Positions 1 through 64,000 of a stretch of DNA of 64,000 bases are shown in pieces (positions within the stretch are counted from its first letter, which is position 1; each line of letters begins with the position of its first letter). A program made the translations under genes and the position numbers. Under the pieces are notes generated by a model. It did not search any database. It saw nothing but the letters and a program-made list of their open reading frames with translations, and was not told the DNA's origin. The stretch comes from Cymbomonas tetramitiformis (lineage: Eukaryota; Chlorophyta; Pyramimonadophyceae; Pyramimonadales; Pyramimonadaceae): assembly GCA_001247695.2 (NCBI GenBank), contig LGRX02035258.1, positions 99,409 through 163,408 on the forward strand, given 5' to 3'.

Positions 1-639
1 ATACGAAGGCTACATGGTCGCGATGTTCAAAAAGACATATTTTGTCATTCGTGGCATCCCGATTTGGGAAATCAAATAAATGAAATACTTGGTCCTATAA
101 CGAGTTTACACGAACCTCCCAAATCATTCGAATTGAAAGACATCAAAGATCCCGAGTTTTCCAAAAGAGTCAACGAAGATCGCAATATGCATGATGGTGG
201 TAGAAATCCCATCGAGAATCAATTCAGCTCTGCGTTCAGTGCAAAGAAGTCAATCGATTTGAAGAATACATATGAATCTGCGAATGGAATTAAATATGAT
301 TTTGTTGTTCTTTTGCGATACGATATCATAATCAAACAAGACATCAATATTGACACTTTGGATCATAATGTGATGTACTTTTCAAATTACAAACCGATGT
401 TCAAACCAGGATTACCAAGAATCAAAGATTTCGTATTTATATCTTCATCAGTAAACATGAATGAATTTGTTTCTTTGTTTAATTATCTTGAAGAGTATCG
501 TAATAACGAAGATTGTTATCGAATCAAAAGAGATCAATTACAATTTGATTTTCATAGATTCAAATGTCATCATATCGTTAAGACTATGAAAATCAAAATG
601 AAATCGTTAGACATATCTAAAGAAAAACTGTATAACTAA
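1..639 (+). CDS. glycosyltransferase-like protein, 5' end outside window
   Basis: The frame is open from base 1, so the gene starts before the window; the TTG at 64 is not a convincing start. The in-frame residues before it (ending CHSWHPDL) match the N-terminal part of the complete paralogue at 5278-6060 (CHSWNPEF), which shows that the coding sequence extends upstream. A core segment YDFVVLLRYDIIIK carries an RYD element in the place where GT-A enzymes have a DxD-type metal site, and a paralogue has IVIICRYDACI there. The C-terminus is basic (HHIVKTMKIKMK). Acceptor and donor are unknown. It sits in a run of sugar-transfer genes, so a role in glycan assembly is inferred from context and fold-like motifs only. 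Confidence 0.6.
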   Translation: MRRLHGRDVQKDIFCHSWHPDLGNQINEILGPITSLHEPPKSFELKDIKDPEFSKRVNEDRNMHDGGRNPIENQFSSAFSAKKSIDLKNTYESANGIKYDFVVLLRYDIIIKQDINIDTLDHNVMYFSNYKPMFKPGLPRIKDFVFISSSVNMNEFVSLFNYLEEYRNNEDCYRIKRDQLQFDFHRFKCHHIVKTMKIKMKSLDISKEKLYN

Positions 640-644
640 TATAA

Positions 645-1376
645 ATGACATTGCTATCGTTTATAGGAGACTTTGGGTTTTACAATGAAAATTTAGAAAT
701 GATTTGCAATCAAATCGAACAATCAAACAGTGATTACACGTTTTTGATGGGTGATTGTTTTTATATGCGAGGGTTAGAGTCTCATCAATTAAAAAAACAA
801 CTAAGACTCTTTGATTCATTCTTTCAAAACATACGAAACAAACACATGATCTTAGGAAATCATGATCACGATGGCGACTCCATCGACGCCTATAAAAAGG
901 TATCCAATTGGATTATGCCGCATTTTTATTATAAAGTGGAAATCAATGAAGACATCGATATATTTTGTATCGACACCTGTATGATGGAGAATCATACACA
1001 AATAAATTGGTTGAACAAAAGTTTGTTTGAATCTAAAAAAAAGTACAAAATCGTGGTCGGTCATTATCACATCGTCACCAATGGCATGTATCCAGATTTG
1101 CCTGAGACGCAGATACTACGATTTATCTTTGAAACGCATGGCGTTTGCTTATATGTCTGCGGTCATGAACACATGCTGTTCCACAAGCATATCAAGTTTC
1201 ATCATTGCATCTCTGGGGCGTCCAGTGAATTTAGATTGCATAAATCCGGCAGGTATCCGGATGCCTTCTCGTATCACGGAATCGGGTACTTTCGTGTCAG
1301 ATACATCGACGGTGTTTTGCAATGTGAATTTGTGGACATTATGGGGAAACTATTGAATGGATTCACGATTTCATAA
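645..1376 (+). CDS. calcineurin-like metallophosphoesterase
   Basis: This 243-residue protein has the metal-binding blocks of the calcineurin-like phosphoesterase superfamily in order: GDF near residue 9, GDC near 36, GNHDH at 71-75, GHYH near 140 and GHEH near 176. These supply the Asp, Asn and His ligands of the two-metal centre. The spacing resembles the purple acid phosphatase branch. No signal peptide or membrane segment is visible. It starts six bases after the preceding glycosyltransferase-like gene stops, and it could trim phosphate from sugar or nucleotide intermediates of the island. The substrate is unknown. Confidence 0.8.
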   Translation: MTLLSFIGDFGFYNENLEMICNQIEQSNSDYTFLMGDCFYMRGLESHQLKKQLRLFDSFFQNIRNKHMILGNHDHDGDSIDAYKKVSNWIMPHFYYKVEINEDIDIFCIDTCMMENHTQINWLNKSLFESKKKYKIVVGHYHIVTNGMYPDLPETQILRFIFETHGVCLYVCGHEHMLFHKHIKFHHCISGASSEFRLHKSGRYPDAFSYHGIGYFRVRYIDGVLQCEFVDIMGKLLNGFTIS

Positions 1377-1403
1377 CATAAAAAAAAGTGTGGCATATAT
1401 AAC

Positions 1404-2129
1404 ATGTCAAATGTTTGTATAAGTATCACATCTATTCCGTCTCGTATAAACGAGATTATTCCGACCTTGCATTCTTTCTTGCATCAGAAAGAAGTAAAAA
1501 AAATCTTCATATGCATTCCTATATTTTCAATTCGATTTCAAAAGCCATACATATTATGGAATGCCTTGAAAACATTTATCGACTCACACGAACAAATAAA
1601 ACTCATATGGTGTCCGGATTACGGACCGGGCACTAAACTTCTAGGTTGTTTGGATCACGTCGACGTATCCGATAACATACTGATTTGTGACGATGATAGG
1701 AAATTAAAACCGGATGTGATTTTTAGATTTTCCGAAATGATGACATTGTATCCTGATACGATTCTGTGTGGAAAGTATACTAACCAGAACAATTCTCAAA
1801 ATAAGGTTTTATGGGGATGTCGTGGAATATTGATACCGAGACGACTTATACACAACGACATATACAAAATACATTATGCGATGTCTAATAGTTGCCGATA
1901 CGTTGATGATGTGTTTTGGACTAGGTATTTTGTTGATTATAAAAAATATGAACCAGTTGTCGTGAAAGGTATTTCGGTGTCCTCTGAACACTGTGGTCAA
2001 GATGCATTATATAAAGAAACCGGATCAATACAAAGACATATATTACAAACGAAATGCGAATCCTGCGAGTTACCTAACCATGAAGAGCTATCGAAACTGA
2101 GTGATAATCCGTATGTATTGTATGCATAA
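1404..2129 (+). CDS. GT-A type glycosyltransferase
   Basis: A 241-residue protein that opens with a beta-alpha element (VCISITSIPSRINEIIPTL) and carries an ILICDDDRK segment with Asp 96-98, a DxD-like nucleotide-sugar/metal site. A YGPGTKLLGCL block precedes it and a C-terminal VDDVFWTRYF segment could provide acceptor contacts. A TATATAACATG element abuts the start codon. The gene is followed by another transferase in the same direction. Donor sugar and product cannot be predicted. Confidence is good for the fold class and low for any specific activity. Confidence 0.65.
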   Translation: MSNVCISITSIPSRINEIIPTLHSFLHQKEVKKIFICIPIFSIRFQKPYILWNALKTFIDSHEQIKLIWCPDYGPGTKLLGCLDHVDVSDNILICDDDRKLKPDVIFRFSEMMTLYPDTILCGKYTNQNNSQNKVLWGCRGILIPRRLIHNDIYKIHYAMSNSCRYVDDVFWTRYFVDYKKYEPVVVKGISVSSEHCGQDALYKETGSIQRHILQTKCESCELPNHEELSKLSDNPYVLYA

Positions 2130-2262
2130 TGAATCAAGTAGGAAATATGGGAAAGTTTTTTTGAAACTCAATAGTGAACTCTTTACACTTTATGCTCGCT
2201 GGACGGAAAATGAAGAATCTACGGTTCATTTTATCATTACATTTTATAATTTAATTGAAACG

Positions 2263-3021
2263 ATGAAGTGTAGTGTATACATCGTCACCTATCTTAATGA
2301 AGACCTATTGAATCAAACCTGTGCATCCGTTTTGAAAGCGGTTGATCATTGTAAAGATGTCAACTTTGATCTAAACATCATTAACAATCATTCAAAGTTC
2401 GCTTGTAGATACCCACAATTCAAAGTGTTACACAATATGACCCGTCCCGATTTTTCGAAAGGACATTTGTCTCGCAATTGGAACGAATGTATTCTCAACG
2501 GATTTAAAAGCAAAGATCATCCAAAATGTGATTTTTTAATCAATTTACAGAACGACGTTTTGGTAAAAGAAGACGCCTTTAGCAATTTGTTGAAGTATCA
2601 TAAAGAAAGAAAATTGACATTCATACAAGCGGGGCGGGGTGACGAATTATGTTTTTACACGATCCACGCGATCCGAACGGTGGGCTTATGGGACGAATTC
2701 TTTTGCGGTATCGGTTATCAAGAAGCGGATTACTTTTTGAGACAATGCATCAACAACAAAAACTGTTCAATTAATGATTATCGTCACAACAGAGTATATA
2801 ATCCTATAGAGGGAGTTGATTTTGTGGAACTCATTCAAACGGGATGTGAACGCAGCGATCCGATTCATATGGAATCAAAAGGACTATCGAATGATTTGTG
2901 TAGGTCATATTTTAGAAAGAAATGGGGTTTCGATCCGAAGAAACCAAATCCTTTTGAAAATATAAATAAGAATTGGAAACCCATGAAAGATACGCAATTT
3001 CCATTGTATCCTTATTTTTAA
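2263..3021 (+). CDS. GT2-like glycosyltransferase
   Basis: The open frame begins at 2101, but the Met at 2263 is chosen. It is followed directly by a typical GT2 opening (VYIVTYLNEDLLNQTCASVL), while the upstream residues overlap the previous gene and look non-homologous. The resulting protein has 252 residues. An INLQNDVLV segment near residue 100 could hold the metal-binding acidic pair. The C-terminal third, with GIGYQEADYFLR, resembles the ED/QEADY catalytic region of GT2-like enzymes. It is probably cytoplasmic. Specific activity is unknown. Confidence 0.6.
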   Translation: MKCSVYIVTYLNEDLLNQTCASVLKAVDHCKDVNFDLNIINNHSKFACRYPQFKVLHNMTRPDFSKGHLSRNWNECILNGFKSKDHPKCDFLINLQNDVLVKEDAFSNLLKYHKERKLTFIQAGRGDELCFYTIHAIRTVGLWDEFFCGIGYQEADYFLRQCINNKNCSINDYRHNRVYNPIEGVDFVELIQTGCERSDPIHMESKGLSNDLCRSYFRKKWGFDPKKPNPFENINKNWKPMKDTQFPLYPYF

Positions 3022-3062
3022 TCTTTATTACACTTTAAGAACCTTGGCACATTTCATTAGCA

Positions 3063-4439
3063 ATGGTTTGGAAATGTGAACACAACGATTGTAATACTAG
3101 ACCTAATTTCAATGTACCATCTGAAAAAGTGGGACGATTTTGTGCGATACATGCATTACCGGGTATGATTGATGTGAAGAACAAAAGATGCGAACACAAC
3201 GATTGTAATACTCAACCTATTTTCAATATCTCATCTGAAAAAGTAGGACGATTTTGTTCAATACATGCATTATCGGGTATGATTGATGTTAAGAGCAAAA
3301 GATGTGAACACTATGGTTGTAATACTCAACCTATTTTCAATGTTCCATCCGAAAAAGTAAAACGATTTTGTTCAATACATGCATTATCGGGTATGATTGA
3401 TGTGAAGAACAAAAGATGCGAACACTACGATTGTAATACCCGACCTAATTTCAATATTCCAACTGAAAAAGTCGGACGATTTTGTTCAATACATGCATTG
3501 TCGGGTATGATTGATGTTAAGAGCAAAAGATGTGAACACAACGATTGTGATACCCGACCTATTTTCAATATACCAACTGAAAAAGTAGGACGATTTTGTT
3601 CAATACATGCATTACCGGGTATGATTGATGTGAAGAACAAAAGATGCGAACACTACGATTGTAATACCCGATCTAGTTTCAATATACCAACTGAAAAAGT
3701 AGGACGATTTTGTTCAATACATGCGTTGTCGGGTATGATTGATGTTACGAGCAAAAGATGTGAACACGACGGTTGTGATACTCTACCAAATTTCAATATA
3801 CCAACTGAAACAGTAGGACGATTCTGTAAGATTCATGCATTACCGAGTATGATTGATGTAAAGAACAAAAGATGCAAAACATACATGTGTGATACACGAG
3901 CATCGAACCCAAAATATAAAGGACATTGTTTATTTTGTTTTATGAATGTATTTCCAAATGAACCGGTAGCTAGAAATTATAAAACAAAAGAAACATGTGT
4001 AGCGGACCATATCAAAGATTCCTTTCCGGATTATGACATAAGTTTTGACAGAAAAGTGACTTGTGGATGTTCCACAAGAAGACCCGATATCATGTTCGAC
4101 TTTGGACAAAAAGTGATAATCGTGGAAATCGATGAAAACCAACATGAAAATTATGAAAGCAGTTGCGAAAATAAAAGAATCATGCAATTGTCACAGGATG
4201 TTGACCATCGACCAATCGTCTTCATACGATTCAATCCGGATCAATACACAGATTCTAATGGTAAAAAAGTGACATCATGTTGGAGTATAAATAAACAAGG
4301 TATATGTCAAGTAAAAAAATCAAAACAAACTGAATGGAAACAACGTTTGGAATGTTTGACATCAACGATTAAAACTACTATTGAAGAACACACAAATAAG
4401 ACGATATCTATTTTAAATCTTTATTATAATGAAACTTAA
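3063..4439 (+). CDS. EsV-1-7-type cysteine repeat protein with C-terminal PD-(D/E)XK-like nuclease domain
   Basis: This 458-residue protein has seven near-identical 38-residue repeats (residues 4-269), each with C-x4-C-x16-C-x2-H, as in RCEHNDC ... RFCSIH. That is the pattern of the EsV-1-7 motif known from an Ectocarpus virus and from brown-algal proteins such as IMMEDIATE UPRIGHT. An eighth degenerate unit (RCKTYMCDTR) follows. Residues about 320-400 hold RPDIMFDF and VIIVEIDENQH, then CENKR and VFIRFNPD, resembling a restriction-endonuclease-like core with D342, E356 and D358. A repeat array reading DNA, RNA or protein joined to a nuclease is inferred. It overlaps the next gene by 11 bases. 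Confidence 0.75.
   Translation: MVWKCEHNDCNTRPNFNVPSEKVGRFCAIHALPGMIDVKNKRCEHNDCNTQPIFNISSEKVGRFCSIHALSGMIDVKSKRCEHYGCNTQPIFNVPSEKVKRFCSIHALSGMIDVKNKRCEHYDCNTRPNFNIPTEKVGRFCSIHALSGMIDVKSKRCEHNDCDTRPIFNIPTEKVGRFCSIHALPGMIDVKNKRCEHYDCNTRSSFNIPTEKVGRFCSIHALSGMIDVTSKRCEHDGCDTLPNFNIPTETVGRFCKIHALPSMIDVKNKRCKTYMCDTRASNPKYKGHCLFCFMNVFPNEPVARNYKTKETCVADHIKDSFPDYDISFDRKVTCGCSTRRPDIMFDFGQKVIIVEIDENQHENYESSCENKRIMQLSQDVDHRPIVFIRFNPDQYTDSNGKKVTSCWSINKQGICQVKKSKQTEWKQRLECLTSTIKTTIEEHTNKTISILNLYYNET
3072..3869 (+). repeat. seven in-frame 114-bp tandem repeats (EsV-1-7 units)
   Basis: Seven units of 114 bp (38 codons) lie inside the 3063-4439 gene. Several units alternate in pairs, for example GMIDVKSK versus GMIDVKNK endings and EHND versus EHYD starts. 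This suggests growth by unequal exchange of multi-unit blocks. No frame break is seen within the array. Confidence 0.85.
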
Positions 4440-5286
4440 ATTATTCATCATATTTCATAGATATCTTTCAAAAGATTTGATAAATCATTATTGTAAGACA
4501 TACGATACGACGTTCTTTGGTGTCAACGAGGACATCGAAAAACGAATCGAACCGATTTTTGATAAATACACGTTGTATGAATATAAGTTATCAAAATATG
4601 AAAAATTATTTCAAAAGTTTGGTTTTGGTGAATCAAGTTGTATCGTACACGTCGGTCACCACGACTTGCATACGAATCATGAATATATAGGATTTACGCA
4701 GTACGATATGTTACTCCGATTGAATAAATTAGACCGTCAACTAAAACCCAATGCGTGCATATACACGAGACTGCAAGGAGACAAAAAGAATGTTTTCAAA
4801 CAAAGTCAACTCGATCGAATACCCATTGATTTCTTCTTTCAATGTTACAATGAATACTTTGATACCAATTATTCGGAGAACGATTTCAAAACGATATCAA
4901 AACAAATATTTGGAGAAATTAGAAACATATATAGATGTTCATTTATAATTCACAAGGACGTTTATAACAAGCTTTATCCATTTTGGTCTCAGTACATGTA
5001 TAAATTATTTACGTATCTGTATGTAGACGATGGCTTCAAAGACATAAAAATTAAAACGAACATACATGACAATTATAGATTTTGTTCATGGGTGATGGAA
5101 ATCACACTGGGTATAACGCTGATTCTTGAAAAGGATTTATCGGAATATATTTGCATAAAAGCGGATGACAATGGTCAACAAGTGTCGAATTATGATTACT
5201 CAAAAAGAAATCAAAGAGATTATGAACAAAAGTATTCAAAAGAATTGATAAATGAATTTCAAAAATATAACATGATGTTAGCGTAG
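4429..5286 (+). CDS. DUF4422-like glycosyltransferase-like protein
   Basis: A 285-residue protein beginning LKLFIIFHRYL. It contains VGHHDL, then YIGFTQYDML, and later IYRCSFIIHKDVY and a YRFCSWVMEITLGITLIL segment. The YIGxxQYD block and the C-terminal R-x-W-E helix resemble DUF4422-type proteins of polysaccharide loci, but I assign this by eye. It starts inside the end of the EsV-1-7 gene, and its 3' end overlaps the convergent gene at 5278 by nine bases. No membrane segment is seen. A role in glycan assembly is inferred from family resemblance and neighbours. Confidence 0.5.
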   Translation: MKLKLFIIFHRYLSKDLINHYCKTYDTTFFGVNEDIEKRIEPIFDKYTLYEYKLSKYEKLFQKFGFGESSCIVHVGHHDLHTNHEYIGFTQYDMLLRLNKLDRQLKPNACIYTRLQGDKKNVFKQSQLDRIPIDFFFQCYNEYFDTNYSENDFKTISKQIFGEIRNIYRCSFIIHKDVYNKLYPFWSQYMYKLFTYLYVDDGFKDIKIKTNIHDNYRFCSWVMEITLGITLILEKDLSEYICIKADDNGQQVSNYDYSKRNQRDYEQKYSKELINEFQKYNMMLA

Positions 5287-6060
5287 TGTTTGATAATGTT
5301 TTTCAAAATCGAAACCGGGTAGTTGTTTTAAATTTAGTTTCAAAGTATCCATGATGTGATGGCTTTTATAGTAGTGATCCATGAATTTGTTTTCATGTTT
5401 TTTGAGATTACTATAATTTCTGTACAAACATCGATAATATTCAAAATGATCATACAGAGTGGAATACTTTTGAATACCATTTAGATTTGAAATTATGAAT
5501 TCTGGATGCATATGAATCCGATTAATAATGTATTCTTTCATCTTAATAGGTCTCGGGGTGGTCATTTTGGCACAATAGATTGTATCCGACATTTGCAGAT
5601 CGTCTAAATATATCGTTTTAGTGATACACGCATCGTATCGACAAATGATGACGATATCATAATGTTCTTTGACGAGTCCTATACATTGTTTGATAGAATA
5701 CGCAGATGATTTGTTTCTTGTAACGACGTGATGTTTGTAATCGGAATCTTGATGACTATTTTTTATGAAATCGATACAATATTGCGGACATCTTCTCTTG
5801 ATGTCTTCGCATATCCTTTGTGGATCAACTGGTTTTAATTCAAAATCAATTGGATACTCGTGTAATGATTTCACGGGATTGAAGACAGTATCGATATCTT
5901 TTGAAAATTCGGGATTCCATGAATGACAATATACATCTTGTTGATGTTCTCTTTTGCATATCAAACGATTATGTGGAAGATTGTCTACATTCAAGTTTAG
6001 AGACACATTGCAATCTATGTGACGTTTCAATTTACCCGTGTAACAATATGCTATTCTCAT
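5278..6060 (-). CDS. glycosyltransferase-like protein, paralogue of the gene at the window start
   Basis: A 260-residue protein starting MRIAYCYTGKLKRH, a start common in viral glycosyltransferase-like families. It shares CHSWNPEF, a SLHEYPIDFELK block, and HYDIVIICRYDACI with the partial gene at 1-639, and so supplies the N-terminus that copy lacks. The RYD element is the candidate metal/nucleotide-sugar site. Both paralogues end in a HHI(V/M)xTxK segment. The gene runs against its neighbours, overlapping the 3' end of the previous gene. A glycan-related role is inferred. Confidence 0.6.
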   Translation of the reverse strand: MRIAYCYTGKLKRHIDCNVSLNLNVDNLPHNRLICKREHQQDVYCHSWNPEFSKDIDTVFNPVKSLHEYPIDFELKPVDPQRICEDIKRRCPQYCIDFIKNSHQDSDYKHHVVTRNKSSAYSIKQCIGLVKEHYDIVIICRYDACITKTIYLDDLQMSDTIYCAKMTTPRPIKMKEYIINRIHMHPEFIISNLNGIQKYSTLYDHFEYYRCLYRNYSNLKKHENKFMDHYYKSHHIMDTLKLNLKQLPGFDFEKHYQTLR

Positions 6061-6113
6061 TTTATTTATACTATTGTAAACAAATTAAGGATTATGTCGA
6101 ACAAATAGTGATA

Positions 6114-6920
6114 ATGAAGATTGCTGTGGTCGTACCCGTGCATCCTCCGAGATTTGAATATGTATCAAGATTGGTTAAAAGTTGTTTGAAAAATATGAAA
6201 TACATTGATTTATACTTTGTGATGACATCGGAGGACGATCAAAAATTGCTACAAGAGTACCCTGTCAACTTTATCATTTTACCGAAAGACATCAATCATG
6301 ATCGGTTGGAAGATTCTAGAGGTTATCCGACATTCAAAAAGTTTTATGCATTGAATCAAATAAAACACGATTACGATTACGCGATAACTATGGACGTCGA
6401 AACGGAGTTCCTCGATTTGAAAAATCTTGATACTATTGTCCGCAAATTTTGTGAAAAGAAAAAGGTGTATGGTTGTAACCATAATCAGAAATTCAAAAAG
6501 CGAAATAAGAAACCCGAAAAGATCAACAATAAATGTGCGGAGTTCTTAGATGTACAAGTAGAAAACCAAAACGTATTTTTTTGGTTTAGCCAAATCCCGA
6601 TATACGATATGCAGATATTTTCAAAATTTATAGACTACATAGATTTTGAAAATCATAATAAAATAATCGATAAACTGTCATGGTACACATCGTTTGAATA
6701 CATTATATTCATGTATTATTGTGTGAAATATCATGGATATAAGATAGTGGACTTGGAACAATATGATTTATATTTTAATTGGAGTTTGGAAGACAATTTG
6801 GATGAAGATTGTCGAAATAGATTGAAAGAACACAATATTGAAGTCAATTGGCAGGTATTGGGAATGCCGATCTTTGAAGAAACCTTGATCATATATCAGA
6901 TTGATCGATATCGCGAATAG
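6114..6920 (+). CDS. glycosyltransferase-like protein
   Basis: The open frame begins at 5901, but that part overlaps the divergent gene at 5278-6060. The Met at 6114, followed by KIAVVVPVHPPRFEYV, is the natural start and gives 268 residues. The first 100 residues resemble a GT-A Rossmann-like half, with a YAITMDVETEFLDL segment as the likely acidic site (D-V-E in place of DxD). Several conserved aromatic stretches follow (WFSQIPIYDMQIFSKF). No signal or membrane segment is visible. It belongs to the same strand run as the next gene. Confidence 0.5.
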   Translation: MKIAVVVPVHPPRFEYVSRLVKSCLKNMKYIDLYFVMTSEDDQKLLQEYPVNFIILPKDINHDRLEDSRGYPTFKKFYALNQIKHDYDYAITMDVETEFLDLKNLDTIVRKFCEKKKVYGCNHNQKFKKRNKKPEKINNKCAEFLDVQVENQNVFFWFSQIPIYDMQIFSKFIDYIDFENHNKIIDKLSWYTSFEYIIFMYYCVKYHGYKIVDLEQYDLYFNWSLEDNLDEDCRNRLKEHNIEVNWQVLGMPIFEETLIIYQIDRYRE

Positions 6921-6950
6921 AATTGATAAAAAAAAGGATATTGAAATATA

Positions 6951-7796
6951 ATGAAGAAAATAATTGTGGTCACACCAAGTGGACGACGAAGATATTTATG
7001 CAAATTGTACGGACATTTGAAAAAACAAAAAGACGACTTTCATGAATGGCATTTATGGAAGAATACCGAAAATTCTTATGATATAATGTATATACATAAT
7101 TTGGAAAAAACACACGATTGGATAAAAGTGATAGACATGCAACTTCCAGAAATTGGTAAAAAAAAAGAGGAAGATAATGACAAAAACACATGGAGAGGTA
7201 AATATATTCATATATTTTATAGATATTGTGTCGATGTTAACAACATATATATAAAACTCGATGACGATATAGTTTGGTTACAAAAAGATTTCATAAAGGA
7301 ATTTGTTAAGGCTAGAATGGTGGATAAAGAACACCCTATAATATATGCAAACACGATCAATAATAATTATATGTCTCAATATCATCATCCCGATATGAAA
7401 ATATTACAAAGCGATTGGTATATAGATATGTATACACGATCAAACATAAATGATAAATATCTATTTGATAAAAATAAGATCGCACTCAATTTACATGAAA
7501 TGTTTTGCAACGAAACAGATAAAGAGCGATTCAATATAGAAAACGAAGAGATTGCATATGGTAAAAGAGTATGTATTAATGCGATAAGTTGGCGAGGTGA
7601 TGATAATCGTATAACTAAAATGATGCAGAATTGTAAAGAAGAAGATGAAAGATATATATCTGTTACATATCCTATGAAAATTCAATGCAAAAACATGATT
7701 TATGGAAATATTTTATGTGTGCATTTTAGTTATGGACACCAAAGATATAATTTAGACATTTTAGATTCTCGGCTAGATTCGTTGTATGCACCGTAA
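6951..7796 (+). CDS. GT-A type glycosyltransferase
   Basis: A 281-residue protein starting MKKIIVVTPSGRRRYL. It has a clear IYIKLDDDIVWL segment near residue 100, giving a DDD metal-binding site typical of GT-A enzymes. A GKYIHIFYRY helix precedes it. The C-terminus contains FSYGHQR. An AAATATAATG element directly abuts the start codon, as for many genes in this half of the window. Donor and acceptor are unknown. Confidence 0.6.
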   Translation: MKKIIVVTPSGRRRYLCKLYGHLKKQKDDFHEWHLWKNTENSYDIMYIHNLEKTHDWIKVIDMQLPEIGKKKEEDNDKNTWRGKYIHIFYRYCVDVNNIYIKLDDDIVWLQKDFIKEFVKARMVDKEHPIIYANTINNNYMSQYHHPDMKILQSDWYIDMYTRSNINDKYLFDKNKIALNLHEMFCNETDKERFNIENEEIAYGKRVCINAISWRGDDNRITKMMQNCKEEDERYISVTYPMKIQCKNMIYGNILCVHFSYGHQRYNLDILDSRLDSLYAP

Positions 7797-7975
7797 TTAT
7801 ATAATGACATGTGTATAGTATGAAGGAAAATATATTGAAACAGTATGTTTTGAATTTGGACTTATACATCGTTTCACATGGAGGTTAAATATTATCTGTA
7901 TATAAAGACGTTATTTTGTGATAACTTAAAAAGATTAAGTTTGAAATATACGAATAAAATAATATGTGATTTATT

Positions 7976-8818
7976 ATGCACGAATGCAATCTTGTTGATG
8001 GACTCGGCGACAAACTATTACATTTAATCTCAAAAGAGGTTTTATCAAGACATCTCAATATCAAAAATAAATACTATTTCGTGGATGTGAAATGGGGACG
8101 TTACGATACAAAACTATTTGATTTCAAATGTGATGTATCCAATGACTATTCAAACACCGAAAGATTGAATCCGGAATTCATGCATCTGTCACCTTGCAAT
8201 CAAAGCGAATATTTTGATAAAGATATATCAACAGATTTCTTACAAATCGCAGAGAATATCAAACCCTCGGTGATTATCGACAAAAATATACCCGATATGG
8301 ATAATGTTTACGGAATTCATTTGAGAAAATCCGATAAAGTGATTTCGGATGACTTATACGATGAAAAGGTATGGAAACTTCAACAAAATCCCAAAAAGAT
8401 TACGCATATACTTTATAGTAATTCAAAATCAGAATACAAAGCCATACTAGAAAAGATAAAAGAAGACGTGAAATACATTATCACAAATGAAGACAATCCT
8501 AAATTCTTTTTATGCAGTGAAGACAACGTCGTAAAAGCGGACATGCGGAACTATATACACGATTTACAAGGACGTGTAATTGATGTTCATTACGACCATT
8601 GTGATCTTGACGGATATTCTAGTGTGTTAGATTTGTTTTGTTTATCAAGATGCAAATGTATCCTACAAGGTACAAAATACTCCTCGTTTAGTATTTCAGC
8701 AGCATTGAGCGAAAAGAGTGATCAATTATTTAAGCGACGTCAAAGAATCGTTGATTCATGTGTGGACACCTTGTTTAACAATCAACAACTCGATACTGTC
8801 CGACGAAAATATGTATGA
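7976..8818 (+). CDS. fucosyltransferase-like protein (GT11/O-FucT-like)
   Basis: A 280-residue protein whose N-terminus has NLVDGLGDKLLHLI, matching the G-x-G-D/N-x-L opening of fucosyltransferase-like folds. A GIHLRKSDK segment corresponds to the HxRxxD peptide that binds GDP-fucose in GT11/O-FucT families. Further on come FFLCSEDN and a GTKYSSFSISAAL segment, the usual C-terminal donor-binding pattern. An in-frame stop just before the chosen ATG supports the start. Relatives in this window lie at 14030, 18192 and 21684. GDP-fucose as donor is inferred from the family. Confidence 0.65.
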   Translation: MHECNLVDGLGDKLLHLISKEVLSRHLNIKNKYYFVDVKWGRYDTKLFDFKCDVSNDYSNTERLNPEFMHLSPCNQSEYFDKDISTDFLQIAENIKPSVIIDKNIPDMDNVYGIHLRKSDKVISDDLYDEKVWKLQQNPKKITHILYSNSKSEYKAILEKIKEDVKYIITNEDNPKFFLCSEDNVVKADMRNYIHDLQGRVIDVHYDHCDLDGYSSVLDLFCLSRCKCILQGTKYSSFSISAALSEKSDQLFKRRQRIVDSCVDTLFNNQQLDTVRRKYV

Positions 8819-8874
8819 CATTAATAAAACGAAATATGTTTGCGGAAAATATGATGATTTAGAAAACATAATTT

Positions 8875-9600
8875 CTATTCTCGAATTCTAATGCGTCTTT
8901 TAAATGGACATTCTGCAAAGAGCACATTGTATTTTTTACACATGATACTGTATATCGATTGCTCCCAACGATTCTCTTTGAACGTTTCGAAATTGGGATT
9001 AACACTTTGAACATCAGAACAAAATAAAGGATTGTTTTTACATATATCCCATAATTCTTCGTAAAATTTCATACTAAAATCTGTTTTTTTAATAAATTGA
9101 CACCCAGCATCCATCTGACACATTTCTACTATATCTTTGCAATCTCTGCAATCGAAATGATCAAAAATATCACCAGTTGTCCAGTATTCCTCTTTCAAAG
9201 AATTTCTGGGATAATCCCACATCGGAAACGACATAACTCCTTTATGATCATTTTCAAGGGTTTCAAATAAAGTCTGTACACGATCATAATGCGATTGTCT
9301 CGAAGATTTTATTTGAGATCCACTATCTAGATATACCAATATATCCCCGTGATCGAGTTTTTGTAATGTTTTGCAAATTACGTATGGTTTCCAGATATAA
9401 TACCCACCACCTCTTCTACTATTAAAAACAAATTTGAAATCCTCATTCGAATCTATTAGTTGTTTCATTTCTATTTCATTTCGTATATCTTCAGTTTTCA
9501 AAATGAATTCGTCAAATATATTCAGTTGTTTTGCTTCATTAATAATTCGTTCTCTCGATTTTAGAAAATTCTTATCACCGTATGTCAAGAAATATTTCAT
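8875..9600 (-). CDS. capsular-polysaccharide-type glycosyltransferase-like protein
   Basis: A 241-residue protein starting MKYFLTYGDKNFLKSRERI. It contains RRGGGYYIWKPYVI followed by HGDILVYLDSGSQI, a pairing typical of a family of polysaccharide-synthesis transferases in which the WKP block and a LDSG acidic site are conserved. Later come MDAGCQFIKKTDFS and FKENRWEQSIYS. No membrane segment is visible. It stands alone on the minus strand between transferase and methyltransferase genes. Specific activity is unknown. Confidence 0.6.
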   Translation of the reverse strand: MKYFLTYGDKNFLKSRERIINEAKQLNIFDEFILKTEDIRNEIEMKQLIDSNEDFKFVFNSRRGGGYYIWKPYVICKTLQKLDHGDILVYLDSGSQIKSSRQSHYDRVQTLFETLENDHKGVMSFPMWDYPRNSLKEEYWTTGDIFDHFDCRDCKDIVEMCQMDAGCQFIKKTDFSMKFYEELWDICKNNPLFCSDVQSVNPNFETFKENRWEQSIYSIMCKKYNVLFAECPFKRRIRIRE

Positions 9601-9710
9601 GATATTGTTATATAATTTATTATGTATCTAAATCAAACGTTTGCAATCCTTTACAATATTTTAAAGGATAATTGTACTGAAATATAATATGAAATTTCAT
9701 CAAGCAAAAA

Positions 9711-10430
9711 TCATAATTTCATATAAACACGATTGTGACCAACCGCATATAAAAATTCCAACGTCGAATCATTATCTATACGATCTCGTATCGCACGAGC
9801 GACATCTAGATGGCCTAAAAAATTACCATGTGCATTTTCTAAAAACAGGGAAGCGTCATCTAAAACCAATATTCCATTTGATTTCAATAAAGGAATGTAA
9901 TTTTTAAAATCTTGACAGACTTCATCATAATCGTGACTACCATCGATAAAAAGGATGTCATATGGGGATTTGGCTTTCGCTTGTTGGATAACATTATGAT
10001 CTTGTGACATACCTTTTATGATGGTTGTATTATTGTACGTTACATTGCATGATTTGAATGTATTTACGATTTCTTTTTTATAATTACTATCCGCGTAAGT
10101 AGAATACTTATCTCCAATATTTGATAACGGAGTGATGCCAAATATGGACGCATGCTTTTTAAAATAGTCCGCTAAAATTTGAATGAGTGATAAGATCCTT
10201 CCTTTGTATACGCCTATCTCTAAAAAATAAAAATCGGATGGCATATGTTGAACGATCAAGAACCAATTCCAATGAAATGGAAGTTCGCCAAATCCTGCGA
10301 CAAGTTTAAAATAATGTTTTAAGAAATAATATTTGATCGTATTATTTTTGAATTCGTTGTAGATTTTTTTATATTTATCAACATCATTGGTTTTGTGATA
10401 TTCTATGACGTCTTGAATCTTTTCAAACAT
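9711..10430 (-). CDS. class I SAM-dependent methyltransferase
   Basis: The open frame reaches 10478, but the Met at 10430 (MFEKIQDVIEY) is preferred because the longer form overlaps the divergent gene starting at 10472. Motif I is FLEIGVYKGR, followed by DILFIDGSHDYDEV and GILVLDDASLF, the Methyltransf_24/cephalosporin-hydroxylase-like pattern seen in polysaccharide loci. The protein has about 239 residues. It is likely to O-methylate a sugar in the island's product; the position is unknown. Paralogous in type, but not close, to the gene at 14851-15522. Confidence 0.7.
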   Translation of the reverse strand: MFEKIQDVIEYHKTNDVDKYKKIYNEFKNNTIKYYFLKHYFKLVAGFGELPFHWNWFLIVQHMPSDFYFLEIGVYKGRILSLIQILADYFKKHASIFGITPLSNIGDKYSTYADSNYKKEIVNTFKSCNVTYNNTTIIKGMSQDHNVIQQAKAKSPYDILFIDGSHDYDEVCQDFKNYIPLLKSNGILVLDDASLFLENAHGNFLGHLDVARAIRDRIDNDSTLEFLYAVGHNRVYMKL

Positions 10431-10471
10431 AATATTAAATCGATTTAAAATTTGGAAATGTAAACATATAC

Positions 10472-11359
10472 ATGTCAAGACAATTAGTGACTTGTTTCAA
10501 GAACAAGAGTCCCACATTTTTCACATTTCGAAAGTTTTACTTTGATTATTGGCATATAGACACAATCACGTATTGTATTGGATACACGTCGAAGGACAAC
10601 TATGAATATATAAAAAATAATTACATATCTGAATTAGACAATCATAAAGCGGTTGGTAACCTCGCGGATAGCATTCAAAATGTGGAAGTATACTATACGG
10701 ATTCAGAAGTATTTTTGTTATACTTCACACCCGACAACGAATCCATCGCGTTAAGTCAATGGGACTCTATGAAAGGAACTTTGATGCGATATTATTACAA
10801 GCATTTATACAAAGATACAACTTTCATAATCACGATCGATAATGATGAATTTTTGTATAAATCTGATATACGATCAATCAACGACACCCATCGTTTTCAT
10901 TATCTAGAGATCTTACTTAATGACACTTTTGATATGAATGATGATCTTGAATGGTGCATTCAAAGTTGGAGCAATATAAAATATTTTATCCAAAAACGTA
11001 GGCAACAAGATTGTACATCTTGTAAAACATTCAACTTCAATTTTCATAACAACAAATATCGTATCGATCGGTCTCTGATGGCTTTCAAACATTCCGGTAA
11101 AGATTTACTATTCGACGAAAGTTCTTGCAGATTTGTAAAAGATAAATCGATCGATTTACAAGCATCTTTAGAAACAGGTGTGTGTTTTCATTTTCTAGGA
11201 TTTACCAAAAACCATTTGGTATCCAGTAAACAGAATCGATGGAGAAACGATTGGGGATCCTTTTTTGAACAAAACGACATATTACGATCGGCATATGGAT
11301 CGATCGTGTGTAATGTTTTGAAGGATCACATCGATCCAAAAGATTTTCTTAACGTATAA
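10472..11359 (+). CDS. GT2/GT92-like glycosyltransferase-like protein
   Basis: A 295-residue protein that starts MSRQLVTCFKNKSP and carries TFIITIDNDEFLY near residue 130. This D-x-D-E-F signature is typical of Glyco_tranf_2_4/GT92-like enzymes that act on glycan termini. A QWDSMKGTLMRYYYKH segment before it matches the helix that usually precedes the DxDEF site. Cys pairs (DCTSCKTF) are unusual for a cytosolic enzyme. Its start region abuts the divergent methyltransferase. Assignment rests on the DxDEF context. Confidence 0.6.
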   Translation: MSRQLVTCFKNKSPTFFTFRKFYFDYWHIDTITYCIGYTSKDNYEYIKNNYISELDNHKAVGNLADSIQNVEVYYTDSEVFLLYFTPDNESIALSQWDSMKGTLMRYYYKHLYKDTTFIITIDNDEFLYKSDIRSINDTHRFHYLEILLNDTFDMNDDLEWCIQSWSNIKYFIQKRRQQDCTSCKTFNFNFHNNKYRIDRSLMAFKHSGKDLLFDESSCRFVKDKSIDLQASLETGVCFHFLGFTKNHLVSSKQNRWRNDWGSFFEQNDILRSAYGSIVCNVLKDHIDPKDFLNV

Positions 11360-11365
11360 TATACA

Positions 11366-11545
11366 ATGAATCTTCCCAAAACCTTCGATAATGCATTAAT
11401 CCGAGTTTTCATGTGGAACCTATTAATCAGCATAATCGCATACGTTATTTTCGACGTAAACAATCCACAAATAATCCCAGCGATGATCCTATGTTCTTTG
11501 ATGATTTACAGTTATTTTAATTTGTACGCGTGCAAGTGTAAATAA
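11366..11545 (+). CDS. small membrane protein, 59 aa
   Basis: A 59-residue frame starts six bases after the preceding stop and ends one base before the convergent asparagine synthetase gene. Two hydrophobic stretches (MWNLLISIIAYVIF and IIPAMILCSLMIYSYF) would form a membrane hairpin, with a Cys/Lys tail. The tight fit between neighbours and the clean two-helix pattern support a real gene. Function unknown. Confidence 0.5.
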   Translation: MNLPKTFDNALIRVFMWNLLISIIAYVIFDVNNPQIIPAMILCSLMIYSYFNLYACKCK

Positions 11546-11546
11546 A

Positions 11547-13047
11547 TCATTCTTTGAAAAGTGACTTTATCTGTCTGGCACTAGGATCGTCCGATTCGGT
11601 CCACTTGGGCATCCACATATAATCGATATGCTTTAGTTCTATGAACCATTTATCATACACCATTTTATAATGATTCACTTCATCTTTTAGATTGTCTTTT
11701 AAATAATCGATCCAAGAATATCCGACGCCGTCGCTCATTCCATTCTTTTGTCTGTTGTAAATGGATTGTGGAAGATATTCTTCGAATGCTTCTCTGAGAA
11801 TGTATTTTTCGATACCATGATAGGATGGCATTTTGATTTCGGGTACTATATCATTGGTTATGTATTCGACAAATGCTTTGTCAAAAAATGGAACACGGAG
11901 CTCCAACCCATGAGCAGCCGTGCAACGATCCGCTCGGAGAGCATCATACTTGTGAACATCCTTTATAAGTCTGATGGTTTCGTCATGAAATTCTTGTGTG
12001 GACGGTGCGTTGTGAAAATAGATGTATCCTCCAAAAAGTTCGTCGGCACCTTCTCCGGAGAACATCACCTTGATCGATGGAAAGTTTTCTTTGATGTGTT
12101 TTGAAAGGAGATACATAGGCACGGATGCTCGGATGGTGGTGATATCAAATGATTCTAAATGCCATATGACATCATCTAATGACTTCATTCCATCTTCCAA
12201 TGAGAATTCAAACACGTGATGTTCGGAATCCAAAAACTTGGCCATCTCTTCGGCAGCGATCAAATCGGGAGAGCTGAATCCTTTGGTGCCCACCGAAAAG
12301 GTTTTTATTTTTTTTTGGATGTACCAACTTGGCCGCTACGGATGCGATGATCGATGAATCGAGTCCACCGGATAGAAAGAACCCGTAATCGACGTCCGAC
12401 GGTAGTCTTTTTGATACCGATTGAATTAAAAGGTTGTACAAATTTGTGGAATTTGAAAAGCTTGGTTCCATCTTCAGATAAGGTTTCAAAGACAACGGGT
12501 TGTATTTTTGAAAGCCGTTCTTCGAATCCCAAGTGTGACCTGGTGGAAACTGTTTGATGGTTGTGGAATTGTCTATCAACGCTTTGGCTTCCGATGCAAA
12601 GTTATACACATTCGGATCTGCTTTGGACTTTCCATAGAATAATGGACGGATACCGATCGGGTCGCGAGCGACGATATCGACTTGCGGACTTGTGTAAGCA
12701 AATGCGAACACACCGTCTAATAGTTTGCAAATGATATCGGGCGAATTATTCTTGTGATTCAACATGTGATAAACGACTTCGCAATCGGAATCACCTTTCG
12801 TCATTGTGACGGAGTGGTCTTGTAACAGCTGTTTATGGTTGTATATTTCACCGTTACACATGAATGCGGTGTTCGATTGAGTTTGAAAAAAGGGTTGACT
12901 TCCGTTAGAGGATAGATCGTTGATACTGAGACGATCGAAAATAAGTTTTCGGGAGTTCATGAATACGACTTGTTGGTCATCTGGCCCTCTATGATTAAGA
13001 GATTTTACATTAAGGTCATTGATGTTTATAAATGTTATACCACACAT
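11547..13047 (-). CDS. asnB: asparagine synthetase (glutamine-hydrolysing), frameshifted
   Basis: The N-terminal part (12208-13047) starts MCGITF, giving the nucleophilic Cys2 of the class II glutaminase, with NHRGPDDQ and then the ATP-pyrophosphatase loop SGGLDSSI. The C-terminal part (11547-12293) continues in another frame, with GAEELFGG-type sequence (FSGEGADELFGGY) and LRVPFFDK. The frame change coincides with a run of nine T at 12308-12316, so the gene is either freshly broken or the run is miscounted. The combined length of about 500 residues fits AsnB. It converts aspartate to asparagine with glutamine and ATP. In sugar islands, AsnB homologues can also amidate uronic acids, which would fit the UDP-glucose dehydrogenase at 19752. 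Confidence 0.85.
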
Positions 13048-13087
13048 ACACGTTTAATACGATGTAGTTTTAAATGCATTTTAAATA

Positions 13088-14035
13088 ATGATTTTTCTAT
13101 CATTAGGTCAAAATAGGAATCCTGAATTCTTTAAAAAACAGATCGCAGACTTATTGATAAATGACAAAATAGAAGCAATAGTAATAGTAACTTGGACTTC
13201 TGAAAATATTGAAATTCCAGATTATAAAAGCATACATGTTCATAAACTTGAAAGACCGATCGAGTTATACGCAAAACATAAAGAACGATGTAGTGGATAC
13301 ATAGATGAATGGTTTTGTACGACAGTATTTTATCAGCACTATCTATATAGATATGGTATTGAATATATCAATAAAACATTCGGAAAGGATTGTTTTATAT
13401 TGAAATCAAGATTAGATGTATACATATCAACAGAACAAATAGATATTATATATAACTCGGACTATAAAGTAAATTCGAATATACAGACGGATATCAAATA
13501 TAAAGCATGGATATTAGATACACATCTAACATGTGTGTATTGGTTAAATGATATAATCTTTTATTCGCATTTTGATACGATGAATCAAATAATGACTTTT
13601 GATAGAGGTCTTCATAAAATATTAGATGGACATAAAGCTTTTTTCTGGAAACATCTTACTACTTACAAAATATATGAAAAGAATGATCCATCACAGTACG
13701 ACAGACTACGAAAATATCCAATACCAAAATCTTATAGAAATGCGGACACGAAAGAAGACATCGATACATTAGAAGCTTTGAGAAAATATTATCACATGAT
13801 AACGGAATGTTTCGTAATGAAAACAATATCAAATGGCGTTTTGTTTCGTAATAATGGTTGTGCATTTGGAGACAATACGTTCGATCCATTTTGGAATTTA
13901 CACAAGATCAAGTCACGAAATAAGATCGATTTATATAAGATAAGTTGTAAACATTTCAGATTCAATCTAAAAACAACGTCAGATATGAGTCTCTTTAAAG
14001 ATATATATCAAACATACTTTGACAACACGTTATAA
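13088..14035 (+). CDS. WavE-like glycosyltransferase-like protein
   Basis: A 315-residue protein opening IFLSLGQNRNPEFF. It has a DCFILKSRLDVYIS segment; the K/T-x-R-x-D form recurs in the genes at 1, 5278 and 15540 and resembles the WavE/LPS-synthesis type. A WILDTHLTCVYWLNDIIFY stretch and a FGDNTFDPFWNL C-terminal segment follow. The 3' end overlaps the convergent gene at 14030 by six bases. Probably a sugar transferase of the island; donor unknown. Confidence 0.5.
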   Translation: MIFLSLGQNRNPEFFKKQIADLLINDKIEAIVIVTWTSENIEIPDYKSIHVHKLERPIELYAKHKERCSGYIDEWFCTTVFYQHYLYRYGIEYINKTFGKDCFILKSRLDVYISTEQIDIIYNSDYKVNSNIQTDIKYKAWILDTHLTCVYWLNDIIFYSHFDTMNQIMTFDRGLHKILDGHKAFFWKHLTTYKIYEKNDPSQYDRLRKYPIPKSYRNADTKEDIDTLEALRKYYHMITECFVMKTISNGVLFRNNGCAFGDNTFDPFWNLHKIKSRNKIDLYKISCKHFRFNLKTTSDMSLFKDIYQTYFDNTL

Positions 14036-14836
14036 CAATTTTGAATTCAAATATGGCATCCACTCTTTGAAATGATTCGGATCTTTGTTGTACACATTGA
14101 TAATCGGAACATCGTTCAATAAAGATGCACACACAGAGTAACTTGAATACTTTGTCCACTGAAGGATTTGTGTACATTTCGAAAGACAAACCATATCAGT
14201 CATGATCGCCGCCCCTGGATCTGTGTTGTTCTCTGGAGCGACTATAGGAATCTTATTACATTGTTTAATAAACTCCATCAATTTATTTTTATATTTTGGT
14301 TTGTCACATGCGATGAAGAAATACACATCGGAACTTTGTTCAATGAGTTTCATACAACGTTTTTCAATATATTCAAACTCTTCACCGGTCATCACGGTAG
14401 GTTTCAAAGGACCCTTCTTCAATTTTTTATATTTGTCACCAAGTCTGCAATGAATTCCAACACATCTGTCGATGTTTTCTGGAATGTTTACATTTATACG
14501 ATCATTGAATATGGTACTTTTGATTACCCGCGAATACAAATTCATCACTTTTTGGGTATCGAAGTCAGCGATTATTCCCGGGTGGTTATTACCCGATCCA
14601 TGCGATTTTAATGTGACATCAATCATGTCTTCTTTGATTTCTTTGATAAAAGTGCATCCGGGTACCGTAATGTAATCACTGATGTCATACAGACAATGAG
14701 GTTCATCTATTTTCCATAGAAAATACACATCGTTTTTATCATTATGAAGTCGCACGTATGTCAATGAGATGTACAAATCTAAAAGACGATCCGCCAAACC
14801 GGAATGTGCTTGCTGCAATGATAAGTATGTCGTCAT
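14030..14836 (-). CDS. fucosyltransferase-like protein
   Basis: A 268-residue protein with SGLADRLLDLYISL near the N-terminus, CVGIHCRLGDKY at about residue 145, and QWTKYSSYSVCASLL near the end. These are the same three blocks as in the genes at 7976 and 21684, corresponding to the G-x-x-x-R-L opening, the HxRxGD donor peptide and the serine-rich donor loop of GT11/O-FucT-like enzymes. Sequence divergence from those paralogues is high, so it is probably a different linkage specificity. It is followed on the same strand by a methyltransferase. Confidence 0.65.
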   Translation of the reverse strand: MTTYLSLQQAHSGLADRLLDLYISLTYVRLHNDKNDVYFLWKIDEPHCLYDISDYITVPGCTFIKEIKEDMIDVTLKSHGSGNNHPGIIADFDTQKVMNLYSRVIKSTIFNDRINVNIPENIDRCVGIHCRLGDKYKKLKKGPLKPTVMTGEEFEYIEKRCMKLIEQSSDVYFFIACDKPKYKNKLMEFIKQCNKIPIVAPENNTDPGAAIMTDMVCLSKCTQILQWTKYSSYSVCASLLNDVPIINVYNKDPNHFKEWMPYLNSKLL

Positions 14837-14850
14837 ACCTAAGTATATTG

Positions 14851-15522
14851 TTAGACATCAGTTATTTTTCTTAAAATAAATACGCACATTCCATTGTGCC
14901 AGTCACTCTCTACACCTAGTATATTTTTAGTTGTGTATATTTCTTTTTTATGTTCAATATTTAGCGATAATTGTATGATAGCTTTGTATGTACCGTCTCT
15001 TACTTCTTTATCATTCCAATCGTCGACTATGTATATGAAAATATCATCCAAACAATCAATGTAATGAGTTAACGCTTTGCAGTGTGATTGTTCCGAGTGA
15101 TCCGCATCATACATGTACATATTGAATCGATCTAATTTAGAAACATCAATATTCCAACAATCGTTATCAATAAACGTTGCATTATTATCTCCTTTATACA
15201 TATCAAAATTATGTATAAATTTATTCTTCTTACCGCCAAATCCATTTCCTCTATTGAATTGAGACCAATTATCAATAGCTAGAGCATTTTGCATTTTATT
15301 TTTATATAGAGCTGAACAAAATGAACTACCTTTCCAAACACCAATTTCGAGATATCTCGTATCCTCAAGACTTGTTATGTTATTGTAAAAATGTCGCGTC
15401 TTTTGACCAGTCATACCATCTAATGTCAACAATCGCACATCATCGATCTTTGATATTCCTTTTTCTGCATTTTCATAACATTTATCAATATGATCAATAT
15501 ATGTTTCGCATGTAGATTTCAT
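14851..15522 (-). CDS. class I SAM-dependent methyltransferase
   Basis: A 223-residue protein with motif I RYLEIGVWKGSSF, then NALAIDNWSQF, a MYMYDADHSEQ acidic block and FIYIVDDWND. These are the ordered SAM-binding and catalytic elements of small class I methyltransferases found in polysaccharide clusters. Its start lies 17 bases from the stop of the upstream transferase gene on the same strand, giving a likely shared transcript with 15540-16391. It probably methylates a sugar or a sugar-nucleotide. Confidence 0.65.
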   Translation of the reverse strand: MKSTCETYIDHIDKCYENAEKGISKIDDVRLLTLDGMTGQKTRHFYNNITSLEDTRYLEIGVWKGSSFCSALYKNKMQNALAIDNWSQFNRGNGFGGKKNKFIHNFDMYKGDNNATFIDNDCWNIDVSKLDRFNMYMYDADHSEQSHCKALTHYIDCLDDIFIYIVDDWNDKEVRDGTYKAIIQLSLNIEHKKEIYTTKNILGVESDWHNGMCVFILRKITDV

Positions 15523-15539
15523 ATAGTCTTCAATATAGT

Positions 15540-16391
15540 TTACCTTTGTGAATAATACGCACGTTCTAGTAACAACGTGAATGCATCCCTTTTACGATCT
15601 TCGGCGTCTCTAAAATCGGCGAAGGTGAACTTTGGACTGAAACGGTACTCATTTTCTAATTTGATAATGTCATCCGGGTAATGCATAAAACAATCTGCAT
15701 ATTCGCCGGTGTATTTTACCTTGTATTCAAAATTTAAAAAGACACCGGGACGGTTCGTCGTTCCTGATTGTTCATTCGGTCGCATGATAATGAAATGATT
15801 TTTCAAAAACCGACCTACATGAAATCCTTTGTTTTCAAAAAAGAAACAGAGCATCTTTTCAATGTGACTTTTCAAAATCCGTGTTTCGTATATGAACTCG
15901 ATGATAGACAAACTCTCAACGATGTTTGATTTATGTACGATCATGAAGCGATCACAAAGTCCTCTAAAGTTTTGTCCAATAGGAATTGAGATTTGATTTT
16001 GTACAAATGGAAAGTTTGAATTGATGTAAACGTTATCGGATCTCGTGACGATGTAATAATCATAATGTAATAAATCGTTTTTGATAAGATCTTCTTTCAG
16101 TCTCCATCTGTAGTATATCATATTAGCATGATTCCATACGGTTCTCTGGAGGTTTTTATGACTCCATTTTGTATTCATAGCGGAATCGAATGCAACTTCC
16201 ATAGAGTTTTGATGTGGATGTTCGAAGACGTATTTAGCTAATTCAGTCATCGGGTGATTCTTATTGACGTCTTGATGTGTAACGCACAATAACAAATCGG
16301 CTTCGTACGGCTTCAAAATGTATTTATTGAGTGTTTCCGAAGGAATGTGTCCACCTCGAAGAGTCCCTATGATGCAAACAAGCAGTTTCAT
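15540..16391 (-). CDS. WavE-like glycosyltransferase-like protein
   Basis: A 283-residue protein starting MKLLVCIIGTLRGG, which fits a Rossmann-like first strand. It contains YDYYIVTRSDNVYI, a T-R-S-D element equivalent to the candidate catalytic acidic site of its relatives at 1, 5278 and 13088. The sequence FRGLCDRFMIVHKSN follows, as in WavE-type proteins. Fragments of its 5' half recur in the intergenic relic at 17370-17518, showing that this gene has been duplicated and lost locally. Confidence 0.55.
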   Translation of the reverse strand: MKLLVCIIGTLRGGHIPSETLNKYILKPYEADLLLCVTHQDVNKNHPMTELAKYVFEHPHQNSMEVAFDSAMNTKWSHKNLQRTVWNHANMIYYRWRLKEDLIKNDLLHYDYYIVTRSDNVYINSNFPFVQNQISIPIGQNFRGLCDRFMIVHKSNIVESLSIIEFIYETRILKSHIEKMLCFFFENKGFHVGRFLKNHFIIMRPNEQSGTTNRPGVFLNFEYKVKYTGEYADCFMHYPDDIIKLENEYRFSPKFTFADFRDAEDRKRDAFTLLLERAYYSQR

Positions 16392-16449
16392 TAAATACTA
16401 TCAATATATGAATTATGGATTCCGTACCAACATGTTTTTGTAAATTTCA

Positions 16450-17298
16450 TTATTGATAAGTACTCTTTATTAATTCTTTGTTTTTTATATCATAATGATC
16501 TATCAAATTAATATAATTATTTGATTTACCGGTTGCTCTGATTTTTAAATAATACATATTACTATCTTTATTTTTTATATTATGTGCATTTACAATAGCC
16601 TTTAGAAATTGTTCGGCATTATTATTGTTATTTTTTGAACACCAATTTGGAAAATCATTATATCTTGTACATATCTTGTATAATATATTTGAAGGTGCTA
16701 TATAAAATCCATTCGCGATTCCTCCCCACTTATTAAAATTTGTAGTATATACACAATTTGATATATAACTATCTTTTATTTCATCTATATTTATTGGTTT
16801 TAAAATCAATGAATCGGAGGAAACCATCACACAAATATCATATTTTTTTATTGGAAACCTTTTTATACACTCTAATTCACTATATAAACTTCTCATAAAA
16901 TTTAAATTCATATTCGTATCCTTGTAATGTGTACATGTAATATCATTATATAAATTTAAATCTTCTTGAAATTCTGTTTCGATTTTATCACATTTTAACA
17001 AATTTACATCATTATTATCTATATTTATATCAGATTCTTCTATCCTTGATGAATTAATTTTATTGTCCTTACTCAATAATGAATAGTGATAAACATCTAC
17101 TTCAAGCTTATTATGTGTGTTTAGTTTTTTTATAATATTCTCTTGTATGCTTTTATATGTATATTTAAAACTCCTTGGTGCATATCCGTGTATAATTACA
17201 GCTATCTTATATTTTTTATTTTGATATAATTTTGAATATATCGATTCCTTACTATAAATTAATAATAATATAATTAGAAGTATAAATATTCGATTCAT
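16450..17298 (-). CDS. membrane-anchored glycosyltransferase-like protein
   Basis: A 282-residue protein whose first 16 residues (MNRIFILLIILLLIYS) form a signal-anchor, suggesting type II orientation in the endomembrane system. IAVIIHGYAPRSFKYTYKSI follows, then YDICVMVSSDSLILKP with an S-S-D-S acidic element, then a GGIANGFYIAP block. It is very rich in Asn and Lys and more AT-rich than its neighbours. Among the transferases here it is one of few with a clear membrane anchor. Confidence 0.5.
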   Translation of the reverse strand: MNRIFILLIILLLIYSKESIYSKLYQNKKYKIAVIIHGYAPRSFKYTYKSIQENIIKKLNTHNKLEVDVYHYSLLSKDNKINSSRIEESDINIDNNDVNLLKCDKIETEFQEDLNLYNDITCTHYKDTNMNLNFMRSLYSELECIKRFPIKKYDICVMVSSDSLILKPINIDEIKDSYISNCVYTTNFNKWGGIANGFYIAPSNILYKICTRYNDFPNWCSKNNNNNAEQFLKAIVNAHNIKNKDSNMYYLKIRATGKSNNYINLIDHYDIKNKELIKSTYQ

Positions 17299-17369
17299 AC
17301 TTTTCGTTTATTATCCAAAATAAAATATAATTCATTTTTACTATTTAGTATTTTTTAATATGCACGAAT

Positions 17370-17518
17370 CTGCTTGATTTTTGATACTTTGAATAGTTCT
17401 TATCAAAAGACAAACGGTTTATAGAAGCGACTACGAATGTTGCATATATATTAGCATGATTCCATACGGTTCCTCTGAGGGTCCCTACGATGCAACCAAG
17501 CAATTTCATTAAATACTA
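17370..17518. pseudogene. intergenic mosaic of fragments from both flanking glycosyltransferase genes
   Basis: Bases about 17370-17440 resemble the 5' coding region of the adjacent gene at 18085-18151 (shared TACTTTGAATA and AAAGACAA stretches). Bases 17447-17475 match 16119-16150 (AGCATGATTCCATACGGTT), and 17480-17518 matches 16358-16400 (GTCCCTA-GATGCAA and TTTCATTAAATACTAT). The order suggests a tandem copy that collapsed by internal deletion. No open frame remains. Confidence 0.6.
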
Positions 17519-18151
17519 TTAATATATGAATTCTGGATTCAGTACTCGATTTCCAATCAAATGAGAAGAATCGAACGGATCCATTCGAGAAAAATAGCAA
17601 ACATGCGGACATACTACGATATTGAATTTTTTGATGTGGATTGTTTTGAGGATCTTGAAATCCTCGATGAATGGATATGTATTTTTGAATTGAATTGTAT
17701 CTAACACCTTACGTTTTACGGCGAAGGATATACCAACTTTTCCACATTTCAATGATTTACAATTTAATTTTGGTAGTATTTCGAATTTAGAATCGCCGAA
17801 ATATTGTCGGAATATAACACAATCGATACATTCATTTAGTTTTTCTTCGTGACGAAGTTTTTGAATATAATCGTTCGATATAGTATCATCGTCGTCAATA
17901 AAAGATACCCACGGTGTATCTGCCAATGCTATTCCAATATTTCTTATTTGTGATCGATGTGCTTGTTTTTCAACCTGTTTCAATGTAATGCGGTCATCTT
18001 TTGATTCATTCAAAATATCTTCATGAATTTGATCGATTCCATCAAATGCAACTACTAACTTCCAATTCGGATCGGTTTGATTTTTTATACTTTGAATACT
18101 TCTTACCAAAGACAATCGGTTAATCGATGGAACAACAAACGTGACGTACAT
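17519..18151 (-). CDS. GT2 family glycosyltransferase
   Basis: A family 2 transferase of 210 residues from the Met at 18151 (MYVTFVVPSINRLSLVRSI). An alternative Met at 18193 would add a hydrophobic leader (FLQYNFILLFV) but would collide with the divergent start at 18192. WKLVVAFDG, AHRSQIRNIGIALA and WVSFIDDDDTIS give the classical GT2 order, the last holding the DDDD metal/UDP-sugar site. It is shorter than most GT2 enzymes and lacks a long C-terminal region. Donor unknown. Confidence 0.75.
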   Translation of the reverse strand: MYVTFVVPSINRLSLVRSIQSIKNQTDPNWKLVVAFDGIDQIHEDILNESKDDRITLKQVEKQAHRSQIRNIGIALADTPWVSFIDDDDTISNDYIQKLRHEEKLNECIDCVIFRQYFGDSKFEILPKLNCKSLKCGKVGISFAVKRKVLDTIQFKNTYPFIEDFKILKTIHIKKFNIVVCPHVCYFSRMDPFDSSHLIGNRVLNPEFIY

Positions 18152-18191
18152 AACAAAAAGTAAAATAAAATTGTATTGTAAAAAACGAATC

Positions 18192-19019
18192 ATGATAACG
18201 ATTGAATTCAATAAATGGAGCGGGCGTTTGGGCAATAGATTGATGATTTTGTGTAATGCGATTGAGTATGCACAACGTCACAAACATTCTAAGATATCAT
18301 TTAATGATATTCAACAAAGTACAAAATTTTTTAATTTTAATTCAAAAGAGGACATATTTAAAAGTAAAGAAATAACATTACACGGGAACAATGATGCATT
18401 TATAAAGTCTATGTTTGTCTTGTATCGCAATGCGTATCCAGAAGTGATAGATGAAAAAACAAATGAAAATATAAATGGTTTCCGATTTGATTTTGATGTC
18501 AAAGGAATACATTATTATAAAATCATGCATACGATGGTTAGACCTATATTAAAAATTAAAGAAATATCCATACCGGATGATTGTTTGTTAATTCATATAC
18601 GATGGGGAGACACCGCGAGATTTCCCAAACATCTGCACTATGATCCTAAATTTGTATATTTTGCATTATCAAAAAGATTTTATGACTGTATAATACCAAA
18701 ATATGAAAAAATATGGATAATCGGTGAACCAGGCGATGTGTCGGATACCAATTTTGATTACATTGTTGAAACGTATAAATCAAAGATAATTCAAATCGAT
18801 CGCCACAATGACATCATAACAGATGCTAGTTTGATCGCAAGCACAAAGAATTTAGTTATCTCGAACTCAACCTTTTGTATTATGTTTTCATTATTGATGA
18901 GACCAGAGTCGACCGTATTTGTCCCGGAGATCCATAATGGGATTAAATTGTACGAGAAGGTCTACGAAGGCTCACCATTCAAAGTGGAATACGTGAAACA
19001 TTTATCTTCTCCTATATGA
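18192..19019 (+). CDS. GT11-like alpha-fucosyltransferase
   Basis: From the ATG at 18192 the protein opens MITIEFNKWSGRLGNRLMIL. It has the GxLGNxL opening of GT11 and LLIHIRWGDTARF, matching the HxRxGD donor peptide. The C-terminal NLVISNSTFCIMFSLL is the usual serine-bearing loop. Of the four related genes in the window it is the closest to the GT11 pattern. The 276-residue length fits that family. It overlaps the convergent FkbM gene by 58 bases. GDP-fucose as donor is inferred. Confidence 0.7.
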   Translation: MITIEFNKWSGRLGNRLMILCNAIEYAQRHKHSKISFNDIQQSTKFFNFNSKEDIFKSKEITLHGNNDAFIKSMFVLYRNAYPEVIDEKTNENINGFRFDFDVKGIHYYKIMHTMVRPILKIKEISIPDDCLLIHIRWGDTARFPKHLHYDPKFVYFALSKRFYDCIIPKYEKIWIIGEPGDVSDTNFDYIVETYKSKIIQIDRHNDIITDASLIASTKNLVISNSTFCIMFSLLMRPESTVFVPEIHNGIKLYEKVYEGSPFKVEYVKHLSSPI

Positions 19020-19696
19020 TATATTTCTTTGTATCCATATGACTCCAATAATTCCAGCATATTTTGTGGATCTGAATTGCATTGTTTCATATTGGTTTCG
19101 TTCCATTCTAATTGAATCGTTGGATGCCATTTAGAAAGACATCTATGGGCACCCAATAATATATTGTATTCCCACCCTTCAGTGTCTATTTTTATAAAAT
19201 GTATCGGAATGTTCTTTTCGAAAAATAGATTATCCAAGGTATCGGTTTGTATATCTATGGTGTACGCATTGTCGTTTGAAAATCGAATAGGTTGGTTGGA
19301 CATGGTATGAAAACCATTGTTGTGTTTGCATACGGTCAATTTATCAGCGTCCTTTTCTTTAGAGACCGCCATGTTAAATGTTTTTATGTTTTGAATATCA
19401 TTGATTTTGATATTTTGTATTAAGATATCATATGTTTCTTTAAAAGGTTCAAAAGAGTAAAAAGTACACATCGGCAAATGTTTTGCTAATAAAGAATATA
19501 ATCCAGACTGTGCACCAATGTCAACGATATTAACATTTTGATCTTTGGGTATCAAATCATAAAATGCTTGTATACTATCCAGCTCTACCAAATTACCAGA
19601 CCGTAAAAAAGTACCTTTGGTCTTTTTCCAAGAATCTTCACAAACCATAATCGGTAACGATTGTTTTTCAAACGTGTAACGGTACACACGAGACAT
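18962..19696 (-). CDS. FkbM family methyltransferase
   Basis: A 244-residue protein with the FkbM hallmarks in order: VNIVDIGAQSGLYSLL (SAM motif I), FYSFEPFKETYDIL, the variable middle, then IHFIKIDTEGWEYNIL with the D-T-E-G-W-E signature, and TIQLEWNE. FkbM enzymes O-methylate sugars and other hydroxyls. It starts two bases from the divergent UDP-glucose dehydrogenase frame. It is expected to cap or tailor a glycan of the island. Confidence 0.85.
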   Translation of the reverse strand: MSRVYRYTFEKQSLPIMVCEDSWKKTKGTFLRSGNLVELDSIQAFYDLIPKDQNVNIVDIGAQSGLYSLLAKHLPMCTFYSFEPFKETYDILIQNIKINDIQNIKTFNMAVSKEKDADKLTVCKHNNGFHTMSNQPIRFSNDNAYTIDIQTDTLDNLFFEKNIPIHFIKIDTEGWEYNILLGAHRCLSKWHPTIQLEWNETNMKQCNSDPQNMLELLESYGYKEIYHIGEDKCFTYSTLNGEPS

Positions 19697-19751
19697 GATG
19701 ATGAGTGATAATATACGTAAAATAAAATTACCAAAATTAATAACGTATTAT

Positions 19752-20846
19752 ATGAAAAACATTACTGTATTTGGAATCGGTCGTTTGGGACTTGTATTGA
19801 GTCTTCTATTGGAATCTAAGGGATACAATGTCATGGGCGTGGACATCTTTGAAAATTATGTAAAATTGATAAATGACAAAGAACTAAACTCCGACGAACC
19901 ATCGGTGAATGACTTATTAAGGTCTTCGAAAAATCTAAAAGCGACCACCAATATGGATGAAGGTGTCGATCACTCAGATATTTTATTCATTATGGTGCAA
20001 ACTCCAAATTCGGGAGGCGATAAATTCTACGATCACAATGTGTTGTCCAACTTGTTGACGTCTCTAAATTCAAAGAGAGTAAAAGATAAGCACATCATAA
20101 TCGGATGCACCGTCATGCCAGGGTATATAGAATCGATAGGTAAGGAATTGATAAAAGATTGCGAAGGATGTACGTTGAGTTACAACCCAGAATTCATAGC
20201 TCAAGGAGATATCTTCAATGGACTCTTGTATGCGGATATGGTATTACTAGGGACCGATAGCGAGAAGCTCGGTAAGATCATGACGGAGATTTATACGAAT
20301 ATCATGGAAGTATGTCCAAAAATGTGCATCATGAGTCCGACGGAGGCGGAGATCGTGAAGATCTCATTGAATTCGTATATAACAACCAAGATCGCATTTG
20401 CTAATACGATCGGCGATTTGTGCAAAAGGTACAATTGTGATAAAGATGTCGTTTTGGATGCGATCGGCAGCGATAGTCGTGTCGGGAATAAATATTTTAA
20501 ATACGGATATTCCTATGGAGGACCGTGCTTTCCGAGAGACACCTTGGCTTTCAAACAATTGCTTGAACAAAACGATGTCTACTCTGGAATACTAGACGGG
20601 ACCTATAAGAGCAATGAATTTCATATCAAAGAACAATCAAAGGACTACATTGAGGACATCGTAACGTTTGAAAATGTTTGTTATAAAGAAAATTCAAAGG
20701 TTGCGATAATAGAAAACAGTGCGAAATTAAAGATCGCTGAACATCTTGTAAAACAAGGGAAGAAAGTGATCATCAAGGACGTTTCAAGTATCATCAAAGA
20801 AGTTCAAAAAGAATACGGAAATATGTTTGAATATTATATAATATGA
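19752..20846 (+). CDS. ugd: UDP-glucose/GDP-mannose 6-dehydrogenase
   Basis: The Met at 19752 begins MKNITVFGIGRLGLVLSLLL with the NAD-binding GxGxxG. Next come IMVQTP, IIGCTVMPG, LSYNPEFIAQGD and the catalytic YGGPCFPRDT block with the nucleophilic Cys, which together are diagnostic of the UDP-Glc/GDP-Man dehydrogenase family. At about 364 residues it is shorter than most Ugd proteins, and the C-terminal nucleotide-binding domain looks abbreviated. The product would be UDP-glucuronate (or GDP-mannuronate), a donor for the neighbouring transferases. Its stop overlaps the next gene's start (ATGA). Confidence 0.9.
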   Translation: MKNITVFGIGRLGLVLSLLLESKGYNVMGVDIFENYVKLINDKELNSDEPSVNDLLRSSKNLKATTNMDEGVDHSDILFIMVQTPNSGGDKFYDHNVLSNLLTSLNSKRVKDKHIIIGCTVMPGYIESIGKELIKDCEGCTLSYNPEFIAQGDIFNGLLYADMVLLGTDSEKLGKIMTEIYTNIMEVCPKMCIMSPTEAEIVKISLNSYITTKIAFANTIGDLCKRYNCDKDVVLDAIGSDSRVGNKYFKYGYSYGGPCFPRDTLAFKQLLEQNDVYSGILDGTYKSNEFHIKEQSKDYIEDIVTFENVCYKENSKVAIIENSAKLKIAEHLVKQGKKVIIKDVSSIIKEVQKEYGNMFEYYII

Positions 20847-21619
20847 CCTTATCGAATGAAATAAAAGAATACTGGAATAGACGTCCATGTAATATAAATC
20901 ATTCTAAAAAAGAAAAGAACACAAAAGAATATTTTGACGAAGTAGAAGCCAAAAAGTATAAAGTAGAATATCACATACCAGGGTTTGCTGAGTTCGAAAA
21001 AACAAATGGATTAAAGATGTTGGAAATTGGTTGTGGGATCGGTACGGATGCGACGAACTTTGTAAGACATGGTGCGAAATACACTGGTATCGAGTTATCG
21101 GAGAACTCCTTAGAAATAACAAAAACAAGATTCGAGGTCTTTGATTTACAAGGTGATCTACGGTGTATGACCGGTGAAGACTTGGAGTATCATTTTGAAT
21201 CGGAAAGTTTTGATTTGGTGTATTCATTCGGAGTCATTCATCATGCGGAGAACCCGGAGATCGTTTTTGATCAGATATACAAAGTTTTGAAAAAAGGGGG
21301 TACATTCAAATTCATGGTGTATGCAAAGAATTCGTGGAAAAAGTTTATGATTGATAATGAGTTGGATCAATATGAAGCTCAAAACCAATGTCCACAAGCA
21401 CTAACGTATACAAAAGATGGTATATATGATCTACTAAAAGACAAATACGATAACATCGAAATCAAACAAGAACATATTTTCCCATATAAGATTGATGAGT
21501 ATAAAGAAGGTCGGTATCTGAAACATGAATACTTTGAATCTATGCCGGAAGACGTGTTTAGAATATTAGAGGAAAACATTGGTTGGCATTTATGTGTGAC
21601 GTGTCGCAAATTATTATGA
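20843..21619 (+). CDS. class I SAM-dependent methyltransferase (Methyltransf_11 type)
   Basis: A 258-residue protein with KMLEIGCGIGTDATNF (motif I), YTGIELSENSL, then FDLVYSFGVIHHAENPE and VLKKGGTFKFMVYAKN, the ordered motifs of UbiE/Methyltransf_11 enzymes. Its start codon overlaps the stop of the dehydrogenase (ATGA), suggesting coupled expression. The N-terminus EYWNRRPCN resembles methyltransferases encoded beside sugar-nucleotide genes in surface-polysaccharide loci. It probably methylates a sugar or sugar-nucleotide. Confidence 0.8.
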   Translation: MTLSNEIKEYWNRRPCNINHSKKEKNTKEYFDEVEAKKYKVEYHIPGFAEFEKTNGLKMLEIGCGIGTDATNFVRHGAKYTGIELSENSLEITKTRFEVFDLQGDLRCMTGEDLEYHFESESFDLVYSFGVIHHAENPEIVFDQIYKVLKKGGTFKFMVYAKNSWKKFMIDNELDQYEAQNQCPQALTYTKDGIYDLLKDKYDNIEIKQEHIFPYKIDEYKEGRYLKHEYFESMPEDVFRILEENIGWHLCVTCRKLL

Positions 21620-21683
21620 TGTATATCAAATATTGAAAACAGTATGTTCAACGTACAAACTTTTTGTAATTTGCCGTGGTAAT

Positions 21684-22594
21684 ATGATCTATCTGCAATA
21701 TGATTCGAATACTTCTACAGATGGATTTGGTTCACAATTACAAAGAATAATGAGTTTGTACATTGTTTATAAAGAATATAGAGAACAATTCAATATTGTA
21801 TTTGATTTCAAAGGTCTACAATTGATCGAATATCAAGGATTAATGGCAATTGATTCAAATACATACATGGACAATTTTGTTGATATTTGCAACAAACGGT
21901 TAAATATAGAAACACATAATTCCACAATACCTCATGCTACAAAAAACGTTTCAATAGGACATCTTACGATGAATATACTAGAACAATACAAAGAATCAAA
22001 TGTAATCTTAAAATGTATTCATGCATATAGAATCGTAGATTGGAATCATAAATTTTTATACGATAATGTCAAAACGATATATAAAACTCATATTTTGAAA
22101 AACGAATATTTTACGATTGGTATACATCTTAGAAGAAGTGAGTTATATGCGGTAGATTCAAAAAATCCAAAAAAGAAAAGGATGTTATCGAATCAATGGT
22201 ATATTGAAAATACTAAAAAAGTTATATCAATTTTAGACAAATACAATAAAAAATATGTGATCGAATTATATGTATAATAATACGACAATCTTCGCTTGGA
22301 ATAAAAGCTAGAATAAACAGTGATATTATTTTAAGCAAAGACATTGATAAATTACACGAATTTGACCTTTTACCAAATTTAGAAAAATATATTAATGAAT
22401 TTCCGTTAGATACGTTCGATCGAATGATTAACTGTGATATATTGATATCAAGCATATCTAGTTTTAGTGCATGTGCAAGATATCTAAGTCCATCTGGTAT
22501 AGCCGTATATAAACAAGCTTGGTTTCGTTACGATACGAAAGATATAAATTGCGAAGAAAAGGATTTTGAAAAAAAAATATATGATATTTTTTGA
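21684..22594 (+). pseudogene. fucosyltransferase-like gene, frameshifted
   Basis: The N-terminal part starts at the Met at 21684 (MIYLQYDSNTSTDGFGSQL) and contains FTIGIHLRRSEL, the donor-binding peptide. It stops at 22277. The C-terminal part continues in another frame from about 22290 to 22594, with ILISSISSFSACARYLSP, the serine-rich donor loop seen in paralogues. The break lies between 22240 and 22300, near a run of six A at 22249. Either a pseudogene or an assembly error. A short inverted fragment of the same family follows at 22611. Confidence 0.65.
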
Positions 22595-22610
22595 TCTTTC
22601 TTATTACATG

Positions 22611-22823
22611 TTAGCGGATCCATCGTTTAACAAAAAAATGATTTTTTATGTTCATACATTCTTCACATTTGTCGATAAAATATGGATAATTGTCACAATT
22701 GTTTTCGAATGATTTTATGGGAGTGTATACAAATTGATCTTTATGATGCAAAATCGAACATATGATATTCAAAAATTGAGATCCAAATCCATCGGTTCGT
22801 GGTGGATTTGTGAAATGTTTCAT
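22611..22823 (-). pseudogene. N-terminal fragment of a fucosyltransferase-like gene
   Basis: Seventy residues with PPRTDGFGSQFLNIICSIL, closely like the TDGFGSQLQRIMSL opening of the gene at 21684 but on the opposite strand. The HxRxxD and C-terminal blocks are absent. It looks like the remains of an inverted duplication at the edge of the glycosyltransferase island. It could instead be a small expressed protein, but this is unlikely. Confidence 0.5.
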
Positions 22824-22980
22824 ATACTTATGATATATTCATATTGAATAGGCGTGTCATATAAAATAATTTGATGGGCAATTCAAATACATGCAACATG
22901 TATGACAATCAAAAAACGTAGAATTCCGAATAGTTTATAAGTACGTCGATAACATATTGAAAAAATATAATAAATATAAT

Positions 22981-24294
22981 ATGTCAGCTACAATTTATTG
23001 TCCCGGTATATTTGATTTGATAACAATTGGTCATTTAAATATAATAGAAAAAGCTAGTAAATATGGAGAAGTTATAATAGGTTTATATTCAGATAATTTG
23101 AAAGATGACTTAATCAACGACTTCGAAAATAGAAAACAAATCTTACAAAGTTTGAAAAATGTTCATGCGATTATAGAAGAAAATGAATTAAACTATCATA
23201 CAAATCTGTATAAATTAAAACCAAATTATATAATACATGCAGATAATTGGAAGTATAATGATAATATGAAATATCGAAATGATGTCATCAACTTGATTAA
23301 AGATATTAATTGTGAATTAATTGAAGTTCCATATACAAAAGGAATTTCTACATCAAATATTGTCGCCAAAATTTTAGATCACGATATACTACGAAATAAT
23401 TATATCAGTAAATCTAAAAAATTGAGAGAATTAATATTTTCAAATCAATTAGAGTTCATAATGGAAGCTCATAATGGAATTTCTAGTAAAATTGTTGAAA
23501 GAACTGGTTTCAAAGCAATATGGGCAAGTGGTTTATGTTTATCGGCATCTTTAGGTTTAAGAGATTCAAATGAAGCATCATGGTCTCAAGTGATAGATAC
23601 TTTAGAATATATGGCCAATTCCGTAAATATCCCGATAATTGTCGATGGTGACCAAGGATATGGCAATTTCAACAATGCTAGAATATTTTGTAAAAATCTA
23701 GAACAGCGTGGTATAGGTGGTGTAGTTTTTGAAGATAAATTATTCCCTAAAACGAATTCATTTATTGAAGTAAATGGAGGGCAAGAATTAGCGAATATCA
23801 ATGAATTTTGTGGTAAAATAAGAGCCTGTAAAGATAATCAAATAAACCCATATTTTGTAATTGTAGCAAGATTAGAATCTTTTATAGCGGGTTTCGATGT
23901 GAAACACGCTTTAGAAAGGGCATATGCATATCATGCATCTGGTGCCGATGCGATCTTAGTTCATAGTAAAAAAGGTAATTGCAAGGATATCGACGATTTC
24001 ATGAAAATTTGGGACAATAGATGTCCGATTATAATTGTTCCGACAAAATATTATGCAACTGCAACAGAACACTTTCGGGAAATAGGTATAAGTACGATAA
24101 TCTGGGCAAATCATAATTTAAGAACTGCAATAAAACATATGGAGAATACATGTAAAGACATTTTCGAAAATGATAGTTTAATTAATGTAGAAACACATAT
24201 AGCTTCAGTAAAAGATATATTTGAGTATACAGATGAAGATGGATTAAAATCAGATGAAGTCTATTATGAAAATTATGATCCGAAAGTTGTATAA
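22981..24294 (+). CDS. pepM: phosphoenolpyruvate mutase with N-terminal cytidylyltransferase-like domain
   Basis: The 437-residue protein from the Met at 22981 has two domains. Residues 1-135 resemble a TagD-type cytidylyltransferase (YCPGIFDLITIGHLN and GISTSNI), but the first His of the HxGH site is Thr (T-I-G-H), so catalysis by this half is doubtful. Residues about 145-437 are a PEP mutase: WASGLCLSA, VDGDQGYGN at 222-230 and the diagnostic EDKLFPKTNS at 251-260 that separates mutases from isocitrate lyase relatives. The mutase makes phosphonopyruvate, forming the C-P bond. The decarboxylase needed to pull the reaction lies at 26517. AT-rich motifs abut the start. Confidence 0.9.
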   Translation: MSATIYCPGIFDLITIGHLNIIEKASKYGEVIIGLYSDNLKDDLINDFENRKQILQSLKNVHAIIEENELNYHTNLYKLKPNYIIHADNWKYNDNMKYRNDVINLIKDINCELIEVPYTKGISTSNIVAKILDHDILRNNYISKSKKLRELIFSNQLEFIMEAHNGISSKIVERTGFKAIWASGLCLSASLGLRDSNEASWSQVIDTLEYMANSVNIPIIVDGDQGYGNFNNARIFCKNLEQRGIGGVVFEDKLFPKTNSFIEVNGGQELANINEFCGKIRACKDNQINPYFVIVARLESFIAGFDVKHALERAYAYHASGADAILVHSKKGNCKDIDDFMKIWDNRCPIIIVPTKYYATATEHFREIGISTIIWANHNLRTAIKHMENTCKDIFENDSLINVETHIASVKDIFEYTDEDGLKSDEVYYENYDPKVV

Positions 24295-25137
24295 TCATGA
24301 ATATACTAGATTCTTACTTACGCATGTATAATCACAATTTTCACCATATGTATCTAATGCATCATCTATTTTTTTGACTATCTGATTAAAATATTGTTTA
24401 TTTTCAATCAAATTCAATGCTAACATTACATCTTTTTTCATTAAATTTAATTTAAAACCGTAATTGCAATTCATTTCGATTACATGCTTAGGTATCCTCT
24501 CTGACGTAGCTAAACTTCGTCCAGATGACTTATTGATTACTTCTAATGCAGTATTGACATTGATTTCTAATTTGTTTTTTAAACTATTGATACCTTCGCT
24601 TGCAATAATCAAATTCGATACATTCAATAAATTATTTATCGATTTTATTGCGTGTCCCGAACCTAAATTTCCAACATAGTTTGAATATGAAAATAATTCA
24701 ATATATTGTTTCAATACTAAATAATCATTATATTGACCACCAACAATAGATGTTAAAGTTCCTAATTCGGCTTTTTCAGGACCACCGCTAATGGGACTAT
24801 CAAGTACAGCAATATTTTTAATATTAAGCATTTTACCAATTGAAATTGTTTTTTCATAATCACCTGATGTTAAATCTATTATGTATTTTCTGCTATCGTA
24901 ATAACTTAAATCTTTACAAATGTCAAACACTTCATTTGATGTAGGTAAACATAAGAAGATTACATCACTATTTTGAATCAAATCGTTATGATTTCTGTAT
25001 ATTTCAGAGTTATAATGTTTATTAAATTCTATTACTTTATGGAATGATCTGTTATTGATATTTACTTTATATGTTTTGGATATATTTTTTGCGATTCTAA
25101 ATCCCATAGTTCCTAAACCAATAAATCCAATTTTCAT
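24295..25137 (-). CDS. beta-hydroxyacid dehydrogenase family (3-HIBADH-like) oxidoreductase
   Basis: A 280-residue protein with the N-terminal NAD(P) site IGFIGLGTMGFRIAKN, the substrate signature LDSPISGGPEKAELGT and the catalytic-Lys block GHAIKSINNLLNV. The family reduces small aldehydes or acids such as 3-hydroxyisobutyrate or tartronate semialdehyde. In this cluster it could reduce phosphonoacetaldehyde to 2-hydroxyethylphosphonate, a step normally done by an iron alcohol dehydrogenase (PhpC). That substitution is inference. It converges tail to tail with pepM at adjacent bases and diverges from the PhyH-like gene. Confidence 0.8.
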   Translation of the reverse strand: MKIGFIGLGTMGFRIAKNISKTYKVNINNRSFHKVIEFNKHYNSEIYRNHNDLIQNSDVIFLCLPTSNEVFDICKDLSYYDSRKYIIDLTSGDYEKTISIGKMLNIKNIAVLDSPISGGPEKAELGTLTSIVGGQYNDYLVLKQYIELFSYSNYVGNLGSGHAIKSINNLLNVSNLIIASEGINSLKNKLEINVNTALEVINKSSGRSLATSERIPKHVIEMNCNYGFKLNLMKKDVMLALNLIENKQYFNQIVKKIDDALDTYGENCDYTCVSKNLVYS

Positions 25138-25163
25138 ATTATATTTAATATTTAATATATAGT

Positions 25164-25886
25164 ATGAATAATCTAAATGAAGTTATGTATGAATCTTACA
25201 AAAAAAAAGGATTTTTTATAATAAAAGACTTTTGTAATAAAGAACATTTAAATTTTGATATAAATTATAATGATTGTAACATATATAAAGATTCTAATAA
25301 TGTTATTAGTAGAATTGAGAACATTACTTATAAAAATAATAAAATTAATGATTTAAATTTATTGTGTAAAAAGTATTTAAAAAGTATTTTTGATAAAGAT
25401 TTTGAATTATTTAAAGATAAAATCAATCTAAAACCTCCATTAGGTAAAGGTTTTAAGCATCATCGTGATGGAATTTTTAAATTTACAAAAAATGATAAAG
25501 TTTTAAATGGTTGGTATTCTTATGCTGATAATTTTTGTAATTTTTTGATTTGTTTAGATGATTTTACATTAGATAATGGGACTCTTCAAATATATGATAT
25601 AGAATATAAAACTTTTGAAGAATATTATAATGAAACTAATAAAAACGGTACCCCAATATTAAATGATATATATATAAAAGGAACTCCAACACCGTTAATA
25701 CTTAATAAAGGTGATGCTGTAGTTTTTAATTCTAAATGTGTTCATTTTAGTGAAGATAATAAAAGTAAATGTTCAAGAAGTAGTATATATTTTACTTATA
25801 ATGAAGCTGTATTCGGAGATTTACATGAAACATACTTTAATGATAAAATAAATTATAATAAAGAAGTAAATAAATCACTAAATTAA
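25164..25886 (+). CDS. PhyH-like 2-oxoglutarate/Fe(II) dioxygenase
   Basis: A 240-residue protein opening with KKKGFFIIKDFCNKEHL, the usual PhyH start. The iron ligands are visible: H100 and D102 in KHHRDG, and H194 in CVHFSEDN. The 2OG-binding Arg is likely R205 in SRSSIYFTYN. LDNGTLQIY matches the conserved core. PhyH-type oxygenases hydroxylate phosphonates (PhnY-type, 1-hydroxy-2-aminoethylphosphonate), so a hydroxylating role on the C-P product is plausible here. The gene is extremely AT-rich even for this window. Confidence 0.7.
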   Translation: MNNLNEVMYESYKKKGFFIIKDFCNKEHLNFDINYNDCNIYKDSNNVISRIENITYKNNKINDLNLLCKKYLKSIFDKDFELFKDKINLKPPLGKGFKHHRDGIFKFTKNDKVLNGWYSYADNFCNFLICLDDFTLDNGTLQIYDIEYKTFEEYYNETNKNGTPILNDIYIKGTPTPLILNKGDAVVFNSKCVHFSEDNKSKCSRSSIYFTYNEAVFGDLHETYFNDKINYNKEVNKSLN

Positions 25887-26100
25887 TTAAATATGTTTAT
25901 ATTCTAATTAAGATAAATATATTTATAAAAATGATAATTTTAGTGGCAATAGTTTAAGTTTTATTTCATTATGATCATATCAATTTATTAAAAAATTAAA
26001 GAAGAATACCCGAATAGTATTATTATTATTGGTTTACATACTAATTAAAGTGTTGTTAAATACAAAGAAATCAAAATTCTCATATTATATAGTATATAAT

Positions 26101-26499
26101 ATGAGAATTTTAGTACCAATGATTGCAGATTTATTTCATTATGGTCATGTCAGACTACTACAAAGAATAAATGATATGTATCAAAATGATGAAATTATTA
26201 TAGGATTAATACCAGACGAAGTTGCGGGTCCATACAAAAGAGTTCCAATAATGAAATATGAGGAAAGATATGAAGTTTTAAAATCGTGTAAATATACAAA
26301 AGAAATATTAAAATTTGATCAAACGAATACACAGAAATTCATGGATGATTATAATATAACTTATATTATACACGGTCATAATAAAGAAGAACATCAAAAA
26401 TATCTAAATTTGTATAAAATTTCAAATGATAAATTGATTAGAATTGATTACTGTGATAGTATATCTACTACAAATATAATTGATAGAATAAAAAATTAG
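26101..26499 (+). CDS. stand-alone cytidylyltransferase (CTP:phosphocholine/ethanolamine type)
   Basis: The frame opens at 26029 but the Met at 26101 (MRILVPMIADLFHYGHVRLL) is the natural start, giving 132 residues. The intact HYGH site, VPIMKYEERYEVL and the terminal SISTTNIIDRI are the classical nucleotidyltransferase signatures. It would activate a phosphorylated or phosphonate head group as its CMP derivative. Unlike the fused domain of the PEP mutase at 22981, it keeps both catalytic His residues, so it is the better candidate for the activating enzyme. ATAATATG abuts the start. Confidence 0.8.
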   Translation: MRILVPMIADLFHYGHVRLLQRINDMYQNDEIIIGLIPDEVAGPYKRVPIMKYEERYEVLKSCKYTKEILKFDQTNTQKFMDDYNITYIIHGHNKEEHQKYLNLYKISNDKLIRIDYCDSISTTNIIDRIKN

Positions 26500-26516
26500 T
26501 GTACATTTTAATCTGA

Positions 26517-27665
26517 TTAATTATGATATGTTTTTATATGTTCCATGAATCTTTTCTTTCTATCTATTGGTTTATTTTTTGGTCTTGATAATTCATGCGA
26601 ATAATTAACTTTATTACTCGTTCTTATTTCTATAAAGATCGGTGATTCGAAATCTTTTTCTATCACTTCTTGTAATGTTTTATCTATATCATCTAATGAA
26701 CTAATACATTTACTATAACTATAACCACAATTTTTAGCAATTTCTGCTAAGTCAATATTAAACGCTTGCGTTGGTTGAATACCCACAGATTCGTGCATCC
26801 CATTGTTTAATACTACGTGTATTAGATTTCCACATTTACTATTTCCAACATTTGATAAATTACCCATATGCATAATTACAGAACCGTCACCATCTAGACA
26901 TAACACTTTCTTGGATGAATTCATGGCGACCCCTAAGGATATCATAGATACATGACCCATAGCACCAATATTTAAAAATAGATTATCATGACTTAATCCT
27001 ATTTGATCTACGGATTCTAGTAACTCTCTTGATATTTTCCCAGTGGTTGATAAAATGATCGAATCGTTAAAATATTGTATCAAAATTTCAATTGCTTCTT
27101 TTCTATAAATAGTATAATCATTCTTGATAATTATATTGTTGTTATATTTTTCAAACGTATTCTTCTTGACTAATAATATATGAGGTTTACATTCTTCTTT
27201 TAATCTATTAATTGAATTTTCTAAGATTTTAAATGCAGTTTCTTCATTCGATGCTAATATATCATATGATATTCCTAATGATTCAATTAGTTCGAACATA
27301 CATTGACCTTGACTTAAATGTTGAGGTTCATCTTTAATTCCTGGTTCACCTCTCCAACCAATGACAATTAACATAGGTATAGAATATACATCTTTTGTTA
27401 CTAAAGACATTAAAGGATTGATGATATTTCCAAAACCGGAATTTTGTAAATACACTAAAGGAACTTTATTTGTGGATAAATGATATCCAGTTGCTAGAGA
27501 AATTGCGGAACCTTCATTTGCCGTAATAATGTGATTTTTAGATTCAATATTTGATAATATCAAATTATTGAAATCTTGAAGTAGAGAATCCGGTACTCCG
27601 GTAAAAAAAGTAATTTCTTTCGCTTTCAAAAAATCTAAAAGATTAACAGAATCTAATTTTGACAT
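26517..27665 (-). CDS. ppd: phosphonopyruvate decarboxylase
   Basis: A 382-residue TPP enzyme. The N-terminal half has TFFTGVPDSLLQDF, HIITANEGSAISLATGYHL, VYLQNSGFGN and VIGWRGEPGIKDEPQH, all strongly characteristic of phosphonopyruvate/sulfopyruvate decarboxylases. The C-terminal half has LCLDGDGSVIMHMG and LNNGMHESVG, the Mg-TPP motif. At this length, with both halves in one chain, it matches Ppd. It turns phosphonopyruvate into phosphonoacetaldehyde and makes the mutase reaction effectively irreversible. Presence with pepM in one 5.5-kb cluster is the core evidence for phosphonate synthesis. Confidence 0.92.
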   Translation of the reverse strand: MSKLDSVNLLDFLKAKEITFFTGVPDSLLQDFNNLILSNIESKNHIITANEGSAISLATGYHLSTNKVPLVYLQNSGFGNIINPLMSLVTKDVYSIPMLIVIGWRGEPGIKDEPQHLSQGQCMFELIESLGISYDILASNEETAFKILENSINRLKEECKPHILLVKKNTFEKYNNNIIIKNDYTIYRKEAIEILIQYFNDSIILSTTGKISRELLESVDQIGLSHDNLFLNIGAMGHVSMISLGVAMNSSKKVLCLDGDGSVIMHMGNLSNVGNSKCGNLIHVVLNNGMHESVGIQPTQAFNIDLAEIAKNCGYSYSKCISSLDDIDKTLQEVIEKDFESPIFIEIRTSNKVNYSHELSRPKNKPIDRKKRFMEHIKTYHN

Positions 27666-27728
27666 ATTACTATATTTTATTTTTTATTAGTGTATAATAC
27701 TCCGAAAATGTTAAATGATTAGATAGAT

Positions 27729-27953
27729 TTGATCTTGTTGATAATACTTGTACTACTATTCTTGCTATTAAAGCAGTTCGATTTAATATATATATATAGA
27801 TACACAAACTGCATTATTTATATGCAAAAATCATCAATGCCTTCATTATGTCTCGGTTTAGAAAATCATATCTTTGAAAATTACGATGATATATATTATA
27901 CATTTCTAAACGAAATTAATTTAATATATGATCATATAAATGAAGGAATATGA
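27729..27953 (+). CDS. membrane-anchor ORF preceding the LicD-like gene
   Basis: A 74-residue frame whose start LIILVLLFLLLKQF is a strong membrane anchor, followed by a soluble part ending NEINLIYDHINEGI. It overlaps the LicD-like gene by 14 bases in another frame. LicD-like proteins of large viruses and the fukutin family often carry an N-terminal membrane segment, so this may be the detached N-terminus of the next gene after a frameshift rather than a separate protein. Confidence 0.45.
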   Translation: MILLIILVLLFLLLKQFDLIYIYRYTNCIIYMQKSSMPSLCLGLENHIFENYDDIYYTFLNEINLIYDHINEGI

Positions 27954-28527
27954 AAAGAAGATGAATATCTTATTACAAGATGTAGTGCGTGTATTGAACG
28001 AGTATGAAATACCATATCATTTAGAATCTGGAACATTATTAGGTTGTGTTCGAGATCATGCTTTCATTGAAAATGATACAGATGTAGATATTAGTATACA
28101 TCTATCACAGTGGTATGAATTAAATACAATTGATTTTAACAAATATGGGCTTGAAAAAATAAGAACATGTACAACCGTTCCTAAACGTACACCACCAAAT
28201 GAACGTGGTAAAACTTATTATATAAAACACATTCCTGGTTATATTATATCAGTAAAAAATAAGTTCTGTGATTTATATTGCGATATTTATGCAAACCCAG
28301 CATTTCCAATTGTAAATGATATGGAGTTCTATGGTAATGTATACAAAGTTCCAATTTACAGTGACTTATATTTAACCCAATTGTATCAGAATTGGAAATT
28401 TAAAAGTAATCAACATGCAGATTGGCCTACATTATGGTATACTGATCTAATAAAGAGTGATTATTCAAAACATTTTGATTTGAACTATAATATTATAGAA
28501 CATCCACCTCCAAACATACCCAATTAA
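27940..28527 (+). CDS. LicD/fukutin-like nucleotidyltransferase-fold transferase
   Basis: A 195-residue protein with EIPYHLESGTLLGCVRDHAF and ENDTDVDISI, matching the SGTLLGxxR and DxDxD signatures of LicD-family enzymes. LicD proteins move phosphocholine from CDP-choline to glycans, and fukutin-family proteins move ribitol-phosphate. Following pepM, ppd and a cytidylyltransferase, it is well placed to move a CMP-activated phosphonate head group to a sugar. A possible membrane anchor lies just upstream in another frame. Exact donor is inference. Confidence 0.75.
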   Translation: MKEYEKKMNILLQDVVRVLNEYEIPYHLESGTLLGCVRDHAFIENDTDVDISIHLSQWYELNTIDFNKYGLEKIRTCTTVPKRTPPNERGKTYYIKHIPGYIISVKNKFCDLYCDIYANPAFPIVNDMEFYGNVYKVPIYSDLYLTQLYQNWKFKSNQHADWPTLWYTDLIKSDYSKHFDLNYNIIEHPPPNIPN

Positions 28528-28674
28528 TTTTCAAAAGCGAATGGTATATAACATGTTTGTTTAATCTACACCATTATTATAAGAAATAAAGCATTTAACA
28601 TAATCAATAGATGAGACACATGTATTATAATATAACTAAGTGTTTCTATCAAAATTCGAATCTATATGCTTTTT

Positions 28675-29454
28675 TCAAATGACAAAAAAATTGCTAGTGT
28701 ATGCTACTTTATCCTCTATTGAATCGATCCCGATGTACTCATCTCCCAAATAACCTCTAAGAAACACTTTGGTATCACATTGCTCATACACATCGTACAC
28801 CACTGAGCAGATCTGGTTCCGAATGGTTTTCAAATATCTTTCTCGATCTTCCATGAAACATACCATGTCCGTGTATATATCCCTAAGGTCCGCTGATTCG
28901 ATCAAATACTCCTCCAACGTGATTCCATTGAAATGTATATCGACCGATGCATCCAACACGGTGCTACGCAAAACCTCCTCGTGGTACATGTCGATCTCTG
29001 CTTTCAGAATCCGAATCACACGTTCATCTTCCTTGGTGAAGATAGCACCCCATCGCAAGACCGCGAATTTGTAATCCATTTCATGCAACAAACGATCTAC
29101 AAACAACAATTTGAAAATCTGGATGCAATCATCAAAGTTAGTCTTGTCGGTGAGCCCGAAGTTAAACAAGGTCCGCGTGATGGTCATTATATGAGAATGA
29201 CGTTTGCGATGAGCATCGATATCTTCTAAAGGATTCTTCAGATTATCTTTCAAAAACAAAAAAGAGAATTGTTGCAAATCTAATACAGAATGAAACATAT
29301 AATCTGTCAACTCTTGATTGTAATAGGCATCAAACATCGCAGTGTCGTCAACCGATAGAGAATCTTCTATTTCACCATCTAATACTTCGACGGTGTCCAA
29401 ACATTCAAACATTTTCAAGATCAATTCAAAGGGTACGTGATGCAAAGTAAACAT
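28675..29454 (-). CDS. F-box-like protein
   Basis: The frame opens at 29529 but the Met at 29454 (MFTLHHVPFELILKMFECLD) puts an F-box-like motif right at the N-terminus, so it is preferred. The rest (about 240 residues) is helical, with RKRHSHIMTITRTLFNFGL and acidic stretches, and shows no recognisable enzyme motif. F-box proteins of large DNA viruses are thought to recruit the host SCF ubiquitin ligase. It stands at the border between the phosphonate cassette and the repeat-rich accessory region. Confidence 0.5.
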   Translation of the reverse strand: MFTLHHVPFELILKMFECLDTVEVLDGEIEDSLSVDDTAMFDAYYNQELTDYMFHSVLDLQQFSFLFLKDNLKNPLEDIDAHRKRHSHIMTITRTLFNFGLTDKTNFDDCIQIFKLLFVDRLLHEMDYKFAVLRWGAIFTKEDERVIRILKAEIDMYHEEVLRSTVLDASVDIHFNGITLEEYLIESADLRDIYTDMVCFMEDRERYLKTIRNQICSVVYDVYEQCDTKVFLRGYLGDEYIGIDSIEDKVAYTSNFFVI

Positions 29455-29550
29455 TTTTAGAAAAATACGACTAATGCGAATAATCCGACTTTTATAGTCT
29501 TTGGAAAAAAAATTAAAAACCGATAACAACGATTCGGTTCGAATCGTTCG

Positions 29551-29805
29551 ATTGAAAATTCAAAGAATCAAACATGGGTCTGTTGAAAAATCTGGGGAAT
29601 CATTAACATTCAAAGAATCAAAAAATTGAATAGATACTCGATAGATTGAAAATTCAAAGAATCAAACATGGATCTGTTGAAAAATCTGGGAATCATTAAC
29701 ATTGTACATTCAAAGAATCAAAAAAATTGAGTCGATACTCGATAGATTGAAAATTCAAAGAATCAAACATAGATCTATTGAAAAATCTTGGAATCATTAA
29801 CAAAC
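29551..29805. repeat. about 95-bp tandem repeat, three copies
   Basis: Copies start near 29551, 29645 and 29745, each beginning ATTGAAAATTCAAAGAATC and containing CTGTTGAAAAATCT or a close variant, and GGAATCATTAAC. The first two copies also end with an AAAAATTGA element that equals the mimivirus early-promoter octamer AAAATTGA. No gene is visible from 29455 to 29817. The repeats may be regulatory or simply expanded intergenic sequence. Confidence 0.7.
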
Positions 29806-29817
29806 GTTCGATCGAAA

Positions 29818-30045
29818 ATGATAATTCTAATCGAACCAAATAAATTCAAGATTGAATATTCAGATCGCGTAAAACATTCAACGACAATGGATAATCGACA
29901 ACTCGGTGAGATTAAAATACACCAGACACAACTATTTCGCACAGAAGTCACACACCCGCCGCCAGCTCCTCGTAAACCACTGCCAACCGTGCATCGATTT
30001 CACTTTTCTATTTCACACAAAGAAGCCAAGAAGCTGTTTTTTTAG
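29818..30045 (+). CDS. hypothetical short ORF, proline-rich
   Basis: Seventy-five residues from the Met at 29818 (MIILIEPNKFKIEYSDRV), with a PPPAPRKPLP stretch and a basic C-terminus. No family is recognised. It is the only sizable frame between the 95-bp repeats and the 93-bp repeats, and may be chance. Confidence 0.2.
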   Translation: MIILIEPNKFKIEYSDRVKHSTTMDNRQLGEIKIHQTQLFRTEVTHPPPAPRKPLPTVHRFHFSISHKEAKKLFF

Positions 30046-30087
30046 TGAAGAGGTAATACGTTTTCCTAAGCCTGCGACTTGGAATTA

Positions 30088-30760
30088 CTGACTGACTTCT
30101 TTTCTTTTGAGCTGTCCCGTAAACGCATGTCAGATATCCTACGTTTTGCTTGCTGTCTGAGAGCCTACGTCTTGGAATTACTGACTGACTTCTTTTCTTT
30201 TGAGCTGTCCCGTAAACGCAGGCTGTCGTGAGTATCCTACCGTTTCGCTTGTCGTCTGGGAGCTTTCTGTCGTGGAATTACCGACCGACTTCTTCTTTGA
30301 GTCATTACGCAAACGGCCGTCGATATCCTACGTTTACCTTGTCAGTCTGAGCTTTCTGTCTTGAACATCGACCGACTTCTTTCTTTTGAACTGCTCATAA
30401 ACGCATGTCAGATATCCTACGTTTCGCTTGTCGTCTGGGAGCTTTCTGTCTGGAATTACTGACTGACTTCTTTTCTTTTGAGCCGTCCCGCGAACGCATC
30501 TCAGATATTAAACGTTTACCTTGCTGTCTGAGAGCCTTCGTCTTGGAATTACTGACTGACTTCTTTTCTTTTGAGCTGTCCCGTAAACGCATGTCAGATA
30601 TCCTACGTTTCGCTTGCTGTCTGGGAGCTTTCGTCTTGGAATTACTGACTGGCTTCTTTTCTTTTGAACTGTCCCGTAAACTCATCTCAGATATTACACG
30701 TTTACTTTGCTGTCTGGGAGCTTTCGTCTTGGAATTACTGACTGACTTCTTTGTTTCGGG
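30088..30760. repeat. 93-bp tandem repeat array, about seven copies
   Basis: Units recur every 93 bp, with anchor GAGCTGTCCCGTAAACGCAT or a variant at about 30109, 30202, 30297, 30388, 30479, 30572 and 30665. The 93-bp period equals 31 codons. On the minus strand the right part codes for a Lys/Arg/Ser-rich repeat (unit contains SKEKKSVSNSKTK and RQQAKRRISDM). The left copies carry small indels that break the frame. The 31-codon period suggests the array was once coding. Confidence 0.8.
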
Positions 30761-30822
30761 TGACTTCAGACTGAGATCTTCACCAAGACTTAGCCGACCA
30801 GTATTCAGACTCGGTGAGCCTT
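30395..30822 (-). pseudogene. basic repeat protein, decayed
   Basis: On the minus strand a frame runs from a stop just above 30822 to 30395 without an ATG before 30685, so the intact start is missing. The translation is a 31-residue repeat rich in Lys, Arg and Ser, resembling nucleic-acid-binding tails, with further copies out of frame to the left. Probably the remnant of a longer repeat gene. It could be chance, since the plus strand is open too. Confidence 0.3.
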
Positions 30823-30975
30823 AGATCTCTGGCTCCTTTTTTTTGTTTCTAGATAGTTCGCGAAGTGATACGCACTCTCTTATCGTTAAATATGAAGTGT
30901 CATACTTGTGCAAAGACCGCGAAGACATTAATACTGAATATGCTTTTGTTGTAAACTGCCTTTGTTCAACAGACA

Positions 30976-31218
30976 ATGTCGATCAAGTGTCATATTTGCG
31001 AACTACCTGGGGGCAGAGTGTGTGAACAGATTGCTAGAGTCAAGATCACAATTCCAAGAATAGAATATGTTTACTCATTTCCATATGCTGTGCTGACAAG
31101 AAGGCTGAATGTATCCTGTAGAAGAGGGGCTTTAGCAGTGCATTATTGTTGTTTCGTTTGTGCTGAAAATGTGAAAACAGTCTTGTCGACCACGAAATCT
31201 GAATATGAATTACTGTAA
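30976..31218 (+). CDS. small zinc-binding-type cysteine protein
   Basis: Eighty residues starting MSIKCHICELPGGRVC, with a second cluster HYCCFVCAENV near the C-terminus. The two C-x2-C pairs suggest a zinc knuckle or treble-clef unit. Its C-terminal half resembles that of the next gene (CRRGALAVHYCCFVCAENV versus CWHCCLECADGL), so they are likely tandem duplicates. The stop and the next start share bases at 31218. Function unknown. Confidence 0.45.
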   Translation: MSIKCHICELPGGRVCEQIARVKITIPRIEYVYSFPYAVLTRRLNVSCRRGALAVHYCCFVCAENVKTVLSTTKSEYELL

Positions 31219-31520
31219 TGGACAGGAACAAAAATATGCCAAACATGTGTGAGGTGTGCATCATGCCTTTATTCCTGTTAAGGTTTTCATCTCCACCTGT
31301 TGCGAGAAGACCTAGGAAAGTTGCCAAAGTGATCATATCGGGGATCCCAGCATCCTTAGCTAGGACTGTAAATTGGAACGTTCGAGTGCCCTCTCGTGCC
31401 CGTAGAGGCGTTCGACTTAATGTTCGTTGTTGGCACTGCTGTCTTGAATGTGCAGATGGTTTAGAACACACATTAAGACGATATTTTGGAGTCAATAATG
31501 TCAGATTTGAATTGATTTGA
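31218..31520 (+). CDS. small zinc-binding-type cysteine protein, paralogue
   Basis: One hundred residues with MCEVC near the N-terminus and CWHCCLECADGLEHTL near the C-terminus, separated by an Arg-rich middle (VARRPRKVAKVI, RARRGVRLNVR). The ending VNNVRFELI resembles the previous gene's KSEYELL. It is probably a diverged duplicate of that gene. No enzyme motif is seen. A long minus-strand frame covering this stretch is judged a shadow. Confidence 0.4.
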   Translation: MDRNKNMPNMCEVCIMPLFLLRFSSPPVARRPRKVAKVIISGIPASLARTVNWNVRVPSRARRGVRLNVRCWHCCLECADGLEHTLRRYFGVNNVRFELI

Positions 31521-31698
31521 AACCGGGATTTGTGAACAGGAGTGTTTCGAATGTAAGAAGCTCGTAGATGCGGATGCATGCTTTCTGTGTACATTATGTG
31601 GCAACATATCTTGTCTTGATTGTGTGAATCCTTATATGTATAGTCATCCTGAAAAATATTACTTGATATGTTATTTATGTACAGAATTATCTGATTGA
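31516..31698 (+). pseudogene. cysteine-rich zinc-finger fragment without start codon
   Basis: Directly after the previous stop, another frame runs about 60 codons without an ATG. It encodes ECFECKKLVD, CFLCTLCGNISCLDC and YLICYLCTELSD, a dense C-x2-C pattern like a RING, B-box or PHD-type zinc site. The pattern is too regular for chance. It is probably a decayed third member of the row or the tail of the previous gene after a frameshift. Confidence 0.4.
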
Positions 31699-31770
31699 TA
31701 GAAATATAGATTAACATAATCAACTTAAAGATCTATGACACACACGGTATGTGACTGAAATAATCACAAG

Positions 31771-32493
31771 ATGCAATCCTTCATTAATCAGCACGATGCG
31801 ATGACATCTGTCTTTCAAGAGCTGCGAACACATTTGGTATTTAAAAAGGGTCCCATATACGAAAGTGTTATGAATATTGACGATAAAGCTGTGAAAAGAC
31901 GTGTGTATATTTTTAATGCCAATGCATTCTACAATAAGACTACTACAAAGTTACGAAAGATGTATCTCCGTCGTAATAAAAACGACAATGCACCTTTATT
32001 TCCCAAAGATTCTAAGACTTATAAAGAAAAGAATCTTTTATATAGTCTACCCGAGAACGTTCAATACATGATATTCAAATTATCTTTTGATAATGTCACA
32101 AAAGAATTGAAGGATATTAAAAGGCAAGAAAAGAGTCTAAGTCGTATTATCAAAACAACGATACGAAACCGTCGTACTTCGTCGGATGATTATAAAGTAG
32201 GAATTCGAGACGGTATAATGAACACCGTCGAATCGAGAACATTGAGACTCTACATGAAATTGAAATGGCATTCTGAAAAGTGGAAGAAAGAAATCTATTT
32301 GTATGGAAATGGACGATGGAATTATGCTAGAACTAGACGTGTCGTAGTTCGGAATGAGATATTGACTATATTGTGTAGTACGATGTGTATAAAATGTATG
32401 ACTGTAAAAGAATTAAAATGGTTCTGCAGAGAAAACAGATTAAAGGTCTCTGGACGGAGAATACAATTAATTCATAGACTTCAGGCACTTTGA
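31771..32493 (+). CDS. SAP-domain protein with F-box-like segment
   Basis: A 240-residue protein. Near residue 90 is NLLYSLPENVQYMIFKLSF, the same F-box-like element as in the genes at 33036, 36187 and 36903. The last 35 residues (MTVKELKWFCRENRLKVSG and a RIQLIHRL end) are a good SAP motif, a short helix-turn-helix that binds DNA. The first 80 residues include NANAFYNKTTTKLR, reminiscent of the FYNK(S/T)T segment in the gene at 36187. A link between ubiquitin recruitment and DNA is inferred. Confidence 0.6.
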   Translation: MQSFINQHDAMTSVFQELRTHLVFKKGPIYESVMNIDDKAVKRRVYIFNANAFYNKTTTKLRKMYLRRNKNDNAPLFPKDSKTYKEKNLLYSLPENVQYMIFKLSFDNVTKELKDIKRQEKSLSRIIKTTIRNRRTSSDDYKVGIRDGIMNTVESRTLRLYMKLKWHSEKWKKEIYLYGNGRWNYARTRRVVVRNEILTILCSTMCIKCMTVKELKWFCRENRLKVSGRRIQLIHRLQAL

Positions 32494-32625
32494 ATGAAAA
32501 GGATGTCATACATGTTAATATCGTTAATGCATTATATACTTCTACTCGGTTGTATGTTATTTCGATCTGTTCCCGCTGACATCTGGAATCATATATATTT
32601 GCATGTGAATTGTGTCAAAGCATAA
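32494..32625 (+). CDS. hypothetical 43-aa membrane-type ORF
   Basis: A short frame starting at the stop of the SAP gene. It has a hydrophobic stretch (MLISLMHYILLLGCMLF) followed by VPADIWNHIYLHV, which faintly resembles an F-box start. No family is recognised. It may be chance. Confidence 0.2.
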   Translation: MKRMSYMLISLMHYILLLGCMLFRSVPADIWNHIYLHVNCVKA

Positions 32626-32648
32626 TAATAAGAGAGTGTGGAGAAACC

Positions 32649-32963
32649 CTAGAGTCCCCGCTCTTTTGTGTTCAACATGTTTGATTCTGGAGTAGGTTTC
32701 TTGTCATCAAATGAATTCAAAACGTTGATAATAAATAAAAATATCAAAGTTGATACGATAGACTGTTCAATATCTTTTGTGGCCGTGTATGAAATAGAAC
32801 ACAAGGATAAGAATCTCCATATAGTGTTTTCGAATAAAGGCTTTACTATCTCAGGTGTTTTGAAATTATTTGCACCCATCGTTCCCTGATATAGAGTTAA
32901 TATTGCGATGATGTAGAGATTATTATTGATAAACTTTTCAATTCCTTGAAATCGATCTTTCAT
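32649..32963 (-). CDS. small multi-span membrane protein
   Basis: A 104-residue protein with hydrophobic segments NLYIIAILTLYQGTM, WRFLSLCSISYTATK and IVSTLIFLFIINVLN, suggesting three membrane spans. The pattern of a single ATKDIE acidic turn between the last two spans recalls small membrane proteins common in large algal viruses. It lies alone on the minus strand. Function unknown. Confidence 0.5.
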   Translation of the reverse strand: MKDRFQGIEKFINNNLYIIAILTLYQGTMGANNFKTPEIVKPLFENTIWRFLSLCSISYTATKDIEQSIVSTLIFLFIINVLNSFDDKKPTPESNMLNTKERGL

Positions 32964-32993
32964 ACATTAAACTTAGGAAAATTTTAAGATAAA

Positions 32994-33033
32994 GTCCACA
33001 TAAAGACTACAGATACGTAGACCGTAAGAAGAA
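32994..33033 (+). promoter_or_regulatory. conserved promoter-like block (copy 1)
   Basis: TCCACATAAAGACTAC, then ACGTAG and GTAAGAAG, ending three bases before the ATG at 33036. The same block precedes genes at 35607, 36187, 36903 and 38245. It includes the inverted pair CTAC-N6-GTAG. Confidence 0.55.
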
Positions 33034-33035
33034 CG

Positions 33036-33341
33036 ATGCATCTGTTATACGATCTTCCTGAAAACTGTCAATACCAGATCTACAAAAATATATTCTCGAG
33101 TGATTGTTTGCAAGAACTAAAAACGTTTGATAAAAAGCCAATCACCGGTCCATTACATGAACGTGCATACTATCGGATCAGTTATGCACCATATCTTTCA
33201 TTCGATGAAAGATTTCGAATTGCGATGGATAAAGTGGCTGATGAATTTTTCAATTATACGACGTCGGACATACGGGTATATAATTATATATGGGACGGAA
33301 CAGATGATCACTCACACGAACCATTGTTCCCAGATGTTTGA
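33036..33341 (+). CDS. F-box-like short protein
   Basis: A 101-residue protein starting MHLLYDLPENCQYQIYKNIF, an F-box-like element shared with genes at 31771, 36187 and 36903. Next come GPLHERAYYRIS and FFNYTTSDIRVYNYIWD, and the latter matches FYNKSTADIRLQNYIFD in the 36187 gene. It also ends in HEPLFP like that gene. It seems to be the same family without the N-terminal 65-residue domain. Promoter block directly upstream. Confidence 0.55.
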   Translation: MHLLYDLPENCQYQIYKNIFSSDCLQELKTFDKKPITGPLHERAYYRISYAPYLSFDERFRIAMDKVADEFFNYTTSDIRVYNYIWDGTDDHSHEPLFPDV

Positions 33342-33403
33342 TTTATGTAATAACTTTCTTGACACTTCAAAGCGATTTGTATATAAATATATGAATATAT
33401 ATT

Positions 33404-34012
33404 ATGCTATTTATATTGATTACTTTGATTATTTTGATATTTGTCAACAAATGTATAGTCAATTATAAAGAACGTGAAAAACAAATTACTAAACATATAT
33501 CAATCCATGATAAAATATTAGATTTTGGTTGCGGATCGTGTGTTTTAACTAAGAATATGCGAAATTGTGGATATAATGTTATTGGTATGGATATCGCTGA
33601 CATAAGTTCCGAAAAGTTTGGTATAAAACCTGAGTTATATGATGGAAATCGCATTCCTTTTCAAAATGACGAATTTGATATTGTGATATGTTCTTTTGTA
33701 TTACACCATATCAAAAATTATAGATCAATTCTATTAGAATTAAAAAGAATTACTAAAAAATATTTGATTATATTTGAAGATACACCTTATAACATAATAG
33801 ATCGATATTTTACAAAATTACATTCAAAATCGAATCATGGGTCTTGTGTGGAGTGTTTTAATGATTTTGATACATGGGTACGAATTTTTAATGATATGAA
33901 TATGCACATCGTATACACTGAAAAAATATCAAGATGGTCTTTTCCATTTTCAGCTCAACCATATATTTACATATGTCCAAAGAGACTTTTTGTTCTACAG
34001 AAAAGGTCCTAA
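33404..34012 (+). CDS. membrane-anchored class I methyltransferase
   Basis: A 202-residue protein. Residues 1-18 (MLFILITLIILIFVNKCI) form a membrane anchor. ILDFGCGSCVLTKNM is SAM motif I, VIGMDIADIS motif II, then FDIVICSFVLHHIKNY and RITKKYLIIFED. It resembles Methyltransf_11 enzymes. With an N-terminal anchor it could act on lipids or membrane proteins. Not closely related to the island methyltransferases. Confidence 0.7.
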   Translation: MLFILITLIILIFVNKCIVNYKEREKQITKHISIHDKILDFGCGSCVLTKNMRNCGYNVIGMDIADISSEKFGIKPELYDGNRIPFQNDEFDIVICSFVLHHIKNYRSILLELKRITKKYLIIFEDTPYNIIDRYFTKLHSKSNHGSCVECFNDFDTWVRIFNDMNMHIVYTEKISRWSFPFSAQPYIYICPKRLFVLQKRS

Positions 34013-34083
34013 TATATAATTTAATCAAATAAAAAGGAATAATATATCACTTAAAGACCTTTCGTTTATCAATTAGAAAAATC

Positions 34084-35010
34084 ATGGATAATACGGTGAT
34101 CACTTATACATGGTGCGAATGTGGAGAAAATCATCGTGACAATCAACAAATAGGTCAAATAGCAAATGTGGGGGAAGGATATACCTTATCAGATCTGCGA
34201 GATGTGATTGATTATGTCGATAAAGAATATAAATGTAAAACTTCATTATTTGATTTGAAAAAAATCGGTTTGATTAATGAAAACAACGAATCTTCAGAAA
34301 TCAAAGATAAAAACAATAATATTGTTGAAGTAAAAGATGCATATTTTCTGGTTTTGAAAGGTTTATTACCACAAATTCTTTCAAAACATGGATTTACGTT
34401 GGATGATCTTAATACAGAAGTCCAAACCAAATCGTGGGATTCGAAATATTTAGATCCAAATAAATATGAGGATCTTGTTGATGAAAATGGAAATAAGGTC
34501 AGGGATCTTGAAACCGGTAAAATTTTGAAAGATAAGAATCAAAGAGGTCGTGTGATGAATAAACATGCTAGATCCAATCACTGTATCGGATTGAAAGCTC
34601 AAAAAGCAAATTATCAAAAGGGTGAAGGAACGATTCACGCGTTTGATGAAATGCCAATCATGGGGATGTTAAGAAATGAATTTGCAAAATTTGGAATGAA
34701 ATTTGAATTTGATGTAGCGGAAGGGAATCTGTATTCAGATGGTGGTAAAAAGAACACGGGTATAGGTTGGCATGGTGATAGTGAAAGAAGGAAAGTTCTT
34801 ATGTTCCGATTGGGTATGAATCCGAGTATGCCTTTTTATTATAGGTGGAGATATCAATGCAAACATATTGGTCAGTTAATGAAATTTGATATAGATGCAG
34901 GTGACGTAATGATTATGAGCGAGTGGGCCGTTGGAACTGAATGGAAAAAACCTAGTTTAGTAACGCTGGTGCATGCGACCGGTGCGGAAAAGTTCCTCAA
35001 ACCTAAATGA
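34084..35010 (+). CDS. AlkB-like 2OG-Fe(II) oxygenase
   Basis: A 308-residue protein. The C-terminal half has GIGWHGDSERRKVLMFRLG (HxD iron site), then DAGDVMIMSEWAVGTEWK and LVTLVHATGAEKF with the distal His and nearby Lys, an order like AlkB-type and viral 2OG oxygenases. The N-terminal CECGENHRDN and the long helical middle are unusual additions. The substrate could be nucleic acid or protein. A CACTTAAAGACC element precedes the gene. No membrane segment. Confidence 0.65.
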   Translation: MDNTVITYTWCECGENHRDNQQIGQIANVGEGYTLSDLRDVIDYVDKEYKCKTSLFDLKKIGLINENNESSEIKDKNNNIVEVKDAYFLVLKGLLPQILSKHGFTLDDLNTEVQTKSWDSKYLDPNKYEDLVDENGNKVRDLETGKILKDKNQRGRVMNKHARSNHCIGLKAQKANYQKGEGTIHAFDEMPIMGMLRNEFAKFGMKFEFDVAEGNLYSDGGKKNTGIGWHGDSERRKVLMFRLGMNPSMPFYYRWRYQCKHIGQLMKFDIDAGDVMIMSEWAVGTEWKKPSLVTLVHATGAEKFLKPK

Positions 35011-35077
35011 ATACAATCGCAAGAGGTAAACTTATTTTATATTTGATCTGTAAAAAATAATATTATTTATATTATAT

Positions 35078-35503
35078 ATGAAAAAGTCGGTTGGTAAGTC
35101 TAAAATGTGCAAACAAACACTTCTAATGATAATAGTGGCGATAGCTATTTTACTATATGTGTTTATGCCAAGAATGGAAATGTTTCGACATCCGTCGACA
35201 AAAAAAATGTATGAGAAATATCCGGAAACGCTATTGAATTTCGGTAAAACATTAGGAATTGTCTATGATTCTGAAATTGCTGGGAAAAAATGTTACTATT
35301 ACAAAGACGGCGAATGCGACGGAGTTATCCATGATAGAAACAAGAAGCGATATGTTCTTAAGAAAGATTTTAATCCAAACGATAAAATACCACCACCAAG
35401 ATATGATTTCCATTTAGACTCGTATCTTAAAGTATACAAAGATCCATATTCAACTGAACATAGATTCCCGAACGTTAATCGAAAAGGTCGAAGCATTCCT
35501 TAA
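35078..35503 (+). CDS. single-span membrane protein
   Basis: A 141-residue protein with a basic start, then a membrane span (LLMIIVAIAILLYVFM at about residues 15-30) and a soluble part with CYYYKDGECDG and proline-rich PPPRYDFH. The layout resembles small virion-membrane proteins of large viruses, but no family is recognised. A TATATATG element abuts the start. Confidence 0.5.
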   Translation: MKKSVGKSKMCKQTLLMIIVAIAILLYVFMPRMEMFRHPSTKKMYEKYPETLLNFGKTLGIVYDSEIAGKKCYYYKDGECDGVIHDRNKKRYVLKKDFNPNDKIPPPRYDFHLDSYLKVYKDPYSTEHRFPNVNRKGRSIP

Positions 35504-35547
35504 AATTACAAGTTGACAAATTTAAAAAAACACTCATGTGTGAAGAA

Positions 35548-35580
35548 ATCCACATAAAGACCACAAAAGGTAAGAGTAAG
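35548..35580 (+). promoter_or_regulatory. conserved promoter-like block (copy 2)
   Basis: ATCCACATAAAGACCAC followed by GGTAAGAGTAAG, 27 bases before the ATG at 35607. A diverged copy in which the central ACGTAG is lost. Confidence 0.45.
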
Positions 35581-35606
35581 TCAAAAGACGAACACCAAAA
35601 GAAAAT

Positions 35607-35969
35607 ATGGTAATGAATCAAAAGATCTCGATGATCTACTCGGAATACTATGAGATGGACATCTTTGTTCCATATGGAAAAGAGAAGAATCATCCGAGTC
35701 AATATGACAAATATGCGATCAGTGATCCGGATTATGATTGTGGAAATTGTAAATGTCACGGATTTCCATGTCGAAACTGTGCCCAATTCGTTTATGATGG
35801 AAAATTGGGACAAGGATTTCCGAAGATGACACCACCCAAAACCAAAAGACAATTACCTCTGTCACCGATAGCCGCCGAATTGTCTTACAAAAAAATAATC
35901 GGTAATCAAAAATGGGCTGATTTATCCGATGACGAACGTGATGATGAATCTTTCAGATTTAAATGGTAA
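35607..35969 (+). CDS. cysteine-motif hypothetical protein
   Basis: A 120-residue protein with a compact Cys cluster CGNCKCHGFPCRNC near residue 45 and an acidic end (DLSDDERDDESFRF). The first 40 residues contain VPYGKEKNHPSQYDKY. A single zinc or iron-sulfur site is possible. Alternative start at 35613. TTGTAAATA follows the stop. Function unknown. Confidence 0.5.
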   Translation: MVMNQKISMIYSEYYEMDIFVPYGKEKNHPSQYDKYAISDPDYDCGNCKCHGFPCRNCAQFVYDGKLGQGFPKMTPPKTKRQLPLSPIAAELSYKKIIGNQKWADLSDDERDDESFRFKW

Positions 35970-36084
35970 TTTTTGTAAATATTTTCTTTAACATTTTTTA
36001 TATCCTTTTTTGAAAATCATCATTCAAACACACTAATACGATTTTTGTAAATATTTTTTTTTTTTTAATTTTACGGGGAAAGAA

Positions 36085-36123
36085 ATCCAGATAAAGACTA
36101 AATTTCAGTAGGGTATAAGAAGA
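36085..36123 (+). promoter_or_regulatory. conserved promoter-like block (copy 3)
   Basis: ATCCAGATAAAGACTA, then CAGTAGGGTATAAGAAGAG and a GTACAAACAACAC leader, ending about 60 bases before the ATG at 36187. Confidence 0.6.
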
Positions 36124-36186
36124 GTACAAACAACACTTATACTTTTCTATCTATTTTTAACAAAGACTATCAAAGCGAATCCAACA

Positions 36187-36711
36187 ATGGCTAGTGTGTA
36201 TGCTCGTGAGATTGCACAAGAGATCCGTGAACATCCTATGTTCGACAAGAATGATGAGACCCGATTCATTGCAGGGTACATCTATGAGATGATCATGGGG
36301 GACCGTGCGGTTTCAGAAAGTGTATGGGAAAAAGTCTTGAGTCTACTGTATGAACAACAACCTGTGAATCTTCTCTATGATCTACCTGAAGAGTGTCAAC
36401 ATCTTATCTACAAACACATCTTTCTCACGGAGTGTCTGACCCCACTGGTGGAAGAAGGGTATGATTTACAGACAGGTCCAATAATGGAACGTGCTCTCGA
36501 GATCGGGGAGTTTTGGAGAGGCAGAAGTGGTAGACGGTTCATCAGCACAATCAAAGCAGCAACCGACTTCTACAATAAATCGACTGCCGATATCAGACTT
36601 CAAAACTACATATTCGACTATACGGGAGATCATATGGACGAGCCATGGTTTCCAACGGACACGGAAGGTCAGTCTCCATCGTATTGGAGGCTAGTGAAGA
36701 AGTATTGTTAG
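36187..36711 (+). CDS. F-box-like protein with conserved N-terminal domain
   Basis: A 174-residue protein. Residues 1-58 (opening ASVYAREIAQEIREHPMFDK) are nearly identical to those of the gene at 36903. Then comes VNLLYDLPEECQHLIYKHIF, an F-box-like element, followed by a variable part with FYNKSTADIRLQNYIFD and EPWFP. The shared head with divergent tails suggests a family of substrate-receptor-like proteins that recruit the same host partner. Promoter block upstream, TTGTAAATA after the stop. Confidence 0.6.
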   Translation: MASVYAREIAQEIREHPMFDKNDETRFIAGYIYEMIMGDRAVSESVWEKVLSLLYEQQPVNLLYDLPEECQHLIYKHIFLTECLTPLVEEGYDLQTGPIMERALEIGEFWRGRSGRRFISTIKAATDFYNKSTADIRLQNYIFDYTGDHMDEPWFPTDTEGQSPSYWRLVKKYC

Positions 36712-36813
36712 TGTACATATGTAGGACCATTGTAAATACCATTTTTTAAAAACACAAGTGTCATTAGAAATCTACTTAAAGACCGTAAGGACCGTAAAGA
36801 AATTCTTTAAGTA

Positions 36814-36853
36814 ATCCATATAAAGACTACTTTTACGTAGGGTATACGAAGAG
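36814..36853 (+). promoter_or_regulatory. conserved promoter-like block (copy 4)
   Basis: ATCCATATAAAGACTAC, TTTTACGTAGGGTATACGAA and then GAGTACAAACAACAC, about 50 bases before the ATG at 36903. A partial second copy (AATCTACTTAAAGACC) lies at 36769-36784. Confidence 0.6.
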
Positions 36854-36902
36854 TACAAACAACACTAACACTTATACAAAAGACTACCAAAGCAATCAAA
36901 CA

Positions 36903-37424
36903 ATGGCTTGTGTATATGCTCGTGAGATTGCTCAAGAGATCCGTGAACATCCTATGTTTGACAAGAATGATGAGACCCGATTCATTGCAGTGTACATCTA
37001 TGAGATGATCATGGGGGACCGTGATGTGTCTGAAAGTGTGTGGGAAAAAGTCTTGAGTCTTCTCTTTGAGGAACAACCAGTCAATCTGGTATACGATCTT
37101 CCGGAGGAGTGTCAAGCGATGATAAATAAAATGTTATACAAAAAGAATGTGGTGGAGAAGATACCGAAGGACCACAAGTTCAACCATGGACCATTGATTG
37201 AACGATACTTGAACTTGAAGTGTCAGCGAGTGGGCCCGAGGTACGGACACACCATACGGTACCCGGAACATGAAGAGAACTATATGGAACGTATGCGAGA
37301 ACTGATCAAGACCCTGTTCTATACCGATACGACTAGACAGATTAAGAAGACTCGAAAGAGGGCCCGAACGAATCGTGCGGGAGCATGCAGGTCTCTGAGA
37401 TATGGACCACCATGTGAAGTGTAA
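36903..37424 (+). CDS. F-box-like protein, tandem paralogue
   Basis: A 173-residue protein sharing its first 75 residues with the gene at 36187 (REIAQEIREHPMFDKNDETR; VNLVYDLPEECQAMINKML). The C-terminal half differs and is highly basic (KKTRKRARTNRAGACRS), so it may bind nucleic acid. The start and upstream leader are also duplicated, showing a recent whole-gene duplication followed by replacement or divergence of the tail. Confidence 0.6.
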   Translation: MACVYAREIAQEIREHPMFDKNDETRFIAVYIYEMIMGDRDVSESVWEKVLSLLFEEQPVNLVYDLPEECQAMINKMLYKKNVVEKIPKDHKFNHGPLIERYLNLKCQRVGPRYGHTIRYPEHEENYMERMRELIKTLFYTDTTRQIKKTRKRARTNRAGACRSLRYGPPCEV

Positions 37425-37514
37425 AAAGACTTTGTAAATAAAAAAATAGGGAATGTAAATATTAGGTTGTATATCAGGTATAAAAAAAAAGTGCACAAAA
37501 AAAAAAGTGTAACC

Positions 37515-37586
37515 ACTCTCATAGCTTAATTGGTAAAGCAGACTATCAAACGATAGTCCGATGTGGGTTCAACTCCCACTGAGAGT
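37515..37586 (+). tRNA. tRNA-like gene with abnormal anticodon arm (copy 1)
   Basis: The acceptor stem ACTCTCA/TGAGAGT, D arm GCTTAATTGGTAAAGC and T arm GTGGGTTCAACTCCCAC are all intact and correctly spaced. The expected 17-base anticodon arm is instead an 18-base perfect inverted repeat, GACTATCAAACGATAGTC, giving a 6-base (or 8-base) loop, so no anticodon can be assigned in the standard register. It may be a decayed tRNA, a mimic, or have an unusual loop. Confidence 0.6.
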
Positions 37587-38136
37587 ATACAACCGCCTTT
37601 TTCCAACCGCCTCTCAATCGCGACGGAAACAATCTCTGATTGTTTCTAATCCCGACACGCTCAGTTAGTCCGATATGCATGAATAATAAGTAAAGTTTCT
37701 TTTCAAAATAAAAAAGAATGATTGAATGTTATTATCAATTGGGTCACCGGGTTAGCATACCATCGAACTTCTGTAGTCTGATCTTTGAATCCATTTGAAA
37801 TCAATAACATCGAAAGTTTCTTTTCAAAATCAAAAAGAAACTCTTGATAATATTCATTAGTCCTTCAGTAGTCGTTCAGTCGCCGTACCTTTAACCGGGT
37901 TAGCATACCATCGAACTTCTGTAGTCTGATCTTTGAATCTATTTGAAAATCAATAATAAGTAAAGTTTCTTTTCAAAATCAAAAAGAATGATGGAATGTT
38001 ATTATTAACTGGGTCGCCGTACCGATGATGATGAATAAAACGATTACCGTATGATCATTAAATATTCGTTGATTCGGTAATGCCAATCCGTGATATGATG
38101 ATATGACGTTGTACTACTTTTTAAGTCTTTGTAATA
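37587..38136. repeat. intergenic direct repeats
   Basis: A stretch of about 650 bases without a gene. TAAAGTTTCTTTTCAAAAT or a close variant recurs near 37690, 37813 and 37969. A longer unit starting CCGGGTTAGCATACCATCGA recurs near 37747 and 37897, continuing through TCTGTAGTCTGATCTTTGAA. ATGTTATTAT and GGGTC(A/G)CCG elements flank the units. Between the two tRNA-like genes; nothing coding is seen. Confidence 0.7.
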
Positions 38137-38174
38137 ATCCACATAAAGACTACTTTTACGTAGGGTATAAGAAG
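38137..38174 (+). promoter_or_regulatory. conserved promoter-like block (copy 5)
   Basis: ATCCACATAAAGACTAC, TTTTACGTAGGGTATAAGAA, then GAAACAACAAC, about 70 bases before the ATG at 38245. It is almost identical to copy 4. Confidence 0.6.
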
Positions 38175-38244
38175 AAACAACAACTTACTTTCAACTCATA
38201 CAATCGATACTTTCTTTTCAAAGTCTTTATACTAACAACGAAGT

Positions 38245-38907
38245 ATGGCGATTATTGAATGTATTATGTATATCGATGATGAACTTCGCACTGTAGACAT
38301 TGGTCTGTGGGAAGACGACATTGGTACACCTTGTATATTTGTTATGAATGACGACCATGAATACCTTTCTTGTCATGAAGATGGTAAACATGTGTTTTGG
38401 AATGAGATTCTGGATGAGAAAGCATGGACGTGGGAGATGTGGTATCCTGAAGTGTGTGATGATAAGATTTTCTTAAAGTCATATCACGATACATATATAG
38501 TTGTTCATGATGAAAACCGTGAATTGTGGCAGACTGATGAACGGAGTAATGTGTATTTGGAAGATTTAGATATTGAATCTTTTGAAATAATGATGAAAGG
38601 TGAACAGAGTAATAACGCATATGATCGATTTGTAAAAGAAACTTTTGAAAAGAAGGAGAAGTGTGAAAAGAAGGAGAAGAAGTCTGATGATGAGAAACCC
38701 AAGAGGACCATTGACCCCGAAGTTCAGAAGAAGGCTGCGATCGCCAGAAAGCTAAAGTCTTACCTTGAGTCTGAGTGTAAGAGTGAGTTTGATGGATTGA
38801 AAGGTAAAGAGAAGACTGCAAAGAAGACTGAACTCTACCGAAAACATAAAAAAGAGAACAGTGATCTTTACAAGAAGTTGTACAAGAAAGCTGAGAAAGA
38901 AGTATAA
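38245..38907 (+). CDS. fascin-like beta-trefoil protein with charged C-terminal tail
   Basis: A 220-residue protein. The N-terminal 120 residues have the fascin/beta-trefoil look: HEYLSCHEDGKHVFWN, EKAWTWEMW, KIFLKSYHDTYIVVHDENR. The tail after residue 140 is very rich in Lys/Glu (KKEKCEKKEKKSDDEK) and ends in a coiled-coil-like region. Beta-trefoil folds bind actin, sugars or proteins. TTGTAAATA follows the stop immediately. Promoter block upstream. Role unknown. Confidence 0.5.
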   Translation: MAIIECIMYIDDELRTVDIGLWEDDIGTPCIFVMNDDHEYLSCHEDGKHVFWNEILDEKAWTWEMWYPEVCDDKIFLKSYHDTYIVVHDENRELWQTDERSNVYLEDLDIESFEIMMKGEQSNNAYDRFVKETFEKKEKCEKKEKKSDDEKPKRTIDPEVQKKAAIARKLKSYLESECKSEFDGLKGKEKTAKKTELYRKHKKENSDLYKKLYKKAEKEV

Positions 38908-39049
38908 GTTGTAAATATATCAGATGTAAATAACAGAAGAGTTTGTAAATATTTGTACAGATAAAAAAAAATGGTAACAACGGGCAACAATCTATGATTG
39001 TCGCTTTTCTTTGATTGTTACTGACAAAAAAAACAAAAAAAACTTAACT

Positions 39050-39120
39050 ACTCTCATAGCTTAATTGGTAAAGCGTTTGTCATATGACAATCAGATGTGG
39101 GTTCAACTCCCACTGAGAGT
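39050..39120 (+). tRNA. tRNA-like gene with abnormal anticodon arm (copy 2)
   Basis: Acceptor, D and T arms are identical to copy 1 at 37515. The anticodon region contains the perfect palindrome TTGTCATATGACAA (39077-39090) in place of a 5-bp stem with 7-base loop. In the standard register the stem does not pair. The PLV-type polymerase frame begins directly at its 3' end. Confidence 0.6.
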
Positions 39121-39143
39121 ATATCAAACTTTTTCTGAAGTTA

Positions 39144-41652
39144 GTGGGTTGGGTGTTATCAGACAATTTGGTTGAGGGATTTGAACATTATGACATGCAA
39201 TCCTTTTTAGAATTTCTATTTAGTGAAAAGCATAAAGGATACACCTTTGTTGCTCACAATGGCAAAGCGTACGATTTTTTGCTGATTTTTGAAGCATTAT
39301 TAGTAATGCATAAATTTGATGATAAGAAAAAAATGCCAGAAATTATTAGAGTTGGAAACAAAATAATGAAATTGACTTATTTAGGAGTCACACTAATTGA
39401 CTCGATAAACCATTTTAGTTGTGGTCTTGCAAAGTTACCCAAAACTTGGGGTTTGGAAAATGATGTCGAAAAAGGATACTATCCTCATTTATTCAACAAA
39501 AAAGAAAATTGGAATTATACCGGGAAAATACCTAATAGACACCATTTTTGTCCGGAAAATATGAAATGTGAAGATAAAGAAAAATTCGATATTTGGTATA
39601 ATGAAAAATGTGATGACAAAAATTTTGTTTGGAACAATAAAAATGAATTACGAAAGTATTGTTCAAACGATGTTTTGATACTTCGAAAATCATGTTTAGA
39701 ATATCGTAGTGTATTGTTGGAAGCATGTGAAACCGACCCTTTCAACTTTATGACCATTGCATCGACTGCCCAACATATTCATCGAAAAGACATTATGCCT
39801 AAAAAAAGCATTGGATATTATAGAATTAAGAAACAAAGTAAAGTGTGTGCTGAATGGATCAATTATTTGGAACATTCTAAAGGTATCAAAATAATTAGAG
39901 AATATAAAATTCCAAAAACAAACTTCATAGCGGACGGTTATTGCGAAGAAACAAATGAAATATTCGAATTTAATGGTGATCGATTTCATGGAAATCCTGC
40001 AATTTACAACCCCAATCAAAAAGCAAATGTATCAAGAGACTCTAGTATTACTTTTGGAGATTTAGATAGAAAAACGAAAGAAAAAAAAACAAATAATACA
40101 AAATTTAGGATATATTGTTGAAGATATATATGGGTGTGGTTGGAATACATTAAAGAAAATAGAAAAATCAGTAATTGACTTTATGAAAACTTACAAACCT
40201 GATCTTGTAATTAGAGATGCATTTTTTGGAGGTAGAACAAACCCTGAACAATTATATTGGAAAAAGAAATTTGGTGAAACATTGAGATATCTAGATTTTA
40301 CTAGTTTATACCCTTGGGTTATGAAGTATTGCGAGTATCCTATCGGTTTTGACGAGCAATTTAAAAATGTTTCGGTTAAAGAATATCTATCGAGGTATAA
40401 AAATCAAACTGAAAAGTTTTTTGGTGTTATTTATTGTAAAGTTAAACCTCCAAAAGACCTACAATTTCCGGTGTTACCATGTAGAGACAATGGTAAATTG
40501 AAATTTACTTTACATGAACAAGAAGGTACTTTCTCAACAATTGAAGTTGACAAAGCAATCGATATGGGATATGAATTATTGGAAATTTATGAAATTAGAC
40601 ATTGGAAAGAGCGTAGCACAAAATTGTTTGCACCTTATGTAAACAAGTTTTTGAAAATCAAACAAGAAGCAAGTGGATACCCTGAATGGGTTAAAACTGA
40701 AATGGATAAAGATAAGTACATCCAACAATATTTTGAAAAAGAAGGTATTCTTTTGAACAAATCTCAAATCAAGAAAAATCCAGGAAAGCGAGCGGTGGCA
40801 AAGCTTTACTTGTGTGCGCTCTGGGGCAAATGGGTACAACAATTGAACAAGATGAAAACTAAAATTATAAATGAACCAAGCGACTTTTATGCAATGGTGT
40901 TTGACGAAGAATATGAAATGAATTATGAATTTGCCGGTATAGAAGGAAATGAGAAATGTATTATGAATTATCGATTCAAAGATGAATATTTTGAGGGTCC
41001 GGACAAATGTTCAACAAGTGAAATCATAGGGGTATTTACAACGGCGTATGCTAGGCTAAAGTTGTATGATTTGTGCGAAAAGGTTGGGTTTGATAATGTG
41101 CTATATACCGATACCGACTCGTGTATTTACATTGAAAAAGAAGGTGTTAATGAGCATATTTACAAAAATGAATTAGGTGACTTTTTGGGCGAATTAACTA
41201 ATGAACTTTATGATGATAAAAGAAACATTATAAAAGAATGTACTGAATATGCAGCGACCGGACCAAAAAGCTACACCCTACAATTTTCAAATGCTGAGCC
41301 TCTTACCAAAAGTAAAGGATTCTATTTGTCACATCAAAACAGTAAAATTATCAATCATAAATCAATGGTATGTATGGTTAAGAATTTGACTGATAAAATT
41401 GATGGTAAATATGCTGAGTTGACATATAAGGTAATTAGAAAACGGAAAAGAAATAACAAACAAGAAGTATTATGTCCACAAGGGTTAGAAACAAGAGTTG
41501 AAAGTAAAGTATATGCTAAAGGTTGGACTAAAAATTTAAAAGGTAATTTGGACGAACTTCACCCTGAGTTTGAAGAGATACAAGAACAATTAGAAGAAGT
41601 TGATAAAATAAATCCATATCAATTACGACCTGAAGGATATAACTTATCTTAA
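39144..41652 (+). CDS. protein-primed family B DNA polymerase, 5'-truncated and frameshifted (copy A)
   Basis: The first frame (39144-40121, GTG or no true start) has TFVAHNGKAYDFLLI (exonuclease motif II) and YCSNDVLILR (motif III), but the exonuclease I DxE motif is missing, so the N-terminus is lost. The second frame (to 41652) has FFGGRTNPE, YLDFTSLYP (motif A), KLYLCALWGKW (motif B) and YTDTDS (motif C), followed by GPKSYTL. This is the DNA_pol_B_2 type used by Polinton-like viruses. The frames change at a run of nine A (40081-40089). The open frame begins right after the tRNA-like gene, marking the element border. Confidence 0.85.
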
Positions 41653-42801
41653 ATCAATTTCTAAATCATCATCTTTATTGTTTTTATTTTGACTACGAGT
41701 TCTTTTAGATAATCTATTTGAAGCTGAAACACCTTCGCGTTTATTTTTTCTTTCTTTTTTATTTTGTTTTGTTACTAATTCTTTTACGGTAGCTTCATCT
41801 TTATTTTTACTTTGATTTGAAACATTACCTTTCACTTCGAGCAATTCTCTTGGTTTATATTTTCTAGCTAAAGTTTCGTTGTTGTCTTCTATTACATAAG
41901 ACAAGCCTTCCATTTTTTTAACTTTATAAATTCTAGTTGACCATCGTTGAGTTTCTTTATCAAAAGTTTTAGTTTTAATTTTAATTCTAACTTTGTCTCC
42001 AGGTTTAATATCAATTTTAGAAAGTAGTTTTGTTAATATATTTCTTTTTAATAAAATATTTCTTAATACTCTATCTTCATTCATATCATTTGGTGCAGAC
42101 TTATCTATATTTCCTACATTTTTCGTTTCATTATAATTATTTACAATAGTATCTAATTTATTTATCCAATTGACGGTATCTTGACTTTTAAAATAAAGTT
42201 CTAATTTATATTTTAATGTTCTGTTAAATCTCTCAATCATACCCATTGTACTATGGTCTTCGGGTTCGTTCAAATAATGTTCAATATTGTTATCTTCCAA
42301 AAGTTTCTTCATAGCTTTATTCACAAATTCACTACCGTTGTCCGTTGTTAATACATTCATTTTGGAATCCTTAATCAATTTTCTCATTGCGGGAATGACA
42401 CCTTCGGCTGCCTCTATATTTTTATTGTTTTTATCTTTTATAGTTTTTGATTTTAACCCATAAGCATATGCTTTCCGCGTGTTTATATTTATTCCCGTTA
42501 ATATCACTGCATAATTTTTATTTTGTTTTTTAAATTTTGGATTAAATGCTAAGTCTGCCTGAATATAATTTTTGTTTGGATCTTTACCATAAATTGGAAA
42601 TAATTCTTTTTTATTTATTTTCTTTTTTTGAGAAAAAGTTTCATTAACTTCAGTCTTTTCGACAGCCTCTTTTACTTGTTTCTGTGTAACTTTATATCCT
42701 TTTGCTTTTAATTTTGATGTGAATGAACTTATATTTGATAAGCCTATTTCAGGGTCTAAATAGAAATCTTGTATTTGTTTCTCGGTGATTGATTTACTCA
42801 T
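41644..42801 (-). CDS. retrovirus-type (rve) DD35E integrase
   Basis: A 385-residue protein. The catalytic triad is visible as D83 (QADLAF), D154 (TTDNGSEF) and E190 (MIERFNRT), with 35 residues between the last two, the DD35E pattern of retroviral and Polinton integrases. The C-terminal part has a basic SH3-like stretch (GDKVRIKIKTKTF ... YVIEDNNE). Residues 20-60 resemble a helix-turn-helix. It would insert the element's DNA. It overlaps the polymerase copy A by nine bases tail to tail. Confidence 0.9.
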   Translation of the reverse strand: MSKSITEKQIQDFYLDPEIGLSNISSFTSKLKAKGYKVTQKQVKEAVEKTEVNETFSQKKKINKKELFPIYGKDPNKNYIQADLAFNPKFKKQNKNYAVILTGININTRKAYAYGLKSKTIKDKNNKNIEAAEGVIPAMRKLIKDSKMNVLTTDNGSEFVNKAMKKLLEDNNIEHYLNEPEDHSTMGMIERFNRTLKYKLELYFKSQDTVNWINKLDTIVNNYNETKNVGNIDKSAPNDMNEDRVLRNILLKRNILTKLLSKIDIKPGDKVRIKIKTKTFDKETQRWSTRIYKVKKMEGLSYVIEDNNETLARKYKPRELLEVKGNVSNQSKNKDEATVKELVTKQNKKERKNKREGVSASNRLSKRTRSQNKNNKDDDLEIDLR

Positions 42802-42812
42802 TTATCTCTTTA

Positions 42813-43430
42813 TTATATATCATCAGTGAATAAAAATATTTTTTCATTTGTATCATTGTTTCTATCTAAAAGCATTTGATCAATTTTATATGAAATACCA
42901 TACATTTTATTCATAATATAAAATCCAGGAATTCTAATAATAGATTGTATTTTTGTATTCATTGTGTTCTCTTTTGTAATTTCTATTTCTTCTCCAGATG
43001 TTTTATTATATAAATTTGAGTCCCCATTGTCTAATTGACATTTAAATAAATTTGAATAATTTTGATTTTGATTTATTTTAATCGAACTATTAAAAAGTTC
43101 TTTCAAGTTTGAAAGTTTGAAAGTATCTTTGGAAAAATATTTTATTTGATTTTCATAAATATGATTGACAATTTTATCCTCTATAGCTAATATAATATTT
43201 TCCATATCTTCAACTAAATTAAACGAAATATTATACCGGTCACTACCTTCAAAGTTGTTAAGTCCAAATGGACAATGCATTTTTGGTGTTTCTAAGTATA
43301 ACGGCTTTTGATCATATTGAATACTTATAAACTTATATGGTTTACATTTACTTTTTATTTTTGTAAAATCAACATTTTCAATACTCAATTTTTCAATATC
43401 AAAATTATTATATTTAACTACCGAAATCAT
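42813..43430 (-). CDS. DUF5871-like viral protein
   Basis: A 205-residue protein with FISIQYDQKPLYLETPKMHC followed by PFGLNNF and YNISFNL. The P-L-x-L-x-T-P-x-M-x-x-P-F-G-L block is a hallmark I associate with a protein family shared by PLVs, virophages and mimivirus relatives (DUF5871-like). A role in DNA binding has been suggested for similar folds, but I cannot confirm it. It lies 11 bases before the integrase start on the same strand. Confidence 0.5.
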   Translation of the reverse strand: MISVVKYNNFDIEKLSIENVDFTKIKSKCKPYKFISIQYDQKPLYLETPKMHCPFGLNNFEGSDRYNISFNLVEDMENIILAIEDKIVNHIYENQIKYFSKDTFKLSNLKELFNSSIKINQNQNYSNLFKCQLDNGDSNLYNKTSGEEIEITKENTMNTKIQSIIRIPGFYIMNKMYGISYKIDQMLLDRNNDTNEKIFLFTDDI

Positions 43431-43516
43431 TTTATTAAATTAAGTTATAATATTTATTTTTTAAGTTAGTTTATGTTTTTAACTTTAAGACACCGACTTA
43501 TATGATTATAACAATA

Positions 43517-43987
43517 ATGGCTAATCTACTTGAAATTAATAAAAACTTACCTTGCCTTACCTTATCTTACCTTATTGATATGCAAGAAGTACTGCAAGCA
43601 GAAATTTACAAGAGAAAGCATAAATTGGCAATGAAATATGTGTTTGAGGAAATTATTGACCCAAAATTGCCGTTCCGTTTAAGAGAAAAATGTTATTGTA
43701 ATTTAAGTTTTGATGTAAGATGTACTTGTTGGATTGATGATGTAACATTTGATAATTGTCCAGTAAAGGTAGAAACGATTTACTTTGTAATAAAGAATGA
43801 CCACGAAGAAACCGCAAAATTTGAAAAATCTCGAAACATTAATATTATCAAAAGTGAAACAATTAAAAAATACAGATTAAAAAAACACGAGTGGGAAAAA
43901 ATTGTAAGACTGTATAATGAAAAAGAATTTGACAGTGATGCAAGTGATAGTGATGCAAGTGATAGTGATGCAAGTGATAGTGATTAA
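43517..43987 (+). CDS. hypothetical protein with SDASD repeat tail
   Basis: The frame begins at 43502 but the Met at 43517 (MANLLEINKNLPCL) is equally good. Of 156 residues, the middle has CYCNLSFDVRCTCWIDDVTF, a Cys cluster, and PVKVETIYFVIK. The last 20 residues are an acidic repeat (SDASDSDASD), encoded by a 15-bp tandem repeat. No family is recognised. It is the first gene of a short plus-strand pair. Confidence 0.45.
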   Translation: MANLLEINKNLPCLTLSYLIDMQEVLQAEIYKRKHKLAMKYVFEEIIDPKLPFRLREKCYCNLSFDVRCTCWIDDVTFDNCPVKVETIYFVIKNDHEETAKFEKSRNINIIKSETIKKYRLKKHEWEKIVRLYNEKEFDSDASDSDASDSDASDSD

Positions 43988-44063
43988 AATACCAATATAT
44001 GTTCTAATCTATCATATTTATATTTACTTTTACGATAAATATTATATTATATATTATATTATT

Positions 44064-44261
44064 ATGGTAAGGGCAAATCAAACGCGAGTACAACGAAGAC
44101 GGAATAATAGAATTTACTGTGGGTACAAGGACCCACCACCTTCAGGTCGACCGTTTGGAAATAAAGTACAATGTAAGGCTATTGGTCAATTGAGACGTTT
44201 CGGTAGGATTTTAAGAGCGCCTCATCCTGCCGATAGACAACAAAATAGGCGAAATAGATAA
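44064..44261 (+). CDS. small basic protein, possible DNA-condensing core protein
   Basis: Sixty-five residues from the ATG at 44064: a highly basic peptide with TRVQRRRNNRIYCGYKDPP and a C-terminal RQQNRRNR. It has the size and charge of small virion DNA-binding proteins of adenovirus-like and Polinton-like viruses, but there is no sequence signature. The longer frame from 43917 is judged spurious because it runs through the previous gene's repeat. Confidence 0.4.
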   Translation: MVRANQTRVQRRRNNRIYCGYKDPPPSGRPFGNKVQCKAIGQLRRFGRILRAPHPADRQQNRRNR

Positions 44262-44553
44262 TTGAAAAGAAATTATAGGAAGTGAAATTTGATTTCAAAA
44301 TGTATTATATTTATATTTATTTCGCCGGAAAGCTCAACCGGATAATTCACCGGAAGCTCACCGGAAAATTGACACGTCATCCTAGGGTTTGGAGGATAGT
44401 AGAATGTTGTAGGGTTTGGGGATTGGATTTTACCCCAACCCTAGGGCGCAGCCCTAGGGTTTTTGTGGTGGGGGAAAATTCTGTCCGTAAACGCTACATC
44501 ATACTACTGTAATGCAGATTCGATGCTTTGACCTTTAACATTTATGGTGCATT
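44262..44553. other. non-coding junction with CCGGAA and CCCTAGGG repeats
   Basis: This 292-base gap holds four CCGG(A/T)A elements between 44323 and 44372 and three CCTAGGGTTT-like elements between 44390 and 44462, including GCAGCCCTAGGG. The GC content is higher than in the flanks. It separates inverted polymerase copies and looks like a recombination joint. No convincing gene is seen. Confidence 0.5.
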
Positions 44554-46293
44554 TTACAATAGGCTTGGAGATATGCTTTTTTGTTTTCTAATCACATTAT
44601 ATGTCAACTCTGCAAATTTATCATCAATTTTATCAGTTTTATTCTTAACCATTTGTACCATTGATTCATGATTAATAATTTTACTGTTTTGATGGGACAA
44701 ATAGAAACCTTTACTTTTGGTAAGAGGCTCAGCATTTGAGAATTTTAGTGTGTAGCTTTTTGGACCGGTGGCTGCATATTCTATACATTCCTTACCTTCT
44801 AACTCGTCCGTTAATTCGCCCAAAAAGTCACCTAATTCATTTTTGTAAATATGATCATTTAGTCCTTCTTTTTCAATGTAAATACAACTGTCGGTATCAG
44901 TATATAACACATTGTCAAACCCAACCTTTTCACACAAATCATACAACTTTAATCTTGCATACGAGGTTGTAAATACCCCTATGATTTCACTTGTTGAACA
45001 TTTGTCCGGACCCTCAAAATATTCATCTTTATATCTATAATTCATGATACACTTTTCGTTTCCTTCAATACCCGCAAATTCGTAATTCATTTCATATTCT
45101 TCGTCAAACACCATTGCATAAAAGTCGCTTGGTTCATTTATAATTTTAGTTTTCATTTTGTTCAATTGTTGTACGTATTTGCCCCAGAGCGCACACAAGT
45201 ACAGCTTTGCCACCGCTCGCTTTCCGGGATTTTTCTTGATTTGAGATTTGTCCAAAAGAATACCTTCTCTTTCAAAATATTGTTTTATATATTTGTCTTT
45301 ATCCATTTCAGTTTTAACCCATTCAGGGTAACCACTCGCTTCTTGTTTGATTTTCAAAAACTTGTTTACATAAGGTGCAAATAATTTTGTGCTACGCTCT
45401 TTCCAATGTCTTATTTCATATATTTCCAATAATTTATATCCCATATCGATTGCTTTATCAACTTCAATCGTTGACCAAGTACCTTTTTGTTCATATAAAG
45501 TAAATTTCAATTTTCCATTGTCTCTACATGGAAGAACCGGAAATTGTAAATTTGATGGAGGTTTCACTTTACAATAAATAACACCGAAAAACTTTTCAGT
45601 TTCATTTTTATACCTCGATAAATATTCCTTGACCGAAACATTTTTAAGTTGCTCATCAAACCCAATAGGATACTCACAATATTTCATAACCCAAGGGTAT
45701 AAACTAGTAAAGTCTAAATATCTTAATGTTTCACCAAATTTCTTTTTCCAATACAATTGTTCTGGATTTGTCCTACCTCCAAAAAATGCATCTCGAATAA
45801 CAACGTCCGGTTTGTAGGTTTTCATAAAGTCAAAAACTGATTGTTCATTTAATTTATCATTTTCCCAATCACATTCCCAAATATCTTCAACGGAATGACC
45901 CAAGTTTTCAATTATTGTTTTCTTTTGTTGTGTTTTTGTAAATAATTCTCCATAAGTAATACTAGAGTCTCTTGATACATTTGCTTTTTGATTGGGGTTG
46001 TAAATTGCGGGGTTTCCATGAAATCGGTCGCCATTAAATTCAAATATTTCATTTGTTTCTTCGCAATAACCGTCCGCTATGAAGTTTGTTTTTGGAATTT
46101 TATATTCTCTAATTATTTTGATACCTTTAGAATGTTCCAAATAATTGATCCATTCAGCACACACTTTACTTTGTTTCTTAATTCTATAATATCCAATGCT
46201 TTTTTTAGGCATAATGTCTTTTCGATGAATATGTTGTGCCGTTGATGCAATGGTCATTAAGTTGAAAGGGTCGGTTTCACATGCTTCCAACAA
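44554..46293 (-). pseudogene. protein-primed family B DNA polymerase fragment (copy B)
   Basis: A 579-residue frame on the minus strand, very close to copy A: it has the same FFGGRTNPE, LDFTSLYP, KLYLCALWGKY and YTDTDS blocks. It starts at the equivalent of the sequence LLEACETDPF, after exonuclease motif III, so the whole exonuclease half is missing. It also ends early, as the homologous C-terminal extension of copy A (about 70 residues) is replaced by KQKSISPSLL. Unlike copy A it is not frameshifted in the homopolymer region. Likely not functional. Confidence 0.8.
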
Positions 46294-46324
46294 AACACTA
46301 TAAAAAAAAAAAGATAAAAAATTA

Positions 46325-46557
46325 ATGGCAATTTTTGATAATTTAAAAACTGTTCATTTTGGTGCAAAAGGTTATACAGATTTTACTACAAATGAAGATA
46401 TTAAAAAAAATTAAATTATCTCAAACGTCATAAACCCAATGAAAATTGGAGTACATGTGATACTCCCGGTTCGCTCTCAAAACATGTATTATGGGGTAAT
46501 TCCACTTTATTAGAAAAGAATATTAATAAATATAAAAGAACCTTTAATTTAAAATGA
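46325..46557 (+). pseudogene. small viral DUF protein, frameshifted
   Basis: From the ATG at 46325 the first frame (MAIFDNLKTVHFGAKGYTDF) stops after about 30 codons at a run of eight A (46403-46410). A second frame directly continues with LKRHKPNENWSTCDTPGSLS and VLWGNSTLLEKNI, a block (RH..NE.W....PG.LS...LW) I recognise from small proteins of large algal viruses and PLVs. About 77 residues if intact. Its stop overlaps the next start (ATGA). A functionally similar small protein lies at 61271. Confidence 0.55.
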
Positions 46558-46769
46558 ATATTGAAAAAGATCTTTTAATTGTGGAAGCCGAAAGAATATT
46601 CAAAAATATTCCCAAAGCACATATTGAACTTATAGTAGATGATTATTTAAATAGAACCGAATATTACACTGAATTAGCTAATGGAAATATCGAAATTTCT
46701 AAACCAAAAATTAGGGACACGGAAGCAAATATTAAAAATCAATCTTTTATTAGTATAGATAATGAATAA
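46554..46769 (+). CDS. small structural-cluster protein (copy A)
   Basis: Seventy-one residues: MNIEKDLLIVEAERIFKNIP then HIELIVDDYLNRTEYYTEL. The paralogue at 59707-59940 shares the HIELIVDDYxxR block and the same position before the penton-like gene. In both copies the gene overlaps its neighbour by about 8-17 bases, so the pair is probably co-translated. Function unknown; perhaps a capsid accessory. Confidence 0.55.
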   Translation: MNIEKDLLIVEAERIFKNIPKAHIELIVDDYLNRTEYYTELANGNIEISKPKIRDTEANIKNQSFISIDNE

Positions 46770-47763
46770 TATAATTTCATCACGAACTATATATTTAAAT
46801 AGTGAAGAAAATTCGGCAGGTGATTCGAGAAGAATTGATGTAAGTGTTCCAACGGCTTTACTAAATTATAGAGCAACTAGCAAATTACGAGTTGTGCTAA
46901 ATTCTTTTTCCGCTGCAAAAACATGGTATACTATAAATAATTTTAATGGAATATTCTTTATAGGAAAAATCGATACTAATGAATGGTTCCCCGTGCAAAT
47001 TCCTTTTGCAAATTATACACAATTGTCTCAAATAGAGACTCTTTTGTCACTTAATATTAAAAATATCTTAATATCAGCAGAATCAGGTTTTAATTTTCCA
47101 CAAAATGGCACGGTGACAGTAAAATATAATGGTGACCCTGTCGATTATAAAAATAAATTTACAATTACTTTTTCAGTTGCGGTTTTAAATATAAAGTTTG
47201 TTTCTTTTTCGGTTAGAAATGATTTTGATGCAAACAATCCCTTACAAGCCGAATTACAAAATAAAGTTATAGGACCGAGCAAATATAATGACGCCGACGA
47301 AATTTTAGGTGGGCGTGTAAATAGACGGACCAATGGTTTATCAAATGTTTCACAATTAATTGATTTATTTGACATAAAAACAGCTGATACGGTATTTGAA
47401 AGTTACTACCCGTGTAATTTACAAACAAACGACGCTCTTTATTTACGAATATCAAGTTTACCCACAAATAATGTCGAATCGACCAATTTAAGCGCCATAA
47501 GTAGTGATAGCACTTCTTTAATTGCTAGTGACATTTTTGCTAAAATACTTTTACCAAATGATTTAACTACAAACTTTATAGATTTTCTAAATCCAAATGA
47601 TAATTTTGCAATTGACATTTCAGGATCACAATTAACCGAATTAAAGTTTATTTTGACAGATTCAAAAAATAGACCCATACCTTTAGTATCCCCAACGGAA
47701 GCACGAGACGGCTCTATTTCATATTCAATGTCTCTAATTATCAAAGAACTTTCTGCATTTTAA
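46762..47763 (+). CDS. minor capsid/penton-like protein (copy A)
   Basis: A 333-residue protein with SRTIYLNSEENSAGDSRRID, then SFSAAKTWYTINNFNGIFFI, and later TNDALYLRISSLPTNNVEST. All three blocks recur in the copy at 58740. Mostly beta-strand-like with Asn/Ser-rich loops, consistent with a jelly-roll. It is always placed between the small protein and the capsid gene, so a structural role such as penton or minor capsid is inferred from position. Confidence 0.5.
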   Translation: MNNIISSRTIYLNSEENSAGDSRRIDVSVPTALLNYRATSKLRVVLNSFSAAKTWYTINNFNGIFFIGKIDTNEWFPVQIPFANYTQLSQIETLLSLNIKNILISAESGFNFPQNGTVTVKYNGDPVDYKNKFTITFSVAVLNIKFVSFSVRNDFDANNPLQAELQNKVIGPSKYNDADEILGGRVNRRTNGLSNVSQLIDLFDIKTADTVFESYYPCNLQTNDALYLRISSLPTNNVESTNLSAISSDSTSLIASDIFAKILLPNDLTTNFIDFLNPNDNFAIDISGSQLTELKFILTDSKNRPIPLVSPTEARDGSISYSMSLIIKELSAF

Positions 47764-47802
47764 TTTTTTTATTTATGTTACTAATATATTATATATAAAA
47801 CA

Positions 47803-48621
47803 ATGTCATTACCATTAAGTTTAGCATATGCTCTTCAAAAGGTTTCCGGGTATAGCACGAATTATTTCCGTCTTGAAACTACAAATCAAGATACCGCTAC
47901 GAATAATAGTACAATTACGTTAAATCTTCCGTCAAATGTTTTGATAAATTTGAAAAGCTTGAGTATGCATTGTGAAGCTCAAGCAAATGAAAATAATGTT
48001 GTTGTCGGTAATGGACCGGATTTTTTAAATACCTTGCTTCCTAATGGACTCGACAAATTAATCTCTCGGGTAGAATGCACGGCTGGAGGTGTGCAAATCC
48101 AGAGTGGTTTTAATGGTTATAGCACCGTAGCTACGGTTCTAGACAATTTACAAACTACTTTAAATAAAGAAATTAGTTATCAAAGAGTTTTACAAAATCA
48201 AGAAATTGAAGTTACAAATTTAAATTATTATAAAACATTTCGACCTCATATAATTCAAGAATTCCGTTCATTTATAGGAGAAAGCGAACCAAGCTATTTG
48301 GACACAAGTTTATTGCCTCAAATACAAATACGTTTTTACTTGCACGGTCCGGAAGTTTTAGGGGCTGTGCAAAATGTACCGGGTTTAGGTCAACCCTTAA
48401 CAGACGCCGGTCAGCAAGCATTAATTAGCGGTGGTCAATTTACCTTGCGAAAACTTTACTTTACAATCGAAACAATTACTTTCGCAAATGGGGTCTATGA
48501 TTCCGCTGTGGATGCAAAATTAAAACGAGATGGCTACCTTGAAATTCCTTTTAAAAATTACTATTCTTTTACATCTAGTCATGATGGTATGAGTAAATCA
48601 CTACATAAGAGGCGTGTCTAG
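47803..48621 (+). pseudogene. capsid protein, truncated (copy A)
   Basis: The frame follows the complete 448-residue homologue at 57366-58712 from SLPLSLAYALQKVSGYST through YLDTSLLPQIQIRF and IETITFANGVYDSAVDAKL. It stops at codon 272, just after DGMSKS, where an inverted repeat (48599-48713) begins. About 40% of the protein is missing and no continuation is found beyond the repeat. The break looks like an insertion or recombination joint. Confidence 0.7.
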
Positions 48622-48713
48622 GGGGCATCACCTCTATATTCACCGGTATCCTCTGTACTCCTCTTGATATTTCCCGGTATTTCCCAGTATTTGCGGACGC
48701 CTCTTATGTAGTG
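48599..48713. repeat. 115-bp segment with 17-bp terminal inverted repeats at the capsid break
   Basis: CACTACATAAGAGGCGT at 48599-48615 is the exact reverse complement of ACGCCTCTTATGTAGTG at 48697-48713. Between them lie CGGTAT elements and GC-rich sequence. It resembles a miniature inverted-repeat element, though the sequence beyond its right end does not resume the capsid gene. Confidence 0.65.
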
Positions 48714-48865
48714 AGCACACCTGGTCATCTCCGGCACGCACCACTGGTCACCTACTGTTATTCCGCGTTGGTCCTTACTGTGGATTTGCATGGGTCTTGC
48801 AGGTGTCATGCAGATGTCCCCTTATAAAAATAACTATTTTTTTGCCCGAAAATGTGACGAAAATG
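48714..48865. other. short non-coding stretch
   Basis: No gene is seen between the inverted-repeat element and the hairpin array. The part from 48720 to 48830 is GC-richer than its surroundings and includes CACCTGGTCATCTCC and a GGTGTCATGCAGATG segment. Confidence 0.4.
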
Positions 48866-49403
48866 AAAAAGGTGGCAGATTAGGTCATATTATGGTTATG
48901 TATAAGATAATGGGAATATGACCTAATCTGCCACCTTTTTGATTCATCTGATTTTTCACCGCGTTCACACGCTGTTTTGTATCAGAAATTTGTGAAATAT
49001 ATTTTAGATTTTCTGAATTTGAAAAGGTGGCAGATTAGGTCATATTATGGTTATGTATAAGATAATGGGAATATGACCTAAAGTGCCACCTTTTGATTTT
49101 GTTGTGATTCATCTGATTTTTCGCCGCGATGGGCACGCTGTTTTGTATCAGAATTATTGGAATTATATTTTAGATTTTCTGAATTTGAAAAGGTGGCAGA
49201 TTAGGTCATATTACGGTTATGTATAAGATAATGGGAATATGACCTAAAGTGCCACCTTTTGATTTTGCTTGTTCGCCGCGATGGGCACGCTGTTTTGTAT
49301 CATTTATGTATTTTAGATTTTCTGAATTTAAAAAGGTGGCAGATTAGGTCATATTATGGATATATATAAGATAATGGGAATATGACCTAATCTGCCACCT
49401 TTT
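48866..49403. repeat. four tandem large hairpins
   Basis: Four long inverted repeats lie at 48866-48940, 49022-49094, 49188-49260 and 49330-49403. Each arm begins AAAAGGTGGCAGATTAGGTC and the two arms enclose a roughly 26-base loop (TATGGTTATGTATAAGATAA or a variant). In the first copy the arms are 25 bp and perfect. In the second and third the right arm has AAAGTGCC instead of AATCTGCC, giving small mismatches. Spacing is 142-166 bp, and the linkers are also repeated (CGCGATGGGCACGCTGTTTT). Confidence 0.85.
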
Positions 49404-49553
49404 GATTTCGCTGTTATGAATCGCGGTTCTATCCATGGGGTATCACCCAGGTTATTTACGGGAAATATTTTTTATTGTTCACCGCAAATTATGTAGATAA
49501 CGGCACAACTTCCCACGTTTCCCAATTGATATCTAAAAAATCCCCCGAAGAAA
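49404..49553. other. non-coding tail of the hairpin region
   Basis: No gene or repeat is evident between the last hairpin and the fibre-like gene stop at 49554. Confidence 0.4.
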
Positions 49554-50369
49554 TTACGGGCTTGGAGAAACAGGAGTTAACTTCAAGAAAAATCTAATAA
49601 AATCGGTTGAAAAATTTTGAAACAACGAAGAAATTCTAAGCTCCAAATTATTCTCATCAATTAAATTTGAAGATGCAACTAATGTATCTCTCCCCGCTGC
49701 TGTTGTAAAGAAACCTAAACCTTCACAAATCAAAACATAGTTGTCTATAATGTTATTATTCACATCTGCATCAGCGTGTTGAATTTTGAAATTAGCTTGT
49801 TGAGTACCGGTTTCAGCACCTACTAACTGAAATTCACACAATACACCAAAAGTATTTGAAGGGAATTTCAATATTCGAGTACCTTGACCAGCTATAGGTT
49901 GTATTCTAGGAAAATTAGACATATCAAGATTTTCATATTGTAAAGTTTTTGTTGTTAACTTATTGCAATATATATCATTACAACCTATTACATCACCTTT
50001 CATATTGATTCTAAAAAATTCAGTTGTACTACCATCAGGTTTCTTTTGAAAATTTATAAAATATATAGTTTCAGCATTTAATATGTCAACGTCTGAGGTA
50101 TTCAAATTAATAAATGAATTACCGGACACTTTTGTTCCAAATAAATCAATATTAGTTTTGGTATTTGTAGTATTGTTTATTTCTCCATTGACTCTTGCAT
50201 TTCCATCTACTTCTAAACCGGAAATTTTTACACTTGCTCCAGCGGTTGCCGGTTCCAAAACATTATTTGTTTCGGTCCATTTTGAACTTTGTACAGGATT
50301 ATATGTTTGACCATTAACGGTATCACATGTTAAATTCTTACAAACTAAACTTTGTCCAAAACTTGACAT
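49554..50369 (-). CDS. fibre-like protein with MSSFG head
   Basis: A 271-residue protein starting MSSFGQSLVCKNLTCDTVNG, a head shared with other genes here (53577, 54826, 56647). A central block (GNSFINLNTSDVDILNAETI, then IYFINFQKKPDG) matches the gene at 53577. The C-terminal 80 residues are a compact beta-rich knob with FKIQHADADVNN and VLICEGLGFF. Predicted as a virion fibre or receptor-binding protein attached by the head peptide; inferred from the pattern. Confidence 0.6.
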   Translation of the reverse strand: MSSFGQSLVCKNLTCDTVNGQTYNPVQSSKWTETNNVLEPATAGASVKISGLEVDGNARVNGEINNTTNTKTNIDLFGTKVSGNSFINLNTSDVDILNAETIYFINFQKKPDGSTTEFFRINMKGDVIGCNDIYCNKLTTKTLQYENLDMSNFPRIQPIAGQGTRILKFPSNTFGVLCEFQLVGAETGTQQANFKIQHADADVNNNIIDNYVLICEGLGFFTTAAGRDTLVASSNLIDENNLELRISSLFQNFSTDFIRFFLKLTPVSPSP

Positions 50370-50382
50370 ATATCATATGTAC

Positions 50383-50922
50383 CTATTTAAATTTCACGCG
50401 GTATCGTTTAAAGTGTTTTATATGTGATATACCTAACAATCCTATAGCGTTAGGATAAACCAATACCGAGCCTTCTGCTACTTCACCAGTCGCTGGTAAT
50501 ATTAAAGGAACGTCGGAATATTGTGTTGTGGCAACCGAACCGCCTATACCGGTAGCACGTTGTGGTTGATTATGATAATAGGACGTACCGTCTGGTTTAA
50601 TTATTCTTATAAGTCTGGCATCTGCTGTGCTCATTTGGGTGGACGTAGCCCCTGTATCATATATTAAAATGGCGTTTGCACCGGTCCCACCCTCTAATGA
50701 TACGTTCACCCTAGATTGACGTTGATTTGTTTTTGCTTTTGTTTTTGGTAAGTTCTGTTTACTATATCTAACTACGTTTCCTTGGGCGTCAGCAATATTT
50801 CTTACCTTACATCGAGTGTTTGCGAGTCTTCCATTTATAATTCCTTTAATTCTCATACCGACACCATCTTGAACGACGGTTTCACAACTTGGTAAATTAG
50901 GATTATTTCGCTTTACAGGCAT
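50383..50922 (-). CDS. retropepsin-like aspartic protease
   Basis: A 179-residue protein. AILIYDTGATST at residues 84-95 is the catalytic D-T-G-A of retroviral-type aspartic proteases, preceded by a hydrophobic strand. GIGGSVATT (about 125) sits where the flap lies, and AIGLLGISHI at 159-168 matches the distal (I/L)LG motif. A basic N-terminal third (TKAKTNQRQSR) precedes the domain. A single-domain retropepsin would act as a homodimer. Between fibre genes in a virus element, a virion-maturation or fibre-processing role is inferred. Polintons usually carry an adenovirus-type cysteine protease, and I see none. Confidence 0.75.
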   Translation of the reverse strand: MPVKRNNPNLPSCETVVQDGVGMRIKGIINGRLANTRCKVRNIADAQGNVVRYSKQNLPKTKAKTNQRQSRVNVSLEGGTGANAILIYDTGATSTQMSTADARLIRIIKPDGTSYYHNQPQRATGIGGSVATTQYSDVPLILPATGEVAEGSVLVYPNAIGLLGISHIKHFKRYRVKFK

Positions 50923-50933
50923 TTACAATATAT

Positions 50934-52829
50934 TTACAATTTAAATGACGGTTGTAAATAAGATATAACTGCATTTGGCGATGCATGAGTTACGGTTTCC
51001 ATACAGCACCCGATTACACCATTAGTCGCCGCAACTGCTGCTGAATTTACAACACCGTTTGCTTGAGCTCCTAAAAGCTGGCCCTTGGTGTACGAACCAT
51101 CAATACAGTTAACAGAACAGAAACCGCTAATAAGTACAAAACAAGAATTACCTGCAAGACTATCTTGGACACATACACCTATAACACCGACATTGGTATT
51201 AGTAGCTGTGTTTGTTGCTGCATAGGGTTTGATACCATTGATGTTAGTGCTTACATCGTCAAAAGAAAGAACAGTTCCTGATGTTATTGTAGAAGCTGTT
51301 GTGTTTACCATCGTATACACTTGGCCTGTGAATGTGTTTGGTGATGTAGTCTTCCTATAAGCACTTGTGAGTTGGGTTAATGGAATACCATCAGTCGTTA
51401 TCGAAGATGTGTCTGGTGTTGTGTAAGCCCAATCAATGCTGTTCGTGATTCTTATGGCCGTCGTATCCAAATCTGAAGTGAGGTTGATTGAACCACCGGT
51501 ATTTCCGACAGCAAGGACCTGTGATAAACTTGGAACACCGCCGCCACCAGAAACAGGACCATATCGGACCTCATTGGATGCTGTGTCATAATGCAACATT
51601 TGTGACTCGCTTGCTGGGTCGAGAGACAATCTTATAGGCCTGATATAACAACTACTTGCGACACCGGCATTTAATTCTACCCCGCTTGCATTCAAAACAA
51701 TTGTGTTATCGGTGTTAACCGCACTCTGAGCAGAATTTTGTCCAGCCAACGCACCAATGTTCACACTTGACTCGCCGGCTGTGAATTCACCTGCATATTT
51801 TCCAATGTTCACTGCTGCATCTTTGCAGTTAACCTGACCACAGTCGTCGCCAATAGACACGACATAGTCACCACAATTAGTATTACACGAACCGGAACCA
51901 ATTGCAATCGTATCATTACGTGTTGTATTGTTAATAGATAATGCATTGCGGCCGATTGCGATAGAACGGTCTCCAATGTGGTCGGCATTGGTAAACCCTT
52001 GAGTCTGCTCACCGATGCTAACTTTCCCAAATCCACCAGAGCCACTTTCAATTCTAAGATTATTCCCACTAAGTTTCTCTTGATTGACAATCATGGTACC
52101 TGTACCTGTATATGAAACATCGGCGACACTGCTTGCAGCCCCTCGGGTGGTCACATCTTGAAGTGTAGAGGTTTCAGGTTGTGCCGGTAAGTTTGTCAAT
52201 CCTGAACCATCACCGACAAATGCAGATGCACTGATACTATTTGTCGTCGTGCTACCTTGGTCGGTGACCGATTGTAGATTCTGATTTGCACCAGAAGGTA
52301 AGTTTGTCAAAAGGCTTCCATCTCCGCGATATTTGCCTGCAGTCAATGTGATATCACCGCTGTTGAGCACGAGTGGACCGTCGTTGATTAATAGACCACT
52401 GCCGAATGGCTCTATATTGATTGTCGTTTGCATACATGTAATTTCATTAATACCGGTTTCCCCAATTGAGACTCGTGTTTGTTCAACAGGGTCTAAGCTT
52501 TTAATCTCGAAAGAAGCATCGAGGTCATCGAGACCTGCTGAAAATCGTGATTTGGAAACCGGGTTGTTCAACACGAAGTCGTTGAATTTGATTGATGTGT
52601 GTACTTTTAGCGACCCATCTGTCAACAAGGACATTTGTTCTCGTTCATTCAATGGGTCTTGAGTATCTATGAATTTGATATCGTTCTGATAGCGTATGTC
52701 CGAACCGATATGCATCGTCTCTAACGGCGAGTCTACGCTGCCTATAGTTTGGCACACAACTGTATCGCACGTTAGTGTATCGGTTGTCCCTGGGGCTGCT
52801 ACATAGTCTTTGCCGTTAATTTCTTTCAC
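50934..52829 (-). CDS. large fibre protein with YadA-head-like repeats; start codon lost at a junction
   Basis: The 631-residue frame begins with a GTG at 52829, but upstream in frame are SAFGSNLIV residues matching the MSSFG head of the sister genes, with the ATG replaced by ACT at the adjacent palindrome. The order is head, an INDIKFID-type region, GKYRGDGSLLTNLPSGANQN and FVGDGSGLTNLP linkers, then a stretch of 14-residue-type repeats with VSIGDDCGQ and VNIGKYAGE as in trimeric YadA-type adhesins, and a C-terminal domain with Cys-rich NGVIGCCMETV. A trimeric fibre is inferred. GC is higher than in the paralogue at 54826. Confidence 0.65.
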   Translation of the reverse strand: MKEINGKDYVAAPGTTDTLTCDTVVCQTIGSVDSPLETMHIGSDIRYQNDIKFIDTQDPLNEREQMSLLTDGSLKVHTSIKFNDFVLNNPVSKSRFSAGLDDLDASFEIKSLDPVEQTRVSIGETGINEITCMQTTINIEPFGSGLLINDGPLVLNSGDITLTAGKYRGDGSLLTNLPSGANQNLQSVTDQGSTTTNSISASAFVGDGSGLTNLPAQPETSTLQDVTTRGAASSVADVSYTGTGTMIVNQEKLSGNNLRIESGSGGFGKVSIGEQTQGFTNADHIGDRSIAIGRNALSINNTTRNDTIAIGSGSCNTNCGDYVVSIGDDCGQVNCKDAAVNIGKYAGEFTAGESSVNIGALAGQNSAQSAVNTDNTIVLNASGVELNAGVASSCYIRPIRLSLDPASESQMLHYDTASNEVRYGPVSGGGGVPSLSQVLAVGNTGGSINLTSDLDTTAIRITNSIDWAYTTPDTSSITTDGIPLTQLTSAYRKTTSPNTFTGQVYTMVNTTASTITSGTVLSFDDVSTNINGIKPYAATNTATNTNVGVIGVCVQDSLAGNSCFVLISGFCSVNCIDGSYTKGQLLGAQANGVVNSAAVAATNGVIGCCMETVTHASPNAVISYLQPSFKL

Positions 52830-52853
52830 TATTAGATTTGAACCGAAAGCTGA

Positions 52854-52946
52854 AGTAGTATACTACTGAGTATAGCCCCCGCCAAACCCTGTCCCAAAAA
52901 ACCCTACCCCAGCCCAAAAACCCTATCAGTAGTATACTACTGAGTA
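52854..52946. repeat. 75-bp segment between two identical palindromic 19-mers
   Basis: AGTAGTATACTACTGAGTA occurs at 52854-52872 and 52928-52946. Its first 14 bases are a perfect palindrome. Between them is a C-rich stretch with AAACCCT and AACCCTA elements resembling plant-type telomere units. It coincides with the lost start of the fibre gene, so it is a junction signature. Confidence 0.65.
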
Positions 52947-52951
52947 CTGGT

Positions 52952-53426
52952 CAGAGTTAGAGTTAGAGTTAGGGTTAGAGTTAGAATTATAACTAATCTT
53001 TAGAAAATAATAGTAAATTTGTAGTAAATTCTGAAGAATAAAAAATAATAAAAATAAATCATTACAAAATAAGTCAAAGTTAGAGTCAGAGTTAAAGTTA
53101 AAGTTAGAGTTAGAGTTAGATTTTATAATATTTCTATGAAAAATAAAAATAGCAACAATCTATGATTGTAGCCGAGTAAAATATAAAAATATTATATGAA
53201 TCTTAGTTAAAGTTAGAGTTAAAGTTAGAGTTGGAGTTAGAGTTAGATTTTATAATATTTCTATAAAAATAAATGTAAATGAGAATCATAACATAATGTA
53301 AATAACGAAATAGAAAAAAGTAAATTCTAAATATAATAAAAGTAAATTCTAAAAAAATAAGTCGTAGTTAGAGTTGGAGTTGGAGTTGGAGTTGGAGTTG
53401 GAGTTGGAGTTGGAGTTGGAGTTGGG
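52952..53426 (+). repeat. degenerate GTTAGA/GTTGGA/GTTAAA hexamer repeats (left border)
   Basis: Four clusters (52952-52990, 53078-53120, 53203-53250, 53364-53426) of hexamers GTTAGA, GTTGGA and GTTAAA, with GTTAGG occurring once. They are separated by AT-rich linkers, two of which share TTTTATAATATTTCTAT. The same repeats appear in reverse-complement orientation at 61562-61790. Nothing coding is seen from 52950 to 53576. Confidence 0.8.
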
Positions 53427-53576
53427 TCATAAATAGAACCATCCTTACGTTCAATCCAACAATGTAAGTCTAATGTATTCATCTTGCTTTGTTTACACTA
53501 TTGAGTTACACTCTTTAAGTGGATTTTATTTTTTTGAGGTTTTTTGTCCCCCTGGAAAAACCGAAGAAATTTATTA

Positions 53577-54806
53577 CTAAATATATGGTATACGTATCAA
53601 TTCCAATACAAAACGTAGAGTGTTATTTGCAAATTGTTCACCGGAAATGTCCGTTATTCTTAACTCAACTTCGTCATCAGCTTCAATATAATTTACACTT
53701 GAATTTAATGTAAATCTTTTTGCTTTTGTGGTATTGACCGTTATCGTTGAACATCTCAAAAGATATTCCGTACCAATCTTTGGTTGAATTGAAGTATCGG
53801 CGTGTGTTATCTTGAACTTGATATCGTCTGTACCATCAGTAGCTATAGTAGCAAAATCCAAGTAAATAATGAAACTATCATTAGGAAATTGAATGGTTCG
53901 TATATTTTCATTTCCGGGTGCTGAAAGCGTAGTTACTCTTGAAATTTCTTCATAATTCAATTCTTTATTTACTTTCAAAATATTTATATCCGCGAAAGGA
54001 GTTTGAACAATATCAGCTTTTATTAAATTAGCACCTCGGATATCACCTAACATATTAATTCTAAAAAATTCATTTGATGGTATATCAGGTCGTTTTCGAA
54101 ACTGCAAAGCATACACTGAATCAACTGCTGCTTCATCAACCAGTGATGTATTCAAATCTATAAATGTTGAATTAGCAGATTTTGGCCCTTGTAATTCTAA
54201 ATTTGTCTTGGAACTTAATTGTGCATTAATTATAATGTTATTGCATTCTATATCATTACATCCTATTATATCACCTTTCATATTGATACTAAAAATTTTA
54301 GGTACAGCTGAATCGGGTTTCGTTTGAAAATTTATAAAATATATCGTTGAAACACTCGATAAATCTACACCTGAGGTATTTAAACTTATGAAACTATTAC
54401 CTGATGTTTTATTTCCAAATAAATCAAGATTTGTGGTATTATCTGGTGCGACCAGTTCTGTTTTTCCATTGATTTTTGCATCACCGTTTACTATCAAACC
54501 GAAAGTTGTATTTACTTGCAGTTCACTGCCTGTAACGATTATAACACTATTATCAGTTCCATCCTTCAATTCAATTTGTGCCTTTCCATTATTTAAAATA
54601 TTTTTCAAATATCGAAAATTTATAATTGAAGTATTCAAAACGTCTCTGCCGTATAAATTGTTTACGTATACGTCACCAACGGTCCTTTCTATATCATTAC
54701 CACCGGGTAGGTTTTGCCACTTAGTAGACCCCCCGGTAGGAGCATTTCCATTTACCGTATTACATTGTATATTTTTACAAACAATATCATTTCCAAAAGA
54801 AGACAT
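53577..54806 (-). CDS. fibre-like protein with MSSFG head
   Basis: A 409-residue protein starting MSSFGNDIVCKNIQCNTVNG. It has two successive copies of an internal unit: GNSFISLNTSGVDLSSVSTI then NSTFIDLNTSLVDEAAVDSV, each leading to a FQxxPD and FxINMxGDI segment. Its C-terminal domain (FKITHADTSIQP and LRCSTITVNTTK) matches that of the gene at 49554. It is thus a longer version of the same fibre type, grown by duplication of the shaft unit. Confidence 0.6.
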   Translation of the reverse strand: MSSFGNDIVCKNIQCNTVNGNAPTGGSTKWQNLPGGNDIERTVGDVYVNNLYGRDVLNTSIINFRYLKNILNNGKAQIELKDGTDNSVIIVTGSELQVNTTFGLIVNGDAKINGKTELVAPDNTTNLDLFGNKTSGNSFISLNTSGVDLSSVSTIYFINFQTKPDSAVPKIFSINMKGDIIGCNDIECNNIIINAQLSSKTNLELQGPKSANSTFIDLNTSLVDEAAVDSVYALQFRKRPDIPSNEFFRINMLGDIRGANLIKADIVQTPFADINILKVNKELNYEEISRVTTLSAPGNENIRTIQFPNDSFIIYLDFATIATDGTDDIKFKITHADTSIQPKIGTEYLLRCSTITVNTTKAKRFTLNSSVNYIEADDEVELRITDISGEQFANNTLRFVLELIRIPYI

Positions 54807-54825
54807 CTGATATATATATATTAAA

Positions 54826-56620
54826 TCACAATTTAAAATCAGGTTTAATCCAAACCAATAATCCTGAACCCGGAGTTGTTATAACTTTACTTTCCATACA
54901 CACACCGATAATTCCAACATTATTTGTAGTAATTTGTGAAGCATTAACTGAACCTCCCGGTGCACAACCTAACATTTGACCTTTAACATAACTTCCATCA
55001 ATAGCTTTGCAAGTTGTGAAACCTTTTGTACAAACGAAACAAGAATTTCCGGTTGTTGCATTTTGAACACAAACTCCAATAGGCATACAATTTTGATTAG
55101 ATTGACTTGCTGAAGCTGCATATATTTTTATACCATTTACATCTGAAAAATCATCAGAAAATTGAACAATATCTCCGGCACTTATTGTAGCTCCGGTATT
55201 ATTTTTAAAAGTAAATACATCACCTGTATGAGGAACCGGACTTGTGGGTAATGTTGCCGTATATGCATTTGTCAAACCTGTCAAAGGAATTCCTACGGTC
55301 GTCAATGATGATGTTGGCGTTGTATATGCCCAGTCTATGCTACTTACAAGTCGTATAGCACTACAATCCAAATCACCGGTTAAATTAATGTTATTTCCAG
55401 AATTACCGACAGCCAAAACTTGACTTAATGAACCAATACTTCCAGAATTTATTGCACCAGATTTTATTTCACCGGAAACTGAATCATAATACAATTGTAA
55501 ATTTTCTAATGTCACATCAGGACTTGGTCTTATAGGTTTTACCGTAAATGAACTTGGATTTACAGAATTTAATTCAACACCGTTTGCATTTATACAAATA
55601 GTATTGTTGACAGACGAAGTTCCTCCGGTATTCTTATTAGCATATGAACCTAATGACACTGAATTTAGACCACTAAAAACTACGCCTGCAAATCTTCCTA
55701 CAGAAACAGATTCCACACCGGCGTTACTTTGTCCGGAATCATCTCCTAAATTTACCGAATAATTCCCAGCTTGGTCATATCCACTACCTGAACCTAAAGC
55801 CAAAACATCAATTCCACAACCGAATGAACCAGCATTTCTGCCTATTAATATTGCACGTTGTGCATTTATATATCCGTCATCACTTGTTGTTTCACCAATA
55901 CGAATTTTAGCATCTTGAGTACCGCCTCTAATCCTAATTAAAGCACCATCAATTTCATCTTGATTTATCGTAAATTTTCCAGTTCCGGTAAAAGAAATAT
56001 CATTCGTTGTAGTTGTACTTCCTTGGTCGGTAACAGATTGTAAATTTTGGTTAGCCCCGGAAGGCAAGTTTTGAAGCAAAGAACCGTCACCAATAAATTT
56101 TCCAGAATTCAAAGTAATATCACCGGTGTTTAAAATTAGAGGTCCATCATTTAAAAGTACACCTGCTCCAAGTGGTTCTACATTCAATGTGGTTTGCATA
56201 AAGGACCATTCATTGATACCGTTGTCTCCTATTTTCAATCTTGTTTGAGGAACAGGGTCTAAAGATTTAATTTCAAAAGAACTATCAAGTTCATCCAAAC
56301 CTATAGAGAATTTTGATTTACTTGCAGGATTGTTTAAAATGAAATCATAAAAATTGATATTATTAACCAAATTTAAATCACCATCAGTTTGTAATTTCAT
56401 GAATTCTCTTTGATTATTTACATCAGAATTATCAATAAAATCAATATCATTTTGATATAAAAAAATCTGAAGCCATATGAATTGTTTGACAAGGTTTTGA
56501 ATTATCACCTATTTGATTTACATTTATTTGATTAATTGTTAAAGGGTCAGGAACATTTGTAGATGGAGTTTGTTTACCATTAAATGTACTTGCAACTACA
56601 TTATTTCCAAATGAAGACAT
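54826..56620 (-). CDS. large fibre protein with YadA-head-like repeats, frameshifted near the 5' end
   Basis: The main frame (to 56508) is a close paralogue of the fibre at 50934: FIGDGSLLQNLPSGANQN, YADA-type NYSVNLGDDSGQ and SVSVGRFAGV units, and a C-terminal GIIGVCMESKV domain ending WIKPDFKL. The head MSSFGNNVVASTFNGK lies in another frame starting at 56620, with the change at a run of seven A (56459-56465, plus strand). With that run changed by one base the gene would be intact. A trimeric receptor-binding fibre is inferred. Confidence 0.65.
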
Positions 56621-56646
56621 TATATATCATAACACAAGTTTTAAAT

Positions 56647-56991
56647 TTACGGTTGAGCAAGTTTCATATATACAGTTCCAAATTTATCAGTTGGATTCGC
56701 TTTGAATACATATAATCCATTTACTTGTGTAATTGCTTCAATCGGAGGGTTGTTGGTTGTTGCTACAATAGGTAAACCTTCAAATCTAACTTTCATTTTA
56801 TTTTCTTTTGCAGCCATATTCAAATTTACAATTCCGGGGTCACCGCTTTGACTTCCATCAATATTCATATTTATATCAGCTCCAATTATTTGAAAGGTTG
56901 TTTTTGTTGTTTTATCTTTAGCACCAATAAACACACCGTTATTAACTTTGATATTCTTATCTAAAACAAAATCATTTCCGAATGAAGACAT
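56647..56991 (-). CDS. small MSSFG-head protein
   Basis: A 114-residue protein with the shared head MSSFGNDFVLDKNIKVNNG and a beta-rich body (FQIIGADINMNIDG, NGLYVFKANPTDKFG). It lacks the shaft and knob. It may be a minimal fibre or a cap protein using the same attachment peptide as its neighbours. It lies in a tightly spaced minus-strand row of structural genes. Confidence 0.5.
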   Translation of the reverse strand: MSSFGNDFVLDKNIKVNNGVFIGAKDKTTKTTFQIIGADINMNIDGSQSGDPGIVNLNMAAKENKMKVRFEGLPIVATTNNPPIEAITQVNGLYVFKANPTDKFGTVYMKLAQP

Positions 56992-57017
56992 TATATACTA
57001 TATCCTATAATTTAATT

Positions 57018-57335
57018 TTATTTCACAAAGAATGTCGGAGCCAAAGGTGTCAGTTTATTGTTTAATGGATGAATATTGGGAAATGAAAACATAGCATTTT
57101 GTTTTGTAATTTTATTACCGTGTCCTAATGTATACGATTTGAAACCTGACATAGGGTCCACATTAGAAACTCTTGCCGGTGGTCGCAAATCTTGTATTGT
57201 TTTACATGGAACAATCATCATCGAAGAACTTCGAAAGCCTGAAGTTAACATCATATTTGGTAATTTAACATCGACTTTTCCTAATGGTTTATTTCCTAAG
57301 TTTGAAGCAAAAATTTGTCCCGCTTGTTCAGCCAT
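57018..57335 (-). CDS. hypothetical structural-cluster protein
   Basis: A 105-residue protein with VDVKLPNMMLTSGFRSSSMM and SFPNIHPLNNKLTPLAP; no membrane segment or enzyme motif. It is encoded between the fibre genes and the capsid gene on the same strand, 30 bases downstream of the capsid stop, so a virion role is likely. No family is recognised. Confidence 0.4.
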   Translation of the reverse strand: MAEQAGQIFASNLGNKPLGKVDVKLPNMMLTSGFRSSSMMIVPCKTIQDLRPPARVSNVDPMSGFKSYTLGHGNKITKQNAMFSFPNIHPLNNKLTPLAPTFFVK

Positions 57336-57365
57336 AATTATATATAATTACAATTAAATTAGTTT

Positions 57366-58712
57366 TTATACAACCACTTCAATCATTCTTCCCATACCTA
57401 TACGGATGATACTTGTACATTGTGCAATAATAAATGTTTCGTTATTCGTCAAAGGTGTTTGAAGTGGGTCTGCGATTGATGATTTCTGAGTGGACAGAAA
57501 TAAACTTGCATTCATACCTCTTGTATCTTGCCCTGAACAATTTCTGGGTCCCATACCTGGCATAGGCATATTGAATCGAAGCATAGCAGTCCAATAAGAA
57601 TTATACCAATTTTCTAAAGAATTGACTTTACAACCTGAATCGTCGGAATAATTATCAGCTTTACCGATAGTGACCAAATTAAAAGCATCGAGAGCGGTGG
57701 CACGATAATTTGGATAATAAATTGAGTTCACATTATACTGCCAAGATTGAATATCTCCAGCATAAAATCTGAAATAACTTGGAACATAAGTAGCACCTAT
57801 TTTATTATCAATTTTGTGTAAACCTGTATTAACAGAATTGTAATCTGAAGGCCTTTGAACAGCGTATAACACATCCAAAGATTGTGCGGACAAAGAAAAT
57901 CGATTTGATTTAGTCATTTCCGTTTGAGTATCTTGAAAGGTAAAATAATTAGTGAAAGGCATCTCAATATATGAATCTTCTTTTAGTTTTCTTTCGACAG
58001 CACTATCGTAAACACCATTTGAAAATGTAATTGTTTCAATTGTAAAATGCAAATCAGTCAATTTCCATGTCGCTTTTGCAGCAAGTTCGGCAGCCGCGGT
58101 TCCATTAAATCCATTTCCGGCTCCCAAGGACTTTTGATACGCTCCAAGAACTTCCGGTCCATGCATGAAGAAACGAATTTGAATACTTGGTAGTAACGCA
58201 GTATCCAGGTAGTCAGGTGAAGATTCCCCTATAAATTGTAGAAAATTATTCAAAATATATGGTCTTTCTTCTTGATAATAACTATCGGTATTAACATTTA
58301 TTTCTTGATTTTTCAAAACTCTTTGATAAGATACTTCTTTATTCAACGTTGTTTTAAGATTGTCCAAAACCGCTGATACCGTTGAATATTGACTCATGCC
58401 ACTCGAAATAGCTATTCCACCGCTGTAAATTTCTACACGAGAAATCAATTTTTCGATTCCATTTGGCAAAGTTGTGATAACTAAATCAGGTTGGGTTGCG
58501 GCGTCCGTACAAGCTATGGCAGGATTGTTAGCACGACCTTTACAATGCATACTTAAACTTTTCAGATTACACAAAACATTAACTGGAAGATTCAAAGTTA
58601 TAACACCGTAAGGATTTACTTCGGTCAAGTTTGTCGTTTCAAGACGAAAATATTGAGTACTATATCCACTTAGTTTTTGAAGTCCAAATGCAAGACTATA
58701 CGGTAAAGACAT
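57366..58712 (-). CDS. capsid protein, probable major capsid (copy B)
   Basis: A 448-residue protein beginning SLPYSLAFGLQKLSGYST, continuing LNLPVNVLCNLKSLSMHCKG, then YLDTALLPSIQIRFFMHGPE and IETITFSNGVYDSAVERKL. It is beta-rich with few charged helices, as expected for a jelly-roll protein. The copy at 47803 is a truncated homologue. It is the largest conserved structural protein of the two clusters, hence the major-capsid suggestion, but I see no decisive motif and the size is below the usual double jelly-roll range. Confidence 0.5.
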   Translation of the reverse strand: MSLPYSLAFGLQKLSGYSTQYFRLETTNLTEVNPYGVITLNLPVNVLCNLKSLSMHCKGRANNPAIACTDAATQPDLVITTLPNGIEKLISRVEIYSGGIAISSGMSQYSTVSAVLDNLKTTLNKEVSYQRVLKNQEINVNTDSYYQEERPYILNNFLQFIGESSPDYLDTALLPSIQIRFFMHGPEVLGAYQKSLGAGNGFNGTAAAELAAKATWKLTDLHFTIETITFSNGVYDSAVERKLKEDSYIEMPFTNYFTFQDTQTEMTKSNRFSLSAQSLDVLYAVQRPSDYNSVNTGLHKIDNKIGATYVPSYFRFYAGDIQSWQYNVNSIYYPNYRATALDAFNLVTIGKADNYSDDSGCKVNSLENWYNSYWTAMLRFNMPMPGMGPRNCSGQDTRGMNASLFLSTQKSSIADPLQTPLTNNETFIIAQCTSIIRIGMGRMIEVVV

Positions 58713-58739
58713 TTTTTCTATAATATATATAATATAATT

Positions 58740-59723
58740 TTAATTCACATATTCTTTTAATTTCAAAGATAATGCATAATTTATGGACTGTTCAATTCCA
58801 TTTTGGGAAACGGCGGTAGGAAGTAATCTTGCTTTTTTGTCCGTAAGTGTGATACGAAGAAATGTAAATTGTGATGCTTGAATGTCTATTGCAAAATTTT
58901 CATCGTAATCTAAATAAGTAATAAATTGTTTAGTTAAATCTGAAGGTAGCAAAATTTTCCCTAAAATATCACCGGAAATAATAACATTCTCTTTTGAATT
59001 ATTGGAAAGGTTAGTGCTTTCTAAATTGTTTGTTGGCAACGATGAAATTCTGAGATAAATAGCGTCATTTGTTTGCAAATTACCGGGAAATTTGGAAATA
59101 AATACTTCATTTACGGTTTCGATGTCAAACAAATCTTTAATCTGTGAAAAATCTGCTAAACCGGCAACTGATTTATTTGTTTGTCCGCCTAAGACTTGGT
59201 CTACATCATTGTATTTACCGGGAGAATTAAAAATATTATTTAATGCATTACCTAAATTACTCCCTGGCACTGCTTGAAAATCACCGGTTATTGAAAATGC
59301 AACAAATTTAATATCGGGAGCAGGTTTGCTAAGTGTAATCGTAAAACGTCCTGAAATTGCATTGTAAGTAACATCAACGCTATCAGCAGGCCTTGCAAAC
59401 CCAAAGTTGGCGACAAGAACATCTAAGATAATTGTTTCTAAAATCGATTTTAAATCATTTAAATCTGTATAATTTCCATCAGGTATTCTACATTCATACA
59501 AATTATCAGAATTTATTTTAGCAATATAGAAAATTCCATTATATTCATTAATGGTATACCAAGTCTTTGCAGCCGAAAAACTGTTTACAATTATTTTCAA
59601 TTTGTTTGTATTTTTATAGTTTGTTAATTGTGTTGGTATATTGATATTGATAATTCTGGAATCACCAAACGATGAAAGGTCTTCACTTGATAAATAAAGT
59701 GTACGTTCAGATATTACACTCAT
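58740..59723 (-). CDS. minor capsid/penton-like protein (copy B)
   Basis: A 327-residue protein with SERTLYLSSEDLSSFGDSRI, NSFSAAKTWYTINEYNGIFY and NLQTNDAIYLRISSLPTNN, all shared with copy A at 46762. Its neighbours are in the same order: small protein before, capsid after. A single-jelly-roll structural role is inferred. It ends 28 bases before the capsid start, so the genes probably form one transcript. Confidence 0.5.
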   Translation of the reverse strand: MSVISERTLYLSSEDLSSFGDSRIININIPTQLTNYKNTNKLKIIVNSFSAAKTWYTINEYNGIFYIAKINSDNLYECRIPDGNYTDLNDLKSILETIILDVLVANFGFARPADSVDVTYNAISGRFTITLSKPAPDIKFVAFSITGDFQAVPGSNLGNALNNIFNSPGKYNDVDQVLGGQTNKSVAGLADFSQIKDLFDIETVNEVFISKFPGNLQTNDAIYLRISSLPTNNLESTNLSNNSKENVIISGDILGKILLPSDLTKQFITYLDYDENFAIDIQASQFTFLRITLTDKKARLLPTAVSQNGIEQSINYALSLKLKEYVN

Positions 59724-59940
59724 GACTATCTCTATTTATAATATCAATATAGTTTTTATTCATTTCAATATCTTCCTTTGAATCTCTATTCAATGGTAAA
59801 GGTAATTCAATGTTTCCATTATACATATCGTCATATAGTTTTGGTCTTTTGATATAATCATCAACAATCAATTCAATATGAAATGTGGATAAATCAGGGT
59901 ACAAAATTTGAGCATTTTTTATTAAGTGTTCACGTTCCAT
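59707..59940 (-). CDS. small structural-cluster protein (copy B)
   Basis: Seventy-seven residues: a MEREHLIKNAQILYPDLSTF start then HIELIVDDYIKRPKLYDDM and NGNIELPLP. It is the homologue of 46554 (copy A). It overlaps the lipase-like gene upstream by 11 bases and the penton-like gene downstream by 17 bases. The conserved pair suggests a linked role. Function unknown. Confidence 0.55.
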   Translation of the reverse strand: MEREHLIKNAQILYPDLSTFHIELIVDDYIKRPKLYDDMYNGNIELPLPLNRDSKEDIEMNKNYIDIINRDSHECNI

Positions 59941-61243
59941 AATTTACCAAAAGATTATTATTTTCATCTTTAATCATATTTTCATTGATGGATGTATACT
60001 TATTTGATTGTGATTTATCTATATTTCTATCAAATGATGTCATTCTTTGAGGACCTTTGTTTGATATATAATCAGCCAATAATCTTGCTTCTAAGGGTGC
60101 GTCGTCATGCAAGTAATTTTTGTCGATATCGAAATTTACTCCTAACATTCCTAATGGATTTAAATCTTCTGAAATTCGATTGTTAAATTCATCACTTCCA
60201 ACATTTTTTGATGAAAGATTTCTTGCGTCATTCAAAGCATTTCCGAACATCAACACATCGAGTCCGGTCCCTATAGTATTGAATGTAGATTTTAATAAAT
60301 TTACCTTATTAACTTTGTTATTCTTTGGCATTTGAAAGAATTGTTTGAGATTATGCGGCGAAGTGATATATTGATACGGTGCTTTCAATAAATCATAAGG
60401 GTTCTTGTTTTCGAAGTAATGAAACAACTTTCTATTTGAATTTGATGGTATTTTCAAAGCTCCCGCAGTGGCCCAATCAGTTACAACTCGATGAATATTT
60501 TGCGGTGCATTTCCATTGACTTTAGGAGTATGTATATGTGATATAAATGGATTGAAGGTCGTTGATTTAATATTGAATTTCTCACCGACATGAATGGATT
60601 TCGCACCGCCCAAAGATGTCCCTAACAATTCAATGTCATGATTAGGATACTTTTTCAATGTGTCTAAATATACCTTTTCAGCTCTTAAAAATGAATCTCG
60701 TGTTTCATGTTTACCTTTAATCACCGAAAATATGTCCGCTTTATCTTCATTTAAGAAGGATGGATTTGACGACGCACCGTGATATGCAATATGTATTTGA
60801 TTATTTCCATTATTGAGTATTACGGCGTCATAATTTGAAAGCTCCGGGTCGATATTAAATCGATTGTTGAGAATATCTTTATTCAATTGTTTTTGAGCGG
60901 TCACATAGGTATTATGTTCATAACCGCCCGGAAATAATAAATCAGATTGATAATTTCTTGAACCGAGATAAGAAGATATTCCAACATGGAGAGCCTTTTC
61001 CCTAAGACTATTGGAAAATGATTGTTGAATTTGTGACGGTTGTAAGTCACCTAATTGTTTGAACAAGCTATTCATTTGAACTCTATATCGTTTCTTTTCA
61101 CTTTCATTTGACTCATACCTTTTATTCAAATCTGAAACTGAATAAACATTATTGTTATTTTGAAAATTAAGTATCTTGTTCGATGAATTTAACACTTTAT
61201 TGTTGCAGAAATTATTCAATGGTGAGCACAAAGACCCTTGCAT
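59930..61243 (-). CDS. lipase-like alpha/beta hydrolase
   Basis: A 437-residue protein. GTSLGGAKSIHV at 208-219 gives the G-x-S-x-G nucleophile elbow (Ser 210), preceded by HDIELL and by IHIAYHGASSN (about 150), the oxyanion region of class 3 lipases. The sequence after the elbow (STTFNPFISHIHTP) fits the family. PLVs related to algal giant viruses are known to carry lipase-like genes, and a role in membrane entry or exit is inferred. The first 80 residues are Asn-rich and unrelated. No signal peptide is seen. Confidence 0.7.
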   Translation of the reverse strand: MQGSLCSPLNNFCNNKVLNSSNKILNFQNNNNVYSVSDLNKRYESNESEKKRYRVQMNSLFKQLGDLQPSQIQQSFSNSLREKALHVGISSYLGSRNYQSDLLFPGGYEHNTYVTAQKQLNKDILNNRFNIDPELSNYDAVILNNGNNQIHIAYHGASSNPSFLNEDKADIFSVIKGKHETRDSFLRAEKVYLDTLKKYPNHDIELLGTSLGGAKSIHVGEKFNIKSTTFNPFISHIHTPKVNGNAPQNIHRVVTDWATAGALKIPSNSNRKLFHYFENKNPYDLLKAPYQYITSPHNLKQFFQMPKNNKVNKVNLLKSTFNTIGTGLDVLMFGNALNDARNLSSKNVGSDEFNNRISEDLNPLGMLGVNFDIDKNYLHDDAPLEARLLADYISNKGPQRMTSFDRNIDKSQSNKYTSINENMIKDENNNLLVNYGT

Positions 61244-61270
61244 ACTAATATAATAACATAGACTATATAA

Positions 61271-61561
61271 ATGACTTGTAAGTATTCAATATCTCAATAC
61301 ACTAAAGATAAAGCAAACAAATTGAATGTATATGTCAAGATATCAACAAATAAAGATAAGAAGATTGATGTGTTTGATAAGAAAACTGATGGAAAATTAG
61401 CGAGTGTCGGGTTGTGCGGTATGATGGATTATCCATCTTATATTAAGTTAAAAGGTATCAAGTATGCGAACCAAAGGAGGAAGTTGTACAAATTGAGACA
61501 TAATAAATACAGAAATAAAAAAGGGACAAATAGTTATTTTGCTGACAAATTGTTGTGGTAA
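61271..61561 (+). CDS. small viral DUF protein
   Basis: A 96-residue protein with VYVKISTNKDKKIDVFDKKT and a C-terminal block RRKLYKLRHNKYRNKKGTNS followed by YFADKLLW. The RH-x-K-x-R-x-K-K-G...LLW pattern is common in small proteins of PLVs and large algal viruses, often beside the type seen at 46325. Very basic. It diverges from the lipase gene. Function unknown. Confidence 0.55.
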   Translation: MTCKYSISQYTKDKANKLNVYVKISTNKDKKIDVFDKKTDGKLASVGLCGMMDYPSYIKLKGIKYANQRRKLYKLRHNKYRNKKGTNSYFADKLLW

Positions 61562-61790
61562 TTCTAACTCTAACTTTAACTCCAACTCTAACTCCAACTC
61601 TAACTTCAACTCTAACTTTAACTCAGACTGAGTAAATTGCGTGTCTTAAATAAACTTTTCAACAGTAAATACAAATATAATATCAACAAAAATAATAAGT
61701 CAAAAGTATTTCAGCACAGCAAATTGCCCGATGCTAACTCTAACTCTAACCCTAACCCCAACTTTAACTTTTACTCCAACTCTAACTTAA
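61562..61790 (-). repeat. degenerate TCTAAC/TCCAAC/TTTAAC repeats (right border)
   Basis: Two clusters (61562-61625 and 61734-61790) of TCTAAC, TCCAAC, TTTAAC and once CCTAACCCTAACC-type units. These are the reverse complement of the 52952-53426 repeats. They flank the 53.5-61.5 kb structural module as inverted repeats. Confidence 0.8.
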
Positions 61791-61819
61791 GATGGGGATC
61801 TTGCACAAAAGTGGTTACC

Positions 61820-63046
61820 TTATTTTTCAGCAGGTTTTGCACGGTAAACTTTATTATCAGTATCACAAAAAACCTCTTCACCAGCGTCTAACTTTGCAAG
61901 AAACTCTTGTTCGGAAATAATTGGCCACTGACACCTTCTCACAGGCCTGGCAGCCAGTTTCCCAGCCGCCATCCTTGCAAGGGTTTCAGCCTTTTTCAAG
62001 TCATATTCACGTTGTTGTTGCTGTTCCTCTTCAGAAGGCTGCTGGCACCAAGCAATTAAACGACGTTTTGCACTTTCGGCATCGGCAATCGCCTGCTGGT
62101 CTTTGGTCCTTTCCAGGGCCATTATTTTTGAAGCAGTTCTTTTTTTCCCTTTTATCTTCAGAGCTTTCAACAGTGACTTGGCTTGGTCGTGGGACTCCAA
62201 AACCCACTGGTTTAAGTCCCCCTTATAGTCTTTAAAATCCGCCATAAAATACTGATCGCTGAAACCTCCTTCTTCGTCGCCTTCACCATATTCGGCCAGA
62301 CGACACAAAAGCTCGCGGATTACAGACTCGCACGTGTTTGCATACTGTTCAAAAGTCAGCAAACTTTCAGAATACGACTCGTTGCGAACTTGGAGTTTTT
62401 TTAGGTTCTCCGTGAACGCAAGAACTCTTTTATTTAAGTCTTGTACCCGTTCAAACTTTTCTCGTACTTCCTCCGTGCAGTCGACCGGAATACTAATTTT
62501 AATTGTGGGCTCTTCGACCTTAGTTGCCTCGTACGGAACGATGGCGGTAGAAGCAACGTTAGTTGCCTCGTACGGAACGATAGCTTCAGAAACAGACTGC
62601 GAACCTCCGGCGATTGGAAGACCAGGTGCAATTCCCTCAAAAGCAGGCAATTCTGTCTTGGGGCGTTGTTGTCTGTGAACAACTTTCAACAAACACACAG
62701 CAAACCTGTCCGCCAGTTCGTTTGCACGCGTGTCGTTGGCTGTTATGTATTCGGTAAAAAACGGTGGAGCAATCAAACGACAATACTCCCAAGCCATCAA
62801 CAATATTTCTATGAACCACTTCCAGTGTCGTTCACAAACACCGTTTTCAGTGCTGCGAGTACATCGGACTACGTCAATAGTACCGTAATACAAGTCAGCA
62901 GCTTGGTTGTTTGGAACGACACATCGCGTTCCCTTCTTGTTTTTCTCGCGACGAAGGTTTACATCGGGTTTCTTTCCTGAAAAACAATCCCACCAATTAC
63001 ACTCGGCACCTCTAACGCCAGTATATTTAATAATTTTTGCTTGCAT
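61820..63046 (-). CDS. hypothetical coiled-coil protein of divergent composition
   Basis: A 408-residue protein. The first 80 residues have spaced Cys/His (ECNWWDCFSGKK, VRCTRSTENGVCERHWKW), a possible metal site. Residues about 145-165 contain a duplicated IVPYEAT unit. From about 180 the sequence is helical and charged (EEVREKFERVQDLNKRVLAF, later QQPSEEEQQQQREYDLKKAE), a coiled coil. Codon use is GC-richer than in the viral neighbours. No family is recognised. Confidence 0.5.
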   Translation of the reverse strand: MQAKIIKYTGVRGAECNWWDCFSGKKPDVNLRREKNKKGTRCVVPNNQAADLYYGTIDVVRCTRSTENGVCERHWKWFIEILLMAWEYCRLIAPPFFTEYITANDTRANELADRFAVCLLKVVHRQQRPKTELPAFEGIAPGLPIAGGSQSVSEAIVPYEATNVASTAIVPYEATKVEEPTIKISIPVDCTEEVREKFERVQDLNKRVLAFTENLKKLQVRNESYSESLLTFEQYANTCESVIRELLCRLAEYGEGDEEGGFSDQYFMADFKDYKGDLNQWVLESHDQAKSLLKALKIKGKKRTASKIMALERTKDQQAIADAESAKRRLIAWCQQPSEEEQQQQREYDLKKAETLARMAAGKLAARPVRRCQWPIISEQEFLAKLDAGEEVFCDTDNKVYRAKPAEK

Positions 63047-63085
63047 TTTTGTAGGTGCTGTTGAGTTACCTTTCGCGCGAAATCT

Positions 63086-63130
63086 GAGTTAGAGTTAGAG
63101 TTAGAGTTAGAGTTGGAGTTGAAGTTGGAG
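63086..63130 (+). repeat. GTTAGA/GTTGGA repeats (third cluster)
   Basis: Seven or eight hexamers of GTTAGA/GTTGGA/GTTGAA type in the same orientation as the 53-kb cluster and opposite to 61562-61790. With the latter they bracket the 61820-63046 gene as inverted repeats. Confidence 0.75.
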
Positions 63131-63148
63131 TACACGTAAGATTTTTAA

Positions 63149-63274
63149 TGCATACGTGGCTGATGTAAGTGCATACGTGATATCAAATAGTGCATACGGT
63201 ATTTTCAATAGTGCATACGTTCGCAGGGTCTCTCGATATCGATTTCATACGTGCGACACGCCCATGCATACGTG
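63149..63274. repeat. TGCATACGTG iteron cluster
   Basis: TGCATACGTG or near-matches at 63149, 63170, 63191 (TGCATACGGT), 63212 (TGCATACGTT), 63245 (TCATACGTG) and 63265. The first four are spaced 21 bp apart, about two helical turns. They lie between two divergent genes and could be a replication origin, operator or bidirectional promoter. Confidence 0.7.
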
Positions 63275-63412
63275 GGTTAACAAATTTTAATCTAACGGTC
63301 GAAAGTGACTTATTTAATAAATCTAAAGGGTGTTACGCCTATAACTTTACCAGTGAGAAAAACATTAGCTTACTATATATCTCCCACACTTAAGTTTTTG
63401 TAGGTAATAACC

Positions 63413-64000
63413 ATGGCGGAGTCTCAAGGAGTGTGGGAGCCTGACTCGCATGACATTGATGTTCAGAAATGCAAAAGTTTCAAACAATGGGAAAAAAACG
63501 TAAACGGTGCTTTACATCGAAAATATCAGGTTAAGCTCACGGTTTCTATTCTTGATACGGAAACTGGTGACTCACTCGCACACTTCGTAGACGACTACGG
63601 AAATAATCAAAGTGAGATCGCTCAGGTACTTTCAGCAGGAACAGGTTCAGCAAACCAGGCCATCACTTTAGGACAGTCCGTTCTAAACTTTGAGAACCAA
63701 GTTCAGTTCTATAACGGATTACGGTTGTGTCGCAAAGCCAACGAAGACGCCCACGCTATTTTGAAGTTGAAGCGTGAGGCCGATGATCGCAAGTTGCACA
63801 CCGCCAGGTTGGCACGCACTCAAGGCTATATTTCCGAAGAAGACGCTGCAGCGATGAGTAAAGTTGCAGCAGAAAAAGAAGAACTGGCTAACTTTCGCCT
63901 AAAACAAGCTGAAGAGGAAATAAAAACCCTCAAACAAGCGGAAGAAATCCGTCTCTTGAAAGAGCAATTGACCGCACAGCAAGGTGGGATTGGCGGGGTC
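63413..64000 (+). CDS. hypothetical coiled-coil protein, 3' end outside window
   Basis: The frame is open from the ATG at 63413 to the last base (196 codons). The start AESQGVWEPDSHDIDVQKCK is followed by a globular part (LTVSILDTETGDSLAHFVDD) and, from about residue 115, a long charged coiled coil (LKLKREADDRKLHTARLART, EEEIKTLKQAEEIRLLKEQL). Composition is GC-richer than the rest of the window and like that of the divergent gene at 61820. No family is recognised. The iteron cluster lies directly upstream. Confidence 0.55.
   Translation, partial: MAESQGVWEPDSHDIDVQKCKSFKQWEKNVNGALHRKYQVKLTVSILDTETGDSLAHFVDDYGNNQSEIAQVLSAGTGSANQAITLGQSVLNFENQVQFYNGLRLCRKANEDAHAILKLKREADDRKLHTARLARTQGYISEEDAAAMSKVAAEKEELANFRLKQAEEEIKTLKQAEEIRLLKEQLTAQQGGIGGV

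Follow-up and report, generated by a model that had tools for sequence, protein, structure and literature searches.

Does a 5.5-kb cluster in DNA from Cymbomonas tetramitiformis encode a complete route from PEP to a phosphonate-bearing glycan, and does that route belong to a giant virus? The window (the whole stretch analysed, 64,000 nucleotides) forms the right-hand end of a contig of 163 kb, part of a eukaryotic assembly of 852 Mb. Given a source assembly of 852 Mb, we rejected the reading of the window as a plain virus genome record: the giant-virus DNA lies inside or alongside a eukaryotic genome and is not a known virion genome. The term "virus-borne", used in a preliminary description of the locus, therefore holds for the type of DNA but not for a known virion.

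The cassette and its genomic setting

The remainder of the contig is gene-dense giant-virus DNA (ORF coverage 0.87-0.97). It carries Evr1_Alr, a type II topoisomerase, a SNF2/ResIII-type helicase, MutS, Hsp70 and Hsp90, all of which are typical of Nucleocytoviricota. There was no major capsid protein on the cassette contig, and Capsid_N (PF16903) matched only on contigs C1 and C375 of the assembly. An AF2 model of a Polinton-like capsid candidate (pLDDT 29) was uninformative, as were IMG/VR scans with PolB and with that candidate, which used short peptide patterns. The cassette DNA is Nucleocytoviricota-like. It may be an endogenous insert, in which case it could be silent, or it may come from a virus sequenced along with the eukaryote.

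All six ORFs of the cassette were present at the positions first described, with every frame open:

22981..24294, + strand: fused cytidylyltransferase-PEP mutase, 437 aa (Pfam and NCBIfam over cut-offs)
about 22981-23394, + strand: N-terminal Fom1-type cytidylyltransferase domain, within the fused mutase gene
about 23401-24294, + strand: PEP mutase domain, within the fused mutase gene
24295..25137, - strand: beta-hydroxyacid dehydrogenase (NAD_binding_2 and NAD_binding_11 over cut-off)
25164..25886, + strand: PhyH-type oxygenase (PhyH over cut-off)
25917..25994, + strand: decayed partial copy of the start of the free cytidylyltransferase gene (73% identical to 26087-26164)
26101..26499, + strand (open from TTG 26029): free cytidylyltransferase, 132 aa (CTP_transf_like)
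26517..27665, - strand: phosphonopyruvate decarboxylase, 382 aa (TIGR03297 over cut-off)
27940..28527, + strand: LicD-like putative transferase, 195 aa (LicD, N-terminal part only)

The claim that phosphonate synthesis genes lie within these 5.5 kb stood, as the PEP mutase and the phosphonopyruvate decarboxylase both exceeded curated equivalog cut-offs. In a 206-window scan along the contig, each of the nine windows with the lowest GC overlaps the cassette, and GC3 of all six genes was 0.08-0.19, compared with 0.29-0.43 in four neighbours, so that the genes look like one imported unit. With two equivalog-level steps in 5.5 kb and a shared extreme base composition, this pathway grouping is far beyond chance. 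An assembly search found the cassette once in the whole assembly.

A predicted route from PEP to a glycan phosphonate

The mutase scored 357.5 bits against TIGR02320 (equivalog cut-off 319.55), and the phosphonopyruvate hydrolase model reached 192.2 against a cut-off of 374.4. The mutase matched 1m1b in the PDB (E 1.5e-106), and it retains the Asp replaced by Ala in 1s2u, which we take to be the D58A mutant. The EDKLFPKTNS motif was found as described; the PEP mutase signature is defined as EDKXXXXXNS in the available text of PMC6697681. A BFVD fold search with a model of the fused protein (mean pLDDT 79) gave no named PEP mutase among the 50 matches listed, several of which were unnamed, and a best identity among them of 23%. 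Family-level support suggests that this enzyme would form the C-P bond, converting PEP to phosphonopyruvate.

The preliminary description recognized the free cytidylyltransferase but missed a second one fused to the mutase. About 137 N-terminal mutase residues form another CTP_transf_like domain (50.5 bits, cut-off 21), whose best PDB match was 5x3d (E 5.6e-20), presumably Fom1. In this domain TIGH replaces HxGH and about four residues are missing from the next loop; at the first His position, 16 of 24 aligned relatives have H and 8 have N. The idea that TIGH marks a dead enzyme was weakened by alignment to a CoaD-type pantetheine-phosphate adenylyltransferase, which also has TxGH.

The PEP mutase step is thermodynamically unfavourable, and decarboxylation pulls it forward. 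The decarboxylase, with 411.4 bits against TIGR03297 (cut-off 312.5), would do so by making phosphonoacetaldehyde, an assignment with family-level support. Two sulfopyruvate decarboxylase models scored 111.3 and 78.1, both under their cut-offs; the enzyme also matched 9iz3 in the PDB and has relatives in metagenomes.

The later steps are proposed with more reserve. Phosphonoacetaldehyde reductases are usually of the Fe-ADH family, whereas the candidate here is a beta-hydroxyacid dehydrogenase (NAD_binding_2 98.2, cut-off 21; NAD_binding_11 69.7, cut-off 30; closest PDB entry 1wp4, E 4.1e-42). The phage sets show Fe-ADH-type enzymes at this point; since the one here belongs to another family, phosphonoacetaldehyde is its putative substrate, and because the block has no aminotransferase, we infer reduction to 2-hydroxyethylphosphonate. 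The PhyH-type oxygenase (PhyH 51.6 bits, cut-off 22) might then hydroxylate that product; its best NCBIfam model, methylphosphonate hydroxylase, is only a hint at 48.5 bits against a cut-off of 500, and a search against PDB sequences gave no match. By eye, HxD...H residues can be seen in this protein.

Activation by CTP was supported by cytidylyltransferase family matches. The phosphonate would become a CMP ester, as judged from the family of the Fom1 domain, and more probably through the free enzyme, which has HYGH, a YKR loop and 60.2 bits against CTP_transf_like (cut-off 21), and whose PDB matches include 5x3d. A protein search returned just 11 relatives of this enzyme, none on a contig matching in size any PEP mutase or decarboxylase contig, and the idea that it travels with the cassette elsewhere was not supported. 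LicD enzymes transfer phosphocholine to glycans, and the LicD-like protein may likewise place the phosphonate on a glycan that the adjacent island produces. It exceeds the LicD cut-off (31.3 bits against 22.6), but the alignment spans profile positions 2-49 only, 48 of 227. Phage neighbours likewise have partial LicD matches, one barely above cut-off, and a PDB sequence search with the protein was uninformative. The order of chemistry first proposed is plausible, and our best reading of the sequence is a module predicted to make a C2 phosphonate, activated with CMP, for glycans of the virus or of the infected cell.

Several known systems resemble this arrangement. Fom1 of the fosfomycin pathway shares the order of cytidylyltransferase and PEP mutase, with an N-terminal PF01467 domain; the window differs in lacking an intact HxGH (TIGH where 5x3d has HPGH), in its shorter loop and in its viral setting, and no fosfomycin-specific genes were recognized in the block. 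The available text of PMC6697681 gives CMP-hydroxyethylphosphonate as the product of the Fom1 cytidylyltransferase, reports PF01467 fusions in 23.6% of 1485 Ppm proteins and notes that bacterial fusions exist. Bacterial phosphonyl tailoring (Pnt) clusters, as described there, also pair PepM with a fused or nearby nucleotidyltransferase; against a distance of five genes, the window has both the fused domain and a free cytidylyltransferase three genes away. Unlike those clusters (PMC6697681, same text), it uses PF01467 and not PntC's PF12804, replaces the aminotransferase with a reductase and lies on giant-virus DNA; neither a PF12804 match nor an aminotransferase, as in Pnt-type activation of AEP, was found among the six proteins. 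In Prochlorococcus and SAR11, too, a PepM cluster lies within 5 kb of genes for glycan assembly, although in cellular genomes and with other glycan machinery (PMC8931226, in part). Cobalt Borg, an archaeal extrachromosomal element, carries, among glycan genes, what is likely a fusion of PepM to a cytidylyltransferase, with no complete pathway claimed in the available part of PMC12660748. The lic operon follows the logic we propose, CTP activation and then transfer to a glycan (PMC6697681, available text), although with phosphocholine in place of phosphonate; the window's LicD match is partial.

Relatives in phages, metagenomes and the same assembly

IMG/VR yielded PEP mutase on six contigs, a lower bound because the scans use short peptide patterns, and two phage records carry it as well; virus-borne PEP mutase is thus not confined to the window. 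Eight phage loci carry parallel sets: mutase plus decarboxylase in seven, a cytidylyltransferase or NTP transferase in seven, a reductase or aminotransferase in five and a LicD-like gene near the mutase in three (L001, L002, L088). By tblastn, none of the eight has a counterpart of the cassette's dehydrogenase or PhyH; in three of them an Fe-ADH-like gene is present instead. In a first mutase tree of 77 selected rows, the phage fusions L002, L083 and L084 fall far from the window's clade, which indicates that the cytidylyltransferase-mutase fusion is not confined to one clade. Among the best 80 of 429 GTDB relatives, matches to the fused mutase start at query residue 112 or later, and among 360 plasmid records a single one gave a match covering 80% or more of the query.

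The mutase and decarboxylase appear linked in metagenomes, where relatives are known from protein sequences alone, without genomic context, and contigs were paired by size. The 43 closest fused mutases sit on contigs of 42 distinct lengths, nine of which recur among the 43 closest decarboxylase relatives; none is shared with 76 lower decarboxylase matches, and none recurs for 20 other mutases. Outside rows of the decarboxylase tree were themselves picked as less similar. A short-pattern scan of IMG/VR with the window's decarboxylase found no relative.

Contig C14242 of the same assembly carries an adjacent mutase-decarboxylase pair (ORF coverage 0.20-0.53 in four pieces). Derivation of the cassette from this mutase gene was rejected, as the protein is 47% identical and outside the fused clade in a second tree, although its long branch makes the placement unsure; that tree had 60 rows (the first minus three phage rows and 15 near-duplicates, plus C14242).

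Probable block exchange in the glycan locus and competing readings

The cassette had been placed beside a glycan island of about seventeen transferase-like genes, a description that holds in part. Six of the 26 ORFs between 64 and 22277 exceed a glycan-type Pfam cut-off (one GT2, four methyltransferases and one UDP-sugar dehydrogenase), but many of the rest have no Pfam family. Some of these Pfam-less ORFs resemble glycosyl- or fucosyltransferases by eye. A related viral copy, contig C13591 of this assembly, strengthens the association with a glycan locus, as it has a different decoration set at the same position:

20843..21619, + strand: methyltransferase of the conserved left flank (Methyltransf_11; 96% protein identity over 54 residues in C13591)
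21633..22277, + strand: fucosyltransferase-resembling ORF (by eye) at the left block edge, without Pfam family
21635..28672, no strand: whole exchangeable block; other genes between the same flanks in C13591
28675..29529, - strand: ORF of the conserved right flank, function unassigned (95% protein identity over 150 residues in C13591; no Pfam)

Identity is 92% in the left flank, up to 21634, and 95% in the right flank, which starts at 28673 and of which 461 bases were seen; the interiors are unrelated except at 22607-22829 (90%) and 27791-27893 (92%). C13591 has nucleotide-sugar and decoration genes there: mannose-isomerase-like/cytidylyltransferase, RmlD-like/HAD and WaaY-like. Further related pieces (93-98%) lie on C22723 and C5725; the output of these searches omits the query's own position. 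We consider it fairly probable that the window holds an exchangeable phosphonyl-decoration cassette, acquired as one block, in a variable giant-virus glycan locus.

The cassette could instead be a silent relic in an endogenous insert, without present function. The related pieces on C22723 and C5725, a broken capsid copy beside host-like repeats on C375 and, in the related copy, a Polinton-like insert bearing a target duplication of 6 bases all point that way. However, the six frames are all open, whereas gaps and an insertion are present in the related copy, and even a relic block would have functioned in its source virus; we regard this reading as unlikely.

A lipid target, in which CMP-phosphonate and diacylglycerol or ceramide would yield a phosphonolipid that alters virion or host membranes, in parallel to the Kennedy pathway, seems rather improbable. 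It draws on the free cytidylyltransferase, closest in the PDB to ethanolamine- and choline-phosphate cytidylyltransferases, and on the sole NCBIfam match of the LicD-like protein, diacylglycerol cholinephosphotransferase (39.5 bits, cut-off 225); yet the block adjoins glycan genes, the related copy has nucleotide-sugar genes at this site, and Pfam and NCBIfam found no CDP-alcohol phosphatidyltransferase family among the six proteins.

Quite improbable, too, is a 2-aminoethylphosphonate route through a host aminotransferase, with the dehydrogenase serving other sugar chemistry. Phage loci L085 and L087 have a PhnW-type aminotransferase at this step (both under NCBIfam cut-offs), but three phage loci carry an Fe-ADH-like reductase, and neither Pfam nor NCBIfam found an aminotransferase in the block.

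PhyH-like oxygenases occur in antibiotic phosphonate pathways, which counts towards a diffusible small-molecule phosphonate that would act as an enzyme inhibitor or a signal rather than as a decoration. That product is the least probable of all, even with the Fom1 fusion belonging to an antibiotic pathway (PMC6697681, available text), as a LicD-like gene lies inside the swapped block and near PepM in three of eight phage loci, and no further tailoring or export genes were recognized in the block.

We favor the decoration reading. A whole block has been swapped between related copies, which suggests that giant viruses diversify their surface chemistry by exchanging blocks, in the manner of bacterial O-antigen loci. 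More tentatively, at close to but short of an even prospect, the locus may be serotype-like, swapping whole blocks of which one is a complete PEP-to-glycan-phosphonate pathway, with phages having built the same logic, apparently repeatedly, from other partners. A literature search with partial coverage found no virus-encoded phosphonate synthesis; this and the 50 BFVD matches listed agree with the statement that no giant virus had been described to do this, but PEP mutase in phage records and IMG/VR contigs narrows it.

According to PMC8931226, phosphonates build up in seawater, where they nourish microbes and fuel methane production; the makers described in the available text are cells. If a virus encodes the pathway, C-P compounds would gain a new source, PEP and scarce phosphorus would be diverted during infection, and the decoration might resist phosphatases. 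Should the serotype-like reading be true, virions or infected cells would acquire a new carbon-phosphorus chemistry through infection. The block swap between two related copies makes the drivers of giant-virus glycan diversity a testable question.

Viral setting of the contig

Within the assembly (851,713,466 bases in 25,745 contigs, and very likely eukaryotic given its size), the window forms the right end of C25074, a contig of 163,408 bases. The other 99 kb of this contig, taken as ten pieces, had an ORF coverage of 0.87-0.97 and a GC content of 0.32-0.44, and it encodes MutS with an HNH match falling just below its cut-off, type II topoisomerase, Hsp90, Hsp70, ABC1, patatin, Evr1/Alr and a SNF2/ResIII-type helicase that is D6-like by eye. 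We read the DNA outside the window as that of a giant virus. Capsid_N matches sit on contigs other than C25074, namely C1 (418,321 bases long; both pieces examined were gene-dense, with a C962R-type primase) and C375. The first 10 kb of the latter (C375:1-10000) resembles the C1 capsid region and holds a fragmented capsid gene beside an intact one, adjoining host-like tandem repeats, which suggests endogenous viral DNA. The window itself also encodes a protein with seven EsV-1-7 cysteine-rich stretches (3063-4439) and an asparagine synthase divided between two overlapping minus-strand frames (11547-13047).

The right part of the window is of a different kind:

Window 39144-64000 (~39-64 kb): Polinton-like elements, with DNA_pol_B_2, an integrase-core match just under cut-off and paired capsid-like genes recognized by eye

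An inverted repeat of 1.7 kb lies in this part; each of its arms carries DNA_pol_B_2, the integrase-like gene sits between the arms, and the capsid-like gene pairs are present twice, in inverted orientation. Contig C19429 matches window 52.85-60.3 kb at 98.7% identity, and three other places in the assembly match 60.5-64 kb at 98.8-99.2%. For 62-64 kb, the assembly contains 18 full-length matches at 92-99% besides the window's own, plus one at 71%. Two contigs sharing this sequence, C43 and C9051, have flanks with a GC of 0.52-0.57.

The phosphonate cassette and its proposed chemistry

An ORF check placed all six genes of the phosphonate cassette (window 22981-28527) where the preliminary description had put them. 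The PEP mutase (PepM) and phosphonopyruvate decarboxylase (Ppd) assignments were upheld at the level of curated equivalogs (TIGR02320, 357.5 bits versus a cut-off of 319.55; TIGR03297, 411.4 bits versus 312.5), and the dehydrogenase, PhyH oxygenase and free cytidylyltransferase (CyTase) exceeded Pfam cut-offs (NAD_binding_2/11, PhyH and CTP_transf_like). The LicD-like gene also exceeded its Pfam cut-off, although the alignment spans just positions 2-49 of 227. The mutase ORF proved to be a fusion, with a CyTase domain in residues 1 to ~137 followed by the mutase part. In a PDB sequence search, the best solved relative of the fused domain was 5x3d (E 5.6e-20), which we take to be the Fom1 CyTase, and the mutase part matched the PEP mutase 1m1b (E 1.5e-106).

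The order of chemistry proposed earlier holds at the family level for its first two steps, in which the mutase would form the C-P bond and the decarboxylase would act on the product, but the later steps are more conditional. Since an aminotransferase is absent, we infer that the beta-hydroxyacid dehydrogenase would carry out a reduction to hydroxyethylphosphonate; PhyH could then optionally hydroxylate, CMP activation would follow, and the LicD-like protein may perform the transfer. Judging by motifs, the likelier working activator is the free CyTase, which has HYGH, rather than the fused domain, which has TIGH and a shortened loop. The first His position of the motif is N in 8/24 aligned relatives of the fused domain. 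TxGH also occurs in an aligned pantetheine-phosphate adenylyltransferase, which is why we do not class the fused domain as inactive.

The cassette has a GC of 0.258, versus a mean of 0.336 (sd 0.036) for C25074 windows of equal length (n = 206), and the nine lowest-GC windows all overlap it. GC3 was 0.08-0.19 in all six genes versus 0.29-0.43 in four neighbors tested. Cassette DNA occurs once in the assembly, the remaining DNA matches being of 103 and 39 bases. We consider it probable that the cassette is one unit and was imported.

A block exchanged beside glycan genes

Contigs C22723 and C13591 carry related versions of this viral region, at 92-97% identity with gaps. C13591 matches the window up to position 21634 and again from 28673; between these flanks are 7.3 kb of genes other than the cassette:

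FkbM-type methyltransferase
Methyltransferase
ORF that is fucosyltransferase-like by eye
MannoseP_isomer/CTP_transf_like fusion
RmlD/HAD fusion
WaaY match, with APH just under cut-off
One further ORF, no family given

Short remnants are common to both blocks (window 22607-22829, 90%; 27791-27893, 92%), and the LicD-like gene lies within the exchanged block. As other genes stand between the same flanks on C13591, we conclude that this site beside the glycan genes accommodates at least two alternative blocks, the phosphonate set being one of them.

The facing ends of the two related contigs (C22723:93519 and C13591:11856; L127 and L128) have an inverted terminal sequence in common (99% identity across 240 bases), together with a 6-base target duplication. 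Because of these ends, C22723 and C13591 are probably parts of one viral copy whose UDP-sugar dehydrogenase gene is interrupted by an element. Inverted ends with a 6-base target duplication are a trait of Polinton insertion, which this element would resemble.

Relatives in metagenomes, phages and host-like DNA

In a tree of 60 PEP mutase domains, with phage fusions left out, the window sequence grouped with the 27 fused metagenomic sequences in a single clade (98/89), where its neighbor was P0001 (100/99). An earlier 77-row tree placed the phage fusions far from this clade. In the Ppd tree, a split supported at 100 (SH-aLRT only) separated the window plus its 43 closest hits from 19 sequences of lower similarity. 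When contigs were compared by size, 9 of 42 distinct values in the PepM list recurred in the Ppd list, with none shared with 76 lower Ppd hits and none for 20 other PepMs; thus, the mutase-decarboxylase linkage recurs.

Three scans of IMG/VR yielded six phage PepM loci, with these phosphonate sets:

L085:10019-14525: mutase, decarboxylase, NTP transferase, PhnW-type aminotransferase
L086:8599-11266
L087:10019-13299
L088:8731-13178
L002:3252-6725
L001:3532-4948

Fused PepM was also found in two faecal phage records (L083, L084). Mutase and decarboxylase occur together in 7/8 loci, the decarboxylase matches in L086 and L087 being short only and the exception, L001, being ended by the contig edge. 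Partner genes are LicD-like (L001, L002, L088), Fe-ADH-like (L002, L086, L088), PhnW-type aminotransferase (L085, L087) and NTP_transf_3 (L085); the CyTase is fused in L002, L083, L084 and L086 and free in L087 and L088. Counterparts of the dehydrogenase and PhyH genes were matched in none of the eight loci. Among five phage mutases scanned, those of L002, L085 and L086 passed the PEP mutase cut-off and those of L087 and L088 missed it. Phage structural genes were recognized in L001, L085, L087 and L088; for L002, L086, L083 and L084, phage status is the label of the source collection. By gene content, the L085 set is likely a CMP-aminoethylphosphonate route. In L083 (4712-6046), the region that tblastn aligned to the fused mutase contains two in-frame stop codons, which may reflect a different genetic code or damage to the gene.

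Bacteria have Fom1-type fusions and phosphonyl tailoring clusters (PMC6697681), marine bacterial phosphonate clusters adjoin glycan genes (PMC8931226), and a Borg element carries a likely PepM fusion (PMC12660748). Papers that mention such genes assign them to degradation (phage phn; PMC13188868), utilisation (phnW, phpD and phnY; PMC13288924) or, among prokaryotic-virus genes, "phosphonate metabolism" (PMC10732071); PMC10987575 and PMC9381506 gave no match on the subject. No report of virus-encoded phosphonate synthesis was among the matches listed, judged by title and abstract start, most subscription papers being outside reach. The chemistry is known, and it stands here in a viral setting and an exchangeable locus for which we found no description among the matches listed.

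The sole other PEP mutase match in the assembly, on contig C14242, falls outside the fused clade on a long branch of the 60-domain tree. This mutase is stand-alone, adjoins a second decarboxylase gene and lies in host-like DNA. Given this mutase-decarboxylase pair, the eukaryote itself may be able to make phosphonates.
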